A stretch of DNA of 64,000 nucleotides from an uncultured SAR86 cluster bacterium (lineage in GTDB: Bacteria > Pseudomonadota > Gammaproteobacteria > Magnimaribacterales > Magnimaribacteraceae), in assembly GCA_902618945.1 (NCBI GenBank), contig CACNCK010000004.1, positions 1-64,000 of the forward strand. Direction: 5' to 3'. Below are positions 1-64,000 of the stretch, one piece after another; position 1 is the stretch's first letter, and each line of letters opens with the position of its first letter. The position numbers were made by a program, and so were the translations under genes. A model generated the notes under the pieces. The model did not search any database and had not been told where the DNA came from. It saw only the letters and a program-made list of their open reading frames with translations.

Positions 1-413
1 CACACAACTTCCCAATTTGCTCTTTCCTTGGCTAAAGATAGTCCAATTGCACCTGAACCGGTTCCTAAATCCAAGACTCTAATTTTTTTCTCATCAAATA
101 TTTCTAAGACTTTTTGAACTAAGATTTCTGTTTCTGGTCTAGGAACTAAGACATTCTGATCGACGTAAAGGCTAAGATTCCAGAATTCGATATTATTTAT
201 TAAATAAGCTAGAGGCTCACCTTTTTCTCTTCGCTGAGTGAGTTCTTTAAGTTTATTTATAATGTCACCTGTTAATCGAGGGTTATCTCTATATAGAGTA
301 TTCCTATCAATTTCTAATAGATGTAATAACAATAACTCAATATCCAGTTGAGAGCTTACAATGCTTGATTGCTTGAGAAGTTTTATCTGGTTTAAAGCAG
401 ACTGATCATCCAT
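1..413 (-). CDS. prmC: Release factor glutamine methyltransferase PrmC (N-terminal part)
   Basis: PrmC (HemK) methylates the Gln of the GGQ motif in release factors, using S-adenosylmethionine. The frame starts with ATG at 413-411, which shares one base with the prfA stop (TGATG), and runs off the left edge after about 137 codons. Visible are the N-terminal helical substrate-binding domain, the conserved RPET segment at residues 92-95, and the SAM-binding glycine loop DLGTGSGA at residues 115-122. The catalytic NPPY motif would lie outside the window. The prfA-prmC pair puts the enzyme next to its substrate gene and they are surely co-transcribed. The gene is cut only by the window edge. Confidence 0.95.
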   Translation of the reverse strand, partial: MDDQSALNQIKLLKQSSIVSSQLDIELLLLHLLEIDRNTLYRDNPRLTGDIINKLKELTQRREKGEPLAYLINNIEFWNLSLYVDQNVLVPRPETEILVQKVLEIFDEKKIRVLDLGTGSGAIGLSLAKERANWEVV

Positions 414-1501
414 CAGCTTGAAGATTCAAGATTAGCCAGGGCTCTTGCTTGGTTCTCTTCGAGTAAAGCTGTGATCATAACCTCCATATCTCCATCTAAA
501 AAACCGGGTAAATTATGAACAGAAAACTCAATACGATGATCAGTGATTCTATTTTGTGGGAAGTTATAAGTTCTTATTTTTTCAGATCTATCCCCTGACC
601 CTACCATGACTCTTCTATTTTCAGCCTGTTCAGACTCTACTTTCTCTTTCTCAGCATTTTGTAATTTCGAATGAAGTAATGAAAGGGCTTTTTCTTTGTT
701 TTTATGTTGTGACCGACCATCCTGGCACTCTACTACTATACCTGACGGTATGTGAGTTAATCTAACAGCAGAATCTGTTTTATTAACATGCTGACCTCCA
801 GCACCTGATGCTCGAAAGGTATCAACCCTCAAATCATTTTTATCTATGTTTATTTCCGCTAAGTCATCTTGTTCTGCTAAAACAGCAACCGAACATGCTG
901 ATGTGTGCACTCTTCCTTGAGACTCTGTAGATGGAACTCTTTGTACCCTATGAACCCCAGCTTCAAATTTTAGTTGCTTGTAAACATCGGAGCCCTCTAT
1001 TCTTGTAACAAGTTCCTTGAACCCACCATGATCGCCCTCTCTCACGCTGACTATCTCCATCTTCCAGTTATTCCTTTCAGATAATCGAGAATACATTCTA
1101 TACAGATCACCGGAGAAAAGAGCAGCTTCATCGCCTCCTGTACCGGCTCTTATTTCAAGAAAAACATCTTTTGAATCATCAGGATCCTTGGGAAGTAGTA
1201 ACCGTTTAAGCTCATTTTCAAGATCATCAATATTTTGCTTTAGTTCCTCGAATTCCATTTCTGCCATTTGTTTTATTTCAGGATCAGAATCTTTCATAAG
1301 TACTCTGGCTTCATTCATATCATCTTCAGCTTTTTTGAATACATTGAATGCATTCACAACAGGAGATAAATCTGCGTATTCTTTTGAAAGTTTTATAAAC
1401 TCTTCCTGATTAGAGGTTATATCTGGCTTACTCAAAAGAGATTCTATTTCTTCATATCTTAAAGAAACATCACCTAATTTAGTTAAAATACTCTCTATCA
1501 T
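413..1501 (-). CDS. prfA: Peptide chain release factor 1
   Basis: RF1 reads UAA and UAG stop codons in the ribosomal A site and triggers hydrolysis of peptidyl-tRNA. The 362-residue length matches the family. The GGQ catalytic tripeptide is at 235-237 in GAGGQHVNKTDSAVRL, and the stop-codon recognition tripeptide is PST at 190-192 (RF1 type PxT, not the SPF of RF2). A weak SD-like AAAGG precedes the ATG at 1501. In E. coli hemA lies upstream of prfA in the same operon; here the divergent lolB gene starts only 30 bases away, so hemA is absent from this locus and prfA needs its own promoter. Confidence 0.98.
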   Translation of the reverse strand: MIESILTKLGDVSLRYEEIESLLSKPDITSNQEEFIKLSKEYADLSPVVNAFNVFKKAEDDMNEARVLMKDSDPEIKQMAEMEFEELKQNIDDLENELKRLLLPKDPDDSKDVFLEIRAGTGGDEAALFSGDLYRMYSRLSERNNWKMEIVSVREGDHGGFKELVTRIEGSDVYKQLKFEAGVHRVQRVPSTESQGRVHTSACSVAVLAEQDDLAEINIDKNDLRVDTFRASGAGGQHVNKTDSAVRLTHIPSGIVVECQDGRSQHKNKEKALSLLHSKLQNAEKEKVESEQAENRRVMVGSGDRSEKIRTYNFPQNRITDHRIEFSVHNLPGFLDGDMEVMITALLEENQARALANLESSS

Positions 1502-1518
1502 TTATATAAACCTTTGTT

Positions 1519-1524
1519 GATAAT
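1519..1524 (+). promoter_or_regulatory. Possible lolB -10 box, leaderless configuration
   Basis: GATAAT (5 of 6 matches to TATAAT) lies seven bases before the ATG at 1532. No Shine-Dalgarno sequence is visible, and no convincing -35 was found. If used, transcription would start at or next to the start codon. Confidence 0.3.
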
Positions 1525-1531
1525 AGAATTA

Positions 1532-2047
1532 ATGACCAATCTACGAAGATTATTTTCACAGTATGTAATCGTTTTATCACTAATAATTATATCTCTTGGA
1601 TGCACTTCAATCCCTACGGAATCACAAAAATTTTCGCCCGAAATAAAAAGTGTACAAGAAAATTTCAAAATCGAAGGTAAGTTTAAGCTTTCGTATATGG
1701 ATAGCAAGGAAACAGGTTACTTCGTTCTAAGCAAAGAAGGTAATACAGTTTCGCTGAATATTGGGAAAAACTACCTACTACCAGAGAAAGTTATCATCCT
1801 AGATAGAAGGAAGACACTAAATATGAATGAATTTATTGAAATTAATATCTTGCCTTACAACTTACCTATATTAAAGGTTGAGAGGTTTTTAGAATTATTA
1901 TTAGGACTTGAATCAAAAGATCTACAAGATGAGGAAATAGGATTGGAATTAGAAACTAAAGCATCTGATGGTTATCCTTCAGAAGTCACTCTTTTATATA
2001 AAGACTTAAATCTTCTCATAAAAGTTAATAAAATATGGAAGAATTAA
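1532..2047 (+). CDS. lolB: Outer-membrane lipoprotein insertion protein LolB
   Basis: LolB receives lipoproteins from the periplasmic carrier LolA and inserts them into the outer membrane; it is itself a lipoprotein. The start was set at ATG 1532 (171 residues) rather than an in-frame TTG at 1514, because it gives a compact lipoprotein signal: basic MTNLRR, a hydrophobic core, and lipobox ISLG-C with the lipidated Cys at 24. The body is divergent beta-rich sequence, as usual for LolB. It overlaps ispE by 13 bases, matching the E. coli order lolB-ispE-prs. The assignment rests on signal type, size and synteny more than on strict motifs. Confidence 0.87.
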   Translation: MTNLRRLFSQYVIVLSLIIISLGCTSIPTESQKFSPEIKSVQENFKIEGKFKLSYMDSKETGYFVLSKEGNTVSLNIGKNYLLPEKVIILDRRKTLNMNEFIEINILPYNLPILKVERFLELLLGLESKDLQDEEIGLELETKASDGYPSEVTLLYKDLNLLIKVNKIWKN

Positions 2048-2847
2048 AATTAAGAGCACCCGCAAAACTTAACTTACATCTAGAGGTATTAAAAAAAAGG
2101 CGTGATGGATTCCATGACTTATCCTCATTATTTACTCTAATTGAATTATTTGACGATATAACGCTCAGAAAAAATTCAAATTCTATTGAATTAATTGAAT
2201 CTGATCCTATAAAACAAAATATTGTTTTAAAAGCGGCAAACCTCCTAAAGGAATTATTCTCTGTTAAGGAAGGCGTCAAAATTGAACTCGTAAAGTCTAT
2301 ACCTGATCAAAAGGGTTTAGGGGGTGGAAGTTCCGACGCAGCATCAACACTACTAGGCTTAAGAAAATTTTGGAATTTGGATATATCAGACCAAGATCTT
2401 GCAAAGATTGCTCTAAAGTTAGGTTCAGATGTTCCTTTCTTTATATACGGTAAGACTGCCTGGGCAGAAGGAAGAGGTGAAATTCTGGCTGAATATCCAT
2501 ATAAAAAGAAATATTACTTGTTATTTTTGCCCTCATTAAAGATAAGTACTAAAGATGCTTTTGAGCAAGCTAGTTTTATATCTAGGCCTAAAATCAGTAA
2601 AAAGAACTTTACTAATGATCAGTCATTTAATAGCTTTGAAGAATGGATAAGAAACACTTATTCGGAAATGGATGAAGCTTTTGAGAATCTTAGATTGATT
2701 GGAGAACCTAGATTATCTGGAACTGGTTCTACCATTTTTATAGAGTTTGATAATAAATCTGCTGCGAAATCAGCACAAAAACATTTTCCTGAGTTAGTTC
2801 TAACAAAAAGCTTAGAACGTTCACCCTTAATGCAAATAATAGAATAA
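2035..2847 (+). CDS. ispE: 4-diphosphocytidyl-2-C-methyl-D-erythritol kinase
   Basis: IspE phosphorylates CDP-methylerythritol with ATP in the non-mevalonate (MEP) isoprenoid pathway in the cytoplasm. The 270-residue GHMP kinase has the N-terminal APAKLNLHL substrate segment (8-16), the ATP-binding glycine loop GLGGGSSDAA (94-103) and a later SDVPFF segment carrying the catalytic Asp. The start at 2035 lies within the last codons of lolB, indicating translational coupling. tRNA-Gln and prs follow on the same strand. Confidence 0.96.
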   Translation: MEELKLRAPAKLNLHLEVLKKRRDGFHDLSSLFTLIELFDDITLRKNSNSIELIESDPIKQNIVLKAANLLKELFSVKEGVKIELVKSIPDQKGLGGGSSDAASTLLGLRKFWNLDISDQDLAKIALKLGSDVPFFIYGKTAWAEGRGEILAEYPYKKKYYLLFLPSLKISTKDAFEQASFISRPKISKKNFTNDQSFNSFEEWIRNTYSEMDEAFENLRLIGEPRLSGTGSTIFIEFDNKSAAKSAQKHFPELVLTKSLERSPLMQIIE

Positions 2848-2866
2848 AATACGCAAAATATATGAA

Positions 2867-2941
2867 TGGGGTGTGGCCAAGCGGTAAGGCAGCGGCTTTT
2901 GATGCCGCCATGCGCTGGTTCGAATCCAGCCACCCCAGCCA
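2867..2941 (+). tRNA. tRNA-Gln (TTG)
   Basis: A 75-base cloverleaf: acceptor TGGGGTG pairs with CACCCCA, discriminator G, and an encoded CCA. The anticodon TTG is at 2899-2901 in loop TTTTGAT closed by GCGGC/GCCGC, and the T arm contains GGTTCGAATCC. Length and many positions match E. coli tRNA-Gln. It sits between ispE and prs on the same strand and may be cut out of a shared transcript. Confidence 0.97.
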
Positions 2942-2957
2942 TCTATAGGAGATATAA

Positions 2958-3914
2958 ATGGAGAAAAGACATCAAAAAATAGCTGTCTTTAGCGGAACAG
3001 CCAACCTCGAGCTTACTGAAAAAATTTGTAAAAAACTTTCTTTAAAGCAAGGTAAAGCTGATATCGGTCGTTTTAGCGATGGCGAAATCAGTGTAAAAAT
3101 CAATGAAAATGTAAGAGGTAAAGATGTTTACATAATTCAACCAACTTGCAGTCCTTCTCATGTAAATTTAATAGAATTAATATTAATGGTTGACGCTCTT
3201 AGGTGGTCTTCTGCAGGAAGAATTACAGCTGTTATTCCATATTATGGATACGCAAGGCAAGATAGACGGGTAAGATCTCAAAGAGTTCCAATCAGTGCTA
3301 AAGTTATTGCAGGTATCTTAGAAAGATCCGGAATTGATAGAGTTTTAACAGTAGAGCTTCATTCTGAACAGATTCAAGGATTTTTTGATATACCAGTAGA
3401 TAATATATACGGGACAAAAGTTATCTATGAGGACATAAAAAAACAAAAATTCAAGGACATATTAGTTGTAAGTCCCGATGTCGGAGGCGTAGTTAGGTCA
3501 AGGGCTCTATCTAAATTCTTAGATATTGGTGACTTAGCAATTATCGATAAAAGAAGAGACGAAGCAAATAAATCTGAGGTGATGAATGTGATAGGAGATG
3601 TTTCAAAAAAAGATTGTTTGCTTTATGACGATATGGCAGACACATGTGGAACATTATGCAATGCAGCTGATGCATTAAAGGCCAAGGATGCTGAAAGTGT
3701 GAGTGCTTATATCACTCATCCTGTTTTATCTGGTGATGCAATAGAAAAAATAAATCAATCTTCACTTGATCAATTAGTTGTAACAGATACTATACCGCTC
3801 TCGGAAGAAGCTAAATCCTGTAAAAAGATAAGATGTATATCCTTAGCACCGACTTTAGCTGAGGCCATAAAGAGATTAAATAAAGAGGAATCTATAAGTG
3901 AAATGCTTATGTGA
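2958..3914 (+). CDS. prs: Ribose-phosphate pyrophosphokinase (PRPP synthase)
   Basis: Prs makes 5-phosphoribosyl-1-pyrophosphate from ribose 5-phosphate and ATP, feeding nucleotide, histidine, tryptophan and NAD synthesis. The 318-residue length is typical of class I enzymes. Visible are the RYGYARQDR-like catalytic loop ([15 protein letters not shown]), [12 protein letters not shown], and the PRPP-binding loop DDMADTCGT at 224-232. The last has Cys where E. coli has Gly, a form shared with eukaryotic PRPS. A good SD (TAGGAGAT) precedes ATG 2958. The order ispE-tRNA-Gln-prs-rplY-pth-ychF is widespread in gammaproteobacteria. Confidence 0.97.
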
Positions 3915-3925
3915 TCAATTGAATT

Positions 3926-4612
3926 ATGAGTGAACAAGTCAATTTAAATGCAACCAACAGAGAAGTTGAAGGTAAATCTTCAAGTAGACAGTTGAGAAGA
4001 ATGGGTTCAGTACCTGCCGTGATATATGGTGGAGAAAAAGATCCTATGAGGATATCTATTTTAGAGAAAGATATTGCAAAAGCATCCGAAATCCCTGGAT
4101 TTGCTACTCAAATATTGAACATAAATATTTCAGGTGAAGAGCAAAATGTTATTGTGAAAGAAATTCAAAGGCATCCGGCTACTCAAAGAGTTCTTCATGC
4201 TGACCTTCAAAGAGTTAATCCTGATACGAAAATTAATATTTCAGTTCCTGTAAGGTTCTTAAATGAAGATAACTGCATGGGCGTAAAAATGCATGGCGGT
4301 GCAATCTCACGTTTGATTAATGACATTGATATAAGTTGTCTAGCTTCCAATCTTCCAGAATATCTTGAAGTAGATGTAGCTGAACTTGATGTTGGGGACT
4401 CAATATTTTTATCAGCTCTTAATCTGCCTGAAGGAGTAGAAATTCCATCACTCGCACTTGGCGATGATAGAGATCAGGCTGTAGTTTCAGTAACGGAGGC
4501 TAAAGTACTTGATGTTGAGCCTGAAATCATTGAATCCGAAGAAGACGGAGAATCTTCTGAAGAACAAGATGCTCCAGAATCTACTGACGGTCAAGAAGAG
4601 GCTGACGAATAA
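3926..4612 (+). CDS. rplY: 50S ribosomal protein L25/general stress protein Ctc
   Basis: This is the long Ctc/TL5-type L25 (228 residues) that binds 5S rRNA in the large subunit. The N-terminal RNA-binding beta barrel covers roughly 1-95 (SSRQLRRMGSVPAVIYGG), followed by the C-terminal Ctc domain. Residues after about 190 form a strongly acidic tail rich in Glu, Asp and Ser, common in proteobacterial long forms and probably disordered. It is 11 bases downstream of prs and precedes pth. Confidence 0.95.
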   Translation: MSEQVNLNATNREVEGKSSSRQLRRMGSVPAVIYGGEKDPMRISILEKDIAKASEIPGFATQILNINISGEEQNVIVKEIQRHPATQRVLHADLQRVNPDTKINISVPVRFLNEDNCMGVKMHGGAISRLINDIDISCLASNLPEYLEVDVAELDVGDSIFLSALNLPEGVEIPSLALGDDRDQAVVSVTEAKVLDVEPEIIESEEDGESSEEQDAPESTDGQEEADE

Positions 4613-4629
4613 TACTTCAATAAGATTTC

Positions 4630-5226
4630 ATGGAACCACTATTGATATTAGGGTTAGGTAATCCTGGTAAAGAATACGCCCTTACTCGTCATAATGCTGG
4701 TGCTGATTACGTTGAATTGCTTTGCAGAAAATACTCGTTAACTCTAAAAAAAGAAAGACAAATCCATGGTCAATTTGCTGAATTTGTTAATGAAAACTAT
4801 AAGTTAATTTTTGTAACGTCTTCTACCTTTATGAATGAAAGTGGCTTGTGCGTGTCAAAAACAAAAAAATTTTTTAATCTTAAAACAGAACAAATTCTAA
4901 TAGCCCATGATGAAATAGATCTACCTAATTCAGAAATAAAGCTGAAAGAGTCAGGCGGACATGGTGGTCATAATGGTCTTAGAAACATAATCGATCATTT
5001 ACAAGGAGATAGTTCTTTTAAAAGATTAAGAATTGGAATAGGCAAACCAGAGAAAGGTGAAGATATCATTTCATATGTCCTAAAAAAGGCTTCAGTAGAA
5101 GAAAGAGAAAAATTAATGTGTAATCTTGTTAATTACCTAGATCTGGGGGAAAGAATAATCCAAGATGGCTGGCAAAAGACTGTAATGAATTATCATACAA
5201 ATAAGGATGAAAGTAATGAGTCTTAA
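4630..5226 (+). CDS. pth: Peptidyl-tRNA hydrolase
   Basis: Pth cleaves peptidyl-tRNA that drops off ribosomes, recycling tRNA. The 198-residue protein shows GLGNPGKEY at 8-16, the catalytic His21 in TRHNAG, and the conserved AHDEIDLP and GGHGGHNGLRNI segments that shape the active site. Size matches E. coli Pth. The last 11 bases overlap ychF, so the two are likely translated in concert. Confidence 0.97.
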   Translation: MEPLLILGLGNPGKEYALTRHNAGADYVELLCRKYSLTLKKERQIHGQFAEFVNENYKLIFVTSSTFMNESGLCVSKTKKFFNLKTEQILIAHDEIDLPNSEIKLKESGGHGGHNGLRNIIDHLQGDSSFKRLRIGIGKPEKGEDIISYVLKKASVEEREKLMCNLVNYLDLGERIIQDGWQKTVMNYHTNKDESNES

Positions 5227-6304
5227 GTGTGGGATAGTTGGACTTCCTAATGTCGGCAAATCAACATTGTTTAATGCTTTAACAGCTGCGGGGATAGAAG
5301 CACAAAATTTCCCTTTTTGTACTATTGAACCTAATAAAGGTATCGTTCCTGTGCCGGATCCAAGGCTTAATAAGGTCGCTAAGATCGTAAATCCTGAAAA
5401 AATAATACCTACAACTACAGAGTTCGTTGATATTGCTGGGCTAGTGAAAGGTGCATCGGAGGGAGAAGGTTTAGGAAATAAATTTCTTTCACATATAAGA
5501 GAAACTCAAGCAATTCTGCATGTTATTAGATGTTTTGAAAATCCTGATATTACACATGTGCATGAAGAAGTTAATCCTGTTGTAGACCTAGAAACTGTGG
5601 AGACCGAACTTCTTCTTGCCGATATTGAAACTTTGTCAAATGCGTTACTTAGGTTGGAAAAGGTCACTAGATCAGGAAATAAAGAGGCAATGATTCAAAA
5701 AGATAAATTCCAGAACCTATCTGACGAATTAAGTAGCGGAATTTTAGGAAGGAATACAGAGAGCTTTAAAAAAGATCAAAATGCCTATAAAGAGTTAGGC
5801 TTGATAACCGTAAAACCCTGTTTATATGTAGGAAATGTTGAAAATTTAGATTCTGATAATATTTTACTTGAGGATTTGATTAGCTATGCTCAAGAAAGAG
5901 ATTCCACAGTTATTCCTTTGTGTAATCAACTAGAGGCTGAAATTGCTGAACTTGATTTTGAAGAGGGTATGGAATTCCTAAAGGATATGGGACTAGAAGA
6001 GCCAGGGCTCAATAAACTTATAAGGGAAAGTTACAAGATGTTATCTTTGATAACTTACTTTACTGCTGGGGAAAAAGAAGTTAGGGCTTGGACAACAAAA
6101 GAAGGTTCTACGGCTCCTGAAGCTGCTGGAGTAATTCACACTGACTTTCAAAAGGGATTTATTAGAGCTGAAACTATCGCTTATGATGACTATATTGAAT
6201 ATTCAGGTGAGTTAGGAGCTAAGGAAGCAGGAAAACTTCGTTCTGAGGGTAACGAATACATTGTTAAAGATGGCGATGTGATGCACTTTAGGTTTAATGT
6301 TTAA
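5216..6304 (+). CDS. ychF: Redox-regulated ATPase YchF (OLA1 family)
   Basis: YchF is an Obg-related P-loop protein that binds ribosomes and hydrolyses ATP rather than GTP; it is linked to stress responses. ATG 5216 (MSLKCGIVGLPNVGKST) was chosen over the in-frame ATG 5207, since homologues begin about three residues before KCGIVGLPNVG and an SD-like AAGGA lies at the right distance. The P-loop GLPNVGKST spans 9-17, the switch segment DIAGLVKGAS follows, and a C-terminal TGS domain ends the 362-residue protein. It overlaps pth by 11 bases. Confidence 0.96.
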   Translation: MSLKCGIVGLPNVGKSTLFNALTAAGIEAQNFPFCTIEPNKGIVPVPDPRLNKVAKIVNPEKIIPTTTEFVDIAGLVKGASEGEGLGNKFLSHIRETQAILHVIRCFENPDITHVHEEVNPVVDLETVETELLLADIETLSNALLRLEKVTRSGNKEAMIQKDKFQNLSDELSSGILGRNTESFKKDQNAYKELGLITVKPCLYVGNVENLDSDNILLEDLISYAQERDSTVIPLCNQLEAEIAELDFEEGMEFLKDMGLEEPGLNKLIRESYKMLSLITYFTAGEKEVRAWTTKEGSTAPEAAGVIHTDFQKGFIRAETIAYDDYIEYSGELGAKEAGKLRSEGNEYIVKDGDVMHFRFNV

Positions 6305-6350
6305 TAGTTTACTCGACTTTATCCTAACTGATCTCTAAAATTCGCAGCAA

Positions 6351-6427
6351 GGTTGTGTAGCTCAGCTGGTTAGAGCGCGGCATTCATAATGCCGAGGTCG
6401 GTGGTTCAAGCCCACCCACAACCACCA
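6351..6427 (+). tRNA. tRNA-Met (CAT), probably elongator
   Basis: A 77-base cloverleaf with acceptor GGTTGTG/CACAACC, discriminator A and encoded CCA. The anticodon CAT is at 6385-6387 in loop TTCATAA closed by CGGCA/TGCCG. It lacks the three stacked G-C pairs of the initiator. The pairs T4-A69 and G5-C68 and the variable loop resemble elongator Met more than the CAT tRNA-Ile modified by TilS, but that alternative is not excluded. Its last base directly abuts the stop codon of the convergent pnp gene. Confidence 0.93.
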
Positions 6428-8512
6428 TTAGTCTTCTAATCCTTTCATCGTTAATCTTATTTTGCCTTGCCCATCTACCTCTAGAACTTTAACCTTTACT
6501 TCTTCACCTTCAACAAAATAGTCTGAAACATTTTCTACTCTTTCTTCTGAGATTTCTGAAACATGAACTAGTCCATCTCTTCCAGGCATAATTGTAACGA
6601 AAGCTCCAAAATCTTTAATATTAGCTACAGTCCCTGTATAAATCTTATTGACCTCTGGTTCAGCAGTTATTTCCTCAATCTTTTTTTGAGCAGATTCTCT
6701 GGATTCTGGAGTATCTCCATAAATGGTAACCTTACCGCTATCCTCTACTTCAATAATTGCGCCAGTCTCTTCAGTAAGTCCTCTAATAGTTTCACCGCCT
6801 TTACCAATAACGTCTCTAATCTTTTTAGTATTAATCTGCAAGACAACCGCTTGAGGAGCTTTTTCAGACAACTTTTCTCGAGAGGAAGAAATGACCTCAT
6901 TCATAGACGAGAGTATATGATTTCTTGCAGTATGTGCTTTTTCTAAAGCAACTTCGAATATTTCTTCAGTAATTCCGTCTATTTTGATGTCCATTTGAAG
7001 AGCAGTTATGCCCTCAGAAGTTCCAGCAACTTTAAAATCCATATCACCAAGGTGATCTTCATCACCTAGGATATCAGTAATTACTGCGAATCCTTCTTCT
7101 TCCTTAACTAATCCCATAGCTATACCTGCCACAGCAGCCTTGAGAGGAATTCCTGCATCCATTAGCGCTAGACTTGAACCACAAACACTTGCCATTGAGC
7201 TGGAACCATTGGACTCTGTTATTTCGGAAACTACTCTAATTGTGTAAGGGAAATCATCTGGTGAAGGTAAAACAGCCTCTAAAGCTCTCCTTGCGAGTTT
7301 ACCATGTCCTATCTCTCTTCTTTTTGGACCAGACAAGAATCCTGCTTCTCCTACCGAATAAGGAGGGAAATTATAATGAAGCATAAATTGATCCTTGAAC
7401 TCACCTTCTAAAGCATCTATTAGTTGAGCTTGTCTAGGAGAACCAAGAGTCGAGGTTACAATTGCTTGAGTTTCGCCTCGAGTAAATAACGCAGAACCAT
7501 GAGTATTCTTTAAGACACCAGTTTCAATGAATAAAGGTCTAACAGTGTCTAAATCCCTTCCATCAATTCTCGGGGCACCTTCGATCAATCTAGTTCTAAC
7601 AATGTTTTTCCCTACTTTCTTAAATGCATCAAGCAAATCATTCTGTGAAAAAGAATCTTCTTCCTCTGATTCATTCTCTTTAAGAATCTTTTCTCTTACC
7701 TCTGATAGGGCTTGGACCCTTTCTTGTTTGATTTGCAAAGCATAAGCGGCAGAAATTTGATCACCATAATTGCTTCTCACTAACTCAACAACTTCCGAGC
7801 CTAAAACTTTTGGTTCATATTCAAATCTAGGTTTCCCTATATCGGTTACCATTTCTTTTATTGCTTCAATTGCTACTTGCATCTCTTGGTGAGCAAATAA
7901 AATGCCTCCCAGCATCTGATCTTCAGAAAGTTCTTTAGCTTCTGATTCAACCATAATTACAGCTGCATCACTTCCAGCAATAACCATATCTAAGTGAGAT
8001 TCTTTCAATTCGCTCCTTGTTGGATTGATACAATAGTTGCCGTCAATAAATCCAACCCTTATCGCTCCAAGGGGGCCATTGAATGGCAGTCCCGATATAG
8101 CTACAGCAGCTGAGGCAGCTAGGAAGGAAAGGATATCCGGATCAACATCCTTATCAGAGGAGATGACGGTACAAATTACTTGAACTTCATAAAGGAAATC
8201 ATCATTGAATAAAGGCCTCAAAGGTCTATCAATTAGTCTAGAAGTAAGTGTCTCCTTTTCAGTAGGTCTGCCTTCTCTCTTGAAGAAACCTCCAGGTATT
8301 TTACCTGTAGCATATGTCTTCTCTTGATAATTAACAGTCAAAGGGAAGAAGTCTTGATGTTCGCCGGGTGCTTTACCTACTACAACTGTGGCTAATACTT
8401 GTGTATCCTCGCATGTAGCAATTACTGCACCAGTGGCTTGTCTGGCAACTTTTCCAGATTCTAAGGTAATTTCTTTTTCACCCAAAATGAATGATTTTTT
8501 ATAACTTTCCAT
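6428..8512 (-). CDS. pnp: Polyribonucleotide nucleotidyltransferase (PNPase)
   Basis: PNPase degrades RNA 3' to 5' by phosphorolysis and acts in the degradosome and in RNA quality control. The 694-residue protein contains two RNase PH domains (roughly 10-140 and 315-455), a KH domain with [11 protein letters not shown], and a C-terminal S1 domain ending in [11 protein letters not shown]. The short tail found after S1 in E. coli is absent. It is the last gene of the long minus-strand block, after rpsO, and its stop codon touches the 3' end of the opposing tRNA-Met. Confidence 0.98.
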
Positions 8513-8536
8513 TTTATTTTCCTATTTTACAGAGCC

Positions 8537-8577
8537 CTATTGCCCAGTAATTAAATGATCAATGAAATTAGGGATAG
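8537..8577 (-). promoter_or_regulatory. rpsO-pnp intergenic stem-loop
   Basis: On the transcript (minus strand) a stem forms from CTAT, CCC and TAATT pairing with AATTA, GGG and ATAG, interrupted by two 2-base bulges on one side, directly after the rpsO stop. No T tract follows, so it is not an intrinsic terminator. In E. coli the same interval holds an RNase III-processed hairpin through which PNPase represses its own synthesis; an equivalent role is inferred from position only. Confidence 0.4.
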
Positions 8578-8578
8578 A

Positions 8579-8848
8579 TTATCTTCTTAAACCCAAGTCC
8601 GAGATTAGCTTTGTATAAGTCTCTGGTTTGGATGTTTTTATGTAATCAAGTAGTTTTCTACGTTGATTCACCATTCTAATTAATCCTGTTCTGGAATGAT
8701 GATCCTTAGCGTTAGATTTGAAATGAGATTGAAGTGCATCTATATTTGCTGACAATAATGCAACTTGGACCTCAGGCGATCCTGTATCTTTATCTGTTCT
8801 TGCGAACTTTGATACTATTTCTTTTTTTTCTGTATTACTTAGTGCCAA
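8579..8848 (-). CDS. rpsO: 30S ribosomal protein S15
   Basis: S15 is a primary 16S rRNA-binding protein needed for platform assembly. At 89 residues it matches the E. coli protein in length. Characteristic segments are [14 protein letters not shown], the [15 protein letters not shown] rRNA-contact helix and [12 protein letters not shown]. It lies between truB (11-base gap) and pnp in the conserved order, so any rpsO-specific promoter would lie inside truB. Confidence 0.98.
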
Positions 8849-8859
8849 TTTTTTTTCCT

Positions 8860-9735
8860 CTAATTGAAAAGATTCTTAGATAAAAGTCTTTTAGGTTGCA
8901 ATTTGTTATCACTTACCTCCCCTATACCCAAGAATAGTTCTTTTTCAGTATATATTCTTACTAATCCTTTATATTTAAGGAGCGCATTATAGTCTATTGA
9001 TAGGCCATTTCTAACTTTTTTTACATCTTCTTTTTTTATCTTTACTTTATCTAAATCATTCAACATTGCATCACAAGGTAAAACTTTATCGATTAGAGAT
9101 TCATCTGAATCTTCAAAACTACAAGATTGATGATTTAAATGCATAGTTCCAACTTCTAATCGCCTGAGAGATATTACCGTAGCGAAAGTATTTAAATTCC
9201 TACCTAACTTTTCAATAAGGCTTCTTATGTATGTACCTTTAGAGCAGGAAACTTTCAAGATTGCTGTGTTAATAGATTTATCTATCAATTCAATTTTCCG
9301 TATTTCAACCTTTCTAGGCACTCTATGGAGATAAACTCCCTTCCTTGCCCAATAATATAAGGGATTACCATTTATTTTTATAGCAGAGTGCATGGGAGGT
9401 ATCTGATTTTGAATTCCTTCTAGGTCAATTAAAAATTGATAAAAGTCTTCTTTAAAGCCAATAAAATTACCTTTTGAGACTATATTTCCTGTTATGTCTC
9501 CAGTGTCCGTTTCAATTCCAAATTCTATTCCTACTTCATAAACTTTGTCCTGATCAGAAACAAAATTACTAAACTTTGTAGCTTCTCCAATACATATTGG
9601 AAGAAGGCCTGTTGCTAATGGATCAAGTGTTCCACAATGTCCTATTTTCTTGATTCCTAGTTTTGAGCGAAGTTTATATACACATTGAGCAGATGTTAAA
9701 CCTTCAGGCTTATCTAAAATCAGAAATCCATTCAT
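8860..9735 (-). CDS. truB: tRNA pseudouridine-55 synthase
   Basis: TruB converts U55 of the tRNA T loop to pseudouridine. The 291-residue protein begins with the typical [11 protein letters not shown] and carries the catalytic Asp38 in [12 protein letters not shown] (most homologues read GHTGSLDP or GHTGTLDP, so Cys is a minor variant). Further conserved segments are [12 protein letters not shown]-like ([18 protein letters not shown]). It sits four bases after rbfA. Confidence 0.96.
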
Positions 9736-9739
9736 TAAG

Positions 9740-10051
9740 TTAAAAAAACTCTTCTATCTTAAAGAAAATCTCTGGAATTCTTCTCAAGTTTAAATTTTGG
9801 CTGAGCTTTTTTCTGATGAAGCCTTTTGCCTTTTCTAGACCCTTCTTTAATTCTTGTAGATCGATTTCGTTAAAGCTATTAATTTGCGAAATGAATATAT
9901 CAGCCTTCTTCATATCAGGCGTCAACATAACATTCATGACTGTTATTCCTTGAATTCGGGGGTCTTTTACCTCTTTAGATAAAACTTGAGAAATTTCAAC
10001 TTTTATTAGATCAGCGATCCTATCAGAACGCTTAAAGTCTGGTGATGGCAT
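9740..10051 (-). CDS. rbfA: Ribosome-binding factor A
   Basis: RbfA binds the 30S subunit during late 16S maturation near helix 1. The single KH-like domain is visible: DRIADLIKVEISQVLSKEVKDPR at the start, then ITVMNVMLTPDMKKADIFIS and the C-terminal RIPEIFFK. It is 103 residues, lacking the C-terminal extension of the 133-residue E. coli protein. The start codon follows the infB stop without a gap, as expected for co-translation. Confidence 0.95.
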   Translation of the reverse strand: MPSPDFKRSDRIADLIKVEISQVLSKEVKDPRIQGITVMNVMLTPDMKKADIFISQINSFNEIDLQELKKGLEKAKGFIRKKLSQNLNLRRIPEIFFKIEEFF

Positions 10052-12406
10052 CTAATCAAGTGTTCTTTTTACTTCAATCCTATCAAAGACTTCTATTTTA
10101 TCTCCAACTTTCACATCTCTGTAGTTGGCCACACCGATTCCACATTCAGTTCCCATAGGAACTTCATTTGTATCATCTTTAAACCTTTTTAGAGAATCTA
10201 GCTCCCCTTCGAATATAACTATATTGTCTCGAAGGACTCTTATTGGTTTATTTCTTTTAATAGTGCCCTCAATAACGATTGAACCAGCAATCTGTCCAAA
10301 TTTGGGAGATTTAAAAATATCCTTAACTTCAGCAGTGCCTAGTATCTCTTCTTTTACTTCTGGAGCTAAATGGCCTTCTATCGAAGTTTTTATACCGTCT
10401 ATCAGGTCGTAGATGATGCTATAGTAAAGAATTTCGATAGATTCTTTTTCTGATAAAGATTTAGCAGCATTATCGGCTCTAACATTAAAGCCCATCACAA
10501 ATGCACCAGTAGTCATAGCTAGGTTAACATCATTTGCATTTACGGAACCCACTGACTCGTGGACAATATTTATTTTTACTTCTTCGTTTTCTATATTCTT
10601 TATAGAACCTATGATTGCCTCTAAGGAGCCATGTGTATCTGCCTTCAAAACAATATTCAAGATTGTATGATTTCCTAGCTCAGATTCAAAAAGCATCTCA
10701 AGATTTGAGATTTGGTTGCGGGCCAATCTTTCTTCTCTAGCTTTTTCTGCTCTTTCACTAGAAATTTCTTTGGCCATTTTTTCACTTGAAACAACAACAA
10801 ACTCTTCTCCTGCCTTAGGCGGAACGTCAAGACCAGTTATAGAAGCAGGCACTGATGGTCCAGCCTCTTTCAAATCTATACCATTCTCGTCAACTAAACT
10901 TCTTACTCTTTTTGTCTGTTCTCCAACAAGAATCATATCGCCCTTTTTTAGGGTCCCCTTTTGTACAAGTATCGTTGCAACAGCGCCTTTACCGACTTCT
11001 GTAGTTGAGTCTAAAACCACACCAAATGCCGGACCTTTATGGTGTGCTTTAAGCTCTAACACTTCAGCTTCTAGAGAGACTGCTTCAAGTAATTCTTTTA
11101 TACCGTCACCTTTGAGAGCCGAAATTGGTAAAAACTGAGTTTGTCCGCCCCAATCTTCTGGAATAAGTTCTTTAGTAGAAAGTTCTGTTTTTACTTTTTC
11201 TATGTCAGCTTCTTCTCTATCCATTTTGTTTACTGCGACAACGATAGGAACTCCAGCAGCTTTGGCATGGCTAATTGCCTCCTCTGTTTGTGGCTGCAAT
11301 CCGTCATCTGCAGCAACTACTAATATAACAATATCAGTAGAATTGGCTCCCCTTGCTCGCACTTCTGAGAAAGCAGCATGACCAGGAGTATCAATAAATG
11401 CAATTGTGCCTTGATCTGTATTTGCTTGATAAGCTCCAATTTTTTGTGTGATACCTCCATCCTCTCCTGCTGCAACATTAGCATTTCGAATAAAATCCAA
11501 TAAAGTTGTCTTGCCATGATCTACATGGCCCAGAACAGATACAACTGGGTTTCTGGGCTCTTCTTCTCCAGCATAGGTAACCAGTTCCATTAATTTATCT
11601 TCAACTTCAACCTTTACAGCGGGTTCTCCCTTATGACCTAGTTCTTCTGTAACTAAAATGGCAGTGTCTTGGTCTAAAGGTTGATTTAAAGTAGCCATAA
11701 CACCCATTGACATCAATTTTTTTACTACCTCAGCCCCTTTTACAGAGAGACTTTGGGCAAGCTCACTTACTGTGATGGTTTCAGGAATTTGAATATTTTT
11801 TGAAACTAAATCAACAGGTTTTTCAAACTCTTGCTTTTCAACATTAGAAAGGAAATTTTCTCCCTCTAGCTCTCTTTGCTCTTTTTTAGATAGTTCTGTT
11901 CTAGAGGATTTGAGTGTTCTTTTTTCAATTTGAACTGCCTTCCTAGGTCCAGATGTCGTTACAGGAGATTCACCAGTCTTTGCTTTTCGCCTGGTAACAA
12001 GTGTCTTTTGTTCTATTTCTTTTTTTCTTTGCTCTTCTTCAGCCTTTTTATTGGCTTCTCCAGCTTGTCTTTTTTTCTCTATTTCGTCGAAATTGATTGT
12101 TGAGGAAGTTCTTTTAGCTTCGGAAGTCTGTTTTTCAGAAATCTCTCTTGTAATAGTTTTTCTAGTTATTGAAACTGTTCCAGATGAGACGGGTTCAGTC
12201 ATTGTTGCACTTTTATTTAGCGAAATAGTCTTAGAAGATTTATTTTGCTGTTCTTTAAGAAACTCTAATAGTGTCTTTTTATCTTTATCAGTAACTTCAT
12301 CTTTAATATCAGTATGAGAGAGGCCAGCTTCTTTCATCTGAGAAAGGAGAGTTTGCCCTTCGGAACCAATTATTTTTGCTAAATTTTCTACTGTTACTGC
12401 TGACAT
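10052..12406 (-). CDS. infB: Translation initiation factor IF-2
   Basis: IF-2 is the GTPase that places fMet-tRNA on the 30S subunit and promotes subunit joining. The 784-residue protein has an N-terminal IF2N domain (1-50), a charged linker, a second IF2N domain (about 208-258), then the G domain with GHVDHGKT at 293-300, DTPGHAAF and NKMD, and the C-terminal domains including the fMet-tRNA-binding C2. The neighbours nusA and rbfA match the E. coli order. Confidence 0.98.
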   Translation of the reverse strand: MSAVTVENLAKIIGSEGQTLLSQMKEAGLSHTDIKDEVTDKDKKTLLEFLKEQQNKSSKTISLNKSATMTEPVSSGTVSITRKTITREISEKQTSEAKRTSSTINFDEIEKKRQAGEANKKAEEEQRKKEIEQKTLVTRRKAKTGESPVTTSGPRKAVQIEKRTLKSSRTELSKKEQRELEGENFLSNVEKQEFEKPVDLVSKNIQIPETITVSELAQSLSVKGAEVVKKLMSMGVMATLNQPLDQDTAILVTEELGHKGEPAVKVEVEDKLMELVTYAGEEEPRNPVVSVLGHVDHGKTTLLDFIRNANVAAGEDGGITQKIGAYQANTDQGTIAFIDTPGHAAFSEVRARGANSTDIVILVVAADDGLQPQTEEAISHAKAAGVPIVVAVNKMDREEADIEKVKTELSTKELIPEDWGGQTQFLPISALKGDGIKELLEAVSLEAEVLELKAHHKGPAFGVVLDSTTEVGKGAVATILVQKGTLKKGDMILVGEQTKRVRSLVDENGIDLKEAGPSVPASITGLDVPPKAGEEFVVVSSEKMAKEISSERAEKAREERLARNQISNLEMLFESELGNHTILNIVLKADTHGSLEAIIGSIKNIENEEVKINIVHESVGSVNANDVNLAMTTGAFVMGFNVRADNAAKSLSEKESIEILYYSIIYDLIDGIKTSIEGHLAPEVKEEILGTAEVKDIFKSPKFGQIAGSIVIEGTIKRNKPIRVLRDNIVIFEGELDSLKRFKDDTNEVPMGTECGIGVANYRDVKVGDKIEVFDRIEVKRTLD

Positions 12407-12411
12407 TTTCT

Positions 12412-13872
12412 TTAATCCTCAAACCAATGAGCTCTTGCTCGCATAATTAAATCTCCAGCGTCTTCTTCAGAGATATCTATTATGCTAGTAAGTTCTTCAA
12501 TTGATTGCTCAGCTAGTTCTTCTCTGTCATTAATTCCCTTTTGAGTCAGTTCCAATGCAAGGGTCATTTCCATTCCTTCAACTGACATAAGGTCTCCTGA
12601 CTTTCCATCGTCAGTAGAAACTTCCATCGCCATTGTTAACAATGCATCTTTTGCTCTATTAATTAAAAGGCTACTAATATCATCATCAAAGCCATCAATT
12701 TGTGAAAGCTTCTCTATTTCTGAAGAAGAAATAGATTCTAAGGAGTTATACCCATTAGAAATAAGCGTATTTGCTAAATCTTCATCTACATCTAATTTTT
12801 CTATTAAAATATTTGAAATACTCTCAGATTTCTCCTGTTTTTCTTGATCAGCAACTTCCTGATCAATAACATTTAATTTCCAACCGGTAATTTGGCTACT
12901 AAGACGTACATTTTGTCCACTTTTCCCTATTGCTTGGGCCAAGGTATCTTGAGTAACCGCCACATCCATTGAGCCTTTAGTCTCATCGAGAACTATAGAC
13001 GTTATCTCAACAGGACCCATTGAGTTAATTAATAATTGAGCTGGGTCATCATCCCAAATTATAATATCCAGTCTTTCATTACCTAATTCATTTGATACAG
13101 CTTGTACTCTAGACCCTCTCATTCCCACACAAGCTCCAACAGGATCTATTCTGTTATCATTGGTTTTAACTGCAATTTTGGTTCTTGAACCTGGATCACG
13201 AGCTATAGCCTTGATTTCTATTACTTGTTCAGAAATTTCGGGAACTTCTAGCTTAAATAATTCTCCAACCATTTCTGGACATCTTCTACTGAGGGCTAGT
13301 TGAGGACCTCTATTTTCTCTCTCTTCTTCTTGAAGAACTGCCCTAAGTCTATCGCCAATCCTAAATACTTCTCCAGGTATTAACTCATTTCTAGATAAAA
13401 TTGCTTCAGCCCCTTCACCTAAGTCTATGATCAAAAATTCTCGAGTGACTTTTTTTACAGTTCCATTAACCAATTCGCCTAAGACATTACGATATTTTTC
13501 AACAACCACTGCTCTTTCAGCTTCTCTTACTTTCTGAACTATTACTTGTTTAGCAGCCTGCGCAGCGATTCGACCAAATTCGACATTTTCTACCTTCTTT
13601 TTTAGAAATGAACCTAACTCACTGTTTTCACCATCATGAATAACTTGGATGCCTTTGTCTTCGATATCTTCTTCGGAAACCACCTCCCATAAACGAAATG
13701 TCTCATAGTCCCCAGTTTCTGGATCAATTATCACCTCTATATTTGAGTTTTCAGAGTACCTCTTTTTTGTAGCAGTTGCTAAAGCTTGCTCTATAGCCTC
13801 GAATATAGCTTCTTGAGGTAGACCTTTTTCCCCTGAAACTGCTTCTGCTACTAATAAAATCTCTTTTTGCAT
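12412..13872 (-). CDS. nusA: Transcription termination/antitermination factor NusA
   Basis: NusA binds RNA polymerase and nascent RNA, modulating pausing, intrinsic termination and antitermination. The 486-residue protein shows the N-terminal polymerase-binding domain (1-125), an S1 domain (from about 133, VNGTVKKVTREFLIIDL), tandem KH domains (DPVGACVGMRGSRVQ and AQAIGKSGQNVRLS), and two acidic C-terminal repeats, as in gammaproteobacteria. It follows rimP and precedes infB. In E. coli NusA represses its own operon. Confidence 0.97.
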   Translation of the reverse strand: MQKEILLVAEAVSGEKGLPQEAIFEAIEQALATATKKRYSENSNIEVIIDPETGDYETFRLWEVVSEEDIEDKGIQVIHDGENSELGSFLKKKVENVEFGRIAAQAAKQVIVQKVREAERAVVVEKYRNVLGELVNGTVKKVTREFLIIDLGEGAEAILSRNELIPGEVFRIGDRLRAVLQEEERENRGPQLALSRRCPEMVGELFKLEVPEISEQVIEIKAIARDPGSRTKIAVKTNDNRIDPVGACVGMRGSRVQAVSNELGNERLDIIIWDDDPAQLLINSMGPVEITSIVLDETKGSMDVAVTQDTLAQAIGKSGQNVRLSSQITGWKLNVIDQEVADQEKQEKSESISNILIEKLDVDEDLANTLISNGYNSLESISSSEIEKLSQIDGFDDDISSLLINRAKDALLTMAMEVSTDDGKSGDLMSVEGMEMTLALELTQKGINDREELAEQSIEELTSIIDISEEDAGDLIMRARAHWFED

Positions 13873-13883
13873 AATATATCCTC

Positions 13884-14324
13884 TTAGATTATAAGATTTG
13901 CTCGAATAATAGAAGAAAAAGCAATTTGCATTGGGCCTTCTTTCATTTCAAGCTTTATACTCGTTTTGTCTACGCCTTGTAAACGACCTTGAATTGTTTT
14001 TTTGTTTCGACAATCAAAAAAAGTTACCTTCAGTGGTTCATTTATATAATCTTTATATTGATCATTGTAAAAAAATTTCCTATCCAACCCTGGAGAGGAA
14101 ACCTCTAAAATATAGTTTTCGGAAAAGCCATTCACTGTATCAAGTACTTTACTTACGTGCTTGCTAACCATTTCACAATCTTCAACAGAAATACCTTCAT
14201 TTTTATCTATGTATATTCTTAAAGTTTGATTGGATCTTCTTCCAAATAACTCAAGACCCCAGACTTTGCAGCCTAATCTTCCAATATCCTCTTCCAATAC
14301 CTCTTTTATATAATCAATGTCCAT
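13884..14324 (-). CDS. rimP: Ribosome maturation factor RimP
   Basis: RimP assists 30S maturation, helping uS12 incorporation. The 146-residue protein has the N-terminal alpha/beta domain with the conserved LRIYIDKNEGISVEDCEMVS and LEVSSPGLDRKF segments, then a C-terminal SH3-like domain. It is the first protein gene after tRNA-fMet, as in the E. coli metY-rimP-nusA-infB operon. An intrinsic terminator lies just upstream of its start. Confidence 0.95.
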   Translation of the reverse strand: MDIDYIKEVLEEDIGRLGCKVWGLELFGRRSNQTLRIYIDKNEGISVEDCEMVSKHVSKVLDTVNGFSENYILEVSSPGLDRKFFYNDQYKDYINEPLKVTFFDCRNKKTIQGRLQGVDKTSIKLEMKEGPMQIAFSSIIRANLII

Positions 14325-14335
14325 CTTTTACCTAT

Positions 14336-14357
14336 AAAAAAAGCCCATAAAGGGCTT
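14336..14357 (-). terminator. Intrinsic terminator between tRNA-fMet and rimP
   Basis: On the minus strand AAGCCC pairs with GGGCTT around loop TTTAT, followed by a run of Ts. It begins three bases after the tRNA-fMet CCA and ends about a dozen bases before the rimP start. It should release most tRNA transcripts, with read-through feeding rimP-nusA-infB. Because NusA modulates intrinsic termination, feedback at this site is possible but is inference. Confidence 0.8.
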
Positions 14358-14360
14358 ATT

Positions 14361-14437
<77 letters not shown>

Positions 14438-14488
14438 ACAAAGGGATCGCAGTATAGTTAGATGCAACGAAAGAATCAAGAAAGATAT

Positions 14489-14574
14489 TGGTGCCGAAGA
14501 GAGGATTCGAACCTCCACGAGCAATGCTCACTACCCCCTCAAGGTAGCGTGTCTACCAGTTCCACCACTTCGGC
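14489..14574 (-). tRNA. tRNA-Leu (GAG)
   Basis: An 86-base class II tRNA with acceptor GCCGAAG/CTTCGGC, A73 and encoded CCA. The anticodon GAG (forward CTC at 14538-14540) sits in loop TTGAGGG closed by CTACC/GGTAG, and the long variable arm of leucine tRNAs is present. It lies between secG and tRNA-fMet, as leuU does in E. coli. Confidence 0.96.
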
Positions 14575-14582
14575 AAGGTGCT

Positions 14583-14882
14583 TTAATTACCTTCTGGAAG
14601 GATTCCTGTTTCATCAATTTCTACTTCTATGATGGGTGACTCTTCGATCATAGAACTCCGAGAGATATAGGTAATAGACAAACTAAGAATTAGAAAAATT
14701 GCAGCGAGGATTGCGGTTACTTTAGTAAGAGGATTTGAAGAAGAGCTTGATCCAAACATTGTATTACTAGAACCTGCTCCAAAAGCACTTCCAATATCAG
14801 ATCCCTTACCTTGTTGTAATAGTATTATTAATATGAGTGAAATAGAAATAAGTATGTAAAAGAGTATAAGTAAATTTTCCAT
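14583..14882 (-). CDS. secG: Preprotein translocase subunit SecG
   Basis: SecG is the small accessory subunit of the SecYEG channel in the inner membrane. The 99-residue protein has two membrane helices (about 4-22 and 54-75) around a Gly/Ser-rich loop with the family signature LLQQGKGSDIGSAFGAGSSNTMFG. The tpiA stop and secG start share one base (TAATG), so translation is coupled. tRNA-Leu and tRNA-fMet follow in the same direction. Confidence 0.96.
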   Translation of the reverse strand: MENLLILFYILISISLILIILLQQGKGSDIGSAFGAGSSNTMFGSSSSSNPLTKVTAILAAIFLILSLSITYISRSSMIEESPIIEVEIDETGILPEGN

Positions 14883-15643
14883 TAGCTAAGATTATATATT
14901 TTAGAAAAGGTTTCTGAATTCAAGGAAGCTCCTCCAATCAAAAGACCGTCAACATCGGTTGAAGAAATAATTTCTTCACAATTATCCAAGTTTACACTAC
15001 CTCCGTAAAGAACTGCAGGATAAATATCTAGTTGACTCCACCCAAGATGGTCATTTATATATTTTTTAATAAACTCATGCGTTTCCTCTATGTAGTCTTT
15101 CTCTGCATTAAGCCCAGATCCAATGGCCCATATCGGTTCATAGGCAACTGTAATGGACCTAAGTTTATTTTCGTGTGTAGAATGAAGTTGACCTAATGCA
15201 TCTAATTGCTCACCTAAGCATAAATATGTTTCACTATTTTCCTTGCTTTGAAAATCTTCTCCAACGCAAAAAATTATTTTCAGATTTTCACTTAGAGCCT
15301 TTTCTACATCCTCCGTAAGGAAATTATTATTAATTTTTCCTAAAAAATCTCTTTGTTCAGAATGACCAATAATTACATACTCAGCTCCCACATCCTTCAG
15401 CATTTTCGCACTTATACCTCCCGTCAGAGGTTTATCGTAATTAGTACCATTTATTATCTGAGATCCAAGTTTTATACGATTATTATGCTTTTCAATTAAT
15501 TTTCTCGCATGCTCCAGATAACAAGCTGGTGGACAGAAAATACATGGATTTATGTTGTCGATGTCAATATTTCCAGATACCGAATCAATCCACTCTGTCA
15601 CAGATTGTCTTGTTCCGTTCATTTTCCAATTCGCAACGATCAT
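14882..15643 (-). CDS. tpiA: Triosephosphate isomerase
   Basis: TpiA interconverts dihydroxyacetone phosphate and glyceraldehyde 3-phosphate in glycolysis and gluconeogenesis. The 253-residue TIM barrel has the substrate Lys in NWKMNG, the electrophilic His in IIGHSEQRDF, the catalytic Glu in VAYEPIWAIGSG and the phosphate loop LYGGSVN. It overlaps the end of glmM by four bases (ATGA) and secG by one. The glmM-tpiA-secG order is that of Pseudomonas. Confidence 0.98.
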   Translation of the reverse strand: MIVANWKMNGTRQSVTEWIDSVSGNIDIDNINPCIFCPPACYLEHARKLIEKHNNRIKLGSQIINGTNYDKPLTGGISAKMLKDVGAEYVIIGHSEQRDFLGKINNNFLTEDVEKALSENLKIIFCVGEDFQSKENSETYLCLGEQLDALGQLHSTHENKLRSITVAYEPIWAIGSGLNAEKDYIEETHEFIKKYINDHLGWSQLDIYPAVLYGGSVNLDNCEEIISSTDVDGLLIGGASLNSETFSKIYNLS

Positions 15644-17004
15644 ATAGTTTGAGCTAAATCAGCCAATGCATTGCAGAAGTCGTCAGAGGCACCAGATTTA
15701 TCTGACTCTACCATAATCCTTATCAAAGGTTCTGTTCCAGATGGTCTTATAAGAACTCTACCATTCTCTCCAAGTTGTCTTTCAATACGAGTTACTTCCG
15801 ACCAAAATTTATCACTTATTATTATCTTATTAGGATTATTTACCTTTAGATTGATGAGAGTTTGAGGAAACTTACTAAATCCCTCCAATGATTTTTTTAA
15901 GGAAAAGTTATTATCTTTAATAGCATGAAGTAACTTCAATGCGGCAATGATAGCATCACCCGTTGGAGCACAATCCAAACATATTACATGACCTGATGGT
16001 TCACCACCCAAAAACCATGATTTCTCTACTAATTTATGTAAAACATACTTATCACCTACTTCTGCACGCAAAAAAGGAATATCATTTTTTTCAAAAAATA
16101 ATTCCAAGGCCTTGTTAGTCATTAAAGTTCCAACAACTCCTGTATCAGGAGAAATACTATTAGATAGGATATATAAAATATCATCCCCATCAAGAATATC
16201 TCCTTCAGAGTTGATGATTAAAATCCTATCTCCATCTCCATCAAAGGCAATTCCTAAATCATAAGAGCCCTTTAGCATTTCTTCCTTTAAGAAATCAGGA
16301 TTAGTAGAGCCGCAATTTTGATTAATATTAATTCCGTCAGGAGATGAGCCGATTGTTTCAACTTTTGCTCCTAGCTCTGAAAAAACTTTTGGCGCGACTG
16401 AATAAGTTGCCCCATTGGCACAATCTAAAAGAATTGATAATCCATTTAAATCTAAGTCAGTAAAAGATGATTTACAGAATTCGATATAACGCCCCTGAGC
16501 ATCATTCATCCTAGAGGCTTTACCAAGATTTATTGATTCGACTGCAACCATTTCTTGAGTAAGTTTAGTTTCGATTCTTTTTTCTAATTCAGCTGAAAAT
16601 TTCTGACCATCTTGATTAAAAAATTTTATACCATTATCTTGAAATAGGTTATGTGAGGCACTTATAACTAAGCCTACTTGGTTATTAGAATTTGCTAGAT
16701 AAGAAACACCTGGAGTAGGTAGAGGGCCTAATAATGCAACATCCATTCCAGCAGAGATGAAACCTGCTTGTAAGGCTGATTCGAACATATAACCAGAGAT
16801 TCTTGTATCTTTTCCTATAAGAACTTTGGACATACCCTCTTCTTTAAGAATTGATCCTGCAGCCCAACCAAGTTTGGTAACGAAGAGAGGGTTCATTGTA
16901 GAGGTTACAGGTCCACGAATACCGTCAGTACCAAACTTTCTATCCTTACTTAAAGTAGAAAGGACTGACAATTCGTTATTTCTTATAGACACTAATTTAC
17001 TCAT
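15640..17004 (-). CDS. glmM: Phosphoglucosamine mutase
   Basis: GlmM converts glucosamine 6-phosphate to glucosamine 1-phosphate for UDP-GlcNAc, needed for peptidoglycan and lipid A. The 454-residue protein has the phosphoserine loop ISASHN (active Ser at about 117), the metal loop DGDGDR and the C-terminal phosphate-binding RPSGTEPLIR. Residues 1-20 before RKFGTDGIRG are longer than in E. coli; an in-frame TTG at codon 12 is an alternative start. In relatives folP lies between ftsH and glmM; here it is absent. Confidence 0.96.
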   Translation of the reverse strand: MSKLVSIRNNELSVLSTLSKDRKFGTDGIRGPVTSTMNPLFVTKLGWAAGSILKEEGMSKVLIGKDTRISGYMFESALQAGFISAGMDVALLGPLPTPGVSYLANSNNQVGLVISASHNLFQDNGIKFFNQDGQKFSAELEKRIETKLTQEMVAVESINLGKASRMNDAQGRYIEFCKSSFTDLDLNGLSILLDCANGATYSVAPKVFSELGAKVETIGSSPDGININQNCGSTNPDFLKEEMLKGSYDLGIAFDGDGDRILIINSEGDILDGDDILYILSNSISPDTGVVGTLMTNKALELFFEKNDIPFLRAEVGDKYVLHKLVEKSWFLGGEPSGHVICLDCAPTGDAIIAALKLLHAIKDNNFSLKKSLEGFSKFPQTLINLKVNNPNKIIISDKFWSEVTRIERQLGENGRVLIRPSGTEPLIRIMVESDKSGASDDFCNALADLAQTI

Positions 17005-17045
17005 TGAGAGTAGATTTTAGTTTATAGATTTTATTTCACAAAATT

Positions 17046-18947
17046 CTAATTTTGTTCGGCTGTATCACCTACGGTATTCCCATCTTCAGGATTGACTGGC
17101 TTGGAGTCTGTATTTGATTTTGGTGCCCTAGGTTTTCCCCCAGCCATAATATCGTCAATTTGATCAACATCTAAAGTTTCGTAATCCATTAAAGCCTTAG
17201 ACATTCCATGAAGAGCGTCGATATTGTCAGTGAGAATGTCTTTTGCAGTCTGATAACAACCGGATAAGATTTCTTTTACCTCATTATCAATCTCGTGAGC
17301 AGTGTCATCAGAGATACCTTGTTTTGAAGCTCCCGCGGACCTTCCTAAAAAGGGCTCATCAGTTTCATCACCGTATTTTATTGGTCCAAGTTTTTCAGAA
17401 AGTCCCCATTTCGTGACCATGTTATGTGCCATTTCTGTTGCTCTTTCAATATCATTTGATGCCCCAGTAGTCACACCTTTTTTTCCATAAATTAATTCTT
17501 CAGCAATTCTTCCACCATATAGACCGCAAATTCTATCGAGAATGCTTTGATGACTGTAGCTATACCTGTCTTCTTCAGGTAAAAACATCGTAACTCCTAA
17601 GGCCCTACCTCTTGGGATTATAGTTACTTTATATACTGGATCATGTTCTTCAAGTGATCTACCAACAATCGCGTGCCCTGATTCATGGTATGCCGTTTTG
17701 AGCTTTTCTTCATCAGACATGACCATTGATCTTCTTTCGCTGCCCATCATTACCTTATCTTTAGCAAATTCTAATTGTTCCATACCTACGAGCTTTTTAG
17801 CTGTTCTTGCGGCAACTAAAGCAGCTTCATTGACCAAGTTAGCTAAATCAGCACCCGAAAATCCTGGTGTTCCTCTTGCTATTAGAGAAGCATTGACATC
17901 CTGAGCTATTGGTACTTTTTTCATATGAACTTTTAGTATCTGTTCTCTTCCTCTAATATCTGGAAGAGGAACAACCACTTGTCTATCGAATCTTCCGGGT
18001 CTTAATAGCGCTGGATCAAGAACATCTGGTCTGTTTGTTGCGGCAATGATAATAATTGCTTGGTTATCCTCAAAGCCATCCATTTCTACTAAAAGCTGAT
18101 TAAGTGTTTGCTCTCTTTCGTCATGGCCTCCACCCATTCCAGCTCCTCTATGTCTTCCTACAGCGTCTATTTCATCAATAAATACAATACAAGGAGCTTG
18201 TTTTTTAGCTTGATCAAACATATCTCTTACTCTAGATGCACCGACTCCAACAAACATTTCAACAAAGTCTGAACCAGATATACTGAAGAAAGGCACTCCA
18301 GCCTCACCAGCAATCGCTTTAGCTAAAAGAGTTTTACCAGTTCCAGGAGAGCCAGTCATCAATATTCCAGTTGGAATTTTTCCTCCTAGTTTTTGGAATT
18401 TTGTAGGATCCTTTAAGAAATCAACTACCTCTTGTACTTCTTCTTTAGCCTCTTCGATACCTGCTACGTCAGCGAAAGAGGTTTTAACTTTGCCTCCTTC
18501 AAGCATTTTTGCCTTACTCTTGCCAAAGCTCATTGGACCGGACTTTCCCCCTAATCCACCTTGCATTTGCCTCATAAAAAATATGAAGACTGCCAATATA
18601 ATAAGAATCGGAAAACTAGCAATAAGAAGTTGTTTAAATATGGATTGCTCTTCTGGTCTCTCACCAGTCACAGCAACTCTATGATCACTCAGTATTTCAC
18701 TCAAATCATCTTGTAAGAAAGGCGGCCTAACTGTCTCGAAAGATTCGCCATTTACAGTCTTGCCCTTGAGAGTGTAATTATCTGATGAAAACTCAACACT
18801 CAGCACTTGGTCACTCTCTACCTGTGATATGAATTCAGAATAGGATAATTCTTGATTAGATTGCTCTGTACTAAAATTGTTAAATACAGAAAAAACAGTG
18901 ATAGCTATAAAAAGCCACATTAATAAATTTTTAAGAAGTTCGCTCAT
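17046..18947 (-). CDS. ftsH: ATP-dependent zinc metalloprotease FtsH
   Basis: FtsH is a membrane-bound hexameric AAA protease that degrades misfolded membrane proteins and, in E. coli, LpxC and sigma-32. The 633-residue protein has two membrane helices (about 8-22 and 107-125) around a periplasmic domain, Walker A GSPGTGKT (199-206), Walker [12 protein letters not shown], the second region of homology with [20 protein letters not shown], and the zinc motif HESGH (421-425). The start lies 17 bases inside rlmE. Confidence 0.98.
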
Positions 18948-19548
18948 GATATTTTTTTAATTCCTTTCCAATTATATAAATTTCTCTAGAGTTTGGTCTA
19001 GACGCTTTAGGTTTAGAAATTTTTACTTTATTGAATCTTTGCTTGAGGGCCCTCCTAGTATAATCCAAACTTTCACCTTGGAATACCTTTATTAAGACAG
19101 AACCTTTAGTTTTTAAAAAGTTATCAATCACTGATAGGGTGCTGTTCACTAAACCTATCATCAAAGCGTTATCTCTTTCTCTAATACCACTAATATTGGG
19201 GGCCATGTCAGATAAAACAAGGTCAAATGGAATAAATTCAGAAATTTCTTCAAAATCACTTTCTTGAATTTCTTCAATTGACTTATGAAGGAAGAAACAA
19301 TTTTGTAATTTCATTTCTTGTATGTCAATTGCGGCTACTTTCCCGGTCGGACCTACAAGTTCGTAAGCTACTTGCGACCAACTACCAGGGTATGAACCTA
19401 GATCAAAAACTGACTGGCCTTTTTTTAAGCTAAAATCAGTTGTGAGTATTTCTTTTAACTTATATGAGGCTCTTGATCTGTAGCCTTCTTTTTTAGATTT
19501 TTTTGAAAAAAAATCTCCATCTCGATAATTTGATTTAATTGACACCAC
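18931..19548 (-). CDS. rlmE: 23S rRNA 2'-O-ribose U2552 methyltransferase
   Basis: RlmE (FtsJ/RrmJ) methylates U2552 in the A loop of 23S rRNA at a late stage of 50S assembly. The 205-residue Rossmann-fold protein has the N-terminal [11 protein letters not shown] segment with the first catalytic Lys, SAM motif [21 protein letters not shown] with the catalytic Asp, and VLIKVFQGE with the second Lys. The rlmE-ftsH pair is conserved. In relatives yhbY lies upstream; here greA ends four bases before the start. Confidence 0.97.
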
Positions 19549-19552
19549 AGAA

Positions 19553-20023
19553 TCAAAGATATTCTACTTTCTCAATCTCATATTCAGTAAGTCCGCCTGG
19601 AGTTTCTAATTTGATTAAATCTCCTTCGAACTTTCCAATTAATTTTTTTGCCAAGGGTGAAGCAAATGAAATTTTACCTGCACTAGCATCTGCTTCATCC
19701 TCTCCAACAATTTTATAAGTAAGTGATTTTTCTAAATTGGAGTTATAAACTTTTACTGTAGTTCCGAATATTACTTTATCCGAAGATTCGATGGTTGTGA
19801 CATCAATTACTTGAGCACTAGAGAGTTTTGATTCAATGTCGCGGATTCTGGCTTCAGCTAAACTCTGTTCTTCTTTTGCAGCATGATATTCTGCATTTTC
19901 TTTTAAATCGCCGAATTCTCTAGCCGAGGCTATAGCATCAATTATTCTAGGCCTATCTTCCGATTTTAGTTTTTTGAGCTCTTCTCTTAGAAGAACTTCT
20001 CCTTCTTTTGTAATTGGATTCAT
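19553..20023 (-). CDS. greA: Transcription elongation factor GreA
   Basis: GreA enters the RNA polymerase secondary channel and stimulates cleavage of backtracked RNA. The 156-residue protein has an N-terminal coiled coil with the acidic tip ([19 protein letters not shown]) and a C-terminal FKBP-like domain ending with [11 protein letters not shown]. It overlaps the end of carB by four bases (ATGA). The carAB-greA order is common in gammaproteobacteria. Confidence 0.97.
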
Positions 20024-23000
20024 TTTGAGATTTTATCATGAAGGTCTTGAAGTCTCTCAACCGACCAAAGGTCTTTATTGCGTATTACTGAGCAAACTGC
20101 CCTTCCGCCTTCTAATGTCGTGGTGCAATAAATTTTTTCTTCTAAGGCAGTTCTTCTGATTGAGGAGGAATCAAGAATAGATTGTTTCCCTTCTGTGGTA
20201 TTCACAATAAGGTCAACTTGTCCATTTTTCATCGCATCTACAACATGAGGTCTTCCCTCGGCTACTTTTTTAACAATCTCAACCTTTATCCCTGCTTCAT
20301 TAATGTGCCTTGCAGTACCTTTGGTAGCAATGATATTAAATCCTAAATCAAGAAACTCCTTTGCAAGTTCTGCTACGAAAGGACGATCTGAATCCCTCAC
20401 ACTTAAAAAGACAGATCCTTCTTTGGGAATAATCTCTCCTGCACCTAACTGTGCTTTAGCATAAGCTTCAGAAAAACTGGAGCCGACTCCCATTACTTCT
20501 CCAGTTGATTTCATTTCAGGTCCTAAAATTGGGTCAACGCCTAAGAATTTATTGAAAGGAAAAACTGCCTCTTTAACAGAAAAATATTCAGGAACTATTT
20601 CCTCATTGAAATTTTGATCCTTGAGGCTTATGCCAGCCATGCATAATGCTCCGGCTTTAGCTAATGATCTTCCTATACATTTTGACACAAAGGGTATTGT
20701 CCTAGACGCTCTTGGATTTACTTCAAGTAAATACAATTCTTCATTGTAATATGCTAATTGAACATTTATCAGTCCTATTGCTCCAATTTCAATGGCTATT
20801 TTTTTAACCATATGAGTGATTTCAGTAACCAATTCTTCAGATAAATTATAAGGAGGTAAAGAACATGCAGAATCACCAGAATGTATCCCTGCCTGCTCAA
20901 TATGTTGGAGAATCCCACCAATAACAACTGATTCACCATCGCATACTGCTTCAATGTCCATTTCTACCGCTTGATTGAGAAATCCATCGAGAAGTACAGG
21001 ACTTTTTGCACTTGCTTGCACTGCCTCAACAAGATAATTTTCAAGGTCTGTTTTTTTATAGACCACTTCCATAGCTCTCCCGCCAAGAACATAAGAAGGT
21101 CTCACTACAAGAGGGAAACCAACCTTTTCGGAAACTTCCATCGCTTCCTCAACACTAGAAGCAATTCCATTTGGAGGTTGTTTCAAGGAATGTATGCTTA
21201 CAAATTCTTGGAATCTACCTCTATCTTCTGCCAGATCAATTGAATCAGGGGATGTGCCCAAAATTGGAACACCATTCTTTTCGAGCTCATCTGCTATCTT
21301 CAAAGGCGTTTGTCCACCATATTGAACAATTACACCCTCGGGATTTTCGATGTCCGTAATGGCAAGAACATCTTCGACGGTGATTGGCTCAAAATATAAT
21401 CTATCTGATGTATCAAAATCAGTTGAAACTGTTTCGGGGTTACAATTGACCATTATTGTTTCGTATCCTTCTTCTCTCAAACCAAGAGCAGCATGAACAC
21501 AACAATAATCAAACTCTATACCTTGGCCTATCCTATTGGGTCCTCCCCCCAAGACCATAATTTTTTTATTTTGAGTAACATTAGCCTCGCATTGTTCTTC
21601 ATATGTTGAGTACATATAGGCGGTAGAGGATTCAAACTCAGCAGCACATGTATCAACTCTTTTAAATACCGGATTGAGATTTAATGATTTTCTCAGATCT
21701 CTAACTTGATCTTCTGAGCTTCCAATCAACTCACCGATTCTTGAATCAGAAAAACCTTTTCTCTTTAAGGCATATAATTGCTCATAGTCTAAATCTTTTA
21801 AGGAAACATCTTCAAGACTTACTTCTGCATCTATTAGGTCTTTGATTTGAATCAAAAACCAGGGATCAATCTTAGAGTACTCAAATACTTCTTCGGATGT
21901 TAAACCATTTCTAAATCCATCTGCTACAAACCAAAGTCTATCAGGGCTAGGTATGCTTATTTTTTGCTTGAGCGTCTCAAATTCATCATCCTCATTAAAA
22001 ATCGGATCAAGACCACTGCGTCCGGTCTCAAGACCTCTGATAGCTTTTTGCAGGGATTCTTGAAATGTCCTACCAATAGCCATTACTTCTCCCACAGATT
22101 TCATTTGAGTTGATAAGACTGGATCTGTTTGGATAAACTTTTCAAAGTTGAATCTGGGAATCTTAGTTACTACATAGTCTATAGAAGGTTCAAAGGACGC
22201 CGGTATAACACCGCCAGTAATATCATTACTCAACTCGTCAAGTGTATAGCCAACAGCTAGTTTTGCAGCAACCTTAGCTATCGGGAAGCCAGTTGCTTTT
22301 GAGGCTAAAGCTGAAGATCTGGAAACTCTTGGATTCATCTCAATAATTAGCATCTCACCATCTTCTGGATTAATGGTGAATTGGACATTTGAACCTCCAG
22401 TTTCGACACCGATTTCCCTGAGAATATCAATGGAAGCATTTCTCATAATTTGATATTCCTTATCAGTAAGAGTTTGAGAGGGAGCAACAGTTATTGAATC
22501 TCCAGTATGAACTCCCATTGGATCAAGATTTTCAATACTACAAACGATTATGCAATTATCATTCTTATCTCTGACAACTTCCATTTCAAATTCTTTCCAA
22601 CCACCAAGAAATTTATCAATAAATATTTCAGAAGTTGGTGAAAGTTCTAACCCTCTTTTACAAATTTCGTCAAATTCCTCGATGTTGTATGCAATTCCTC
22701 CACCAGAACCACCCATAGTGAAGTTTGGTCTTAACACACAAGGAAAACCAATTCTTTCCAAAAGAATGTGTGCCTCTTCTTTATTGTGCGCTAAACCAGA
22801 TTCGGGAACCTTTAATCCTATCTTCTCCATACAAGCTGCAAATAACTCTCTATCCTCAGCCTTATCAATTGCCTCTTTAGTTGCTCCTATCATCTCAACA
22901 TTATGTTTTTTTAATATACCCCTACTATCTAAATCTAGAGCAGCATTCAACGCAGTTTGACCCCCCATTGTTGGCAATAATGCATCTGGTTTTTCTTTTT

Positions 23001-23235
23001 CAATTATTTTTTCAATAGTCTCCCAATGAATTGGTTCGATATATGTGGCATCAGACATACTTGGGTCTGTCATAATTGTTGCAGGATTTGAGTTGATTAA
23101 AATAACTCTATAACCATCTTCTTTTAATGCCTTACATGCTTGAGCTCCAGAATAGTCAAATTCACATGCCTGACCAATTACGATAGGACCGGCTCCTATT
23201 ATTAAAATTGAATTTATGTCCGTTCTTCTAGGCAT
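20020..23235 (-). CDS. carB: Carbamoyl-phosphate synthase large subunit
   Basis: CarB makes carbamoyl phosphate from bicarbonate, ammonia delivered by CarA and two ATP, supplying pyrimidine and arginine synthesis. At 1071 residues it is full length. The two homologous ATP-grasp halves begin with [21 protein letters not shown] and [20 protein letters not shown], and the C-terminal MGS-like allosteric domain follows. It starts eight bases inside carA and overlaps greA by four. Confidence 0.98.
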
Positions 23236-24343
23236 TTTTGGTCATATTTTTATCAAATGTTGTGAATAGATATGCCAGATCATGAGGTCCAGGGCTAGCT
23301 TCAGGATGGCCTTGAAAACTGAAAAAAGGTTTAGATGAATGCTGGATTCCTTGGATAGTTCCATCGAATAACGATTTATGAGTTATCTCAACATTTGCAG
23401 GTAAGGAATTTTCTTCGACTGTGAAGCCATGATTCTGAGAGCTTACTGAAACTTTTCTAGTTTTAAGATCTTGGACAGGATGATTTGCGCCATGATGACC
23501 AAATTTCATTTTTGATGTCTTGCCACCCAATGCTATTGCCAGTAGTTGATGACCTAGACAAATACCGAATATGGGCATACTGATTTGTATTAATTCTTTA
23601 ATTGTCTCAATGGCATAGATACATGGTTCAGGATCGCCAGGTCCGTTAGATAAAAACACCCCGTTTGGTTTGAAATCTAAAATTTCTTCGCAAGAAGTTT
23701 TTGCGGGAAAAATTTTTAGTTCATACCCTTGATCGACTAATATTCTTAATATATTTTTTTTTATTCCGAAATCTAAAACTGCAACTCTAAAATTAGATTC
23801 ACCATTACTTCCTCTCCATGTTCCTTCTTTCCAATCATAACTAGATTCGGTCGTAACTTCTTTTGCAAGATCTAAACCGGCCAAACCTTCAAAATCTTTC
23901 GCTAAAGCTGCTGCTTTCTTTAAGTCAACTGAGTTACCAGTAAATATTGACGCTGACTGAGCACCTTTTTCTCTTATTATTCTTGTCAATTTTCTTGTAT
24001 CTATATCAGATATTCCCTGAATATTATTTCTAATGAGGTAATGGGATAAAGTTTCAGTATTACGCCAACTACTCTCCACCAGAGAAAGCGACCTTATAAC
24101 CAATCCAGAACACCAAATTTTATCTGATTCAGTATCCTCACTATTTGTTCCTGTATTTCCAATATGTGGGTAAGTTAAAGTTACTATTTGCTTAGCATAT
24201 GAAGGATCTGTAAGAATTTCTTGATAACCTGTCATAGAAGTATTGAAAACAATTTCACCATTTACCTGTCCTGAAGCGCCAATACTTATTCCTTCGAAGA
24301 TTGTTCCATCTTCTAATGCAAGTATTGCTTTATCTTTACTCAT
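23228..24343 (-). CDS. carA: Carbamoyl-phosphate synthase small subunit
   Basis: CarA is the glutamine amidotransferase subunit that delivers ammonia to CarB. The 371-residue protein has an N-terminal domain with [17 protein letters not shown] and a class I GATase domain with the nucleophilic Cys in [11 protein letters not shown] and the catalytic His/Glu in [12 protein letters not shown]. The start overlaps the pyrF stop by four bases (ATGA), so carAB is translated from the same mRNA as pyrF. In Pseudomonas the upstream neighbour would be dapB. Confidence 0.98.
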
Positions 24344-25023
24344 GCAATTTTTAAATTGATTTCATCAAGAGCGGCTCTGGGATTTTGTGAACCAGTAATG
24401 GGTCTTCCTATAACAAGAAAATCAGAACCATTCTTAATTGCTTCTTCGGGTGTTGATACTCTAATTTGATCATCTGAATCAGATCGGAATGGTCTTATTC
24501 CAGGAGTCACTGTTAAAAAATCTTGACCAAATTTGTCTTTGATATCTTTTGTATCTGAAGATGCACACACAACTCCATCTAACTCACATTCTTTAGCCAA
24601 GGTGGCCAGTCTTAAAACCTGCTCTGAAACTCCCTGCAAGCCAACTTCTTTAAGAGCATCTTCTGATAGACTTGTTAAGACTGTGACAGCGATTAATAAG
24701 GGGGGTTGATCATAGCCTTCTAAGGCCCTACTTGAGGCTTCCAACATTTTAATGCCACCAGAGGCATGAACATTTACCATCCATACTCCAAGATCTGCAG
24801 CAGATCTTACTGCTTCGTAGACAGTATTTGGAATATCGTGAAACTTTAAGTCTAAAAATATTTCAAATCCCAGCCTTTTCAGATCATTAATCACTTGAGG
24901 ACCTGCAGAAGTGAATAATTGGTTTCCCACCTTTAGTCTGCAGATTTTTGGATCAAGAGTTTTGGCAATATTTAAAGCATTAATATGATCAAGGTCTAAC
25001 GGAATAATGATTCTATTTTTCAT
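24340..25023 (-). CDS. pyrF: Orotidine-5'-phosphate decarboxylase
   Basis: PyrF decarboxylates OMP to UMP, the last step of de novo UMP synthesis. The 227-residue TIM barrel carries the catalytic [10 protein letters not shown] motif, [10 protein letters not shown] at the start and VTPGIRP near the phosphate site. It heads the 18.7-kb minus-strand block and is joined to carAB by an ATGA overlap, so the first and last enzymes of the pathway share one mRNA. A promoter, a 30-codon leader ORF and an intrinsic terminator precede it. Confidence 0.97.
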
Positions 25024-25026
25024 ACT

Positions 25027-25119
25027 TTAATCAAGAGAATTGATAAAATTTGACGAAAAAAAAGCGAACCAGAAAGGTATCTGAAGTTCGCATTTTTGAT
25101 TTTTAAGGCCTAATGGCAT
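25027..25119 (-). CDS. Putative pyrF leader peptide (PyrL-like), 30 codons
   Basis: An uninterrupted ORF starts about six bases after the predicted pyrF transcription start, runs through the terminator hairpin and its T tract, and stops (TAA) three bases before the pyrF ATG, in the same frame. Its sequence starts MPLGLKNQKCELQIP and continues FWFAFFSSNFINSLD. No Shine-Dalgarno sequence is visible. E. coli PyrL is likewise a leader whose ORF crosses the pyrBI terminator, coupling ribosome and polymerase when UTP is low. The role here is inferred; a 30-codon ORF can occur by chance. Confidence 0.5.
   Translation of the reverse strand: MPLGLKNQKCELQIPFWFAFFSSNFINSLD
25056..25091 (-). terminator. 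Attenuator-like intrinsic terminator in the pyrF leader
   Basis: On the minus strand GCGAAC pairs with GTTCGC, continued after a 2-base bulge by CAGA/TCTG around loop TACCTT, and followed directly by eight Ts. It lies between the pyrF promoter and the start codon, 33 bases before the ATG, and inside the leader ORF. The plus strand also has T-rich sequence after the hairpin (to 25104), so it could act in both directions. No plus-strand gene ends nearby, so attenuation of pyrF is the best explanation. Confidence 0.8.
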
Positions 25120-25124
25120 TAAAA
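25101..25124. repeat. Inverted repeat at the pyrF transcript 5' end
   Basis: TTTTAA and GCC pair with GGC and TTAAAA around a TAAT loop, with one mismatch. It begins at or just after the predicted transcription start and contains the leader ATG. It could be an RNA pause hairpin ahead of the terminator or a DNA operator; the sequence does not decide. Confidence 0.45.
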
Positions 25125-25131
25125 CCACACT

Positions 25132-25161
25132 ATAATAAATGTATGTTTCCCTGTCTATCAA
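25132..25161 (-). promoter_or_regulatory. Predicted sigma-70 promoter of pyrF-carAB
   Basis: TTGATA at 25161-25156 (5 of 6 to TTGACA) and TATTAT at 25137-25132 (5 of 6 to TATAAT) are 18 bases apart on the minus strand. Transcription would start near 25125, giving an initial sequence close to GGTTTTAATG. The -10 region is nearly palindromic, so TATAAT also reads on the plus strand (25131-25136) toward map. Confidence 0.6.
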
Positions 25162-25183
25162 AACCTAAGAAAATTAAAGAAAA

Positions 25184-25942
25184 GTGATAAAAAATTTAGA
25201 AGAACTCAATGGAATGAGAAAGGCAGGCAGTCTTGCTGCTGAAGTATTGGAGATGATTGGAGAATTTATCAAACCAGGAATCTCAACTGGAGAATTAGAT
25301 AAAATTTGTCACGACTATATTGTTGATGTTCAAAAGGCTATTCCTGCAAATATAGGATATAGGGGTTTTGAGAAAACATTATGTACTAGTATCAATCAAG
25401 TTATATGTCATGGTATACCAGATGATAGTCGAATTCTTAAAAGTGGAGACATTATGAATATTGATGTCACAGTAATCAAAGATGGATGGCACGGTGATAC
25501 TTCAAAAATGTATCTTATTGGAAAAGTCCAAGCCCACAACGAAAGACTTGTAAAAATTACACAAGAGTGTCTCTATAAAGGTATTGAAGTTGTAAAACCC
25601 GGAGCAAGCCTGGGAGATATTGGTCATGCAATACAAACTCATGCGGAAAAAAATTACTACTCTGTAGTTGAAGAATACTGTGGTCATGGAATTGGTAAAA
25701 TCTATCATGACGAACCTCAGATACTTCATTATGGGGAAGCCAATACAGGACAAGAAATTATAGAGGGCATGTGTTTTACAATTGAACCTATGATCAATTT
25801 AGGCTCCAAATATACCAAACTATTAGAAGATGGATGGACAGTCGAAACTCATGATGGCAAGAATTCAGCACAATGGGAGCACACTATTTATGTAAACAAA
25901 GATGGCGCAGAAATTCTTACACAAAGAGCAGAAGAAAGATAA
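25184..25942 (+). CDS. map: Type I methionine aminopeptidase
   Basis: Map removes the N-terminal Met from new proteins. The 252-residue pita-bread enzyme has all five metal ligands in their usual contexts: two Asp in MNIDVTVIKDGWHGDTSK, His in CGHGIGK, Glu in FTIEPMI and Glu in AQWEHTIY. The start is GTG 25184, which aligns with the E. coli N-terminus; an upstream TATAAT at 25131-25136 may be its -10. The map-glnD-dap order is standard in gammaproteobacteria. Confidence 0.97.
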   Translation: MIKNLEELNGMRKAGSLAAEVLEMIGEFIKPGISTGELDKICHDYIVDVQKAIPANIGYRGFEKTLCTSINQVICHGIPDDSRILKSGDIMNIDVTVIKDGWHGDTSKMYLIGKVQAHNERLVKITQECLYKGIEVVKPGASLGDIGHAIQTHAEKNYYSVVEEYCGHGIGKIYHDEPQILHYGEANTGQEIIEGMCFTIEPMINLGSKYTKLLEDGWTVETHDGKNSAQWEHTIYVNKDGAEILTQRAEER

Positions 25943-25951
25943 AACGCTTAG

Positions 25952-28528
25952 ATGTTTGAGAATATAGTTGAGCAAAAGAATATTGATAACGAAGAATTGT
26001 CAAAACAATTTGAAAAATGGCTTTTTGGCGACAGAGGAAGACAGGTAAGAGGTATTAAATATTTTTTAAATAAAAGATCTGATAATACTGATGCTTTAAT
26101 TCAATCCATAGCTAATCAAACTAAGCTTAATGAGATTAAAAACTTTGGTATCTTCTCTGTTGGCGGCTATGGGAGAAGAGAACTTCATCCCTACTCTGAC
26201 ATAGATTTACTCCTGTTATCAAAAAGTAATTTATCGAAGTCTGACAAGAAAAAAGTTGGAGCGTTCATTAGCTCATTATGGGATTTAGGTTTAGAAATTG
26301 GACATAGTGTAAGGACTACAGATGAAGCAAGGAATCAGGCAAGAGAAGATATCTTCACAATGACAAACATGCTCGAGTTTAGGAGACTAACTGGCGATGA
26401 TCAATTACATAAAGAATATCTAAGAATAATTGATACTAAAAACTTGTGGAGAAATAAGTCTTTTATTCAAGCAAAACTTCAGGAACAAATAGAGCGTCAT
26501 GAGATTTTCAACAATACTTCGTATAATCTTGAACCAGATATTAAATCCTCGCCAGGTGGACTTAGGGATATTCACACAATTGATTGGTTAATAAAAAATA
26601 ATCTCAGGAATACATCTGACGGTGAAAAGTTTATTGGTGTTCTGACTTTCGATGAAAGGCAAGAGCTAAATAAATCTAAGTATTGGCTTTGGGTAATCAG
26701 ATATCTGCTCCACATCGAAGCTGGTAGAGAGGAAGACAGGTTACTATTTGAGCATCAAATACCAATTGCTCAGAAATTATTCCCCACTATTAAGAGCCCA
26801 AATCAAGCGGCTGAAAAATTGATGCATAGATATTATCGATCCTCATTAAATATTTCTGAAATTAATTCTACATTTATTAAGAGTTTGAAAGAAAATTATG
26901 GGTTAACTAGATATTCAAGAAAAAGGAAAATAGATAAAAATTTCTTTGTTAAAGATAATCTCATTCATCTGTATGATCTAAATGGTTTTAAAAAGGATCC
27001 CAGTCTACTCTTAGATCTCTTTATCAAATTGAGTGAAAATACTTATATTCAAGATATTGGCTCTGAAACATTAAGAGCTCTTAAAAGAGACAGGGATCTG
27101 ATTGATTCAAAATTTAGATCAAAAAAACAAAATATTAAACTTTTCTTAAAACTTCTTAAATCCAAAAGACTTTTAGTTACGCAATTGGAAAATATGAAAA
27201 ATTTAGGGATCTTGGGAAGATACCTTCCAGAATTTGGAAGGATTACGGGACAGATGCAGTACGACTTATTTCACATATACACGGTAGATGCTCACACCCT
27301 GCAAGTTCTGAGAAATATGCGATGGATGTCACTTGGAAAATCAAAGGAAAAATTCCCATTAGCATCTCAATTAATTGATAAGCTTCCTAAACTAGAAGTG
27401 CTTTACATATCTGGTTTATATCATGATATTGGTAAAGGAAGAGGTTCAGATCATTCAGAATTAGGAAAAAACATCGTAAGGAATTTCTGTAAAAAACATT
27501 TTTTTTCTGAAGAAGACACAAAAAAAATTGAATGGTTAGTCGAAAATCATCTTTTAATGTCTGTTACTTCACAAAAAAAGGATCTTACAGATAATGAGGT
27601 TATTAAGGATTTTGCGAAAAAGATTAAAGATCTAGATACTCTAAATTATATGTATTGCCTTACTGCAGCTGATATAAGTGCAACAAATCCCAAATTATGG
27701 AATTCTTGGAATGCCTCTCTTTTAAAACAGCTTTATGACCGAACTAAACTTTATTTTGAAGACGAGATCCTGCTTAATACATCCATAACAGAGGAAAAGG
27801 CTAAAGCTATGGAGCTTTTGGGAGATTTTAGGAAACAGGATGTAAAAAAACTATGGAATAATTTTTATGAAGATTACTTTGAAGCTTCAGATCATCAAGA
27901 CCTTCAGATTCATGCTCGAAACATCCTCCTTTCTAAAGGAATGTCAAATATAAAACTTTTTCAAAAAGATGATGATTCTTTGACTACGATTTTCATAAAT
28001 ACTCAAGATAGAGTTAACCTTTTTGCGACAATTATAGGAGTCTTGGATTCTGAAAATATTAATTTTGTTGATGCTAAACTCTTTGGCATGAAAAATGGGT
28101 ATTGTACTGATCTAATAACTATCAGTGATAACGGAAAAAGGGTCGAATTGGATTCTGAAAAAGCTAAAGTTCTAATCGATAAATTAGAAGAGGCAATAAC
28201 TCCAAGAATCCTGAAACCTAAAATTGTACAAAGAAGGCAACCGAGAAACCTAAAGCATTTTAAAACTGATACTGAAATCAGTTTTAAGCACGATATGAAA
28301 AATAGATGGACAGATTTAGAAATTAGTACTGCGGACAGACCCGGTTTACTGGCATCAATATGCCAAGTCTTTTTAAAGCATGGAGCATTGATTAAAAAAG
28401 CAAGAATAGCAACCTATGGTGAAAAAGCTGAAGATAGATTTAGCATAACTTCCAAGCAAGATACGCCTTTTGTAAAGAGAAATGACTTAAATAATCTTAT
28501 AGAAGATATCAAGGTTTCATTAAATTGA
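25952..28528 (+). CDS. glnD: Bifunctional uridylyltransferase/uridylyl-removing enzyme GlnD
   Basis: GlnD senses glutamine and adds or removes UMP on PII proteins, controlling glutamine synthetase and nitrogen regulation. The 858-residue protein contains a nucleotidyltransferase domain with GGYGRRELHPYSDIDLL (71-87), a GlnD helical region, an HD phosphohydrolase domain with YHDIGKGRGSDHSE near 489-502, and two C-terminal ACT domains (about 680-760 and 785-858) for glutamine binding. No PII gene lies in the window. It follows map after nine bases. Confidence 0.97.
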   Translation: MFENIVEQKNIDNEELSKQFEKWLFGDRGRQVRGIKYFLNKRSDNTDALIQSIANQTKLNEIKNFGIFSVGGYGRRELHPYSDIDLLLLSKSNLSKSDKKKVGAFISSLWDLGLEIGHSVRTTDEARNQAREDIFTMTNMLEFRRLTGDDQLHKEYLRIIDTKNLWRNKSFIQAKLQEQIERHEIFNNTSYNLEPDIKSSPGGLRDIHTIDWLIKNNLRNTSDGEKFIGVLTFDERQELNKSKYWLWVIRYLLHIEAGREEDRLLFEHQIPIAQKLFPTIKSPNQAAEKLMHRYYRSSLNISEINSTFIKSLKENYGLTRYSRKRKIDKNFFVKDNLIHLYDLNGFKKDPSLLLDLFIKLSENTYIQDIGSETLRALKRDRDLIDSKFRSKKQNIKLFLKLLKSKRLLVTQLENMKNLGILGRYLPEFGRITGQMQYDLFHIYTVDAHTLQVLRNMRWMSLGKSKEKFPLASQLIDKLPKLEVLYISGLYHDIGKGRGSDHSELGKNIVRNFCKKHFFSEEDTKKIEWLVENHLLMSVTSQKKDLTDNEVIKDFAKKIKDLDTLNYMYCLTAADISATNPKLWNSWNASLLKQLYDRTKLYFEDEILLNTSITEEKAKAMELLGDFRKQDVKKLWNNFYEDYFEASDHQDLQIHARNILLSKGMSNIKLFQKDDDSLTTIFINTQDRVNLFATIIGVLDSENINFVDAKLFGMKNGYCTDLITISDNGKRVELDSEKAKVLIDKLEEAITPRILKPKIVQRRQPRNLKHFKTDTEISFKHDMKNRWTDLEISTADRPGLLASICQVFLKHGALIKKARIATYGEKAEDRFSITSKQDTPFVKRNDLNNLIEDIKVSLN

Positions 28529-28536
28529 GAGGATAA

Positions 28537-29724
28537 ATGAATAAACAATTAAATTTTTTAACAGAGTATCCATTCCAGTACCTCTCAGATTTGCTCAAAG
28601 ACATAAAAAAAGATCCATTAGATGTCATAGGACTACATATAGGAGAGCCGAAAGAACGAGCGCCAATACAAGCACTAGATATTATCAATGAAAACTCTTT
28701 ATCCTATTCAAAGTATCCGACTTCTTCGGGTGAATTACATTTGAGAGAAAGTTATTGCGGTTACTTAAAAAATAGATTTTCTAGAAGTAATATTAACCCA
28801 GATATTCATGTTTTACCCCTTTCAGGCAGTAGAGAAGGAATTTTTTCGTTCATTCAGTCGACAATAGATTCTACAAAAAAAAGGCCAAGGGTAATTTTGC
28901 CAAATCCGTTTTACAAAATTTATGAAGGTGCTGCGATTATGGCAGGTGCAGAACCCTACTACTTAAATTCCATTGAATCCGAAGGATTTAAACCTGATCT
29001 GGGAAGCATACCCGAGGATGTCTGGAAAGATTGTCAACTTTTTATAATTTGTTCTCCCTCAAATCCCACTGGATATTGTTTCGATAAAAATGAGTATGAG
29101 GAACTATTAGAAAAAGCTGAAAAATATGATTTTCTCTTATGCTCTGATGAATGCTATGTAGATATCTATGATAGTTCATCAAATCCTCCTTTGGGATTAC
29201 TAGAATGTGATGATGTCACTATGAAAGATTCAAAATCAGTCATATTTCATAGTCTTTCTAAAAGATCTAGTCTTGCCGGTCTCCGATCAGGATTCATTTG
29301 TGCTTCGCAAGCGATTATAAAGAAACTAAGTTTATATAGAACTTACCATGGTGTTACTCTTTCTTTACCAACTCAATTAGCCAGTACTTGGGCTTGGCAA
29401 GATAGTAAGCATGTAGAGTCTAACAGAGCTGAATATGATAAAAAGTACCAAGCAGCCATTTCTTGCTTAGATAACTTTGATGAAGTGAAAAGACCTGATG
29501 GAGGTTTTTATATTTGGTTAAAATTACCTTGTGATGATCAGGCCTTCGCAAAGTTGTTATATGAACAGGAGTCAGTGCTTAGTTTGCCTGGATCCTACTT
29601 AGGTAAGAAGATTTATGGCATTAATCCTGGAGAAGGATTTTTAAGATTAGCTGTAGTGCATGATGTTGATACTATCAATAAGGCCTTTTCTGCAGTAAAT
29701 AGAACCATGCAATCCTTAAATTAG
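28537..29724 (+). CDS. dapC: Succinyldiaminopimelate aminotransferase
   Basis: DapC transaminates N-succinyl-2-amino-6-oxopimelate with glutamate in the succinylase route to diaminopimelate and lysine. The 395-residue fold-type I PLP enzyme has the internal-aldimine Lys242 in HSLSKRSSLAGLRSGF and the cofactor-binding segments CSPSNPTGY and SDECYVDIY. Sequence alone cannot exclude another class I aminotransferase, but the position directly before dapD and dapE strongly supports DapC, as in Pseudomonas. Confidence 0.92.
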   Translation: MNKQLNFLTEYPFQYLSDLLKDIKKDPLDVIGLHIGEPKERAPIQALDIINENSLSYSKYPTSSGELHLRESYCGYLKNRFSRSNINPDIHVLPLSGSREGIFSFIQSTIDSTKKRPRVILPNPFYKIYEGAAIMAGAEPYYLNSIESEGFKPDLGSIPEDVWKDCQLFIICSPSNPTGYCFDKNEYEELLEKAEKYDFLLCSDECYVDIYDSSSNPPLGLLECDDVTMKDSKSVIFHSLSKRSSLAGLRSGFICASQAIIKKLSLYRTYHGVTLSLPTQLASTWAWQDSKHVESNRAEYDKKYQAAISCLDNFDEVKRPDGGFYIWLKLPCDDQAFAKLLYEQESVLSLPGSYLGKKIYGINPGEGFLRLAVVHDVDTINKAFSAVNRTMQSLN

Positions 29725-29758
29725 ATTTTTTAATCTATCTCTAAAGTTAACCAGAACT

Positions 29759-29764
29759 TATAAT
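29759..29764 (+). promoter_or_regulatory. Possible dapD -10 box, leaderless configuration
   Basis: A perfect TATAAT lies six bases before the dapD ATG at 29771. No Shine-Dalgarno sequence occurs upstream and no strong -35 was found. If active it would give a leaderless dapD mRNA independent of dapC. Confidence 0.4.
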
Positions 29765-29770
29765 ATACAA

Positions 29771-30757
29771 ATGAATATTTTTCCATTGGCTGCCGTTGGT
29801 GTTTCTACATTGAATTCAAGCGATGATCTGTTGGATGTTAGATATCACTTAATTTTAAATGAAGATCAGGAACTGCTGAATACTTTGAACATTCATAATC
29901 CGGGATTTGATAATCTTTATTCAATGGCAAGCGGAGCAGAAAACAAAAAGTTTTTTGAGAGTATCAGCAGTTCATTATCTGTTACAAGTAGACAGAAAAT
30001 AATATTTCATAAAATTTATAAGGATGTGCCTATCTCAAATATATGTGATGCTTATTTGAAGCTTTATCTTTTATCATTAAAAGTCTCTAAACCAAATAGT
30101 ATTAACCTAGAAAATATATTCGGATCCTTAGCTAACGTTGCATGGACTAATCTTGGTCCTGTCGATGTGAAGGACTTGAATTTAATTAGATCAAAAAATG
30201 GAGAAGTCTTTGTTAGATCGGTAGATAAATTCCCTTGCATGACCGATTACATAATTCCTGAAGGTGTAAGAATAGCTGATAGTTCCAGGGTGAGGTTAGG
30301 AGCCCATTTGTCTGAAGGAACAACAGTAATGCATGAAGGTTTTGTTAACTTTAATGCAGGAACACTTGGCTCAGCTATGATAGAAGGTAGAATTTCAGCA
30401 GGTGTGGTTATAGGAAAAAATTCAGATTTGGGCGGAGGTTGTTCAACGATGGGTACTTTATCGGGCGGAAATGAGGTAAAAATTTCTGTTGGCGAAGATT
30501 GCTTATTGGGTGCTAATTCTGGGTTAGGTATTCCTTTAGGAAATAGGTGTGTATTAGAAGCGGGCTTGTACTTAACAGGAGGATCTAAAGTAGAAATTCT
30601 AAATTCAAAAAATGAGTTGATAGAAACTGTAAAGGCATCCACCTTATCTGGCCAAGATGACCTATTATTCATAAGAAATTCCCTTACTGGTGCCATTCAA
30701 TGCAAACCTAATGGAAAAAGTGTTGTTTTAAACAAAACACTGCATAAAAACGACTAA
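29771..30757 (+). CDS. dapD: Tetrahydrodipicolinate N-succinyltransferase
   Basis: DapD transfers succinyl from succinyl-CoA to tetrahydrodipicolinate in the diaminopimelate pathway. At 328 residues it belongs to the long Pseudomonas/actinobacterial-type DapD rather than the 274-residue E. coli type. The left-handed beta helix spans about 165-270 and includes VRLGAHLSEGTTVMHEGFVNFNAG and GGGCSTMGTLSGG. It is separated from dapC by 46 bases containing a TATAAT box. Confidence 0.95.
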   Translation: MNIFPLAAVGVSTLNSSDDLLDVRYHLILNEDQELLNTLNIHNPGFDNLYSMASGAENKKFFESISSSLSVTSRQKIIFHKIYKDVPISNICDAYLKLYLLSLKVSKPNSINLENIFGSLANVAWTNLGPVDVKDLNLIRSKNGEVFVRSVDKFPCMTDYIIPEGVRIADSSRVRLGAHLSEGTTVMHEGFVNFNAGTLGSAMIEGRISAGVVIGKNSDLGGGCSTMGTLSGGNEVKISVGEDCLLGANSGLGIPLGNRCVLEAGLYLTGGSKVEILNSKNELIETVKASTLSGQDDLLFIRNSLTGAIQCKPNGKSVVLNKTLHKND

Positions 30758-30765
30758 TAAAAAAG

Positions 30766-31899
30766 ATGAGTAAAGTTTTAGAACTTACAAAAGAGCTAAT
30801 ATCAAAGAAATCTGTGACACCCGATGATGCTGGATGCCAAAGCATTATTTCTTCAAGATTGGAAAAAGTTGGCTTTTCAGTGGTGAACCTTAAGTATGGA
30901 GATGTGGACAACCTTTGGGCTACATATGGAGATTCCGGCCCTATTTTTGCTTTTCTAGGTCATACTGATGTAGTTCCCACAGGTCCACTGGAAGATTGGG
31001 AGAGTGATCCTTTCATAGCAACTGATAAAGACTCTTTACTCGTTGGAAGAGGAGCAGCAGATATGAAAGGAAGCGTTGCTGCTTTTGTCACTTCTATTGA
31101 AGAATTCTTAGCTGAAGAACCTACCTTATCAGGAAGAATTGCTGTTCTACTGACCAGCGACGAAGAGGGTCCTGCTGTAGATGGAGTAACTAAAGTTGTT
31201 GATTATCTTGAAGAAAAGAACGAAAAAATTGAATGGTGCCTTGTTGGAGAGCCCACAGCTGATAATAGTGTGGGAGATGTTATAAAAATAGGAAGAAGAG
31301 GTTCAGTTTCAGCCAAGATTATTGTCAAAGGAACTCAGGGTCACGTAGCCTATCCAGAAAAAGCGAGTAACCCTATACATAATTTTTCCTCTTCTCTTGC
31401 TGAAATATCTAAGCTCAGCTGGGCAGATGAAACAGGTAAGTTTCAAGATAGTGTTTTACAAATATCTAATCTTAACTCAGGTACCGGAGCAACAAATGTT
31501 ATACCTGGAAGCTTAGAGTTAAGTTTAAATGTACGCCACTCACCCTCAACTGCCGTGCAACAAATAAAAGATGATGTTGAGTCCATAATCAATAAATACA
31601 ATGTTGAATGTGAGGTTTTGTGGGAAGTTGGAGGAAAGCCATTTCTTACTACTCAAGAAGAGCTTATCTCAGCAGTGAAAAGCTCAATAAAAGAAGTGAC
31701 AGGGTCAGAACCCAAATGCACTACTGATGGAGGTACATCAGATGGTAGATTTATTGCACCTACCGGATCACAAGTTGTTGAGCTTGGGCCAGGTAATGCA
31801 TCTATTCATAAAGTAAATGAAAGCGTAAAAAAAGAAGATCTCGAGGAATTGCATAAAATATACAAAACAATATTAAGTAAACTCCTCACTAATTTATAG
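30766..31899 (+). CDS. dapE: Succinyl-diaminopimelate desuccinylase
   Basis: DapE hydrolyses N-succinyl-L,L-diaminopimelate, releasing succinate. The 377-residue dizinc M20 enzyme has metal and catalytic residues His66 (GHTDVVP), Asp99 (GRGAADMKG), catalytic Glu133 and ligand Glu134 (TSDEEGPA), and the C-terminal ligand His in ASIHKVNE. DapC, DapD and DapE run consecutively, completing three sequential steps. It ends 16 bases before the convergent POT transporter. Confidence 0.97.
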   Translation: MSKVLELTKELISKKSVTPDDAGCQSIISSRLEKVGFSVVNLKYGDVDNLWATYGDSGPIFAFLGHTDVVPTGPLEDWESDPFIATDKDSLLVGRGAADMKGSVAAFVTSIEEFLAEEPTLSGRIAVLLTSDEEGPAVDGVTKVVDYLEEKNEKIEWCLVGEPTADNSVGDVIKIGRRGSVSAKIIVKGTQGHVAYPEKASNPIHNFSSSLAEISKLSWADETGKFQDSVLQISNLNSGTGATNVIPGSLELSLNVRHSPSTAVQQIKDDVESIINKYNVECEVLWEVGGKPFLTTQEELISAVKSSIKEVTGSEPKCTTDGGTSDGRFIAPTGSQVVELGPGNASIHKVNESVKKEDLEELHKIYKTILSKLLTNL

Positions 31900-31915
31900 A
31901 ATTATTAGTATTTCC

Positions 31916-33403
31916 CTAATTCCCTTCCTTTATCTCAGTTGCCTTTAAGAATCTATTTGATATAAGGAGTAAAATTCCTACTACTGACAGCGCAATAATA
32001 ATTTGCATAAAGAGATCCGGCATTGAAGCAATACCAGCCTCAAATGATTTGCTTGCAAGTAAGCCTGCAAGACCAGCCGCCAAAGAAGACGAAAGAAACC
32101 AAATTCCCATCATTTGACCTCTGTATCTAATTGGAGAATATTTCGCAGTAGCTGAAAGGCCCACTGGACTCAAACATAGTTCGCCTAGTGTGTGAAAAAG
32201 ATATGTTATAAGAAGAAACTGAATACCAGCTTTTTCATTCTTCATAGCAGCCTCAACACCAAAAATAATTACTAAAAAACCAATAGCCATAAGGAAACAT
32301 CCCAAAGCAAATTTTTGAGGTGTATCAGGATCTAAGTTCTTTTTTCCAAGAGAGATCCAAAATGCTGCGAAAAAAGGAGCAAAAATTACTACCATCAAAG
32401 GATTTGCGACCTGAAGAAAGGTCGCTGGCATCTCCCACCCAAAGATAAATAGATCCGTGTAGTCTTTAGCAAAAAGATTTAAAGATGAGCCACCTTGGTC
32501 AAATCCGGCCCAAAATAATACAGCTCCGAAAAACAATAATAATAACATTTTGATATTTTCAATTTCATCAGTGCCTAGACCTGCAAAAAAGAATAAATAT
32601 ATGAAGTAAGAAATAGCCACAATTAATATCAAATAAACAGTAAGTTGGTTGAGTAGTTGTGGATCAACACTCCAAAGTCCAGCAAAGCCTGAAGTAACTA
32701 CTAAGAAAATAGCTATTGCACTATATTTTAATATATTCATGTACTTTGATTCATCTTCAGTGGGAGCCAAATTAGCAATTTTTCCAGCTTCTCCTAATGA
32801 ATTTCTTGTGAAAAGATATTGTAAAACACCAAAGGTCATTCCTACACCAGCGGCTCCAAAACCCCAATGCCATCCTACCTTCTCGCCAAGATAGCCACAA
32901 ACAAGGAATCCGAGCATACTTCCTATGTTGATAGACATATAAAATATCGTATAGCCAGAATCAATTCTTACATCTCCTGGTTTATAAAGTTGCCCTACGA
33001 TAGTTGAGATGTTTGGCTTTAAAAGACCTGTACCGATTGAAACAAGAACCAAACCAAGAAAAAAGGTTTTATCATAAGGAATTGCCAGCACATAGTGACC
33101 GAGAGTTATAATAACTGCACCGTAGAGAACTGTTCTCTGGGCTCCAAAAAGCTTATCTGCAATCCATCCGCCGGGCACGCATAGAAAATATACTGATGCA
33201 CCATATATTCCGTAGATCGCCATAGCCTCAGGAGCATTAAGATTCATACCTCCTTCAGTTACCTCCCTTGTCATGAACAAAACAAGCAACCCTCTCATTC
33301 CATAGAAGGACATTCTTTCCCACATTTCTGTTAAAAAAAGTGTTACTAGACCTTTGGGATGGCCTAAGAAAAAAGTATCACTAGATTTGGATATATCATG
33401 CAT
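31916..33403 (-). CDS. POT-family proton-coupled oligopeptide transporter
   Basis: An inner-membrane MFS protein of the PTR2/POT family importing di- and tripeptides with protons. The 495-residue protein has the proton-coupling ExxER motif in TEMWERMSFYGMRGLL, the family loop GGWIADKLFGAQRT, FYMSINIGSMLG and about 14 hydrophobic segments. Resembles E. coli DtpA/YhiP-type proteins; the paralogue is not decidable here. It converges on dapE with a 16-base gap and diverges from the RDD gene. Confidence 0.93.
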   Translation of the reverse strand: MHDISKSSDTFFLGHPKGLVTLFLTEMWERMSFYGMRGLLVLFMTREVTEGGMNLNAPEAMAIYGIYGASVYFLCVPGGWIADKLFGAQRTVLYGAVIITLGHYVLAIPYDKTFFLGLVLVSIGTGLLKPNISTIVGQLYKPGDVRIDSGYTIFYMSINIGSMLGFLVCGYLGEKVGWHWGFGAAGVGMTFGVLQYLFTRNSLGEAGKIANLAPTEDESKYMNILKYSAIAIFLVVTSGFAGLWSVDPQLLNQLTVYLILIVAISYFIYLFFFAGLGTDEIENIKMLLLLFFGAVLFWAGFDQGGSSLNLFAKDYTDLFIFGWEMPATFLQVANPLMVVIFAPFFAAFWISLGKKNLDPDTPQKFALGCFLMAIGFLVIIFGVEAAMKNEKAGIQFLLITYLFHTLGELCLSPVGLSATAKYSPIRYRGQMMGIWFLSSSLAAGLAGLLASKSFEAGIASMPDLFMQIIIALSVVGILLLISNRFLKATEIKEGN

Positions 33404-33459
33404 AATAAACTCACAATTTTATATAGAATAATCAAAAAAAATATCTTCTCCAAATTATT

Positions 33460-33870
33460 ATGGAAAATTCAGGTTTTTTTAAGAGAATCTTTTCTCTTAT
33501 TTATGACAGTTTACTGATTTTAGGGATAATCTTTTCTTTAACTTTATTACTCGTATTTTTAAATGGCGGAGCGTCTGAAAATGGTGGATTTATTGATTTA
33601 CTGCAGCTTTTCGTCACTATTTTCTCTGGGCCAATCTTTTACTCTTATTTTTGGTTGGTTAATGATGGACAGACTGTAGGCATGCAGGCATGGAAAATAA
33701 AGCTTATTTCTGAAGAGAAGTTAACAATAAGAATTTGTCTCTTGCGTTGCGCTTTTTCTACCTTTTCTTTCTTGTTCTTTGGTCTTGGCTACTTATATAT
33801 TTTTTTTAACGAAGATAAAAAGTCGCTGGCTGACATAGCAACAAAAACAAGGATTGCTAAGATTAACTAG
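33460..33870 (+). CDS. RDD family membrane protein
   Basis: A 136-residue membrane protein with three hydrophobic segments (about 14-33, 47-70 and 105-125). It has the RDD-family pattern: an initial Arg before the first helix (FFKRIFSLIYDSLL), the mid-protein GQTVGMQAWKIKLIS and the C-terminal SLADIATKTRI. The family is poorly characterised; some members are proposed transporters. Its last eight bases overlap the 3' end of the opposing lptG. No function is assigned. Confidence 0.88.
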   Translation: MENSGFFKRIFSLIYDSLLILGIIFSLTLLLVFLNGGASENGGFIDLLQLFVTIFSGPIFYSYFWLVNDGQTVGMQAWKIKLISEEKLTIRICLLRCAFSTFSFLFFGLGYLYIFFNEDKKSLADIATKTRIAKIN

Positions 33871-34921
33871 ATTTAAGTCTCCAAAATGAAGCTGTTAAAC
33901 CAATAACTGCCGCTATAGGAAAAGTAACTGCATAGAAAGGGCTTAGCAGTGAGACAGCTGCCATGCTAGCAAAAAGATTTTGAAAAATATTCAAGGAAAA
34001 TGCGAATAAGATTCCAAAAAGAATTCTTTTACCAATAGAGTCATCCCTCACTCTCCCAAAAACGAAAGATGCAGCTAGTAAGATTAATGATATTGTTGTG
34101 ATGGGATGGAATATTTTCTTCCAATACTCCAGAGATAAGTTATTTCTTCTATATTCAGATATGTTTAATTTTAGAGCTTCATTAAGCTCACCAATAGACA
34201 GATATCTAGGAGATAGAATTCTTCTCATATCACTATCTTTAGGACCTTCTTGCCATATTTTTTCTTCTTGAAGGCGAATAGAATTTGTTTGAAAGTCCGT
34301 TATTGTTAAATCAAATAGAGTCCAGATTCCATTTTGACGCTTAGCATATTTCGAATCTATTATTTGGTTAATACTTCCCTCTTCTCCAAATTGATAAGTC
34401 GTGACGTCATTAATAGAATCTTTACTTGGAGAAGTTTTAAAAAAATTAATTGATGAATCAGAAGCAAACCAATAACCATCCTCTGTATTGATTCTGTCTT
34501 GCTTCAATAATCTATTTTCCTCGTTGGCTTGTGACAATGAAGGGAGTAAAGTCTCTTGAAATAAAAAGGCTATTGCTATTATCACTATCGCAGGCCTTAA
34601 AGATGCTATCGCCATCCTAAAATTCGATTTACCTAAAACTTTTGACCCTATAATCTCCCCTTCTGAGTTTAAGCTTCCTAAACCAACGATCGCTCCAATA
34701 AGGCAAATATATGATAAATATTCATAAATTGAACTTGGAATTGAATAAAAACAATAAATTAGTGCATCAAATACAAGATAAGAATTTGATATATCAGAGA
34801 TTTCAGAAATAAATTTAAATAAAAAGTCCAGCAAAGAGATTGCAACTGCAACAATACAAATACTGTGAAATATTCTCTTTGAGATATTTCTTTCTATTAT
34901 GTCTCCAAATAAATGAATCAT
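33863..34921 (-). CDS. lptG: LPS export system permease LptG
   Basis: LptG is one of two permeases of the LptB2FG ABC transporter that extracts lipopolysaccharide from the inner membrane into the LptC-LptA bridge. The 352-residue YjgP/YjgQ protein has N-terminal membrane helices, a periplasmic beta-jellyroll domain (about 130-260), and three C-terminal helices. The start overlaps lptF by four bases (ATGA). LptB, LptC and LptA are not in the window. Second position in the pair supports LptG over LptF. Confidence 0.94.
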   Translation of the reverse strand: MIHLFGDIIERNISKRIFHSICIVAVAISLLDFLFKFISEISDISNSYLVFDALIYCFYSIPSSIYEYLSYICLIGAIVGLGSLNSEGEIIGSKVLGKSNFRMAIASLRPAIVIIAIAFLFQETLLPSLSQANEENRLLKQDRINTEDGYWFASDSSINFFKTSPSKDSINDVTTYQFGEEGSINQIIDSKYAKRQNGIWTLFDLTITDFQTNSIRLQEEKIWQEGPKDSDMRRILSPRYLSIGELNEALKLNISEYRRNNLSLEYWKKIFHPITTISLILLAASFVFGRVRDDSIGKRILFGILFAFSLNIFQNLFASMAAVSLLSPFYAVTFPIAAVIGLTASFWRLKSS

Positions 34922-35922
34922 GATTTTATCTTGTGCATATATAAATTCAAAAGAATAGAAAAAACTAAAAAAAGCAAATGAACCAAAAGAATTGAAATTA
35001 CATTAGAGGATTCTGAACCTTTGAATGTCAACAAAATCCCTAAGTATGCTGAAAATATTAATAAACCAGGAAGTATTTTCGAGTATCTGCCTTTACGCGG
35101 AGATCTTTCTGATAATGGCACGGCGATGAAAATACTTAATAATGTCATAAAACTTAAAGAGCTCGACCATAACAAAGGATTTACTGAATCCTTTGGCTCA
35201 AAATTAACTTCACCATAATTTTTCGACATGAAGTCAGCTTTTAACTTGAGATTATCAAACTTGACGGAAAATATTTCGTCAGGTTCTTCTTTCGAATATG
35301 AAAACCCTTTATCAAAATTCAGATCTCCATTTCCTGACCTATTTGGGCTCAATCCCTCAGCTACGATAGTCAAACTTGATTCCCTAGTGGAATCCTTCAC
35401 AAGGAGAAAAACATCCTTCAATCCGTCATTTCGCTTTTCCTTCGCATAAATAAGATAAGAATCATTTAATTTGTGAAATTCACCTGGAAGTAGAGCATCT
35501 AAGGTTTCTTCTAGAGATTGAACTTCAAGTAAACTCTTTACCCGCAAATCTAATCCAGGACTAAGCACTAGAGAAAAGAGAAATATTAACAAAGCTATCA
35601 ATACTGCAGGAATTGCCAATAGTGAGTAGATTCTTGAGTGACTAAAGCCAAGCTGTTCCATGATCGTAAGTTCATTTTCTGAGCTAAATTTTCCAATTGT
35701 CAAAACAACGGACATAAAAAAACTTAGAGGCAAAATTAATTCTAAAAATTCTGGAAGCCTATACAGGACCACATAAAAAACAACTTGAGGATTTATTTCA
35801 CCTCTGGATGCTTGCTCTAAGTATTGTATAGACCTCGAAGAAACGATTATGAGAATAAAAACTACGCTTATAGCCAGAGTATATGAGAAGATAGTCTTTA
35901 AAAAATAACGATTTAAAATCAT
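34918..35922 (-). CDS. lptF: LPS export system permease LptF
   Basis: LptF pairs with LptG in the inner-membrane LPS exporter. The 334-residue protein shows N-terminal helix Tyr-Phe-Leu-Lys start (ILNRYFLKTIFSYTLAISV), three helices before a periplasmic domain (about 125-245) and three helices after. It diverges from pepA across 128 bases, the same arrangement as E. coli (lptFG divergent from pepA-holC-valS). The 128-base gap should hold both promoters; I could not assign a clear sigma-70 pair. Confidence 0.95.
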   Translation of the reverse strand: MILNRYFLKTIFSYTLAISVVFILIIVSSRSIQYLEQASRGEINPQVVFYVVLYRLPEFLELILPLSFFMSVVLTIGKFSSENELTIMEQLGFSHSRIYSLLAIPAVLIALLIFLFSLVLSPGLDLRVKSLLEVQSLEETLDALLPGEFHKLNDSYLIYAKEKRNDGLKDVFLLVKDSTRESSLTIVAEGLSPNRSGNGDLNFDKGFSYSKEEPDEIFSVKFDNLKLKADFMSKNYGEVNFEPKDSVNPLLWSSSLSFMTLLSIFIAVPLSERSPRKGRYSKILPGLLIFSAYLGILLTFKGSESSNVISILLVHLLFLVFSILLNLYMHKIKS

Positions 35923-36050
35923 AAACGAGTATTTGAGAATCTATATAGTCAATCCTACTCTTTATTAGAAGAATATTCTCTATTTGGAGATAACTTTTAT
36001 TATTTATTGATAAAATATTAAGACAGCAATCTTTTTTAAAAGGAGAAATA

Positions 36051-37565
36051 ATGAAAAAAAGACTCACACTAAGCCTTAACCAAGAACTATCAAAAAATCT
36101 TTTAAAAACAAAAATAGATGTTTTAGTTGTCGGTGTTTCCGAGGGAAGGACTTTAAATTCAATCGCTGAAAATGTTGATAAAGCAACTCAAGGTAGTATT
36201 AAAAAGCTTATAAAAAGGGGTGAGTTTGAGTCAAAGGTGGGTCAGACAGCTTACATTGCAACTAATGATGGTACTTCTGCTGAAAGGATTTTCTTAATTG
36301 GTTGTGGTAAACCAACGAAAGGTCTTAGCAGTGAAGATCTTGATAAGATTGCAATGTCTGTAACAACTTGTTTAACAACAAAAAAATCTTCAACAGGTAT
36401 TGTTACATTACCTTCCATAAAACATGAATCTAAAGAAAATACCGATGAGACTTTGCTGCAGAAAATAGGTACTGCTGTTGAAAGCAAGGCTTATACCTAC
36501 GACGCGAAACTTAATAAGAAAAATAAAAAAATTAATTATCTTAAAAAAGTCTCAATTGTTATTGATTCAAAGCAAAGTGTAGCTAGATTGCGCAAAGGGC
36601 TCAAAACTGGACAAGTCATAGGACAAGGAATGAATGTAGCCAAAGATTTAGCAAATCTTCCTGGAAATGTGTGCACTCCATCCTACCTGGCAACAAGTTC
36701 TAGATCTGCAGCCAATAAATATAAAAAACTTAGTTGTAGAGTTTATGGCGAAAAGGAGATGAAAAAAATGGGTATGGATTGTTTGCTTTCAGTTGGAAAC
36801 GGAAGTGCGCAAGAGTCAAAACTCATTTCAATGAATTATCAAGGTGGAAAAAAAGGCGATAAACCATATGCCATTGTTGGCAAGGGTATTACTTTTGATA
36901 CGGGAGGAATAAGCCTCAAGCCTCCTCCGACCATGGATGAAATGAAATTTGATATGTGTGGTGCTGCGAGTGTTATAGCGACTATGCAAGTAGTTTCAGA
37001 ACTCAAACTTCCGATCAATATAGTTGGTGTTGTGGCAAGTGCAGAAAATATGCCAGGTAGTAAAGCCACTAAGCCTGGTGATGTCGTACGCACAATGTCT
37101 GGTAAGACTGTTGAAATATTAAATACTGATGCTGAAGGACGATTGGTCTTAGCTGATGCTTTGACTTATGTTGAAAGATTTGAACCCCGATCAGTAGTAG
37201 ACATCGCTACACTTACCGGAGCGGTGATAATGGCTTTAGGTTATTCCACATCTGGACTAATGTCTAATAACGACAAACTCGCAGAAGAATTATTAGAGGC
37301 TGGCCGTAAAGCTTCAGATAGAGCTTGGCAATTGCCCTTATGGGATGTTTACCAAAAAGATTTGGATAGTAATTTTGCAGATATCGCAAATATAGGTGGT
37401 CGAGCTGGTACGATTACCGCTGCATGTTTTTTATCAAGATTTGCAGAGAAATACCCATGGGCTCATCTCGATGTGGCCGGAACTGCTAGTTATAAAGGAG
37501 CTGCAAAAGGTGGTTCAGGTAGACCTGTACCTCTCCTGAGTCAATATCTCATAGATAAGTCTTAG
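36051..37565 (+). CDS. pepA: Leucyl aminopeptidase (cytosol aminopeptidase PepA)
   Basis: PepA is a hexameric two-metal M17 aminopeptidase; in E. coli it also binds DNA as XerB/CarP in plasmid recombination and carAB regulation. The 504-residue protein has KGITFDTGGISLKP and the signature NTDAEGRL at 358-365, providing metal ligands and the catalytic Arg. A strong SD (AAAGGAG, 36038-36044) precedes ATG 36051. The N-terminal domain is Lys-rich. pepA-holC-valS run consecutively. Confidence 0.97.
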   Translation: MKKRLTLSLNQELSKNLLKTKIDVLVVGVSEGRTLNSIAENVDKATQGSIKKLIKRGEFESKVGQTAYIATNDGTSAERIFLIGCGKPTKGLSSEDLDKIAMSVTTCLTTKKSSTGIVTLPSIKHESKENTDETLLQKIGTAVESKAYTYDAKLNKKNKKINYLKKVSIVIDSKQSVARLRKGLKTGQVIGQGMNVAKDLANLPGNVCTPSYLATSSRSAANKYKKLSCRVYGEKEMKKMGMDCLLSVGNGSAQESKLISMNYQGGKKGDKPYAIVGKGITFDTGGISLKPPPTMDEMKFDMCGAASVIATMQVVSELKLPINIVGVVASAENMPGSKATKPGDVVRTMSGKTVEILNTDAEGRLVLADALTYVERFEPRSVVDIATLTGAVIMALGYSTSGLMSNNDKLAEELLEAGRKASDRAWQLPLWDVYQKDLDSNFADIANIGGRAGTITAACFLSRFAEKYPWAHLDVAGTASYKGAAKGGSGRPVPLLSQYLIDKS

Positions 37566-37567
37566 TG

Positions 37568-38011
37568 ATGGTAGAAGCTACTTTTATAGCTTCTGGCAAG
37601 AATATGGAAGAAGCTTTGAACTTCACTTGTTCTCTAATTAGTAAATTAATTATGGGCGGAATAGATCTAATTCATGCTAGTAAAATAGATATTTTTTGTG
37701 ATGATATAAATGACGCTAAATATTTAGATGAGAGGTTATGGAATGAGCCTAAATATGGACTAATTTCTCATAATCTAGTTACTAATAAAGCGGATGATCT
37801 CATAAATATTGGTTATCCTGGCACTAAGTTCGCTTTAGGTTCTGATTTGATTCTTAATCTATCTCCAGATATGCCGAAAAACTTAGATGGATATGAAAAT
37901 TTTATACAGCTAGTAATTATGGATGGTGCCGATCTCAGAGAGAGAGCAGCGAGTACGTGGTCTAAATGTAAAGATCTAGGATTAAAAACAAAATTCGTAG
38001 AGTCAATATGA
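37568..38011 (+). CDS. holC: DNA polymerase III chi subunit
   Basis: HolC (chi) links the clamp loader to single-strand DNA-binding protein via psi (HolD). The 147-residue protein is divergent but shows the chi pattern near the end (FIQLVIMDGADLRERAASTWSKCKDLG) and the KIDIFCDD segment. ATG 37568 was preferred to the GTG one codon upstream, which overlaps the pepA stop. It overlaps valS by four bases (ATGA), matching pepA-holC-valS in E. coli. Confidence 0.9.
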   Translation: MVEATFIASGKNMEEALNFTCSLISKLIMGGIDLIHASKIDIFCDDINDAKYLDERLWNEPKYGLISHNLVTNKADDLINIGYPGTKFALGSDLILNLSPDMPKNLDGYENFIQLVIMDGADLRERAASTWSKCKDLGLKTKFVESI

Positions 38012-40755
38012 AGAAAAACTACGAGCCGAGTTCTACTGAAACAGAAATTTACGAGAATTGGGAAAAATCAGACTTCTTTAAAGCTCAACCTGACGAATCA
38101 AAAGAATCCTTTTGCATCATGATTCCTCCACCCAATGTTACTGGAACACTTCATATGGGTCATGGGTTTCAAAATACTCTAATGGATGCACTTATTCGCC
38201 ATAAAAGAATGTCGGGATTCGATACACTCTGGCAAGTGGGCGTAGATCATGCCGGAATAGCAACTCAAATGGTTGTAGAAAGACAACTTGAAGCTGAAGG
38301 ATTATCTAGAGAGGAGATAGGTAGAGATGAATTTGAAAAAAAAGTATGGCTTTGGAAGGAAAAATCAGGAAATAAGATAACACAACAACTGAGAAGACTA
38401 GGCGCTTCTGTTGACTGGTCAAGAGAAGCTTTCACCATGAGCGATGATTTAAGCACAGCAGTCAAGGAGGTGTTCATAGAACTTTATGACCAAGGATTGA
38501 TTTATAAAGGAGAAAGATTGGTCAATTGGGATACAGTACTTGAGACTGCTTTGTCAGATCTTGAAGTTTCATCTGAAGAAGAAAATGGATCTCTTTGGTA
38601 TATTGATTACTTTACTTCAGATGGTGAAAAATTAACTGTTGCAACAACTAGACCGGAAACATTGCTTGGAGATACAGCTCTAGCAGTAAATCCTGAGGAT
38701 GAAAGGTATAAGGGACAGATAGGAAAAATGGCACTTTTGCCAATTGTGAATAGAGAAATACCTATCATTGCTGATAGTTATGTTGAAGCAGAATTTGGGA
38801 CTGGTTGTGTGAAGATTACACCTGCACATGATTTCAATGATTTTGAGATGGGCAAAAGACATGGACTTGAAGTGATCAATATCTTAAATTTTGATGGCAC
38901 TCTAAATGACAAAGTTCCAGATAAATATCAAAACTTAAATATTGAAGACGCAAGAAAACTTATCCTAGAAGACCTTAATACAATTGGTCAACTGAATAAG
39001 ACTGAGCCTCATAAAGTCCAGATCCCAAGGAGTGAAAGAAGTAATTCTATCCTTCAACCTTTGTTGACTAATCAGTGGTTCGTTAATGTTGAAAAACTCT
39101 CCCAAGAAGCTATCAGAGTTGTAAAGGAAAATGAGACAGAGTTTATACCTAAGAACTGGGAAAATACCTATTTTGCTTGGATGAAAGATATACAGGATTG
39201 GTGTATCAGTAGGCAGTTGTGGTGGGGACATAGAATACCCGCCTGGTTTGATAAGGATGATAATTTATATGTTGGGGAATCTGAGAAAGCCGTAAGAGAA
39301 AAATATAATCTCGATAATATAGAATTGAAACAAGACGAGGATGTTCTAGATACTTGGTTTTCTTCTGCTTTGTGGACGTTTTCAACTCTTGGATGGCCAA
39401 AAAAAGAGAACTTACTTTCAAGATATCATCCTACAAGCGTTTTAGTGACGGGGTTTGATATCATTTTCTTTTGGGTAGCAAGAATGATAATGATGACTAC
39501 TCATTTCATCAATGAAGTACCCTTCAAGAAAATATTAATTCATGGTCTTATAAAAGATTCAGAAGGTCAAAAGATGTCTAAATCTAAAGGTAATACCTTG
39601 GATCCCTTGGATATCATAGATGGAATTAACCTAGATGACTTAATTAAGAAGAGAACTGAAGGGTTGATGCAACCAAAAATGAAGGATCGGATCATAAAAC
39701 AAACCAAAAAAGAATTTCCGAATGGTATCGAAGCTTATGGAACTGACGCATTAAGACTAACTTTCTGCTCGCTAGCGACAGGTGGGAGGGATATCAATTT
39801 CGATATTAAAAGAGTAGAAGGTTACAGAAACTTTTGTAACAAGCTTTGGAATGCGGCCAGATTTATAGATTTAAATATTGACAACTATGGTATTTCCAAA
39901 AAGAGAAGTGAAAGTTCAATTGATTCCTGGATCGACTATAAATTCAATCAAACGGTAAAGAAAGTAGACCAATCAATGAATGAATTTAGGTTTGATTTGG
40001 CCACTAAAGCAATCTATGAATTTATATGGTACGAATTTTGTGATTGGTTCATAGAGCTTCAGAAAATAAGTCTCAGAAAAAATGACATGAATAAAGCAGA
40101 GATTGTTAGGTCTTTGGTCGATATTCTTGAAAAAACTCTAAGACTTGCACATCCAATCATGCCTTTCATAACGGAAGAAATTTGGAAACAATTTAAGGTG
40201 CATCATAATTCAACCCATGAAAGCATAATGATATCTGAATACCCATTAGGTTCAGAAAATACTTCGGAACGAGACTACCAATCAGTAGAATGGCTCAAAG
40301 ACATAGTATCTGGGATAAGAAATATACGTGGCGAGCTTCTTATCAAACCTTCAATTAAAATTTCTTCAATCTTTAAGGGAGGAGATCAATTAGATAAGGA
40401 AAACTTAAATGAAATTGGTGGTTATATACAAAAGCTATGTGGTCTCAAAGAGATTATTTGGGTTGAAGAAAGTTCTCAGGATATTCCCTCATCAATATTT
40501 ACTCGAGACAATCTAAAAGTAATGATACCTCTTGAAGGACTGATAGATGCAAAGGAAGAAATGCAAAGGCTCAATAAGAGAATATCTAAACTTATTCAAG
40601 AAAAGGAAATGCTAGGTAGGAAACTTTCTAATCAGAACTTTGTTGAAAATGCTCCAAAAGATCTAGTGGAGGCTCAAAATGATAGATTTTCTGTTTTATC
40701 TAAAGAACTAGAAAATCTTGTTTTGCAAATAAAAGAAATTAAAAAAATGATTTAG
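38008..40755 (+). CDS. valS: Valyl-tRNA synthetase
   Basis: ValS charges tRNA-Val and edits misactivated threonine. The 915-residue class I enzyme has the HIGH-type motif HMGH at 49-52 (PPPNVTGTLHMGHGFQ), the CP1 editing domain with TTRPETLLGDTA, KMSKS at 522-526, an anticodon-binding domain, and a C-terminal coiled-coil arm (about 850-915). The start overlaps holC by four bases. Confidence 0.98.
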   Translation: MKKNYEPSSTETEIYENWEKSDFFKAQPDESKESFCIMIPPPNVTGTLHMGHGFQNTLMDALIRHKRMSGFDTLWQVGVDHAGIATQMVVERQLEAEGLSREEIGRDEFEKKVWLWKEKSGNKITQQLRRLGASVDWSREAFTMSDDLSTAVKEVFIELYDQGLIYKGERLVNWDTVLETALSDLEVSSEEENGSLWYIDYFTSDGEKLTVATTRPETLLGDTALAVNPEDERYKGQIGKMALLPIVNREIPIIADSYVEAEFGTGCVKITPAHDFNDFEMGKRHGLEVINILNFDGTLNDKVPDKYQNLNIEDARKLILEDLNTIGQLNKTEPHKVQIPRSERSNSILQPLLTNQWFVNVEKLSQEAIRVVKENETEFIPKNWENTYFAWMKDIQDWCISRQLWWGHRIPAWFDKDDNLYVGESEKAVREKYNLDNIELKQDEDVLDTWFSSALWTFSTLGWPKKENLLSRYHPTSVLVTGFDIIFFWVARMIMMTTHFINEVPFKKILIHGLIKDSEGQKMSKSKGNTLDPLDIIDGINLDDLIKKRTEGLMQPKMKDRIIKQTKKEFPNGIEAYGTDALRLTFCSLATGGRDINFDIKRVEGYRNFCNKLWNAARFIDLNIDNYGISKKRSESSIDSWIDYKFNQTVKKVDQSMNEFRFDLATKAIYEFIWYEFCDWFIELQKISLRKNDMNKAEIVRSLVDILEKTLRLAHPIMPFITEEIWKQFKVHHNSTHESIMISEYPLGSENTSERDYQSVEWLKDIVSGIRNIRGELLIKPSIKISSIFKGGDQLDKENLNEIGGYIQKLCGLKEIIWVEESSQDIPSSIFTRDNLKVMIPLEGLIDAKEEMQRLNKRISKLIQEKEMLGRKLSNQNFVENAPKDLVEAQNDRFSVLSKELENLVLQIKEIKKMI

Positions 40756-40776
40756 GGTTTATGAAATCATTTTGGT

Positions 40777-40782
40777 TATAAT
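40777..40782 (+). promoter_or_regulatory. -10 box of the cold-shock-domain gene
   Basis: A perfect TATAAT lies eight bases before the ATG at 40791. No Shine-Dalgarno sequence separates them, and no good -35 is seen at 16-18 bases. Transcription would begin one or two bases before the start codon, a leaderless configuration. Confidence 0.4.
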
Positions 40783-40790
40783 TTAGCATT

Positions 40791-41177
40791 ATGTTTTTCA
40801 GAGCTCTAATAACAAGCTTCATTATATCAAGCCTATTCACTGGGCTAATTTTCTCTATCGGGGATCTTACTTTTGGGAGTAGTCTTATGTACCAAGCTCT
40901 TGTGACGTTCTGGAGCATTGGATTTCTTTCAATTATTGGTTTTATATATGGTAGAAAAATAAAGAGAAATTTTAGAGGAGAAACTGGAACCATAAAATGG
41001 TTTGACCCAAGTAAAGGATATGGGTTTTTAATTCGAGACAAAGGTGGGGATTTATTCGTTCACCTTAGGGCTGTTCAAAATCAAGACAGGAGAAAACTCA
41101 AAGAAAATACAAGGGTAAGATTCTCTGTTGAGGAAACAGAAAAAGGGCCTCAAGCTGAAAATATCAGAATAATCTAA
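40791..41177 (+). CDS. Membrane-anchored cold-shock-domain protein
   Basis: A 128-residue fusion of two N-terminal membrane helices (about 5-23 and 33-53), a basic linker (GRKIKRNFRGE) and a C-terminal cold-shock domain (65-128). The domain has both RNA-binding motifs, KGYGFL (75-80, RNP1) and DLFVH (87-91, RNP2), with GTIKWFDPSKG before them. Free cold-shock proteins bind single-stranded RNA/DNA in the cytoplasm; by charge distribution the domain here would sit on the cytoplasmic face of the inner membrane. Function unknown. It overlaps the opposing HupE-like gene by four bases. Confidence 0.85.
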   Translation: MFFRALITSFIISSLFTGLIFSIGDLTFGSSLMYQALVTFWSIGFLSIIGFIYGRKIKRNFRGETGTIKWFDPSKGYGFLIRDKGGDLFVHLRAVQNQDRRKLKENTRVRFSVEETEKGPQAENIRII

Positions 41178-42364
41178 AATAGTCTCTCCAAAAACCAATA
41201 TGTTCCTAAGCAGGACAAAGCTGATGCAGCACAAACTCTTATTGTGTTTATACTCTCTCTGATGTATTTAGTTATCTGAGAAAAAATTAGATAAACAACT
41301 AAAACTATCAAAAGTTGTCCGAGCTCAACTCCAATATTAAACCCTGCGACTGCAGGTAAAAGCCTACCCTCCATCAAACCGATAGTCGATAAATTTCCTG
41401 CAAACCCAAATCCATGTATTAATCCGAAAAAAGAAGTTACAAGTAAGGTTATTGAGGAGCCTGGATGCCTCCTTACAAGATTTAAGTAACAAAAAGAAAA
41501 TATGCTAATACCTACCAAACCAATTATGAATTTTTGTAATCCAAAAAAAGCCAAAAGAATAACAAGAGATGAAGAAAAATAAATCAATAATCTCCCATAT
41601 AGGCTGTGATTTTGAGTAATTGAAGCAATACACTCTGCAGCTATAATGACTATGGAGTATCCAATTAAAGCTTCAACAAATTGCGAGGAAGGTGTGACTA
41701 AACCCAAAGCCCCTAACGCTAAAGTGATGCTATGGCCAATTGTAAAACCTGTAATTACTATGATTAAATTCTTTAAGGCAAAACCTAGAATTAATATAGC
41801 AAGAAGGAATGCTAAATGGTCATATCCGGACAATATATGATTGAATCCAAGTTCAAGATAATCTCTAAAAGAATTAAATCTTGATTCGCTTTTAGATTCA
41901 TTATCAGTTTCTTTCCACTCCCTTCTAGAAGATGTGAAAACCTTTTCAGGACTAGCTACAGAATTAATGTAAAAAGTGGATATATGAGTATGAGTCGGAT
42001 CTTCATCAAAAAAGAGCTCAAAATTTATCGTGGATTCTTCAAGTTCACACTCCATCGTCCAGAGCAAAGTTAAGTAACCTGTAGAAAAAGAATTTTTTAA
42101 AAAAGGTGTCTTGGAGATATTGCAATTTTTATTAAAATTAAAATTATCTATAACTTTATTTGTAAATTCTTCCTCCCAGTTTTCAGTAAAATTTAAATTT
42201 AGTCTTTGTAATACTGATGTTTGAATACTAAATTCTACTTCAATAAATTTTGATTCAGCAGTAGAGTCTATATTGATCTTAGAATAAGACTCACTTCTTT
42301 GATGCGAGAATAATACTGTACTTAATAAACAAGTTATTAGACCTATTGATAAGAGTTTCGACAT
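41174..42364 (-). CDS. HupE/UreJ-family membrane protein
   Basis: A 396-residue protein with a signal peptide (about 1-20), a periplasmic domain (about 21-165) and six or seven membrane helices from about 170. The helices carry the HupE/UreJ-type histidine motif HILSGYDHLAF and a second motif GLIHGFGFAGNL. Family members are thought to handle nickel or another metal near hydrogenases and ureases, but no such enzyme is in this window. It begins one base after the parvulin gene stop, so they form an operon. Substrate unknown. Confidence 0.85.
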   Translation of the reverse strand: MSKLLSIGLITCLLSTVLFSHQRSESYSKINIDSTAESKFIEVEFSIQTSVLQRLNLNFTENWEEEFTNKVIDNFNFNKNCNISKTPFLKNSFSTGYLTLLWTMECELEESTINFELFFDEDPTHTHISTFYINSVASPEKVFTSSRREWKETDNESKSESRFNSFRDYLELGFNHILSGYDHLAFLLAILILGFALKNLIIVITGFTIGHSITLALGALGLVTPSSQFVEALIGYSIVIIAAECIASITQNHSLYGRLLIYFSSSLVILLAFFGLQKFIIGLVGISIFSFCYLNLVRRHPGSSITLLVTSFFGLIHGFGFAGNLSTIGLMEGRLLPAVAGFNIGVELGQLLIVLVVYLIFSQITKYIRESINTIRVCAASALSCLGTYWFLERLF

Positions 42365-43222
42365 TTATTCAGGTAAGTTCCTTGAAATATCGTACCAATT
42401 CTTGAGATTCTCTAAATATTCTCTCAAGGAATTATCGTCTCTCCTTTTAGAATATTCCGCCAAAACAACATCTCTTACTTGATCAAAGTTTGGCTGTCCT
42501 GCCAACTCTTTTTCCAATAAGAAAATGATCTTATAACCGCCAGGAACCTTGATTGGTTGACTGAATGAACCAGGTTGTAAATTCCTGGCTAAATTCATGA
42601 GGCTGGGACCAATATACTCTCTAACTTTTGATAATGTCATTAAACTATTTGGAATTTTTAAGGCAGAGTCACTCCCTAAATTGGATACCTCAACAAAGCT
42701 GCTACCAGAAATTAAAAGATCATAAGCTCGAGTTGCATCTTCAAAGGATGAGTTTTCGGCCCCTTCATCAGAGAAATAAAGTTGTTGAATTCTTAACCTT
42801 GATGATTTGGTAAAAAATCCTATATTCTCTTCAAAAAATTCATTTAATTCTTTATCAGATACTTCGTATCTCATATTTTCTGCAATGATAGTCTTTATCA
42901 TCTGCTGAACAATTGTTCCTCTTGCTATGGGATTATTTTCAAGCATCCCAAGGTCTAAAGCCCTTTTAATTAAAAGTTCCTCTTCTATCATTCGCTCAAG
43001 AACATATTCTTTATCTTTTTGCGTTATGGGTGATTTCTTGTCTTTTGCAAGACCTTCAAGTTGGACTAAATATTTCTCCATAGAAATCGAAGTATCTTCG
43101 ATTTTCGCAGCATATTTGAAATTTGTAATATTAGATTCTTGAATAATAGAAAGCCCTGCCAGTAAAGCTCCAACAATTAAGCCTGCAGACAAAACTAAAG
43201 TATAGAGCTTTTCTTTATCCAT
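42365..43222 (-). CDS. PpiC-type peptidyl-prolyl isomerase/periplasmic chaperone
   Basis: A 285-residue protein with an N-terminal membrane anchor (about 8-26), a SurA/PrsA-like helical chaperone region (30-125) and a parvulin domain (about 138-245) with SRLRIQQLYFSD and FSQPIKVPGGYKIIFLLE. It probably faces the periplasm, helping a secreted or membrane protein fold. It is followed at one base by the HupE/UreJ-like gene, suggesting a dedicated partner. The parvulin domain is degenerate, so isomerase activity is uncertain. Confidence 0.87.
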   Translation of the reverse strand: MDKEKLYTLVLSAGLIVGALLAGLSIIQESNITNFKYAAKIEDTSISMEKYLVQLEGLAKDKKSPITQKDKEYVLERMIEEELLIKRALDLGMLENNPIARGTIVQQMIKTIIAENMRYEVSDKELNEFFEENIGFFTKSSRLRIQQLYFSDEGAENSSFEDATRAYDLLISGSSFVEVSNLGSDSALKIPNSLMTLSKVREYIGPSLMNLARNLQPGSFSQPIKVPGGYKIIFLLEKELAGQPNFDQVRDVVLAEYSKRRDDNSLREYLENLKNWYDISRNLPE

Positions 43223-43225
43223 TTC

Positions 43226-43696
43226 TTATCCATTCCTTGTCATTTGAATATGAGGAATTCCATCTTCGTCATACACTTCGCCATTTACTTTAAAGCCGTG
43301 TCCTTCATAAAATTTAATCAGATATTCTTGAGCAGAAATAGTTGATTTATCAGTCATATAATTTTCTGAACTTCTCTTTAGGCCTTCATCAACTAATCTT
43401 GATCCAATGCTTAGACCTCTCAGACTGTCAATTACAGCAATACGTCCTATAGATGGTGTTTTGTACTTAATTCCAGGAGGAGTTAACCTTAAATAACCTA
43501 CTAAATGTCCTTCCTTTTTCAAAAGAAGATGATCACTAATTTCGTCTAATCCATCCGCATCTTGATACCAAGATTTCTGCTCTACAACAAATATGGATTG
43601 TCGAAAACTAAGAACCTCATAAAGTTCTAACTTTGAAAGCTCATCAAAAGATTTCCAAAAACTCTGTAAATCTAAATTTTCAGAGTTCAAGGACAT
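43226..43696 (-). CDS. elaA: ElaA-like GNAT N-acetyltransferase
   Basis: A 156-residue single-domain GNAT protein close to E. coli ElaA: LRQSIFVVEQ-like start (LSFRQSIFVVEQKSWYQDADGLDE), acetyl-CoA loop RGLSIGSRLV, and the C-terminal FYEGHGFKVNGEVYDEDGIPHI. The substrate of ElaA is not established. It begins ten bases inside the end of the Tas-like gene, so they are co-transcribed, and the parvulin gene follows after three bases. Confidence 0.9.
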   Translation of the reverse strand: MSLNSENLDLQSFWKSFDELSKLELYEVLSFRQSIFVVEQKSWYQDADGLDEISDHLLLKKEGHLVGYLRLTPPGIKYKTPSIGRIAVIDSLRGLSIGSRLVDEGLKRSSENYMTDKSTISAQEYLIKFYEGHGFKVNGEVYDEDGIPHIQMTRNG

Positions 43697-44727
43697 ATAT
43701 TAGGATTTTTTCTATGTATCAAAGAAATTTGTTCTAAGTCTTCATCAGATAATTTCACATCAATACTTCCAATGGCTAGCTTTAGCTGCTCCATAGTAGT
43801 TGCACCGATGATATTAGAAGTTACAAAATCTCTTGAATTCACAAAAGAATTAGCCATCACTGATGGATCCATATTTATGGAACGAGCATAATTGACATAG
43901 GATTTAACCGCCTCATTTGCGCCGGGAACCTCATAACGATCTCCTCTTTCAAATAAAGTTGTTCGGGCTCCGTCAGGTCTAGCACCATCGATATACTTTC
44001 CTGTCAAATAGCCTTGTGCTAGAGGGGAATAAGCTAGAAGACCTACTTTTGATCTATGATGAAATTCAGACATACCGATCTCGTAAGATCGGTTTAAAAA
44101 ATTGTAAGCATTCTGAACTGATACAACTCTTGGTAAATCATACATTTCTGAAAATTTGATAAATTCCGAGAGGCCCCATGGTGTCTCATTTGATAAGCCA
44201 ATGTATCTAATTTTCCCAGAATCTACTAATTCAGAGAGTACTTTCAATGTTTCAAGTATTGGAACTGTTTCAGCTTCATAATGCTTATAACCTAAACCAT
44301 CAGCACCAAACATGCTCATTCTTCTGTCAGGCCAATGTAATTGATACAAATCAATATAATCAGTCCTTAGTCTTTTTAAGCTAGAATCTATAGCACTTTC
44401 TATATTCTCTCTATCCAAAAGAGTCCAGTCTCCTCTAAACCAATTCATAGGCGCCCTTCCAGCTACTTTAGAAGCAAGAATTATCTCTTCTCTCTTCCCG
44501 GTTCTCTTAAACCAATTTCCTATACATTCCTCAGTCTTCCCTTGTGTATCAGGCTTCGGAGGTATTGGATAGAGTTCAGCTGTATCAAAGAAATTTACTC
44601 CTTGCTCAACGGCATAATCCATCTGCTCATATCCTTCCTCAAAAGTATTCTGTTCCCCCCAAGTCATGGTACCCAGACAGATAACGCTTACATCTAAATC
44701 AGTATTTCCTAATTTTCTATACTCCAC
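43687..44727 (-). CDS. tas: Tas-like aldo/keto reductase
   Basis: A 346-residue NADP(H)-dependent aldo/keto reductase resembling E. coli Tas along its length: LGTMTWGEQNT, catalytic Asp48 and Tyr53 in FDTAELYPIPP, Lys in ILASKVAGR, His in YQLHWPDR, and the cofactor-binding IIGATTMEQL near the end. The start is GTG 44727, preceded by a strong SD (AAGGAG). Physiological substrate unknown. It diverges from glutathione peroxidase across a 55-base AT-rich gap. Confidence 0.9.
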   Translation of the reverse strand: MEYRKLGNTDLDVSVICLGTMTWGEQNTFEEGYEQMDYAVEQGVNFFDTAELYPIPPKPDTQGKTEECIGNWFKRTGKREEIILASKVAGRAPMNWFRGDWTLLDRENIESAIDSSLKRLRTDYIDLYQLHWPDRRMSMFGADGLGYKHYEAETVPILETLKVLSELVDSGKIRYIGLSNETPWGLSEFIKFSEMYDLPRVVSVQNAYNFLNRSYEIGMSEFHHRSKVGLLAYSPLAQGYLTGKYIDGARPDGARTTLFERGDRYEVPGANEAVKSYVNYARSINMDPSVMANSFVNSRDFVTSNIIGATTMEQLKLAIGSIDVKLSDEDLEQISLIHRKNPNICP

Positions 44728-44744
44728 CCTTCTCTCCTTACAAA

Positions 44745-44770
44745 GTTGTTATAATTAATATTATAAAAAA
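44745..44770. promoter_or_regulatory. Divergent promoter palindrome between tas and gpx
   Basis: The gap contains TTATAAT, four bases, then ATTATAA, a perfect inverted repeat giving TATAAT-like -10 boxes on both strands. It may serve both divergent genes; no matching -35 elements were assigned. Confidence 0.35.
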
Positions 44771-44782
44771 TTAAATTCAAAA

Positions 44783-45271
44783 ATGACTAAAAACATTTAC
44801 CAATTCTCCTGTGAGGACTCATCTGGTCAAAACGTAGACTTAAGCGATTTCAAAGGAAAAACCTTACTGATAGTTAATACTGCCAGCCAGTGTGGCTTTA
44901 CACCACAATATAAAGGCCTAGAGCAACTTCAAAATAAATTTTCGAATGAGGAATTTTCTGTTTTGGCCTTCCCTTGTAATCAATTTGGTGGTCAAGAGCC
45001 TGGGACTAATCAAGAAATTGTTGAATTTTGCAGCTTAAATTATGGAAGTACTTTTCCAATCTTTAGTAAAATTGACGTAAATGGAGACAATGCCCATCCC
45101 TTATATAAATTTTTAACTACTGAAAAGAAAGGCCTACTCGGAACGGAAAAAATTAAATGGAACTTCACAAAATTCCTTGTCAATAAAGATGGTGAGCCTG
45201 TGAATCGATACGGATCTTCAACAACGCCGGAGCAGATCGAGACTGATATTGAAAAGTTGATTAACTCTTAG
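44783..45271 (+). CDS. Glutathione peroxidase (Cys type)
   Basis: A 162-residue thioredoxin-fold peroxidase reducing hydroperoxides with a thiol donor. The peroxidatic Cys37 is in NTASQCGFTPQY (Cys, not selenocysteine), FPCNQFGGQEPG gives the second conserved Cys/Gln region and KWNFTKFLV gives Trp and Asn of the catalytic tetrad. It resembles E. coli BtuE; bacterial Cys-type members often use thioredoxin instead of glutathione. Its 3' end overlaps the opposing rimI by 11 bases. Confidence 0.94.
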   Translation: MTKNIYQFSCEDSSGQNVDLSDFKGKTLLIVNTASQCGFTPQYKGLEQLQNKFSNEEFSVLAFPCNQFGGQEPGTNQEIVEFCSLNYGSTFPIFSKIDVNGDNAHPLYKFLTTEKKGLLGTEKIKWNFTKFLVNKDGEPVNRYGSSTTPEQIETDIEKLINS

Positions 45272-45737
45272 AAAAAAATAAATTACTTACAAAACCCTTT
45301 TTGAGTGTCTTGGACATCACATAAGCATCTTCTCTGCCTTCAGGAAGCCTATAATATTTTTTCCTCGCTCCAATCTCAAGAAATCCTAGTTTCTCATAAA
45401 GTCTATAAGCTATTTTATTTGAGACCCTTACTTCAAGAATTATTTTCTTACTTCCCATGACTTCAGCAGCAATTATCATTTTTTTTAATATTCTCTCCCC
45501 GTAACCAGATCTTCTAAAATCTTTATTAACGCCTATATTAAGAAGATGTGACTCTTCAGATGAAATAGCCATAATAGCGAATCCTATCAACCTTTCATTG
45601 TCCTCAAGGGCCAGAGAGTAATAACCTTTCTCTAAGCAGTCAGTGAAGTTTCTTTCTGTCCAAGGGAAAGGATTAGATTCTCTCTCTATTTCGAGAACTG
45701 AATCTAAGTGACTAAAATCTAAATAAGAGTAGTCCAT
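45261..45737 (-). CDS. rimI: Ribosomal protein S18-alanine N-acetyltransferase RimI
   Basis: RimI acetylates the N-terminal Ala of ribosomal protein S18. The 158-residue GNAT domain has the acetyl-CoA loop RRSGYGERILK, LNIGVNKDFR, and the C-terminal LEVRVSNKIAYRLYEKLGF pattern typical of RimI, ending with the RKKYYRLPEGREDAYVM segment. It lies nine bases after a HolD-like gene; holD-rimI is the E. coli order. It overlaps the end of gpx by 11 bases. Confidence 0.93.
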   Translation of the reverse strand: MDYSYLDFSHLDSVLEIERESNPFPWTERNFTDCLEKGYYSLALEDNERLIGFAIMAISSEESHLLNIGVNKDFRRSGYGERILKKMIIAAEVMGSKKIILEVRVSNKIAYRLYEKLGFLEIGARKKYYRLPEGREDAYVMSKTLKKGFVSNLFFSKS

Positions 45738-45746
45738 AAAATATTT

Positions 45747-46148
45747 TTATAAATTTAAAGCTTTTAACTTATTCAAAAATAGCTTTTTAGACTCTTTTGA
45801 TGAACATATTTCTGTCATGGAATCATAAGATGATATTTTAGAATTTAGATATTGCTCGTAATATTGTGGAAGGTCTATTCCTAAAACTAGGATGTTGTTT
45901 ATTAATTCTGGATTTTCTAGTTTATTTATTTTTAGGGGTTTATTTTTTCCAATAGACTTAGCAAGCGTCCTTAAAAAAAATATTTTATCTTCTTCTGAAA
46001 CTTGCTCGTCTTTTTTTCCAAAACATAGAATACAATTTCTATCGATTAAATAGACTTCATCTTGAAAAATAATAGCCTCTTGCTCAGGTCTTTTTTTCCA
46101 TATATCTATGCCCAGCTCTTGGAGTTTTTGATATTTTGACAAAACCAT
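45747..46148 (-). CDS. holD: HolD-like DNA polymerase III psi subunit
   Basis: A 133-residue protein whose N-terminus (LSKYQKLQELGIDIWKKRPE) resembles the start of E. coli HolD (a short helix, LGI.W, then RP). Length and position before rimI also fit. HolD bridges chi (HolC) to the clamp loader, and holC is present at 37568. The rest is too divergent for independent assignment. ATG 46148 was chosen over an upstream ATG at 46205 because the longer form would cover the leuA promoter region and the match to HolD starts at 46148. Confidence 0.7.
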   Translation of the reverse strand: MVLSKYQKLQELGIDIWKKRPEQEAIIFQDEVYLIDRNCILCFGKKDEQVSEEDKIFFLRTLAKSIGKNKPLKINKLENPELINNILVLGIDLPQYYEQYLNSKISSYDSMTEICSSKESKKLFLNKLKALNL

Positions 46149-46156
46149 ATTTTGTA

Positions 46157-46184
46157 ATTTTACTCTTTGGAAAAAAAGACTCAA
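46157..46184 (-). promoter_or_regulatory. Possible holD-rimI promoter
   Basis: TTGAGT (46184-46179) and TAAAAT (46162-46157) are 16 bases apart on the minus strand. The -10 ends eight bases before the holD ATG, so the mRNA would be nearly leaderless. Its -35 is back to back with the divergent leuA-leader -35. Confidence 0.35.
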
Positions 46185-46185
46185 C

Positions 46186-46212
46186 TTGACCTTAATTGCT
46201 CGCAAATATAAG
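46186..46212 (+). promoter_or_regulatory. Predicted leuA leader promoter
   Basis: TTGACC (46186-46191, 5 of 6) and TATAAG (46207-46212, 5 of 6) are 15 bases apart, shorter than optimal. Transcription would start near 46219, about three bases before the leader ATG at 46222, so the leader ORF would be leaderless or nearly so. Confidence 0.45.
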
Positions 46213-46221
46213 CTAGCGTCG

Positions 46222-46265
46222 ATGATTTTAGTCGCTAAAAAAATTATTCAGCTACGACTGATTAT

Positions 46266-46290
<25 letters not shown>
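46222..46290 (+). CDS. leuA leader peptide rich in Ile/Leu/Val
   Basis: A 22-codon ORF, reading MILVAKKIIQLRLII then PVSFFKS, with ten Ile, Leu or Val residues. It starts just after the predicted transcription start and ends 62 bases before leuA, inside the left-to-right path of a stem-loop. This is the layout of ilv/leu attenuation leaders (LeuL, IlvL), where slow decoding of scarce branched-chain codons alters downstream RNA folding. Composition in an AT-rich genome makes moderate Ile/Leu enrichment expected by chance, so evidence is good but not conclusive. Confidence 0.6.
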
Positions 46291-48032
<1,742 letters not shown>

Positions 48033-48033
48033 T

Positions 48034-48056
48034 AGCTCAAAACTATAATATGAGCT
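48034..48056 (+). other. Hairpin after leuA with embedded TATAAT
   Basis: AGCTCA pairs with TGAGCT across an 11-base loop immediately after the leuA stop; T-rich but interrupted sequence follows. It might be a weak terminator. The loop contains TATAAT (48044-48049), which could be a -10 for the next gene. Confidence 0.3.
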
Positions 48057-48083
48057 TGAAATTTATTATTTCTAGGGGAGTCC

Positions 48084-49478
48084 ATGCGTACTGCGACAGT
48101 TCAGCGAAATACAATATTAGCTTATGGAGGGCTTGCAACGCCTTTAGCAATGATTGGCTATCCAATAGCAATCTGGCTAATTCCCTTTTATTCTGAAGTT
48201 GTAGGCATCCCTCTTTATATCATTGCCAATCTCCTTTTAATTGCAAGGTTCACAGATGTAATTACTGATCCAATTCTTGGGCAGTTAGGTGATTCTACTA
48301 GGACTTCAATAGGAAGAAGAAAGCCTTGGATTATATTAGGCGTACCTTTGATGATGTTGGCTATTTACAAGTTATTCATCCCTGACTCAGAAGTCTCAAT
48401 TGCCTATTTTGTAATTTGGATGATGCTTATGTATTTAGGTTCAACCATAATTAATATTCCTTATGGTGCATGGGGTGCTGAAATATCAACTGACTATCAT
48501 CAGAGATCAAGAGTTGTCAGCGGTAGAGAGGGATGGACTTTAATTGGTTTGTTGATTTCTGCCCTTATACCTCTTGCTATTGAAGTCTCAGGACAGGGAA
48601 TAGGATTCCTGGAATCACTAAAGAGGATGCTTGCAGCAATTTTTATTTTTCAAGATTTTTCTACTTCGGGAAAAATGTCAGATATATTGGCAAGTATGGG
48701 GATTGGTATTGTTCTGTTGCTGCCGATCTTTGCAGCGTGGGCAATTTGGAAAGTGCCAGATCCTATGCCGAAGGTAGAAAAAAAGATTCCTTTATTTGAA
48801 GGACTAAAATATGCTGCCGAAAATCCTTTACTAGTAAGAATCTTATTAATCATTTTCTTAGTGATTGCAGGAGAGTCATTTAGAAATACTTTATCTCTCT
48901 GGTTTGTAAGAGATGTGATTGGAATCGAGACTGTTGGTGCCTCTTATGCAAGATACTTTATTGCGGGATTGATAGGAATTCCTTTCTGGCTTTGGCTCGG
49001 TAAAACTTTAGGTAAGCATAAGGCTTTTTGTATAACTCTTGTAGGCACCGGAACAGTTAGTTTCTTATGTTTTTTTCTTGAAAGAGGCGATTTCTCTCAA
49101 TTTCATATCCTTTTTCTTCTCAAAGGATTCTGTTTTGGTGGCCTTCAATTCCTCCCCGCCTCTATGTTGGCAGATGTAGTTGACCTAGATTCTTTAAAAA
49201 CTGGAGGGAGACGTGCTGGAACATTCTTTGCATTGAATGGAATGATAGCTAAAGTATCTGCAATGATAGCCGTTTGGGCTGCGGCTATATTAGTAGACTT
49301 CTCTGGATTTGTACCTGGAATAAAAAATTCAGACGATGCGATGCTAGCTTTAAGAATTTATTATTGCCTTGGTTGTGCCATATTTTTCCTACCTGCTTTA
49401 TTTCTAACTTGGTATTACCCTCTTACTAAGCAGAAACACAAAGAGCTTAGGATGGAACTTGAAAGTCAGAACAAATAA
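48084..49478 (+). CDS. GPH-family (MelB-like) sugar:cation symporter
   Basis: A 464-residue inner-membrane transporter with 12 predicted helices, belonging to the glycoside-pentoside-hexuronide symporter family (MFS_2). Signatures include ARFTDVITDPILGQLGDST and GRRKPWIILGVP in the first half and PYGAWGAEIS. Substrates are typically glycosides or uronides with Na+ or H+; the substrate cannot be read from sequence. A strong SD (AGGGGAG) precedes ATG 48084. It converges on the crotonase gene with only a four-base gap. Confidence 0.92.
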   Translation: MRTATVQRNTILAYGGLATPLAMIGYPIAIWLIPFYSEVVGIPLYIIANLLLIARFTDVITDPILGQLGDSTRTSIGRRKPWIILGVPLMMLAIYKLFIPDSEVSIAYFVIWMMLMYLGSTIINIPYGAWGAEISTDYHQRSRVVSGREGWTLIGLLISALIPLAIEVSGQGIGFLESLKRMLAAIFIFQDFSTSGKMSDILASMGIGIVLLLPIFAAWAIWKVPDPMPKVEKKIPLFEGLKYAAENPLLVRILLIIFLVIAGESFRNTLSLWFVRDVIGIETVGASYARYFIAGLIGIPFWLWLGKTLGKHKAFCITLVGTGTVSFLCFFLERGDFSQFHILFLLKGFCFGGLQFLPASMLADVVDLDSLKTGGRRAGTFFALNGMIAKVSAMIAVWAAAILVDFSGFVPGIKNSDDAMLALRIYYCLGCAIFFLPALFLTWYYPLTKQKHKELRMELESQNK

Positions 49479-49482
49479 ATTT

Positions 49483-50256
49483 TTATTTAAAGTTAGGTTG
49501 TCTCTTTTCCATAAAAGCTGTGACTCCCTCAATATTGTCTTCTGAACCTGTAAGTGTATTTTGGGTTTTAGCCTCAAGGTCATAAATATCGCTATAAGTC
49601 GTGTCTAAAGCCTTTCTCATTATCTGTTTCGTAAGTTTTAAAGATTGAGAAGACCGAAGACTCAATCTATCTGCCCATGACAGTGCCTCGTCTAGTAAAG
49701 CTTCACCAGGAACTATTTTATTTATTAACCCTAATTCTAAACATCTACTAGAGTCTATTCTTTCGCCCTCTATTGCAATTTGATATGCAAGTTTATAACC
49801 AACTGTATTGGTTAAAAACCAATTAGCTCCTCCATCAGGAATTAGACCAATATTACTGAAAGCTTGAAGTATATAAGCTTCTTCAGACATGATGGTTAAA
49901 TCACAAGCCATTGCGTAAGCACTTCCTATGCCTGCTGCAGCACCGTTTACCGCAGATATGACAGGTTTAGGTAATGTCATTATTTCTTGCAGACTTGGTA
50001 AGTACCCTTCAACTAAAGCAGCTTCGGTATCTGACCACTTATTATCTCTTGCAGAGAGATCTGCACCCGCTGAAAAGCTTAGCCCTTCACCAGTCAACAC
50101 TAAAACTCGGATATCACTATCCAATTTAGCCTCTATCAATGCTTTAAGAATATCCTCAGTCATCTTAGCATTAAATGCATTCCTTACTTCAGGCCGATTA
50201 AACTTGATCAATGCAACAGCTCCTCTTTTTTCATAAATTACTGTATCTAAATTCAT
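49483..50256 (-). CDS. Enoyl-CoA hydratase/isomerase family protein (PaaG-like)
   Basis: A 257-residue crotonase: FNRPEVRNAFNAKM at the N-terminus, CoA-binding SFSAGADLSARD, the oxyanion-hole VNGAAAGIGSAYAMACD, and GLIPDGGANWFL. The PDGG pattern, with Asp where hydratases usually have the second catalytic Glu, and the C-terminal EGVTAFMEKRQPNFK resemble PaaG-type isomerases. The true substrate is unknown; fatty-acid or aromatic acyl-CoA are options. It lies nine bases after tilS on the same strand. Confidence 0.9.
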   Translation of the reverse strand: MNLDTVIYEKRGAVALIKFNRPEVRNAFNAKMTEDILKALIEAKLDSDIRVLVLTGEGLSFSAGADLSARDNKWSDTEAALVEGYLPSLQEIMTLPKPVISAVNGAAAGIGSAYAMACDLTIMSEEAYILQAFSNIGLIPDGGANWFLTNTVGYKLAYQIAIEGERIDSSRCLELGLINKIVPGEALLDEALSWADRLSLRSSQSLKLTKQIMRKALDTTYSDIYDLEAKTQNTLTGSEDNIEGVTAFMEKRQPNFK

Positions 50257-50265
50257 AATTACTCC

Positions 50266-51588
50266 CTATTTGTTTACACTATCATTCCACACTATAGAAA
50301 TACCACTCTCATCTAAATTAGTATGAAATTCATCACAAACCCATAAATCTCCCACTGCAGCTATCTGACCGTTTATGTAGATTAATGGGATAGAATCCCT
50401 TTTCCAATCTGGTATCTCAAATTCTTGAAATAGATTCTTTATTTTTTGACTCTTGTCTCTTCCAAAAGGCTTACATCTCTCTCCTCCAACTCTAGCCTTA
50501 ATAATTACATCATCTCTGAGATATTTTTTATCCAATCCTTTTCCATAGGACTCTTGAGTTGAAAGTTCTCCAGAAGGAATTTTTATGGATTTTTTTAAAT
50601 CCCAATTGACTCTTAAATTTTCCGGTAAAGGTCTTACTGAACCTTGATCTAATATTCTTATCTCTTTTGAAGATACAATAATTCTTATTTCAGTGTTTAG
50701 TGAGTCTGAATGAATAATAAAACAACTAGATTCTGGAGATGGCTCTGAGATAGATGATAAGATCTGAAAAATAAATTTAGAAGAAACATAAAAATCATTT
50801 TCGTTATTTAGCCAAAAAACTATTGCATTTTTCTGCCTCTCATAAGATAAAGATTTCAATCTTTTCATATTTATCTTATCTTTGCTTGCATCAATACTAT
50901 CTAAATCCTCTCTAGCGACTTCTGTAAGTATCTTTTGATTCCATTTGGCCTCTGCTGAAAGCTTACCTATTGATTTACCGATAGTAGGCCATCGAGAAAT
51001 AATTTTTGGCATCAATTCATTTCTAATCATATTTCTAGAAAATTTAGATTCTCTATTAGAGTCGTCTTCAATCCAACTAAGATTTCGTTCTTGGGCGTAT
51101 TTGAGTATTTCCTTTTTTTTATTTTCCAAAAAGGGTCTATAAAAGTTCATGCCCCGAACTTTAGAAATTTCTTTAATTCCTTCTAGACCTTTAATGCCCG
51201 TTCCCCTAAAAATTCTAAATAAAACTGTCTCAATGTGATCATCTAAATGATGACCCGTAATAATTAAATCATTGTGATCTGCCCAGCTTTTAAATACTTC
51301 GTGCCGTTTATTTCTTAAGATGTCTTCTGAGATTTTATCTAAATCTTTGAGTTTCCAGGACTTAAAATTAACACCCAATCCAGCTGCAATTTGAGCACAG
51401 AATTCTTCCCACTTATCTGAATCATTGTTGATACCATGATTTACGTGAAGGGCTGTAATCCTGTCTTTTTGTATGTCTTGTTCTGAAATAAGTTTAAGAA
51501 GGACAGACGAGTCAAGACCTCCTGAAAAAGCAATACCTAATTTATTAAAATCATTCAGAATTTTATTATTTAAAGTAAAATGTACCAT
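50266..51588 (-). CDS. tilS: tRNA(Ile)-lysidine synthetase
   Basis: TilS converts C34 of the CAT-anticodon tRNA-Ile to lysidine so that it reads AUA and accepts isoleucine. The 440-residue protein has the PP-loop SGGLDSS at 22-28, the HHLDDHIETVLFR segment, a central helical domain and the C-terminal TilS domain with KPFGR-like RCKPFGRDKSQKIKNLFQE. It follows accA with a one-base overlap, matching E. coli accA-tilS proximity. Confidence 0.96.
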   Translation of the reverse strand: MVHFTLNNKILNDFNKLGIAFSGGLDSSVLLKLISEQDIQKDRITALHVNHGINNDSDKWEEFCAQIAAGLGVNFKSWKLKDLDKISEDILRNKRHEVFKSWADHNDLIITGHHLDDHIETVLFRIFRGTGIKGLEGIKEISKVRGMNFYRPFLENKKKEILKYAQERNLSWIEDDSNRESKFSRNMIRNELMPKIISRWPTIGKSIGKLSAEAKWNQKILTEVAREDLDSIDASKDKINMKRLKSLSYERQKNAIVFWLNNENDFYVSSKFIFQILSSISEPSPESSCFIIHSDSLNTEIRIIVSSKEIRILDQGSVRPLPENLRVNWDLKKSIKIPSGELSTQESYGKGLDKKYLRDDVIIKARVGGERCKPFGRDKSQKIKNLFQEFEIPDWKRDSIPLIYINGQIAAVGDLWVCDEFHTNLDESGISIVWNDSVNK

Positions 51589-52535
51589 TAAATAGATCCA
51601 TAACTCATTAACCTTTTGTATCTCCTATCGAGAAGCGAGTCGATAGACATACTAGTTAAGTCATCTAAGTTTTTGATTAAAACTTTATATAAATTCGATG
51701 ATGCCTGGTCAAAACTTCTATGTGCACCACCCAAAGGTTCCGGAATAACTTCATCTATCAAACCCAAATCATAGACACTTTCCGCATCTAATTTCATAGC
51801 CTCTGCAGCGAGATCTGCTTTAGTGGAGTCTCTCCAAACAATGCTTGCGCAAGCTTCAGGCGATGCTACTGAATAGGTAGAATGCTCAAGCATAGATATA
51901 TGATCTCCTACACCTAAAGCGAGAGCTCCACCAGATCCACCCTCACCTACAACATTCACAATAATTGGAGTTTTTAATGAAGACATAACCCTCAAGTTGT
52001 GAGCTATTGCCTCGCTTTGACCTCTTTCTTCGCTATCAATGCCTGGATAGGCTCCAGGTGTATCAACAAGAGTAATTATTGGAAGCGAGAACCGCTCTGC
52101 TAACTCCATTAACCTACAAGCTTTTCGGTAACCTTCCGGTTGAGACATTCCAAAATTATGTAGAATCTTTTCTTCAGTCGACCTGCCCTTTTCATGCCCT
52201 ATAAACATTACTTTATATTCACCGATAGACCCAATCCCACCTATGACTGCTCTATCGTCTGAGAAATGCCTATCACCATGAAGTTCATCAAATTCATCAG
52301 AAATTCTTTCGATATAGTCTAAGAAATGAGGCCTTTCCGGATGTCTAGCAACTTGAACATTTTGCCAAGGACTTAAGTTAGAGTAAATTTTTTCGGTAGT
52401 CTTCAAGATAGACTCATTGAGTCTAATAACTTCTTTCTTTATTAACTCGTCATCTAAATCAGAATCTTTTAGATCTATAACTTGTTGTTCAAGATCAGCA
52501 ATAGGTTGTTCAAAATCAAGATAACTTTTTAGCAT
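51588..52535 (-). CDS. accA: Acetyl-CoA carboxylase carboxyltransferase alpha subunit
   Basis: AccA with AccD transfers carboxyl from carboxybiotin to acetyl-CoA, making malonyl-CoA for fatty acid synthesis. The 315-residue crotonase-fold protein has QVARHPERPHFLDYI, GHEKGRSTEEKILHNFGMS, VDTPGAYPGIDSEERGQSEAI and GEGGSGGALALGVGD. It begins nine bases after the dnaE stop. AccB, AccC and AccD are not in the window. Confidence 0.98.
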   Translation of the reverse strand: MLKSYLDFEQPIADLEQQVIDLKDSDLDDELIKKEVIRLNESILKTTEKIYSNLSPWQNVQVARHPERPHFLDYIERISDEFDELHGDRHFSDDRAVIGGIGSIGEYKVMFIGHEKGRSTEEKILHNFGMSQPEGYRKACRLMELAERFSLPIITLVDTPGAYPGIDSEERGQSEAIAHNLRVMSSLKTPIIVNVVGEGGSGGALALGVGDHISMLEHSTYSVASPEACASIVWRDSTKADLAAEAMKLDAESVYDLGLIDEVIPEPLGGAHRSFDQASSNLYKVLIKNLDDLTSMSIDSLLDRRYKRLMSYGSI

Positions 52536-52544
52536 TTAGGATTA

Positions 52545-55500
52545 TTAATTTATGTGATATTGGCTATGATAAACGAACTTAACATTTTCTGGTCCAAAAC
52601 GTTTGCCCAAGGCCTTTATTGAAGAATCATCAAGTCTCACTGAGAAATCACTTGGTAGAGCAATATCTGCTACTGCTGACTCTCCCTTGTAAGATATTAG
52701 AACTTGATTACCTTCTTTGCTATTTGCAATTAATTTTAAAGAATTAATCACGTCTTCTGAGCTGATATCGTTATTTTCAATATCAATTTTAATGTTCTTT
52801 ACATACTCATGACGAGCTTGATCAAAAGTTAAAATCTTATCGGCGATCATTTTGTATTTTGCAAAGTTAGAATATTCATCCTTCTCGATCATGCCTTCAA
52901 CAACCAAAACCTGTCCTTTTTTTAGCAAGCTCCTATATTTTTCAAACACATCTGGCCAGATGGAGACTTCTATTTTTGAAGAACCATCATCTAATGTTGC
53001 GAAAGCAAATCTACCTCTTTTGCCCTGTCTCACATTAAACTGCATTAAACATCCTGCAATTCTTTGCATGTGTTCTTCGGATTGAAGTTCAGAAATAAAA
53101 AAACCACACATATTCCTAACCTCTTTCTTTTTACTTTCTAGAGGATGAGAATCTAAATAAAAACCTAAAGCACTCCATTCAGATGATACTTCATCAAATT
53201 CTATGTCATCGTTAACAATATCCTCTGCAGGAGAAATAATTTCTCCCCCAAAAAGATCTTGAATATTACTCTTATTCCTCTCAGAAGCCTGTTCTGCATT
53301 CTTAAGATAAGAATCAATTCTTCTGAAAAGATCTTCTCTCTTTCCGAAAGAGTCCATGGCACCAGACCCAATTAATGTTGTTAAAATTCTTCTATTAATT
53401 CTATTAGATCCAATTCTCATACAGAAATCATGCATATCTTTGAATTGTTCAATATTGCGTTGAGAAATAATTTGTTCTACTAAAGATTCACCTATACCTT
53501 TGATTGCACCCAAACCATATAAGATTGTTCTTGAATCTAAGTCTTCAAATCTATATGAACTTCTATTTATATCAGGTTTCTCAATTGATAATCCTATGTT
53601 TCTGCAATCATCTACGAATAATTGAATATTATCTGTATTTCCTAAATCACATGATAAGACTGAAGCCATAAATTCAGCAGGAAAATGAGTTTTCAGCCAT
53701 GCAGTTTGATAGGCAATAAGTGCATAACCTACGGAATGAGATCGATTGAAACCGTAACCCGCAAATTGCTCTATTTGGTCAAATAAATTTGCAGCATATC
53801 TCTCGTTTACATCTTTCTTAACTGCTCCGTTTATAAATGTGGACCGCAGACTTTCCATTTCTTCTTTCTTCTTTTTCCCCATTGCCCTTCGCAAGATATC
53901 TGCTTGGCCGAGAGAAAAACCTGAAAGTTCCTGAGCTATCTGCATTACCTGTTCTTGATAGACTATTACTCCATAGGTAGTACTAAGTATTTTTTTTACT
54001 GATTCATGACCATAGGTAACTTCTTCCCTACCATGCTTTCTATTTATATAAGAATCTACCATGTTCATACCCAAGGCGCCTGGACGGTACAAAGCGTTCA
54101 TGCTTACAATGTCTTCAAAATCATTAGGGACTAATTGTTTCAAATAGTCCCTCATACCTCTTGATTCAAGTTGAAATATACCGGTAGTTTCCCCTCTTTG
54201 AAGTAGTTCGAAAGTTTCCGAATCTTTCAACGATAAATTATCAATATTTATATGATCTCGCTCGCTTTTTGCCTTTGCATTAATTCGTCTTACAGATTGA
54301 TCTATTATGGTAAGAGTTTTTAGACCAAGAAAATCAAATTTAACTAAGCCTGCAGACTCAACGTCGCCCATATCAAATTGTGATGCAACTGTTCCTTTAT
54401 CAGAATCTAAAAAAAGAGGTGTAAAATCTGTCAAAGCTGTTGGCGCTATAACTACTCCAGCGGCATGAGTTCCAACACTCCTTGATAAACCTTCCAACTT
54501 AAGTGCCATATCAAAAACTTCTTTTGATTCATCTGACTCATCGATAATCTCTTTGAATTGCTTATCCTTATATGCCTCTTCAAGACTTATTCCTAAAACA
54601 TCTGGTATTGCTTTTGCAAGTCTATCGCCAAATCCATAAGGCTTACCCAATACTCGAACTACATCACGTAATACAGCCCTTGCTGCCATTGTTCCTCTTG
54701 TACTTATCTGTGCTACTGAATCTTTACCATATTTGTTTGTGACATATTCTAGAACTTTGTCTCTACCCTCAATGCAAAAATCTATATCGAAATCAGGATT
54801 ACTTACTCGTTCTGGATTAAGAAATCTCTCAAATAAAAGATCATATTTGATAGGATCTATAGCGGTTATGCCTAAGGCATAGGCGACTATAGACCCAGCG
54901 CCAGAACCTCTGCCAGGACCAACAGGGATATCATTCTTTTGAGCCCAATTCACAAAATCAGCTACGATTAAAAAATAACCTGCGAAATCTAGCTTACAGA
55001 TCATATCTAATTCGTATTCTAGTCTTTTTATATAAGTATGTTCATCCAGTTCATAAGAATCGGCAGACCCTTTAAGTTCATTTATTCTTTTGAGTAGACC
55101 TTCATTTGAAATTTTTCTTAAGAATTCTTCTCTAGAATAGCTATTTGGAACTTCAAAATCAGGGAGATAAAATTTTCCTAACTCCAAGTCGATATTACAT
55201 TTTTCTGCGATTTTTACCGTATTAATGAGTGCTTCAGGTATATCAGAAAATAGGTCAAACATCTCCTCTTTACTTCTTAAGTATTGCTCTTCGGTATAAT
55301 TTTTAGGTCTTCTTGGATCATCCAGAACATCCCCTCTTTGAATACAAACTCTCGCCTCATGAGCTTCAAAATCAGAAGGAGAAATATCAGGATCAACCGC
55401 TTCTAAAAACCTTACATTATTGGTTGCAACAACAGGAATCTCCATTTTTGAAGCAAACTGCAATACTGCTTCATTGTATTCTTTTTCGTTAGGCTTGCCT

Positions 55501-56024
55501 GTTCTTTGAACTTCAATAAAAAAATTATCCATATAAATCTTTTTAAAGAAATCTATACGAGACTCCGACAATTGCTTATTTCCTGCCAAAATTGAATTCC
55601 CAATATGTCCCTCCATACCTCCCGATAAAGCGATTATTCCTTCTGAAAATTCTTCAAGCCAATTAAAAAGAACAATAGGATCGCCATTTACTTGACCTTC
55701 AACATAAGCTTTAGAAACTAACTTTGTTAAATTTATGTAGCCTTGTTTATTCCTAGCTAAAAGCACAATAGGAGCTGAAATTGAGTCTTTATCTTTTGCT
55801 ACATTAATCTCCGAACCTACAATAGGTTTAATGCCCTTACTTCTTGCAGATCTATAAAATTCAATTAATCCAAAGAGATTAGTTAAATCTGTCAAAGCAA
55901 CAGAGTGATATCCAAGACCAACAGAATGATCTAGTAATTCATCAACTCTTATGATTCCATCAACTAAAGAGTATTCCGAATGGACATGAAGATGAACAAA
56001 ATCTAAATTATTTAATTGACTCAT
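52545..56024 (-). CDS. dnaE: DNA polymerase III alpha subunit
   Basis: DnaE is the replicative polymerase catalytic subunit. The 1159-residue protein has the N-terminal PHP domain (VHLHVHSEYSLVDG, 10-23), the palm with GPGRGSGAGSIVAYALG (369-385) and catalytic Asp411/Asp413 in PDFDIDFC, then fingers, helix-hairpin-helix (LYGLGAIKGIGESLVEQI) and an OB fold (about 985-1060). Length and order match E. coli DnaE1. Its start lies 17 bases inside rnhB. Confidence 0.98.
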   Translation of the reverse strand: MSQLNNLDFVHLHVHSEYSLVDGIIRVDELLDHSVGLGYHSVALTDLTNLFGLIEFYRSARSKGIKPIVGSEINVAKDKDSISAPIVLLARNKQGYINLTKLVSKAYVEGQVNGDPIVLFNWLEEFSEGIIALSGGMEGHIGNSILAGNKQLSESRIDFFKKIYMDNFFIEVQRTGKPNEKEYNEAVLQFASKMEIPVVATNNVRFLEAVDPDISPSDFEAHEARVCIQRGDVLDDPRRPKNYTEEQYLRSKEEMFDLFSDIPEALINTVKIAEKCNIDLELGKFYLPDFEVPNSYSREEFLRKISNEGLLKRINELKGSADSYELDEHTYIKRLEYELDMICKLDFAGYFLIVADFVNWAQKNDIPVGPGRGSGAGSIVAYALGITAIDPIKYDLLFERFLNPERVSNPDFDIDFCIEGRDKVLEYVTNKYGKDSVAQISTRGTMAARAVLRDVVRVLGKPYGFGDRLAKAIPDVLGISLEEAYKDKQFKEIIDESDESKEVFDMALKLEGLSRSVGTHAAGVVIAPTALTDFTPLFLDSDKGTVASQFDMGDVESAGLVKFDFLGLKTLTIIDQSVRRINAKAKSERDHINIDNLSLKDSETFELLQRGETTGIFQLESRGMRDYLKQLVPNDFEDIVSMNALYRPGALGMNMVDSYINRKHGREEVTYGHESVKKILSTTYGVIVYQEQVMQIAQELSGFSLGQADILRRAMGKKKKEEMESLRSTFINGAVKKDVNERYAANLFDQIEQFAGYGFNRSHSVGYALIAYQTAWLKTHFPAEFMASVLSCDLGNTDNIQLFVDDCRNIGLSIEKPDINRSSYRFEDLDSRTILYGLGAIKGIGESLVEQIISQRNIEQFKDMHDFCMRIGSNRINRRILTTLIGSGAMDSFGKREDLFRRIDSYLKNAEQASERNKSNIQDLFGGEIISPAEDIVNDDIEFDEVSSEWSALGFYLDSHPLESKKKEVRNMCGFFISELQSEEHMQRIAGCLMQFNVRQGKRGRFAFATLDDGSSKIEVSIWPDVFEKYRSLLKKGQVLVVEGMIEKDEYSNFAKYKMIADKILTFDQARHEYVKNIKIDIENNDISSEDVINSLKLIANSKEGNQVLISYKGESAVADIALPSDFSVRLDDSSIKALGKRFGPENVKFVYHSQYHIN

Positions 56025-56577
56025 TAATATTTCTAACAGGTTTAAAACTTAACCTATGTTCTAAAGTTATACCATATGATTCTAATGCTTCTAGGTGCAT
56101 CTTTGTAGGATAACCTTTGTGTTGTTTAAAGCCATATTCTGGAACGGACTTATCTAATTCTTTCATATAATTATCTCTATAAACTTTAGCAAGGATTGAA
56201 GCCGCCATAATATTCTCATTTGACTGGTCTCCTTTGATTATAGTCCGTACTTTCAAATCCGTTTCAGGTGAAAACTGGCCATCGACAGATAAAAGTTCGG
56301 GTCTCACATCCAAACCATCTATGGCTCTCCTCATAGCTAATAAAGATGCTCTGAGAATATTAATATCATCGATCTCTTTAGCTGTACTCATTCCTATGGA
56401 CCATGAAATAGCATGAACTTTTATATCTTCTGCTATCAGTTCCCTTCTTTTCTCAGAAATCTTTTTTGAGTCATTTAGATTTGATATTGAATGTTTCTTG
56501 CCTAATATAACTGCTGCAGCAAAAACCGGACCAGCTATGGAGCCCCTTCCTGCTTCATCAACTCCAGCTTCAATCAA
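56008..56577 (-). CDS. rnhB: Ribonuclease HII
   Basis: RNase HII nicks RNA-DNA hybrids at misincorporated ribonucleotides. The 189-residue protein shows the acidic active site: GVDEAGRGSIAGP (Asp and Glu near the start), VDGQ in mid-protein and a later Asp in AKVYRDNYM. It overlaps lpxB by four bases and dnaE by 17. lpxB-rnhB-dnaE is the E. coli order. Confidence 0.96.
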   Translation of the reverse strand: MIEAGVDEAGRGSIAGPVFAAAVILGKKHSISNLNDSKKISEKRRELIAEDIKVHAISWSIGMSTAKEIDDINILRASLLAMRRAIDGLDVRPELLSVDGQFSPETDLKVRTIIKGDQSNENIMAASILAKVYRDNYMKELDKSVPEYGFKQHKGYPTKMHLEALESYGITLEHRLSFKPVRNINESIK

Positions 56578-57695
56578 TTTAATAACTTTAAAACCTCAAC
56601 AGACGCCTTATCTGCTCCCCCAGCCTTTAGCTTTTCTTTTATACAATTAAACTCGTTTCTATAGAATTCAAAGCCTCTATCCTGTAGTAGATTTACTGAA
56701 GAGATTATCTTTTCTATAGTTACTTCAGACTGCAATAGCTCAGGTAAAATTTTCTTACCTGAAATTAAATTTGGTAACGAAAAAGAGTCAATTTGAAGTA
56801 AAGGTTTAATTAATAAATAAGACAACCAATTAGTCTTATATACAGCTATACAAGGAGTGAATGATAAGGCGGCCTCTAAGGTTGCTGTTCCAGATGTAAT
56901 AATTGCCATAGAAGATTTCTTTAAAATATCTTGAGAATTTTCATATGAAATATGAACGAAATCTTCCATATCCTCCTTAAAAAGGCCTAGATGAGATGAA
57001 TCTGATAATGGCATAAAAAATTGGTAGTTTGGATTCATAAGCTTCAGTTTCTTTGCTGCCTTAATCATTAAATCACCCATTAGTAAGATCTCTGACTTCC
57101 TGCTTCCTGGTAATAACGCAATACTATTTTGAACTTTGGATTCTATTTCCGTATTAGTAATATCAATTTTGTAAGATAAAGGGTGTCCTACATAACAAGT
57201 CTTAATCCTGGAATTGGAATAAGCAGTCTCTTCAAAAGGAAAAAGGGTTAAAACAGAATCTATTGATCTCTCCATAGATTTTATTCGACCTTTTCGCCAT
57301 GCCCAAACTGAAGGACTGACGTATTGTATTGTCTTGATTTGAAGATTCTTTTTCAAAAAATTTGCAACTGAAAGATTGAAGTCAGGTGAGTCAATGCCAA
57401 TAAAAATGTCGGGATTTTGTTGTAGCAAATACTTTTTTAAACCCTTTCTAAGTCTTAATAATTTTCTTAAGTTTAACAAAGGTTCAATAATACCCATTAC
57501 GGATATCTCACGCATATCAAAGTAAGATTCAAGTCCTTCAGCTGTCATCTTCGAACCCCCAACTCCTATAAATTCAATTGAAGGATTGATCGATTTTAAG
57601 GATTTCATCAGAGGTGCGCCTAATTCATCACCTGACCTTTCACCTGCTACTATTGCGATCTTTAAAGGAGTTTTTTCTAGGGTATTCCCCATCAA
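56574..57695 (-). CDS. lpxB: Lipid-A-disaccharide synthase
   Basis: LpxB joins UDP-diacylglucosamine and lipid X to form the lipid A disaccharide at the inner-membrane surface. The 373-residue GT19 glycosyltransferase has AGERSGDELGAPLM at the N-terminus, the GVGGSKM loop, FIGIDSPDFNL, YVSPSVWAWRKGRI and LPGSRKSEI. It overlaps lpxA and rnhB by four bases each (ATGA type), so the lpx genes are translationally coupled. Confidence 0.97.
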   Translation of the reverse strand: MMGNTLEKTPLKIAIVAGERSGDELGAPLMKSLKSINPSIEFIGVGGSKMTAEGLESYFDMREISVMGIIEPLLNLRKLLRLRKGLKKYLLQQNPDIFIGIDSPDFNLSVANFLKKNLQIKTIQYVSPSVWAWRKGRIKSMERSIDSVLTLFPFEETAYSNSRIKTCYVGHPLSYKIDITNTEIESKVQNSIALLPGSRKSEILLMGDLMIKAAKKLKLMNPNYQFFMPLSDSSHLGLFKEDMEDFVHISYENSQDILKKSSMAIITSGTATLEAALSFTPCIAVYKTNWLSYLLIKPLLQIDSFSLPNLISGKKILPELLQSEVTIEKIISSVNLLQDRGFEFYRNEFNCIKEKLKAGGADKASVEVLKLLN

Positions 57696-58462
57696 CGAGA
57701 TATGCCTCTCTTAGAGTCTTCAATTGAACTTAAGAATATATCTACTTCTTTAAAATCTTCTCTTAAAGAATCAAGATCCTTTACAGCCTCATCGACTGTA
57801 AGTTTCTTTCTATAAATTGATCTATAAGCAGATCTTAAAGCTTCTATAGTTTCTTTAGAATAACCGATTCTTTTTATTCCTGTTACGTTTATTCCAAAGG
57901 GTTTAGCTGGATTACCTCTGACTTTCACATATGCAGGTATGTCCTTATTTACTGCGCTTCCCATTGCACAAAAACTATAACTACCAATAGAGCAAAATTG
58001 ATGAACTATGGCATAACCTCCAAGTATTGCACCATCTCCAACATGAACAGAGCCAGCTAGCGCAGCCTGATTAGTTAGAACAATATCATTTTCTAAAACA
58101 CAGTCATGTGCTATGTGAGAATAGGCCATAATAAGATTTCTATCGCCGATAAGAGTTTCACCCCTATCTTGAATGGTGCCTCTGTGAATAGTTACACCCT
58201 CCCTAATGATATTATCATCTCCAATTACTAGGGTAGTAGGCTCATTCTTATATTTCTTATCTGGACTTCCATCACCTAAAGTAGAAAACTGAAATATGTG
58301 ATTTCCTTTTCCTATCTTTGCTGGTCCTTTCAAAATAACATGAGACTCAATTTTGGTTCCTGCGTCTATTTCCACCTCCGGACCGATAAGACAAAAAGGT
58401 CCAATTTCTACTGAATTATCAATTTTGGCAGAATCATCAACTATTGAAGAAGGGTGAATCAT
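57692..58462 (-). CDS. lpxA: UDP-N-acetylglucosamine acyltransferase
   Basis: LpxA adds a 3-hydroxyacyl chain from ACP to UDP-GlcNAc, the first step of lipid A synthesis. The 256-residue left-handed beta-helix protein begins IHPSSIVDDSAKIDNSVEIGPF, has the catalytic His in YSHIAHDCVLEN, and ends with helices including GINVTGIKRIGYSKE. Acyl-chain length cannot be inferred safely. It starts two bases after fabZ ends. Confidence 0.97.
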   Translation of the reverse strand: MIHPSSIVDDSAKIDNSVEIGPFCLIGPEVEIDAGTKIESHVILKGPAKIGKGNHIFQFSTLGDGSPDKKYKNEPTTLVIGDDNIIREGVTIHRGTIQDRGETLIGDRNLIMAYSHIAHDCVLENDIVLTNQAALAGSVHVGDGAILGGYAIVHQFCSIGSYSFCAMGSAVNKDIPAYVKVRGNPAKPFGINVTGIKRIGYSKETIEALRSAYRSIYRKKLTVDEAVKDLDSLREDFKEVDIFLSSIEDSKRGISR

Positions 58463-58464
58463 GA

Positions 58465-58911
58465 TTATTTTGGTCTATCAGCACAAAGTATCATAGCCTT
58501 TGCTACAAGCTCATTCTCCACAGTTGCCGAACAATCAAACTTCCAAATTCCTTTCTTATTAGTTATTACCTTTGAATTCAGAATGAGTTTATCGCCAGGA
58601 ATTGCAGGCCTTTTAAATCTTAAATCATCAGCTCCTACAAAGTAGTATATTGAGCCATCTTCAGGCTTTTTATCCATTGTTTTGAAACCCAGGATACCCG
58701 AAGTTTGAGCCATTGCTTCTACAATCAAAACACCAGGCATGACCTGTTTTCCAGGAAAATGCCCCATAAAAAAAGGCTCATTAGTAGTAATATTCTTATA
58801 AGCTTTAATAGATTCACCAAGCACCATATGTGTAACTCTATCCACAAGAAGCATGGGATATCTGTGAGGCAAAAACTCTTGAATTTCTTCTATATTTATT
58901 TCTACTTCCAT
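58465..58911 (-). CDS. fabZ: 3-hydroxyacyl-ACP dehydratase FabZ
   Basis: FabZ dehydrates 3-hydroxyacyl-ACP in fatty acid elongation and competes with LpxA/LpxD for substrate. The 148-residue hot-dog-fold protein has [11 protein letters not shown], the catalytic His in [20 protein letters not shown] (with the catalytic Glu), and [11 protein letters not shown]. It lies between lpxD (four-base gap) and lpxA, the conserved position. Confidence 0.98.
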
Positions 58912-58915
58912 AATT

Positions 58916-59914
58916 TTACTTTTTAATTAATCCGTGAAGTCTTTTAAAGGCAACTGCATTTTTTTTCCAGTCAGAGTTTTTCATAAATGGTGTACCTGAC
59001 GAGTAATAACCGCTCTGTTTTATAGATTTTGTAATCAATGACATTGCTGTAATGTGCACCTCATCTACGATCTCGATGTTATCAACAATGGCAGAACATC
59101 CTGCGAGTGTACAATTCTTTCCAATTTTTGTACTCCCTGCAATTGCACTGTTACCTGCAATAGCAGTACCAGAACCAATAACTACATTATGGGCTATATG
59201 AACTTGATTATCTATTTTTACATTATCTCCGATCAGAGTGTTGCCGATTGATCCTCTGTCAATTGTACTATTTGAACCAATTTCAACATTAGCTCCAATT
59301 ATCACTTTTCCTAAGTGCTCAACCTTTATCCATGAGCGGTTATCTTTGGCAAAGCCTAAGCCATCTGAGCCAACTACTACTCCCGAATGCAGAATGCATT
59401 CTTCGCCAATATTCACGGAATCATATATTGATACGTTCGCGTATATTACTGAGCCCTTCCCAATTCTGCAGCCTTCGCCAATAAAAACTCCAGGCATTAA
59501 TACAACCTCGTCTTCTATAACAGCATTTTCTGATACTGTCACAAAATTTCCTATTGAAGCAGTGTCAGAAATTATTGCCGTATCTTCAATGGCCGCTAAG
59601 CTAGAAATTCCAGTTTTGATAGAAGGTTTGTCCTTGAAGAGCTCAGTACATCTGGCGTAAGTTAAATAAGGATTTTCACATATTAATTTATTGCCTGTGA
59701 AAAATTCAGAGTAATCAGTGCTGCAAATAACTGCACCGGCCTTAGTAGTAGATAATTTTGTTAAATAGGACTCTCTGGCAATAAAAGAAATTTCTTGTTC
59801 TAAAGACGTTTCAAGGGTATTTATTCCAATTATTTCTTTAGAAGGATCACCTTCCAGTTCTGCTCCAAGGATTTCAGCAAGTTGCGATAACTTAAAGCTT
59901 TTTAGGGAAGACAC
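58916..59914 (-). CDS. lpxD: UDP-3-O-acylglucosamine N-acyltransferase
   Basis: LpxD adds the second 3-hydroxyacyl chain, to the 2-amino group of UDP-3-O-acylglucosamine. The 332-residue protein has an N-terminal uridine-binding domain (1-95), a long left-handed beta helix with many I/V-x-x-x-x hexapeptides (about 100-285) including the catalytic His in [11 protein letters not shown], and a C-terminal helix. It is six bases after skp. Confidence 0.97.
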
Positions 59915-59920
59915 GAAAAA

Positions 59921-60451
59921 TTAATCTTCTTTTTCATTCATAGCATCGATTACTTCTTGAGTAATATCATAGCTTTGATCTGCATGAAGAAGTATTTGCT
60001 GTTGAGCTCCACTGTTTATTAAGAGTGTTATTCCTTTTGCTCTAATTAATTCAGTGACGATGACTTGAAATTTTTCTGCCTGTTCTTGAGAAAGCAATTG
60101 AAGAGTTTGATTCCTAAATTGATTAGTTTTTTCTCTTAAAAAATTAATATCTTGCTGGAGAGACTGAAATTTCTGAGCTGCCTCTTGTTTTTCTTCATCA
60201 GACATTGTTGGACCATCCTTTTGAGTTCTTTCTTGGATCTCTCTAGCCTCAGTTGCTTTCGCTTGAAGTTCTTCAACAACTTCTTTCCATTCGTCTGAAT
60301 TTTCTAATTCTTCAAGCTCTTTTTTTGCAACATTAGTACTAAATAAAGCTGCTTGGGGATCTAGAGTGGCTATATTTAAATCAGCCGACTGAAGAGTAAA
60401 AGTAAAAAAGGATGCCGTAAGTACGGTAAATAAAGTTTTAAAAAATTTCAT
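59921..60451 (-). CDS. skp: Periplasmic chaperone Skp/OmpH
   Basis: Skp is a trimeric periplasmic chaperone escorting outer-membrane proteins to BamA. ATG 60451 gives a clean signal peptide (MKFFKTLFTVLTASFF, cleaved after LQSA) and 176 residues; an in-frame ATG four codons upstream (60463) is possible. The mature part is a charged coiled coil (about 45-130), as in Skp tentacles. The position between bamA and lpxD supports the call, since sequence conservation in this family is low. Confidence 0.92.
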   Translation of the reverse strand: MKFFKTLFTVLTASFFTFTLQSADLNIATLDPQAALFSTNVAKKELEELENSDEWKEVVEELQAKATEAREIQERTQKDGPTMSDEEKQEAAQKFQSLQQDINFLREKTNQFRNQTLQLLSQEQAEKFQVIVTELIRAKGITLLINSGAQQQILLHADQSYDITQEVIDAMNEKED

Positions 60452-60523
60452 AGTTTTTCCCATTAAGTAACCTGTCGTCGAATTCTACAGTTTTGTAAGC
60501 TAATTTAGTAGCATTAAGAGAAT

Positions 60524-62932
60524 TTAAAATTGTGTTCCGATTTCAAATTGAAAATTTTCTGTTTCATCTAAAGGGCCTTCGTTCGAAGGAGCAGCAATAG
60601 CAAGAGACATTGGACCCAACTGAGTTATCCAAGTCACTCCAACTCCATAAGAATACCTCAACTCCCCTAAGTCTAGTTCGCTACAATTTACGTTAGATTG
60701 ATCGAATCCACAGTCCTTTGAAAATACATTTCCGATATCCACAAAGAAAGAGCTACGCATTGATCTTTGGTCCTCAATGAAGGGTAGCTTAAATATAAAA
60801 TCGAATCCGCCTTCTACTAAGTAAGCTCCTCCTATTGACCTATCATCTCTGTAATATGAGTAGGGATTTGCAATCGGATTGCCATCGTCACCAATTATAG
60901 GATTACCTTCATTATCTAGGTAAAACTGTGAGGGTATAGCTCTGGGACCAAGGGTATTTTGCTTGAAGCCTCTTACTGAACTAATTCCACCAGAATAATA
61001 ATGCTCAAAGAAAGGGGCTACTTCTGTATCTCCATAAGCCTCTAATACTCCAAGCTCACCTCTAAATCCTAGTACAAATCTTCCATCAAAAATTGGTCGA
61101 AAATATTTATGTCTGTAGGTTAGCTTAGAGTATGTCAAGGAACTCCCTGGAACAGCAACTTGCAGAGCGAAAGATTGAGATTGGCCCGCGGTTGGAAATA
61201 ACCCCCTATTCAAGGTAACTCTTGACCAGATGAATTGGGTCTTAAATACTTCAAATTTAGTACCTTCAGATTGGGTAAAAGCTAGAATCTGCGATGCTGG
61301 TGTAGAACCAGTATCTATACTTGTATTATCATAATTTAAGTTGAGCCCTATTCGCTCAATATCGCTTATTGGCAGACCAAATTGTATGCCTGCACCAAAT
61401 GAATCAGATGTATAACTTGCAATATTAAATTGACCATAGTCAGACTCTCTAAAATAGGCACTATAACCTCTGCTAACTCCATCTATATTAAAATATGGCT
61501 CTCCATAGCTGAAAGAATAGCTACGTTGCCAGGTGCTATCATTAATACCTATGCCAATTGCTCGCCCTGTTCCAAAAGCATTATTTTCATTGTAATTGAG
61601 GCCTAGAACTAAGCCATAGGCTCCATATCCTAAACTACCTCCAATTGATCCTGAAAATTCCTCTTCAACTGTGAACTCAACATCGATCTGATCATTCACT
61701 CCAGGAACAGGTATAGTCTCTGACTCAACTTCTTTAAAGAATCCTAACCTCTCGAGTCTTAACTTTGAATTTTCTATAAGATTATTGGATGCCCAGGCAC
61801 CTTCCATTTGTCTCATTTCTCTTCTTAGCACTACGTCATGCGTCCTCTTATTTCCTTTAAAAATAATACGTCTAACGTACGTTCTTTGTTGAGAATCTAC
61901 ATAAAATGTTAAATCTACATTTCCTGAATCTTCATTTACATCAGGGACACCGCGTACTTCAGCAAAACTATAGCCTTCATTACCTAGTATATTTTTAAAA
62001 ATCTCTTCTGTTTCTGTAACTAAAAACTGATTAAAACGCTCTCCTTTTTTAATCAATATAAGCGATTTAAGAACTTCTTCTTCAATGGGTAGGTCTCCAA
62101 CTATCTTGATTTCATTAACATCATAAGTTGTTCCTTCGGAAATATTAAGTGTAATAAAAACGCCTGATTTATCTGGCGAAACGCTGACTTGAGAACTTTC
62201 TAAACTAAATTCAACATAGCCTCTATTTTTGTAAAATGACTCGAGTGATTCAATATCACCCTTTAATTTCTCTCTTGAATATCGATTATCATTTGTAAAA
62301 AAAGAGAACCATCCACCGGTGGTTAGCTCAAAATCCTGTAAAATATCTTCATCAGAGAAGGATAGATTACCTATTACATTTATAGTTTTAATCTCAGCTA
62401 CTTCTCCCTCATCTATTTCAATATTTAAAGACACCCTGTTTCTAGGCTCATCCTCACTAGTTACTTCAACCTTCGCGCCGTAACGACCTTGAGAAACATA
62501 CTGCCTTTGAATTTCTAATGCTAAACTATTTACAATTGAACGTTTAAAAACTTGCCCCTCTGAAAGTCCTGCGTCATCTAATCCTTTTAGCAGATCTTCA
62601 GTTTTCAAAGCCTTGTTTCCGTCAAGGTCTATAGATGCTATTGAAGGTCTTTCTACCAAACTTATTATTAAAGTATTCGCCTCTCGACCGAGTTGAATAT
62701 CATCAAATTGTCCTGTCTTAAATATCGTCTTTGCAGTTGTTTGGAGGTCGTAAACATTGACAGTATCACCAACAGCAATTGGCATAACATTAAATACACT
62801 TCCTGCTGACACTCGCTGCAAACCGCTGATTCTAATATCACTGACAACCCACTCTTCTTCGGAGCTGATATTTTGGACTTGAAAAAGACCAGCTAAAAGT
62901 AGGATAAAAAATACTTTAATATGTATCTTCAT
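60524..62932 (-). CDS. bamA: Outer-membrane protein assembly factor BamA
   Basis: BamA is the core of the BAM machine that inserts beta-barrel proteins into the outer membrane. The 802-residue protein has a signal peptide (about 1-24), five POTRA domains (about 27-430; POTRA1 begins WVVSDIRISGLQRVSAG), and a 16-strand Omp85 barrel ending in the C-terminal Phe signature (FQFEIGTQF). The lid-loop motif VRGF is in ISSVRGFKQNTLGPRA. It begins two bases after rseP. Confidence 0.98.
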   Translation of the reverse strand: MKIHIKVFFILLLAGLFQVQNISSEEEWVVSDIRISGLQRVSAGSVFNVMPIAVGDTVNVYDLQTTAKTIFKTGQFDDIQLGREANTLIISLVERPSIASIDLDGNKALKTEDLLKGLDDAGLSEGQVFKRSIVNSLALEIQRQYVSQGRYGAKVEVTSEDEPRNRVSLNIEIDEGEVAEIKTINVIGNLSFSDEDILQDFELTTGGWFSFFTNDNRYSREKLKGDIESLESFYKNRGYVEFSLESSQVSVSPDKSGVFITLNISEGTTYDVNEIKIVGDLPIEEEVLKSLILIKKGERFNQFLVTETEEIFKNILGNEGYSFAEVRGVPDVNEDSGNVDLTFYVDSQQRTYVRRIIFKGNKRTHDVVLRREMRQMEGAWASNNLIENSKLRLERLGFFKEVESETIPVPGVNDQIDVEFTVEEEFSGSIGGSLGYGAYGLVLGLNYNENNAFGTGRAIGIGINDSTWQRSYSFSYGEPYFNIDGVSRGYSAYFRESDYGQFNIASYTSDSFGAGIQFGLPISDIERIGLNLNYDNTSIDTGSTPASQILAFTQSEGTKFEVFKTQFIWSRVTLNRGLFPTAGQSQSFALQVAVPGSSLTYSKLTYRHKYFRPIFDGRFVLGFRGELGVLEAYGDTEVAPFFEHYYSGGISSVRGFKQNTLGPRAIPSQFYLDNEGNPIIGDDGNPIANPYSYYRDDRSIGGAYLVEGGFDFIFKLPFIEDQRSMRSSFFVDIGNVFSKDCGFDQSNVNCSELDLGELRYSYGVGVTWITQLGPMSLAIAAPSNEGPLDETENFQFEIGTQF

Positions 62933-62934
62933 AA

Positions 62935-64000
62935 CTAGATCAACCTTGCAATATCATTTGCAAAGGCAAATATCATCAAACTTACAACGAGAACTAATCC
63001 AATTCGCATGGAATATTCAATTACAATTTCAGAAATGGGTGACCCTTTAACTTTTTCTATGGCAATCATTAGCAATTGCCCACCATCTAATATGGGTATT
63101 GGCAAAAGATTCAATAATCCCAGATTGATACTCAATAATGCCACCATTGATAAAAAAGTAACATAGCCTGCTTTAGCAGCAGATCCCGCAAGGACTGAAA
63201 TCTGTATTGGACCTCCAAGGTTATCAGCTGAGATTGATCCGCTTAACATCTTACCTATTGAAGTAATAATCAAAATTGTATATCTGTAAGTGTCCTCAAT
63301 ACCAACTAATAAGGCTGGAAAGAAGTTTTCTTTTTTTTCAACCACAAAATCTGCAGGCCAATTATTAAAATTATTAGAAGCAAGTATACCTATCCTGCCC
63401 TTTTGAACTCCTGTCTCATCAATAAAACTAGAGCTCTCAAGCATCAGTATTTTCGATTCTTGACCTCTCAGTACTTTAATCTCAATAAGCTGATTAGGCA
63501 AAAGGCTAAGAATTCTCGATAATTCTTGCCAAGTTGAAACATCTTTACCATTAATGGCCTGTATCAAGTCTCCTTCTTTTATACCGTACTTAAGTGCAGG
63601 GCCATCTTCTTGAAGTTTACCGACTATCGGAGGAAGAAATGGCTGAAGTCCTAAGGCTTGACTTGGAGCAATTTGATCATTATTCGTCAGCCAATCGTTT
63701 ATTGGTAACAAAGCTGTTCTCTCCTTACCTTCTCTAGTATATTTAATATTAATAACTCCAGTATCTCCGACCCTCTTCGAAAGTATAAGATTTATATCAT
63801 TAAATACCGTGACCGTTTCGTTATCTATCTGAACTATCTTGTCATTAACTGAAATGCCATATTCTTCAGAGAGACTCTCAGGAATAACCTCACCGATTAA
63901 AGATGAAAGTTGGGTCGTGCCAACTAGTGCTAAATAAAAATAGACAAAGGCAGCAAGGAGAAAATTAGCTATTGGACCTGCTGCTGTTACTGCAGCTCTC
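62935..64000 (-). CDS. rseP: Site-2 intramembrane protease RseP (3' part)
   Basis: RseP cleaves anti-sigma factor RseA and remnant signal peptides in the inner membrane. The frame is open to the right edge, so the N-terminus and its zinc HExxH motif lie outside. Visible are the conserved AAGPIANFLLA membrane segment at the edge, tandem PDZ domains, and the C-terminal LDG motif (LNLLPIPILDGGQLL) supplying the third zinc ligand, followed by the last helix. About 355 of an expected 450 residues are present. The rseP-bamA-skp order is standard. Confidence 0.96.
   Translation of the reverse strand, partial: RAAVTAAGPIANFLLAAFVYFYLALVGTTQLSSLIGEVIPESLSEEYGISVNDKIVQIDNETVTVFNDINLILSKRVGDTGVINIKYTREGKERTALLPINDWLTNNDQIAPSQALGLQPFLPPIVGKLQEDGPALKYGIKEGDLIQAINGKDVSTWQELSRILSLLPNQLIEIKVLRGQESKILMLESSSFIDETGVQKGRIGILASNNFNNWPADFVVEKKENFFPALLVGIEDTYRYTILIITSIGKMLSGSISADNLGGPIQISVLAGSAAKAGYVTFLSMVALLSINLGLLNLLPIPILDGGQLLMIAIEKVKGSPISEIVIEYSMRIGLVLVVSLMIFAFANDIARLI

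Follow-up and report, generated by a model that had tools for sequence, protein, structure and literature searches.

The window, the whole 64,000-nucleotide stretch of SAR86 DNA that was analysed, comes from a genome of 1.37 Mb that is 82% complete; SAR86 are abundant, hard-to-culture marine bacteria with small genomes. On its minus strand lie pyrF (24340..25023), carA (23228..24343), which shares 4 nt with the end of pyrF, and carB (20020..23235), the next gene of the operon, which overlaps carA. The carAB genes form the entry to pyrimidine synthesis and also feed arginine synthesis. Behind carB follow greA, rlmE, ftsH, glmM, tpiA, tRNA genes, rimP, nusA, infB, rbfA, truB and pnp (named from their translations), and this order downstream of carB is the usual one in Gammaproteobacteria. 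Terminator-like sites are not enriched in the block behind carB, the 18.7 kb of translation genes over which control by the leader was tentatively proposed, with 11 found and 11.1 expected from shuffles; one of them lies at 14357-14341 on the minus strand. All parts of the leader described here lie upstream of pyrF and, like it, on the minus strand. A methionine aminopeptidase gene, recognized by its sequence, starts further upstream (25184, plus strand) and is divergent from the leader, so the terminator in the leader is not part of any upstream transcript and sits between a promoter and the operon. The 111-nt leader RNA has a predicted folding energy of -25.5 kcal/mol (z -4.3), which none of 200 shuffled sequences reaches. 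At the Rfam gathering threshold the whole window yields matches to tRNAs only, and the leader matches no curated RNA family.

The promoter is of sigma-70-like type and consists of a -35 element, TAGACA (25152..25157, minus strand), and a -10 element, TATAGT (25129..25134, minus strand). In a comparison set of 86 SAR86 relatives, covering 87 loci, 16 genera and three families (f1, f2 and f3), the pattern T[AG]GAC[ATG]-17-TA[TAG]AGT (TRGACN-17-TANAGT) occupies a constant position at 87 of 87 loci, with a spacing of exactly 17 bp and with TATAGT, TAAAGT or TAGAGT as the -10 element. The initial annotation had placed the promoter at TTGATA-18-TATTAT (25161/25132). These hexamers are present in the sequence but are not conserved across the loci, and this candidate was replaced by the overlapping TAGACA-17-TATAGT (25157-25129). 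The position of the start changes with it: the conserved promoter predicts transcription from approximately 1-5 nt before the leader ATG, and not about six bases before it as had been proposed. At the usual promoter spacing the start would fall in the UUYUA just 5' of the AUG, so that the leader open reading frame (ORF) would be nearly leaderless. In a pattern scan of named genomes, 27 matches fall in records of SAR86 or unclassified Gammaproteobacteria, together with one outlier.

An inverted repeat, TTTTAATGCC-ATTA-GGCCTTAAAA (25101..25124, minus strand), begins at the predicted start of the transcript or close to it; it is a predicted RNA hairpin whose left arm contains the leader AUG and which has an energy of -6.6 kcal/mol at this locus. 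The consensus of the repeat is UUYUAAUGC/GCAUUARAA, and the loop length varies between families. Among 15 distinct variants from the three families, 88% of the cells are paired, compared with 34-47% when the arms are slid. One position carries a compensatory change from U-A to C-G through U-G intermediates; the covariation counts as a whole are not above the shuffle control, and for this reason covariation is not used as main evidence for either hairpin of the leader. The pairing of the 5' hairpin is retained rather than strongly covarying. A genome search for the inverted repeat, allowing up to 3 mismatches, returns a single copy, and the promoter-plus-start pattern (two mismatches) is likewise single in each f1 genome that has it. 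By eye, no similar leader precedes the two aspartate/ornithine carbamoyltransferase genes, including pyrB. In the f3 leaders (L121-L150), ATTTTAGCTCATTAAAA is nearly invariant and has two possible pairing partners, the 5' TTTTAATG and its own ATTTTA; these alternative pairings suggest a switchable structure.

The leader ORF (25027..25119, minus strand) starts with the ATG at 25119, reads MPLGLKNQKCELQIPFWFAFFSSNFINSLD and ends with a TAA at 25027; it has no Shine-Dalgarno sequence. Its length of 30 codons plus stop, and the position of the stop three bases before the pyrF ATG (25023), agree with the earlier description. In 80 loci (genus g9 excluded), stops interrupt this frame at 3 of 2,121 codons, compared with 149 of 2,113 and 173 of 2,075 in the other two frames. 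When each genus contributes a single locus, the bias against stops in this frame, counted in the region after the 5' stem, has a P of approximately 1e-6, with the reservation that the genera are interrelated and that neither locus nor genus counts are independent. In the short spacer after the terminator, the same one-per-genus count gives 2/77 stops versus 6/75 and 3/69, a very small sample. The counts over the 80 loci and the one-per-genus test after the 5' stem indicate that the open frame of the leader is under constraint. In 15 of 16 genera, spread over the three families, the ORF reaches the start of the downstream gene, and its stop ends between -15 and +17 nt from that start, an outcome with a chance of 0.27 for a random spacer. 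In f3 the stop mostly overlaps the downstream start by one base (TAATG, TAGTG). In genus g1 the distance from the leader ATG to the pyrF ATG is 95, 96, 97 or 98 nt, so that, measured against the leader, pyrF occurs in every one of the three frames; despite this varying spacing, the leader frame is open and ends within -3 to +16 nt of the pyrF ATG. The exception is g9, a genus of f2 (L091-L099), in which the ORF has 8-15 codons and its stop falls in the stem of the terminator or immediately ahead of it. A ribosome on this short ORF would still cover the stem, and g9 offers a natural test of the distance that the ribosome needs to travel. The sequence of the leader peptide is not common to the families, as would be expected if the act of translation matters and not the product.

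Within the ORF lies an intrinsic terminator (25056..25091, minus strand), composed of the hairpin GCGAACUUCAGAUACCUUUCUGGUUCGC at 25091-25064 and a U8 tract at 25063-25056. The 10-bp stem and T8 are as first annotated, with the addition of a 2-nt bulge, which is probably why a generic pattern scan missed this terminator. With a hairpin of -7 kcal/mol or lower and a run of five or more T behind it as the criterion, the terminator is present at 57 of 57 f1 and f2 loci and in 4 of 456 f1/f2 shuffles (the separate shuffle sets give 1/232, 3/224 and 2/240), and this hairpin-plus-T5 search finds it at 0 of 30 f3 loci. In 18 f1 sequences, 92% of the cells of the stem are paired, compared with 30-46% when slid, and covariation is not above the shuffle control. 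The ORF is open across the stem in nine f1 and f2 genera, all but g9. Relatives that keep the hairpin and break the ORF would have spoken against an attenuator; this is not what is seen in nine of the ten terminator-bearing genera, g9 being a partial exception. The constrained ORF that overlaps an intrinsic terminator thus upholds the PyrL-like layout proposed for this locus.

The position of pyrF behind the leader is particular to g1, the genus of this window, and to two genomes placed in the neighbouring genus g6. Among the g1 loci, all 16 whose upstream region is intact retain promoter, TTTTAATGCC, stem-loop and U-tract as well as the ORF through the terminator, and the leader is kept while PyrF identity among the g1 relatives falls to 63%. 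In the other genera of the family, pyrF is mostly located elsewhere, and the leader stands directly before carA, with an ORF that passes through the terminator and ends near the carA start. The leader also precedes carA in the f2 and f3 relatives. Genus g6 is mixed, with pyrF between leader and carA in L020 and L021 and the leader directly before carA in L049 and L059. Where pyrF is inserted, the leader ORF ends at pyrF instead of carA. The comparison indicates that the leader belongs to carAB, its ancestral partner being carA, and that pyrF is a later insertion. Two parts of the initial annotation do not hold against this distribution, namely that the attenuator is a device of pyrF and that the mechanism belongs to one lineage, as the leader occurs in three families of the order. 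As a separate observation, pyrF of L002-L017, L020 and L021 is relocated from behind a lapA-like gene to its place between leader and carA. In f3 (L121-L150), the leader ORF and the start hairpin are kept without the intrinsic terminator; the ORF is therefore not for attenuation alone. No such leader is found before carA in f4 (L151-L170). These f4 loci belong to smaller genomes, and their carA starts shortly after a TATAGT-like element.

The region before the downstream gene differs along the same division. A Shine-Dalgarno-like motif is found there at 0 of 57 f1 and f2 loci versus 27 of 30 in the terminator-less f3. Its absence is weak, supportive evidence, because SAR86 uses the motif sparingly (10 of 32 genes of the window have one) and because genus g11 of f2 has a partial Shine-Dalgarno sequence before the downstream gene with a favourable predicted duplex. 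The lack of the motif, combined with the stop positions, suggests reinitiation at carA or pyrF by ribosomes that have finished the leader.

Conservation extends to the promoter, the AUG, the open frame, the position of the stop, the hairpins and the U8 tract, and on this set of parts a mechanism can be modelled in which the leader would be translated, the terminator suppressed, the downstream gene reached by reinitiation and a pyrimidine signal read. The leader is accordingly best understood as a probable ribosome-dependent attenuator that serves carAB in SAR86, and pyrF-carAB in the present genome, with translational coupling, a reading to which we assign a probability of roughly 0.75. Only a ribosome that initiates at the AUG within the weak 5' hairpin would travel through the leader. 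Following closely behind RNA polymerase, it would cover the terminator stem, and transcription would go on; it would then finish on the start codon of the following gene or slightly beyond it, where it could reinitiate. Without translation of the leader, the terminator hairpin would form, and transcription would end after approximately 65 nt. Coupling of this type is known at the E. coli pyrL hairpin, where a coupled ribosome cuts termination in vitro (PMC10135430). Terminators a few bp past a stop codon are nearly silenced, and those lying less than 100 bp into a coding region are usually active, since the ribosome has not caught up yet (PMC4824070). A ribosome-gated leader therefore needs a pause, and no element that would cause one was identified in this leader.

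The ORF, the terminator within it and the pyrimidine genes behind it are all present as in a true PyrL-type attenuator, in which low UTP slows RNA polymerase on a U-rich template, so that the ribosome closes the gap and keeps the hairpin from forming. Slow transcription at low UTP could occur on the U8 tract and on the UUUU immediately 5' of the AUG. The interval between the AUG and the stem measures only 25-29 nt, however; its U content has genus means of 21-37%, and its longest U run is 4. In E. coli pyrL, slow transcription takes place on a template with 49% of positions needing U (PMC10135430). Sensing of UTP by U-rich pausing does not fit this composition; with no U-rich tract from the AUG to the stem, sensing by slowed elongation is unsupported, and the PyrL-type reading as a whole is rather unlikely. 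The most likely, though speculative, place for the sensor is at or near initiation, where the choice of start site or slippage on the U-run 5' of the AUG would alter the AUG hairpin, and not in pausing during U-rich elongation. In a specific form of this idea, judged unlikely, the pyrimidine signal would be read at initiation by the U-run (UUYU), combining 5'-end switching of the pyrC kind with attenuation of the PyrL kind in a single 65-nt leader. At high UTP, transcripts would start within the U-run or slip on it, and the 5' U bases would pair with the A-rich right arm, closing the near-leaderless AUG and leading to termination. At low UTP, shorter 5' ends would leave the AUG open, allowing ribosome entry, readthrough and reinitiation at carA.

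Other explanations assign the conservation to different functions. The near-perfect dyad TTTTAATGC-N5/6-GCATTAAAA overlaps the predicted start site, and the palindrome could be a DNA operator for a repressor at the promoter, with terminator and ORF secondary. This has a low probability, given its single genomic copy at up to 3 mismatches, arm spacing that shifts by more than 10 bp in f3, an ATG that is kept even where the palindrome is spoiled (a U-C mismatch in g1), and an open frame and stop position left unexplained. The terminated leader of approximately 65 nt, with a hairpin, an A-rich single strand and a terminator with U8, also has the layout of a small RNA, and in Pseudomonas syringae the carA leader gives rise to a small RNA, P32 (PMC4997734). 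Conservation driven by targets of such a trans-acting RNA leaves the frame-specific lack of stops and the stop beyond the terminator unexplained and is improbable as the main cause, although a small RNA could coexist with attenuation. Arginine is a further candidate signal. The arginine repressor ArgR (PF01316) is found in 0 of 56 SAR86 genomes, with a positive E. coli control, which rules out ArgR control of carAB; carAB also feeds arginine synthesis, for which another sensor would then be needed. Classical amino-acid attenuation, in which the ribosome stalls at control codons such as those for arginine, is very improbable in this role: the leader peptides of the three families share no codon run, Arg codons are rare and scattered, and, with no overlap between the 5' stem and that of the terminator, the predicted folds show no evident antiterminator.

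The preferred ribosome-dependent attenuator resembles E. coli pyrBI (pyrL) in having an ORF of a few dozen codons across an intrinsic terminator before a pyrimidine gene, a peptide whose sequence seems irrelevant and a stop near the next gene. It differs in serving carAB (here with pyrF), in its predicted near-leaderless AUG within a 5' hairpin, in its lack of a U-rich pausing tract and in its shorter length. Attenuation of carAB with a leader peptide is already known from Pseudomonas aeruginosa, where, as recounted in the later literature, a leader peptide was reported and a stem-loop is needed for the pyrimidine response (Kwon 1994, in PMC4997734). According to the same account, deletion of the stem-loop abolishes this response (PMC4997734). 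The single promoter, the stem-loop and the reported leader peptide before carAB have their counterparts in SAR86. P. aeruginosa carAB is also described there as responsive to arginine, with ArgR sites reported, unlike SAR86, which is without ArgR (PMC4997734). The order of promoter, terminator and carA in SAR86 is the same as in Pseudomonas, with pyrF intervening in g1 and part of g6 and the terminator restricted to f1 and f2. The P. syringae carA leader P32 has a promoter and a rho-independent terminator, and disruption of its stem-loop raises expression; unlike in SAR86, no leader ORF was found in it (PMC4997734). Short ORFs at or near the 5' end that control the genes behind them are known from Sinorhizobium meliloti trpL (PMC7298713), and mycobacterial polycysteine sORFs, as cited in PMC13236596, occupy a similar position. 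Both are described as sensing amino acids through their own codons, unlike the SAR86 leader. The beta-proteobacterial carA motif SRC-12-1 is, like the SAR86 leader, a structured RNA before carA (PMC8632094); it is presented as an extended imperfect hairpin and riboswitch candidate, and the passage on it mentions neither a leader ORF nor a terminator. New in SAR86 are the hairpin around a near-leaderless AUG, a leader that has no pausing tract, the coupling of stop to start and the placement of pyrF behind the leader.

In 40 carA loci of other Gammaproteobacteria (L199-L238), an intrinsic terminator lies upstream of carA in at least 22, in a scan that required T4 and thus missed weak tails, and an ATG frame runs through the terminator in 4. 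Attenuators of carA look widespread in Gammaproteobacteria even without an ATG leader ORF. Many of these upstream regions carry a TRGACN-type promoter.

In conclusion, the order to which SAR86 belongs presents a natural series, with ORF and terminator in f1 and f2, the ORF alone in f3 and neither in f4, to which g1 adds a gene inserted behind the leader and an ORF end retuned to pyrF. This series lets the role of leader translation in transcription be separated from its role in translational coupling. If the proposed mechanism is true, a cis-acting switch of approximately 65 nt would allow these streamlined bacteria to control the entry to pyrimidine and arginine synthesis with no dedicated regulator.
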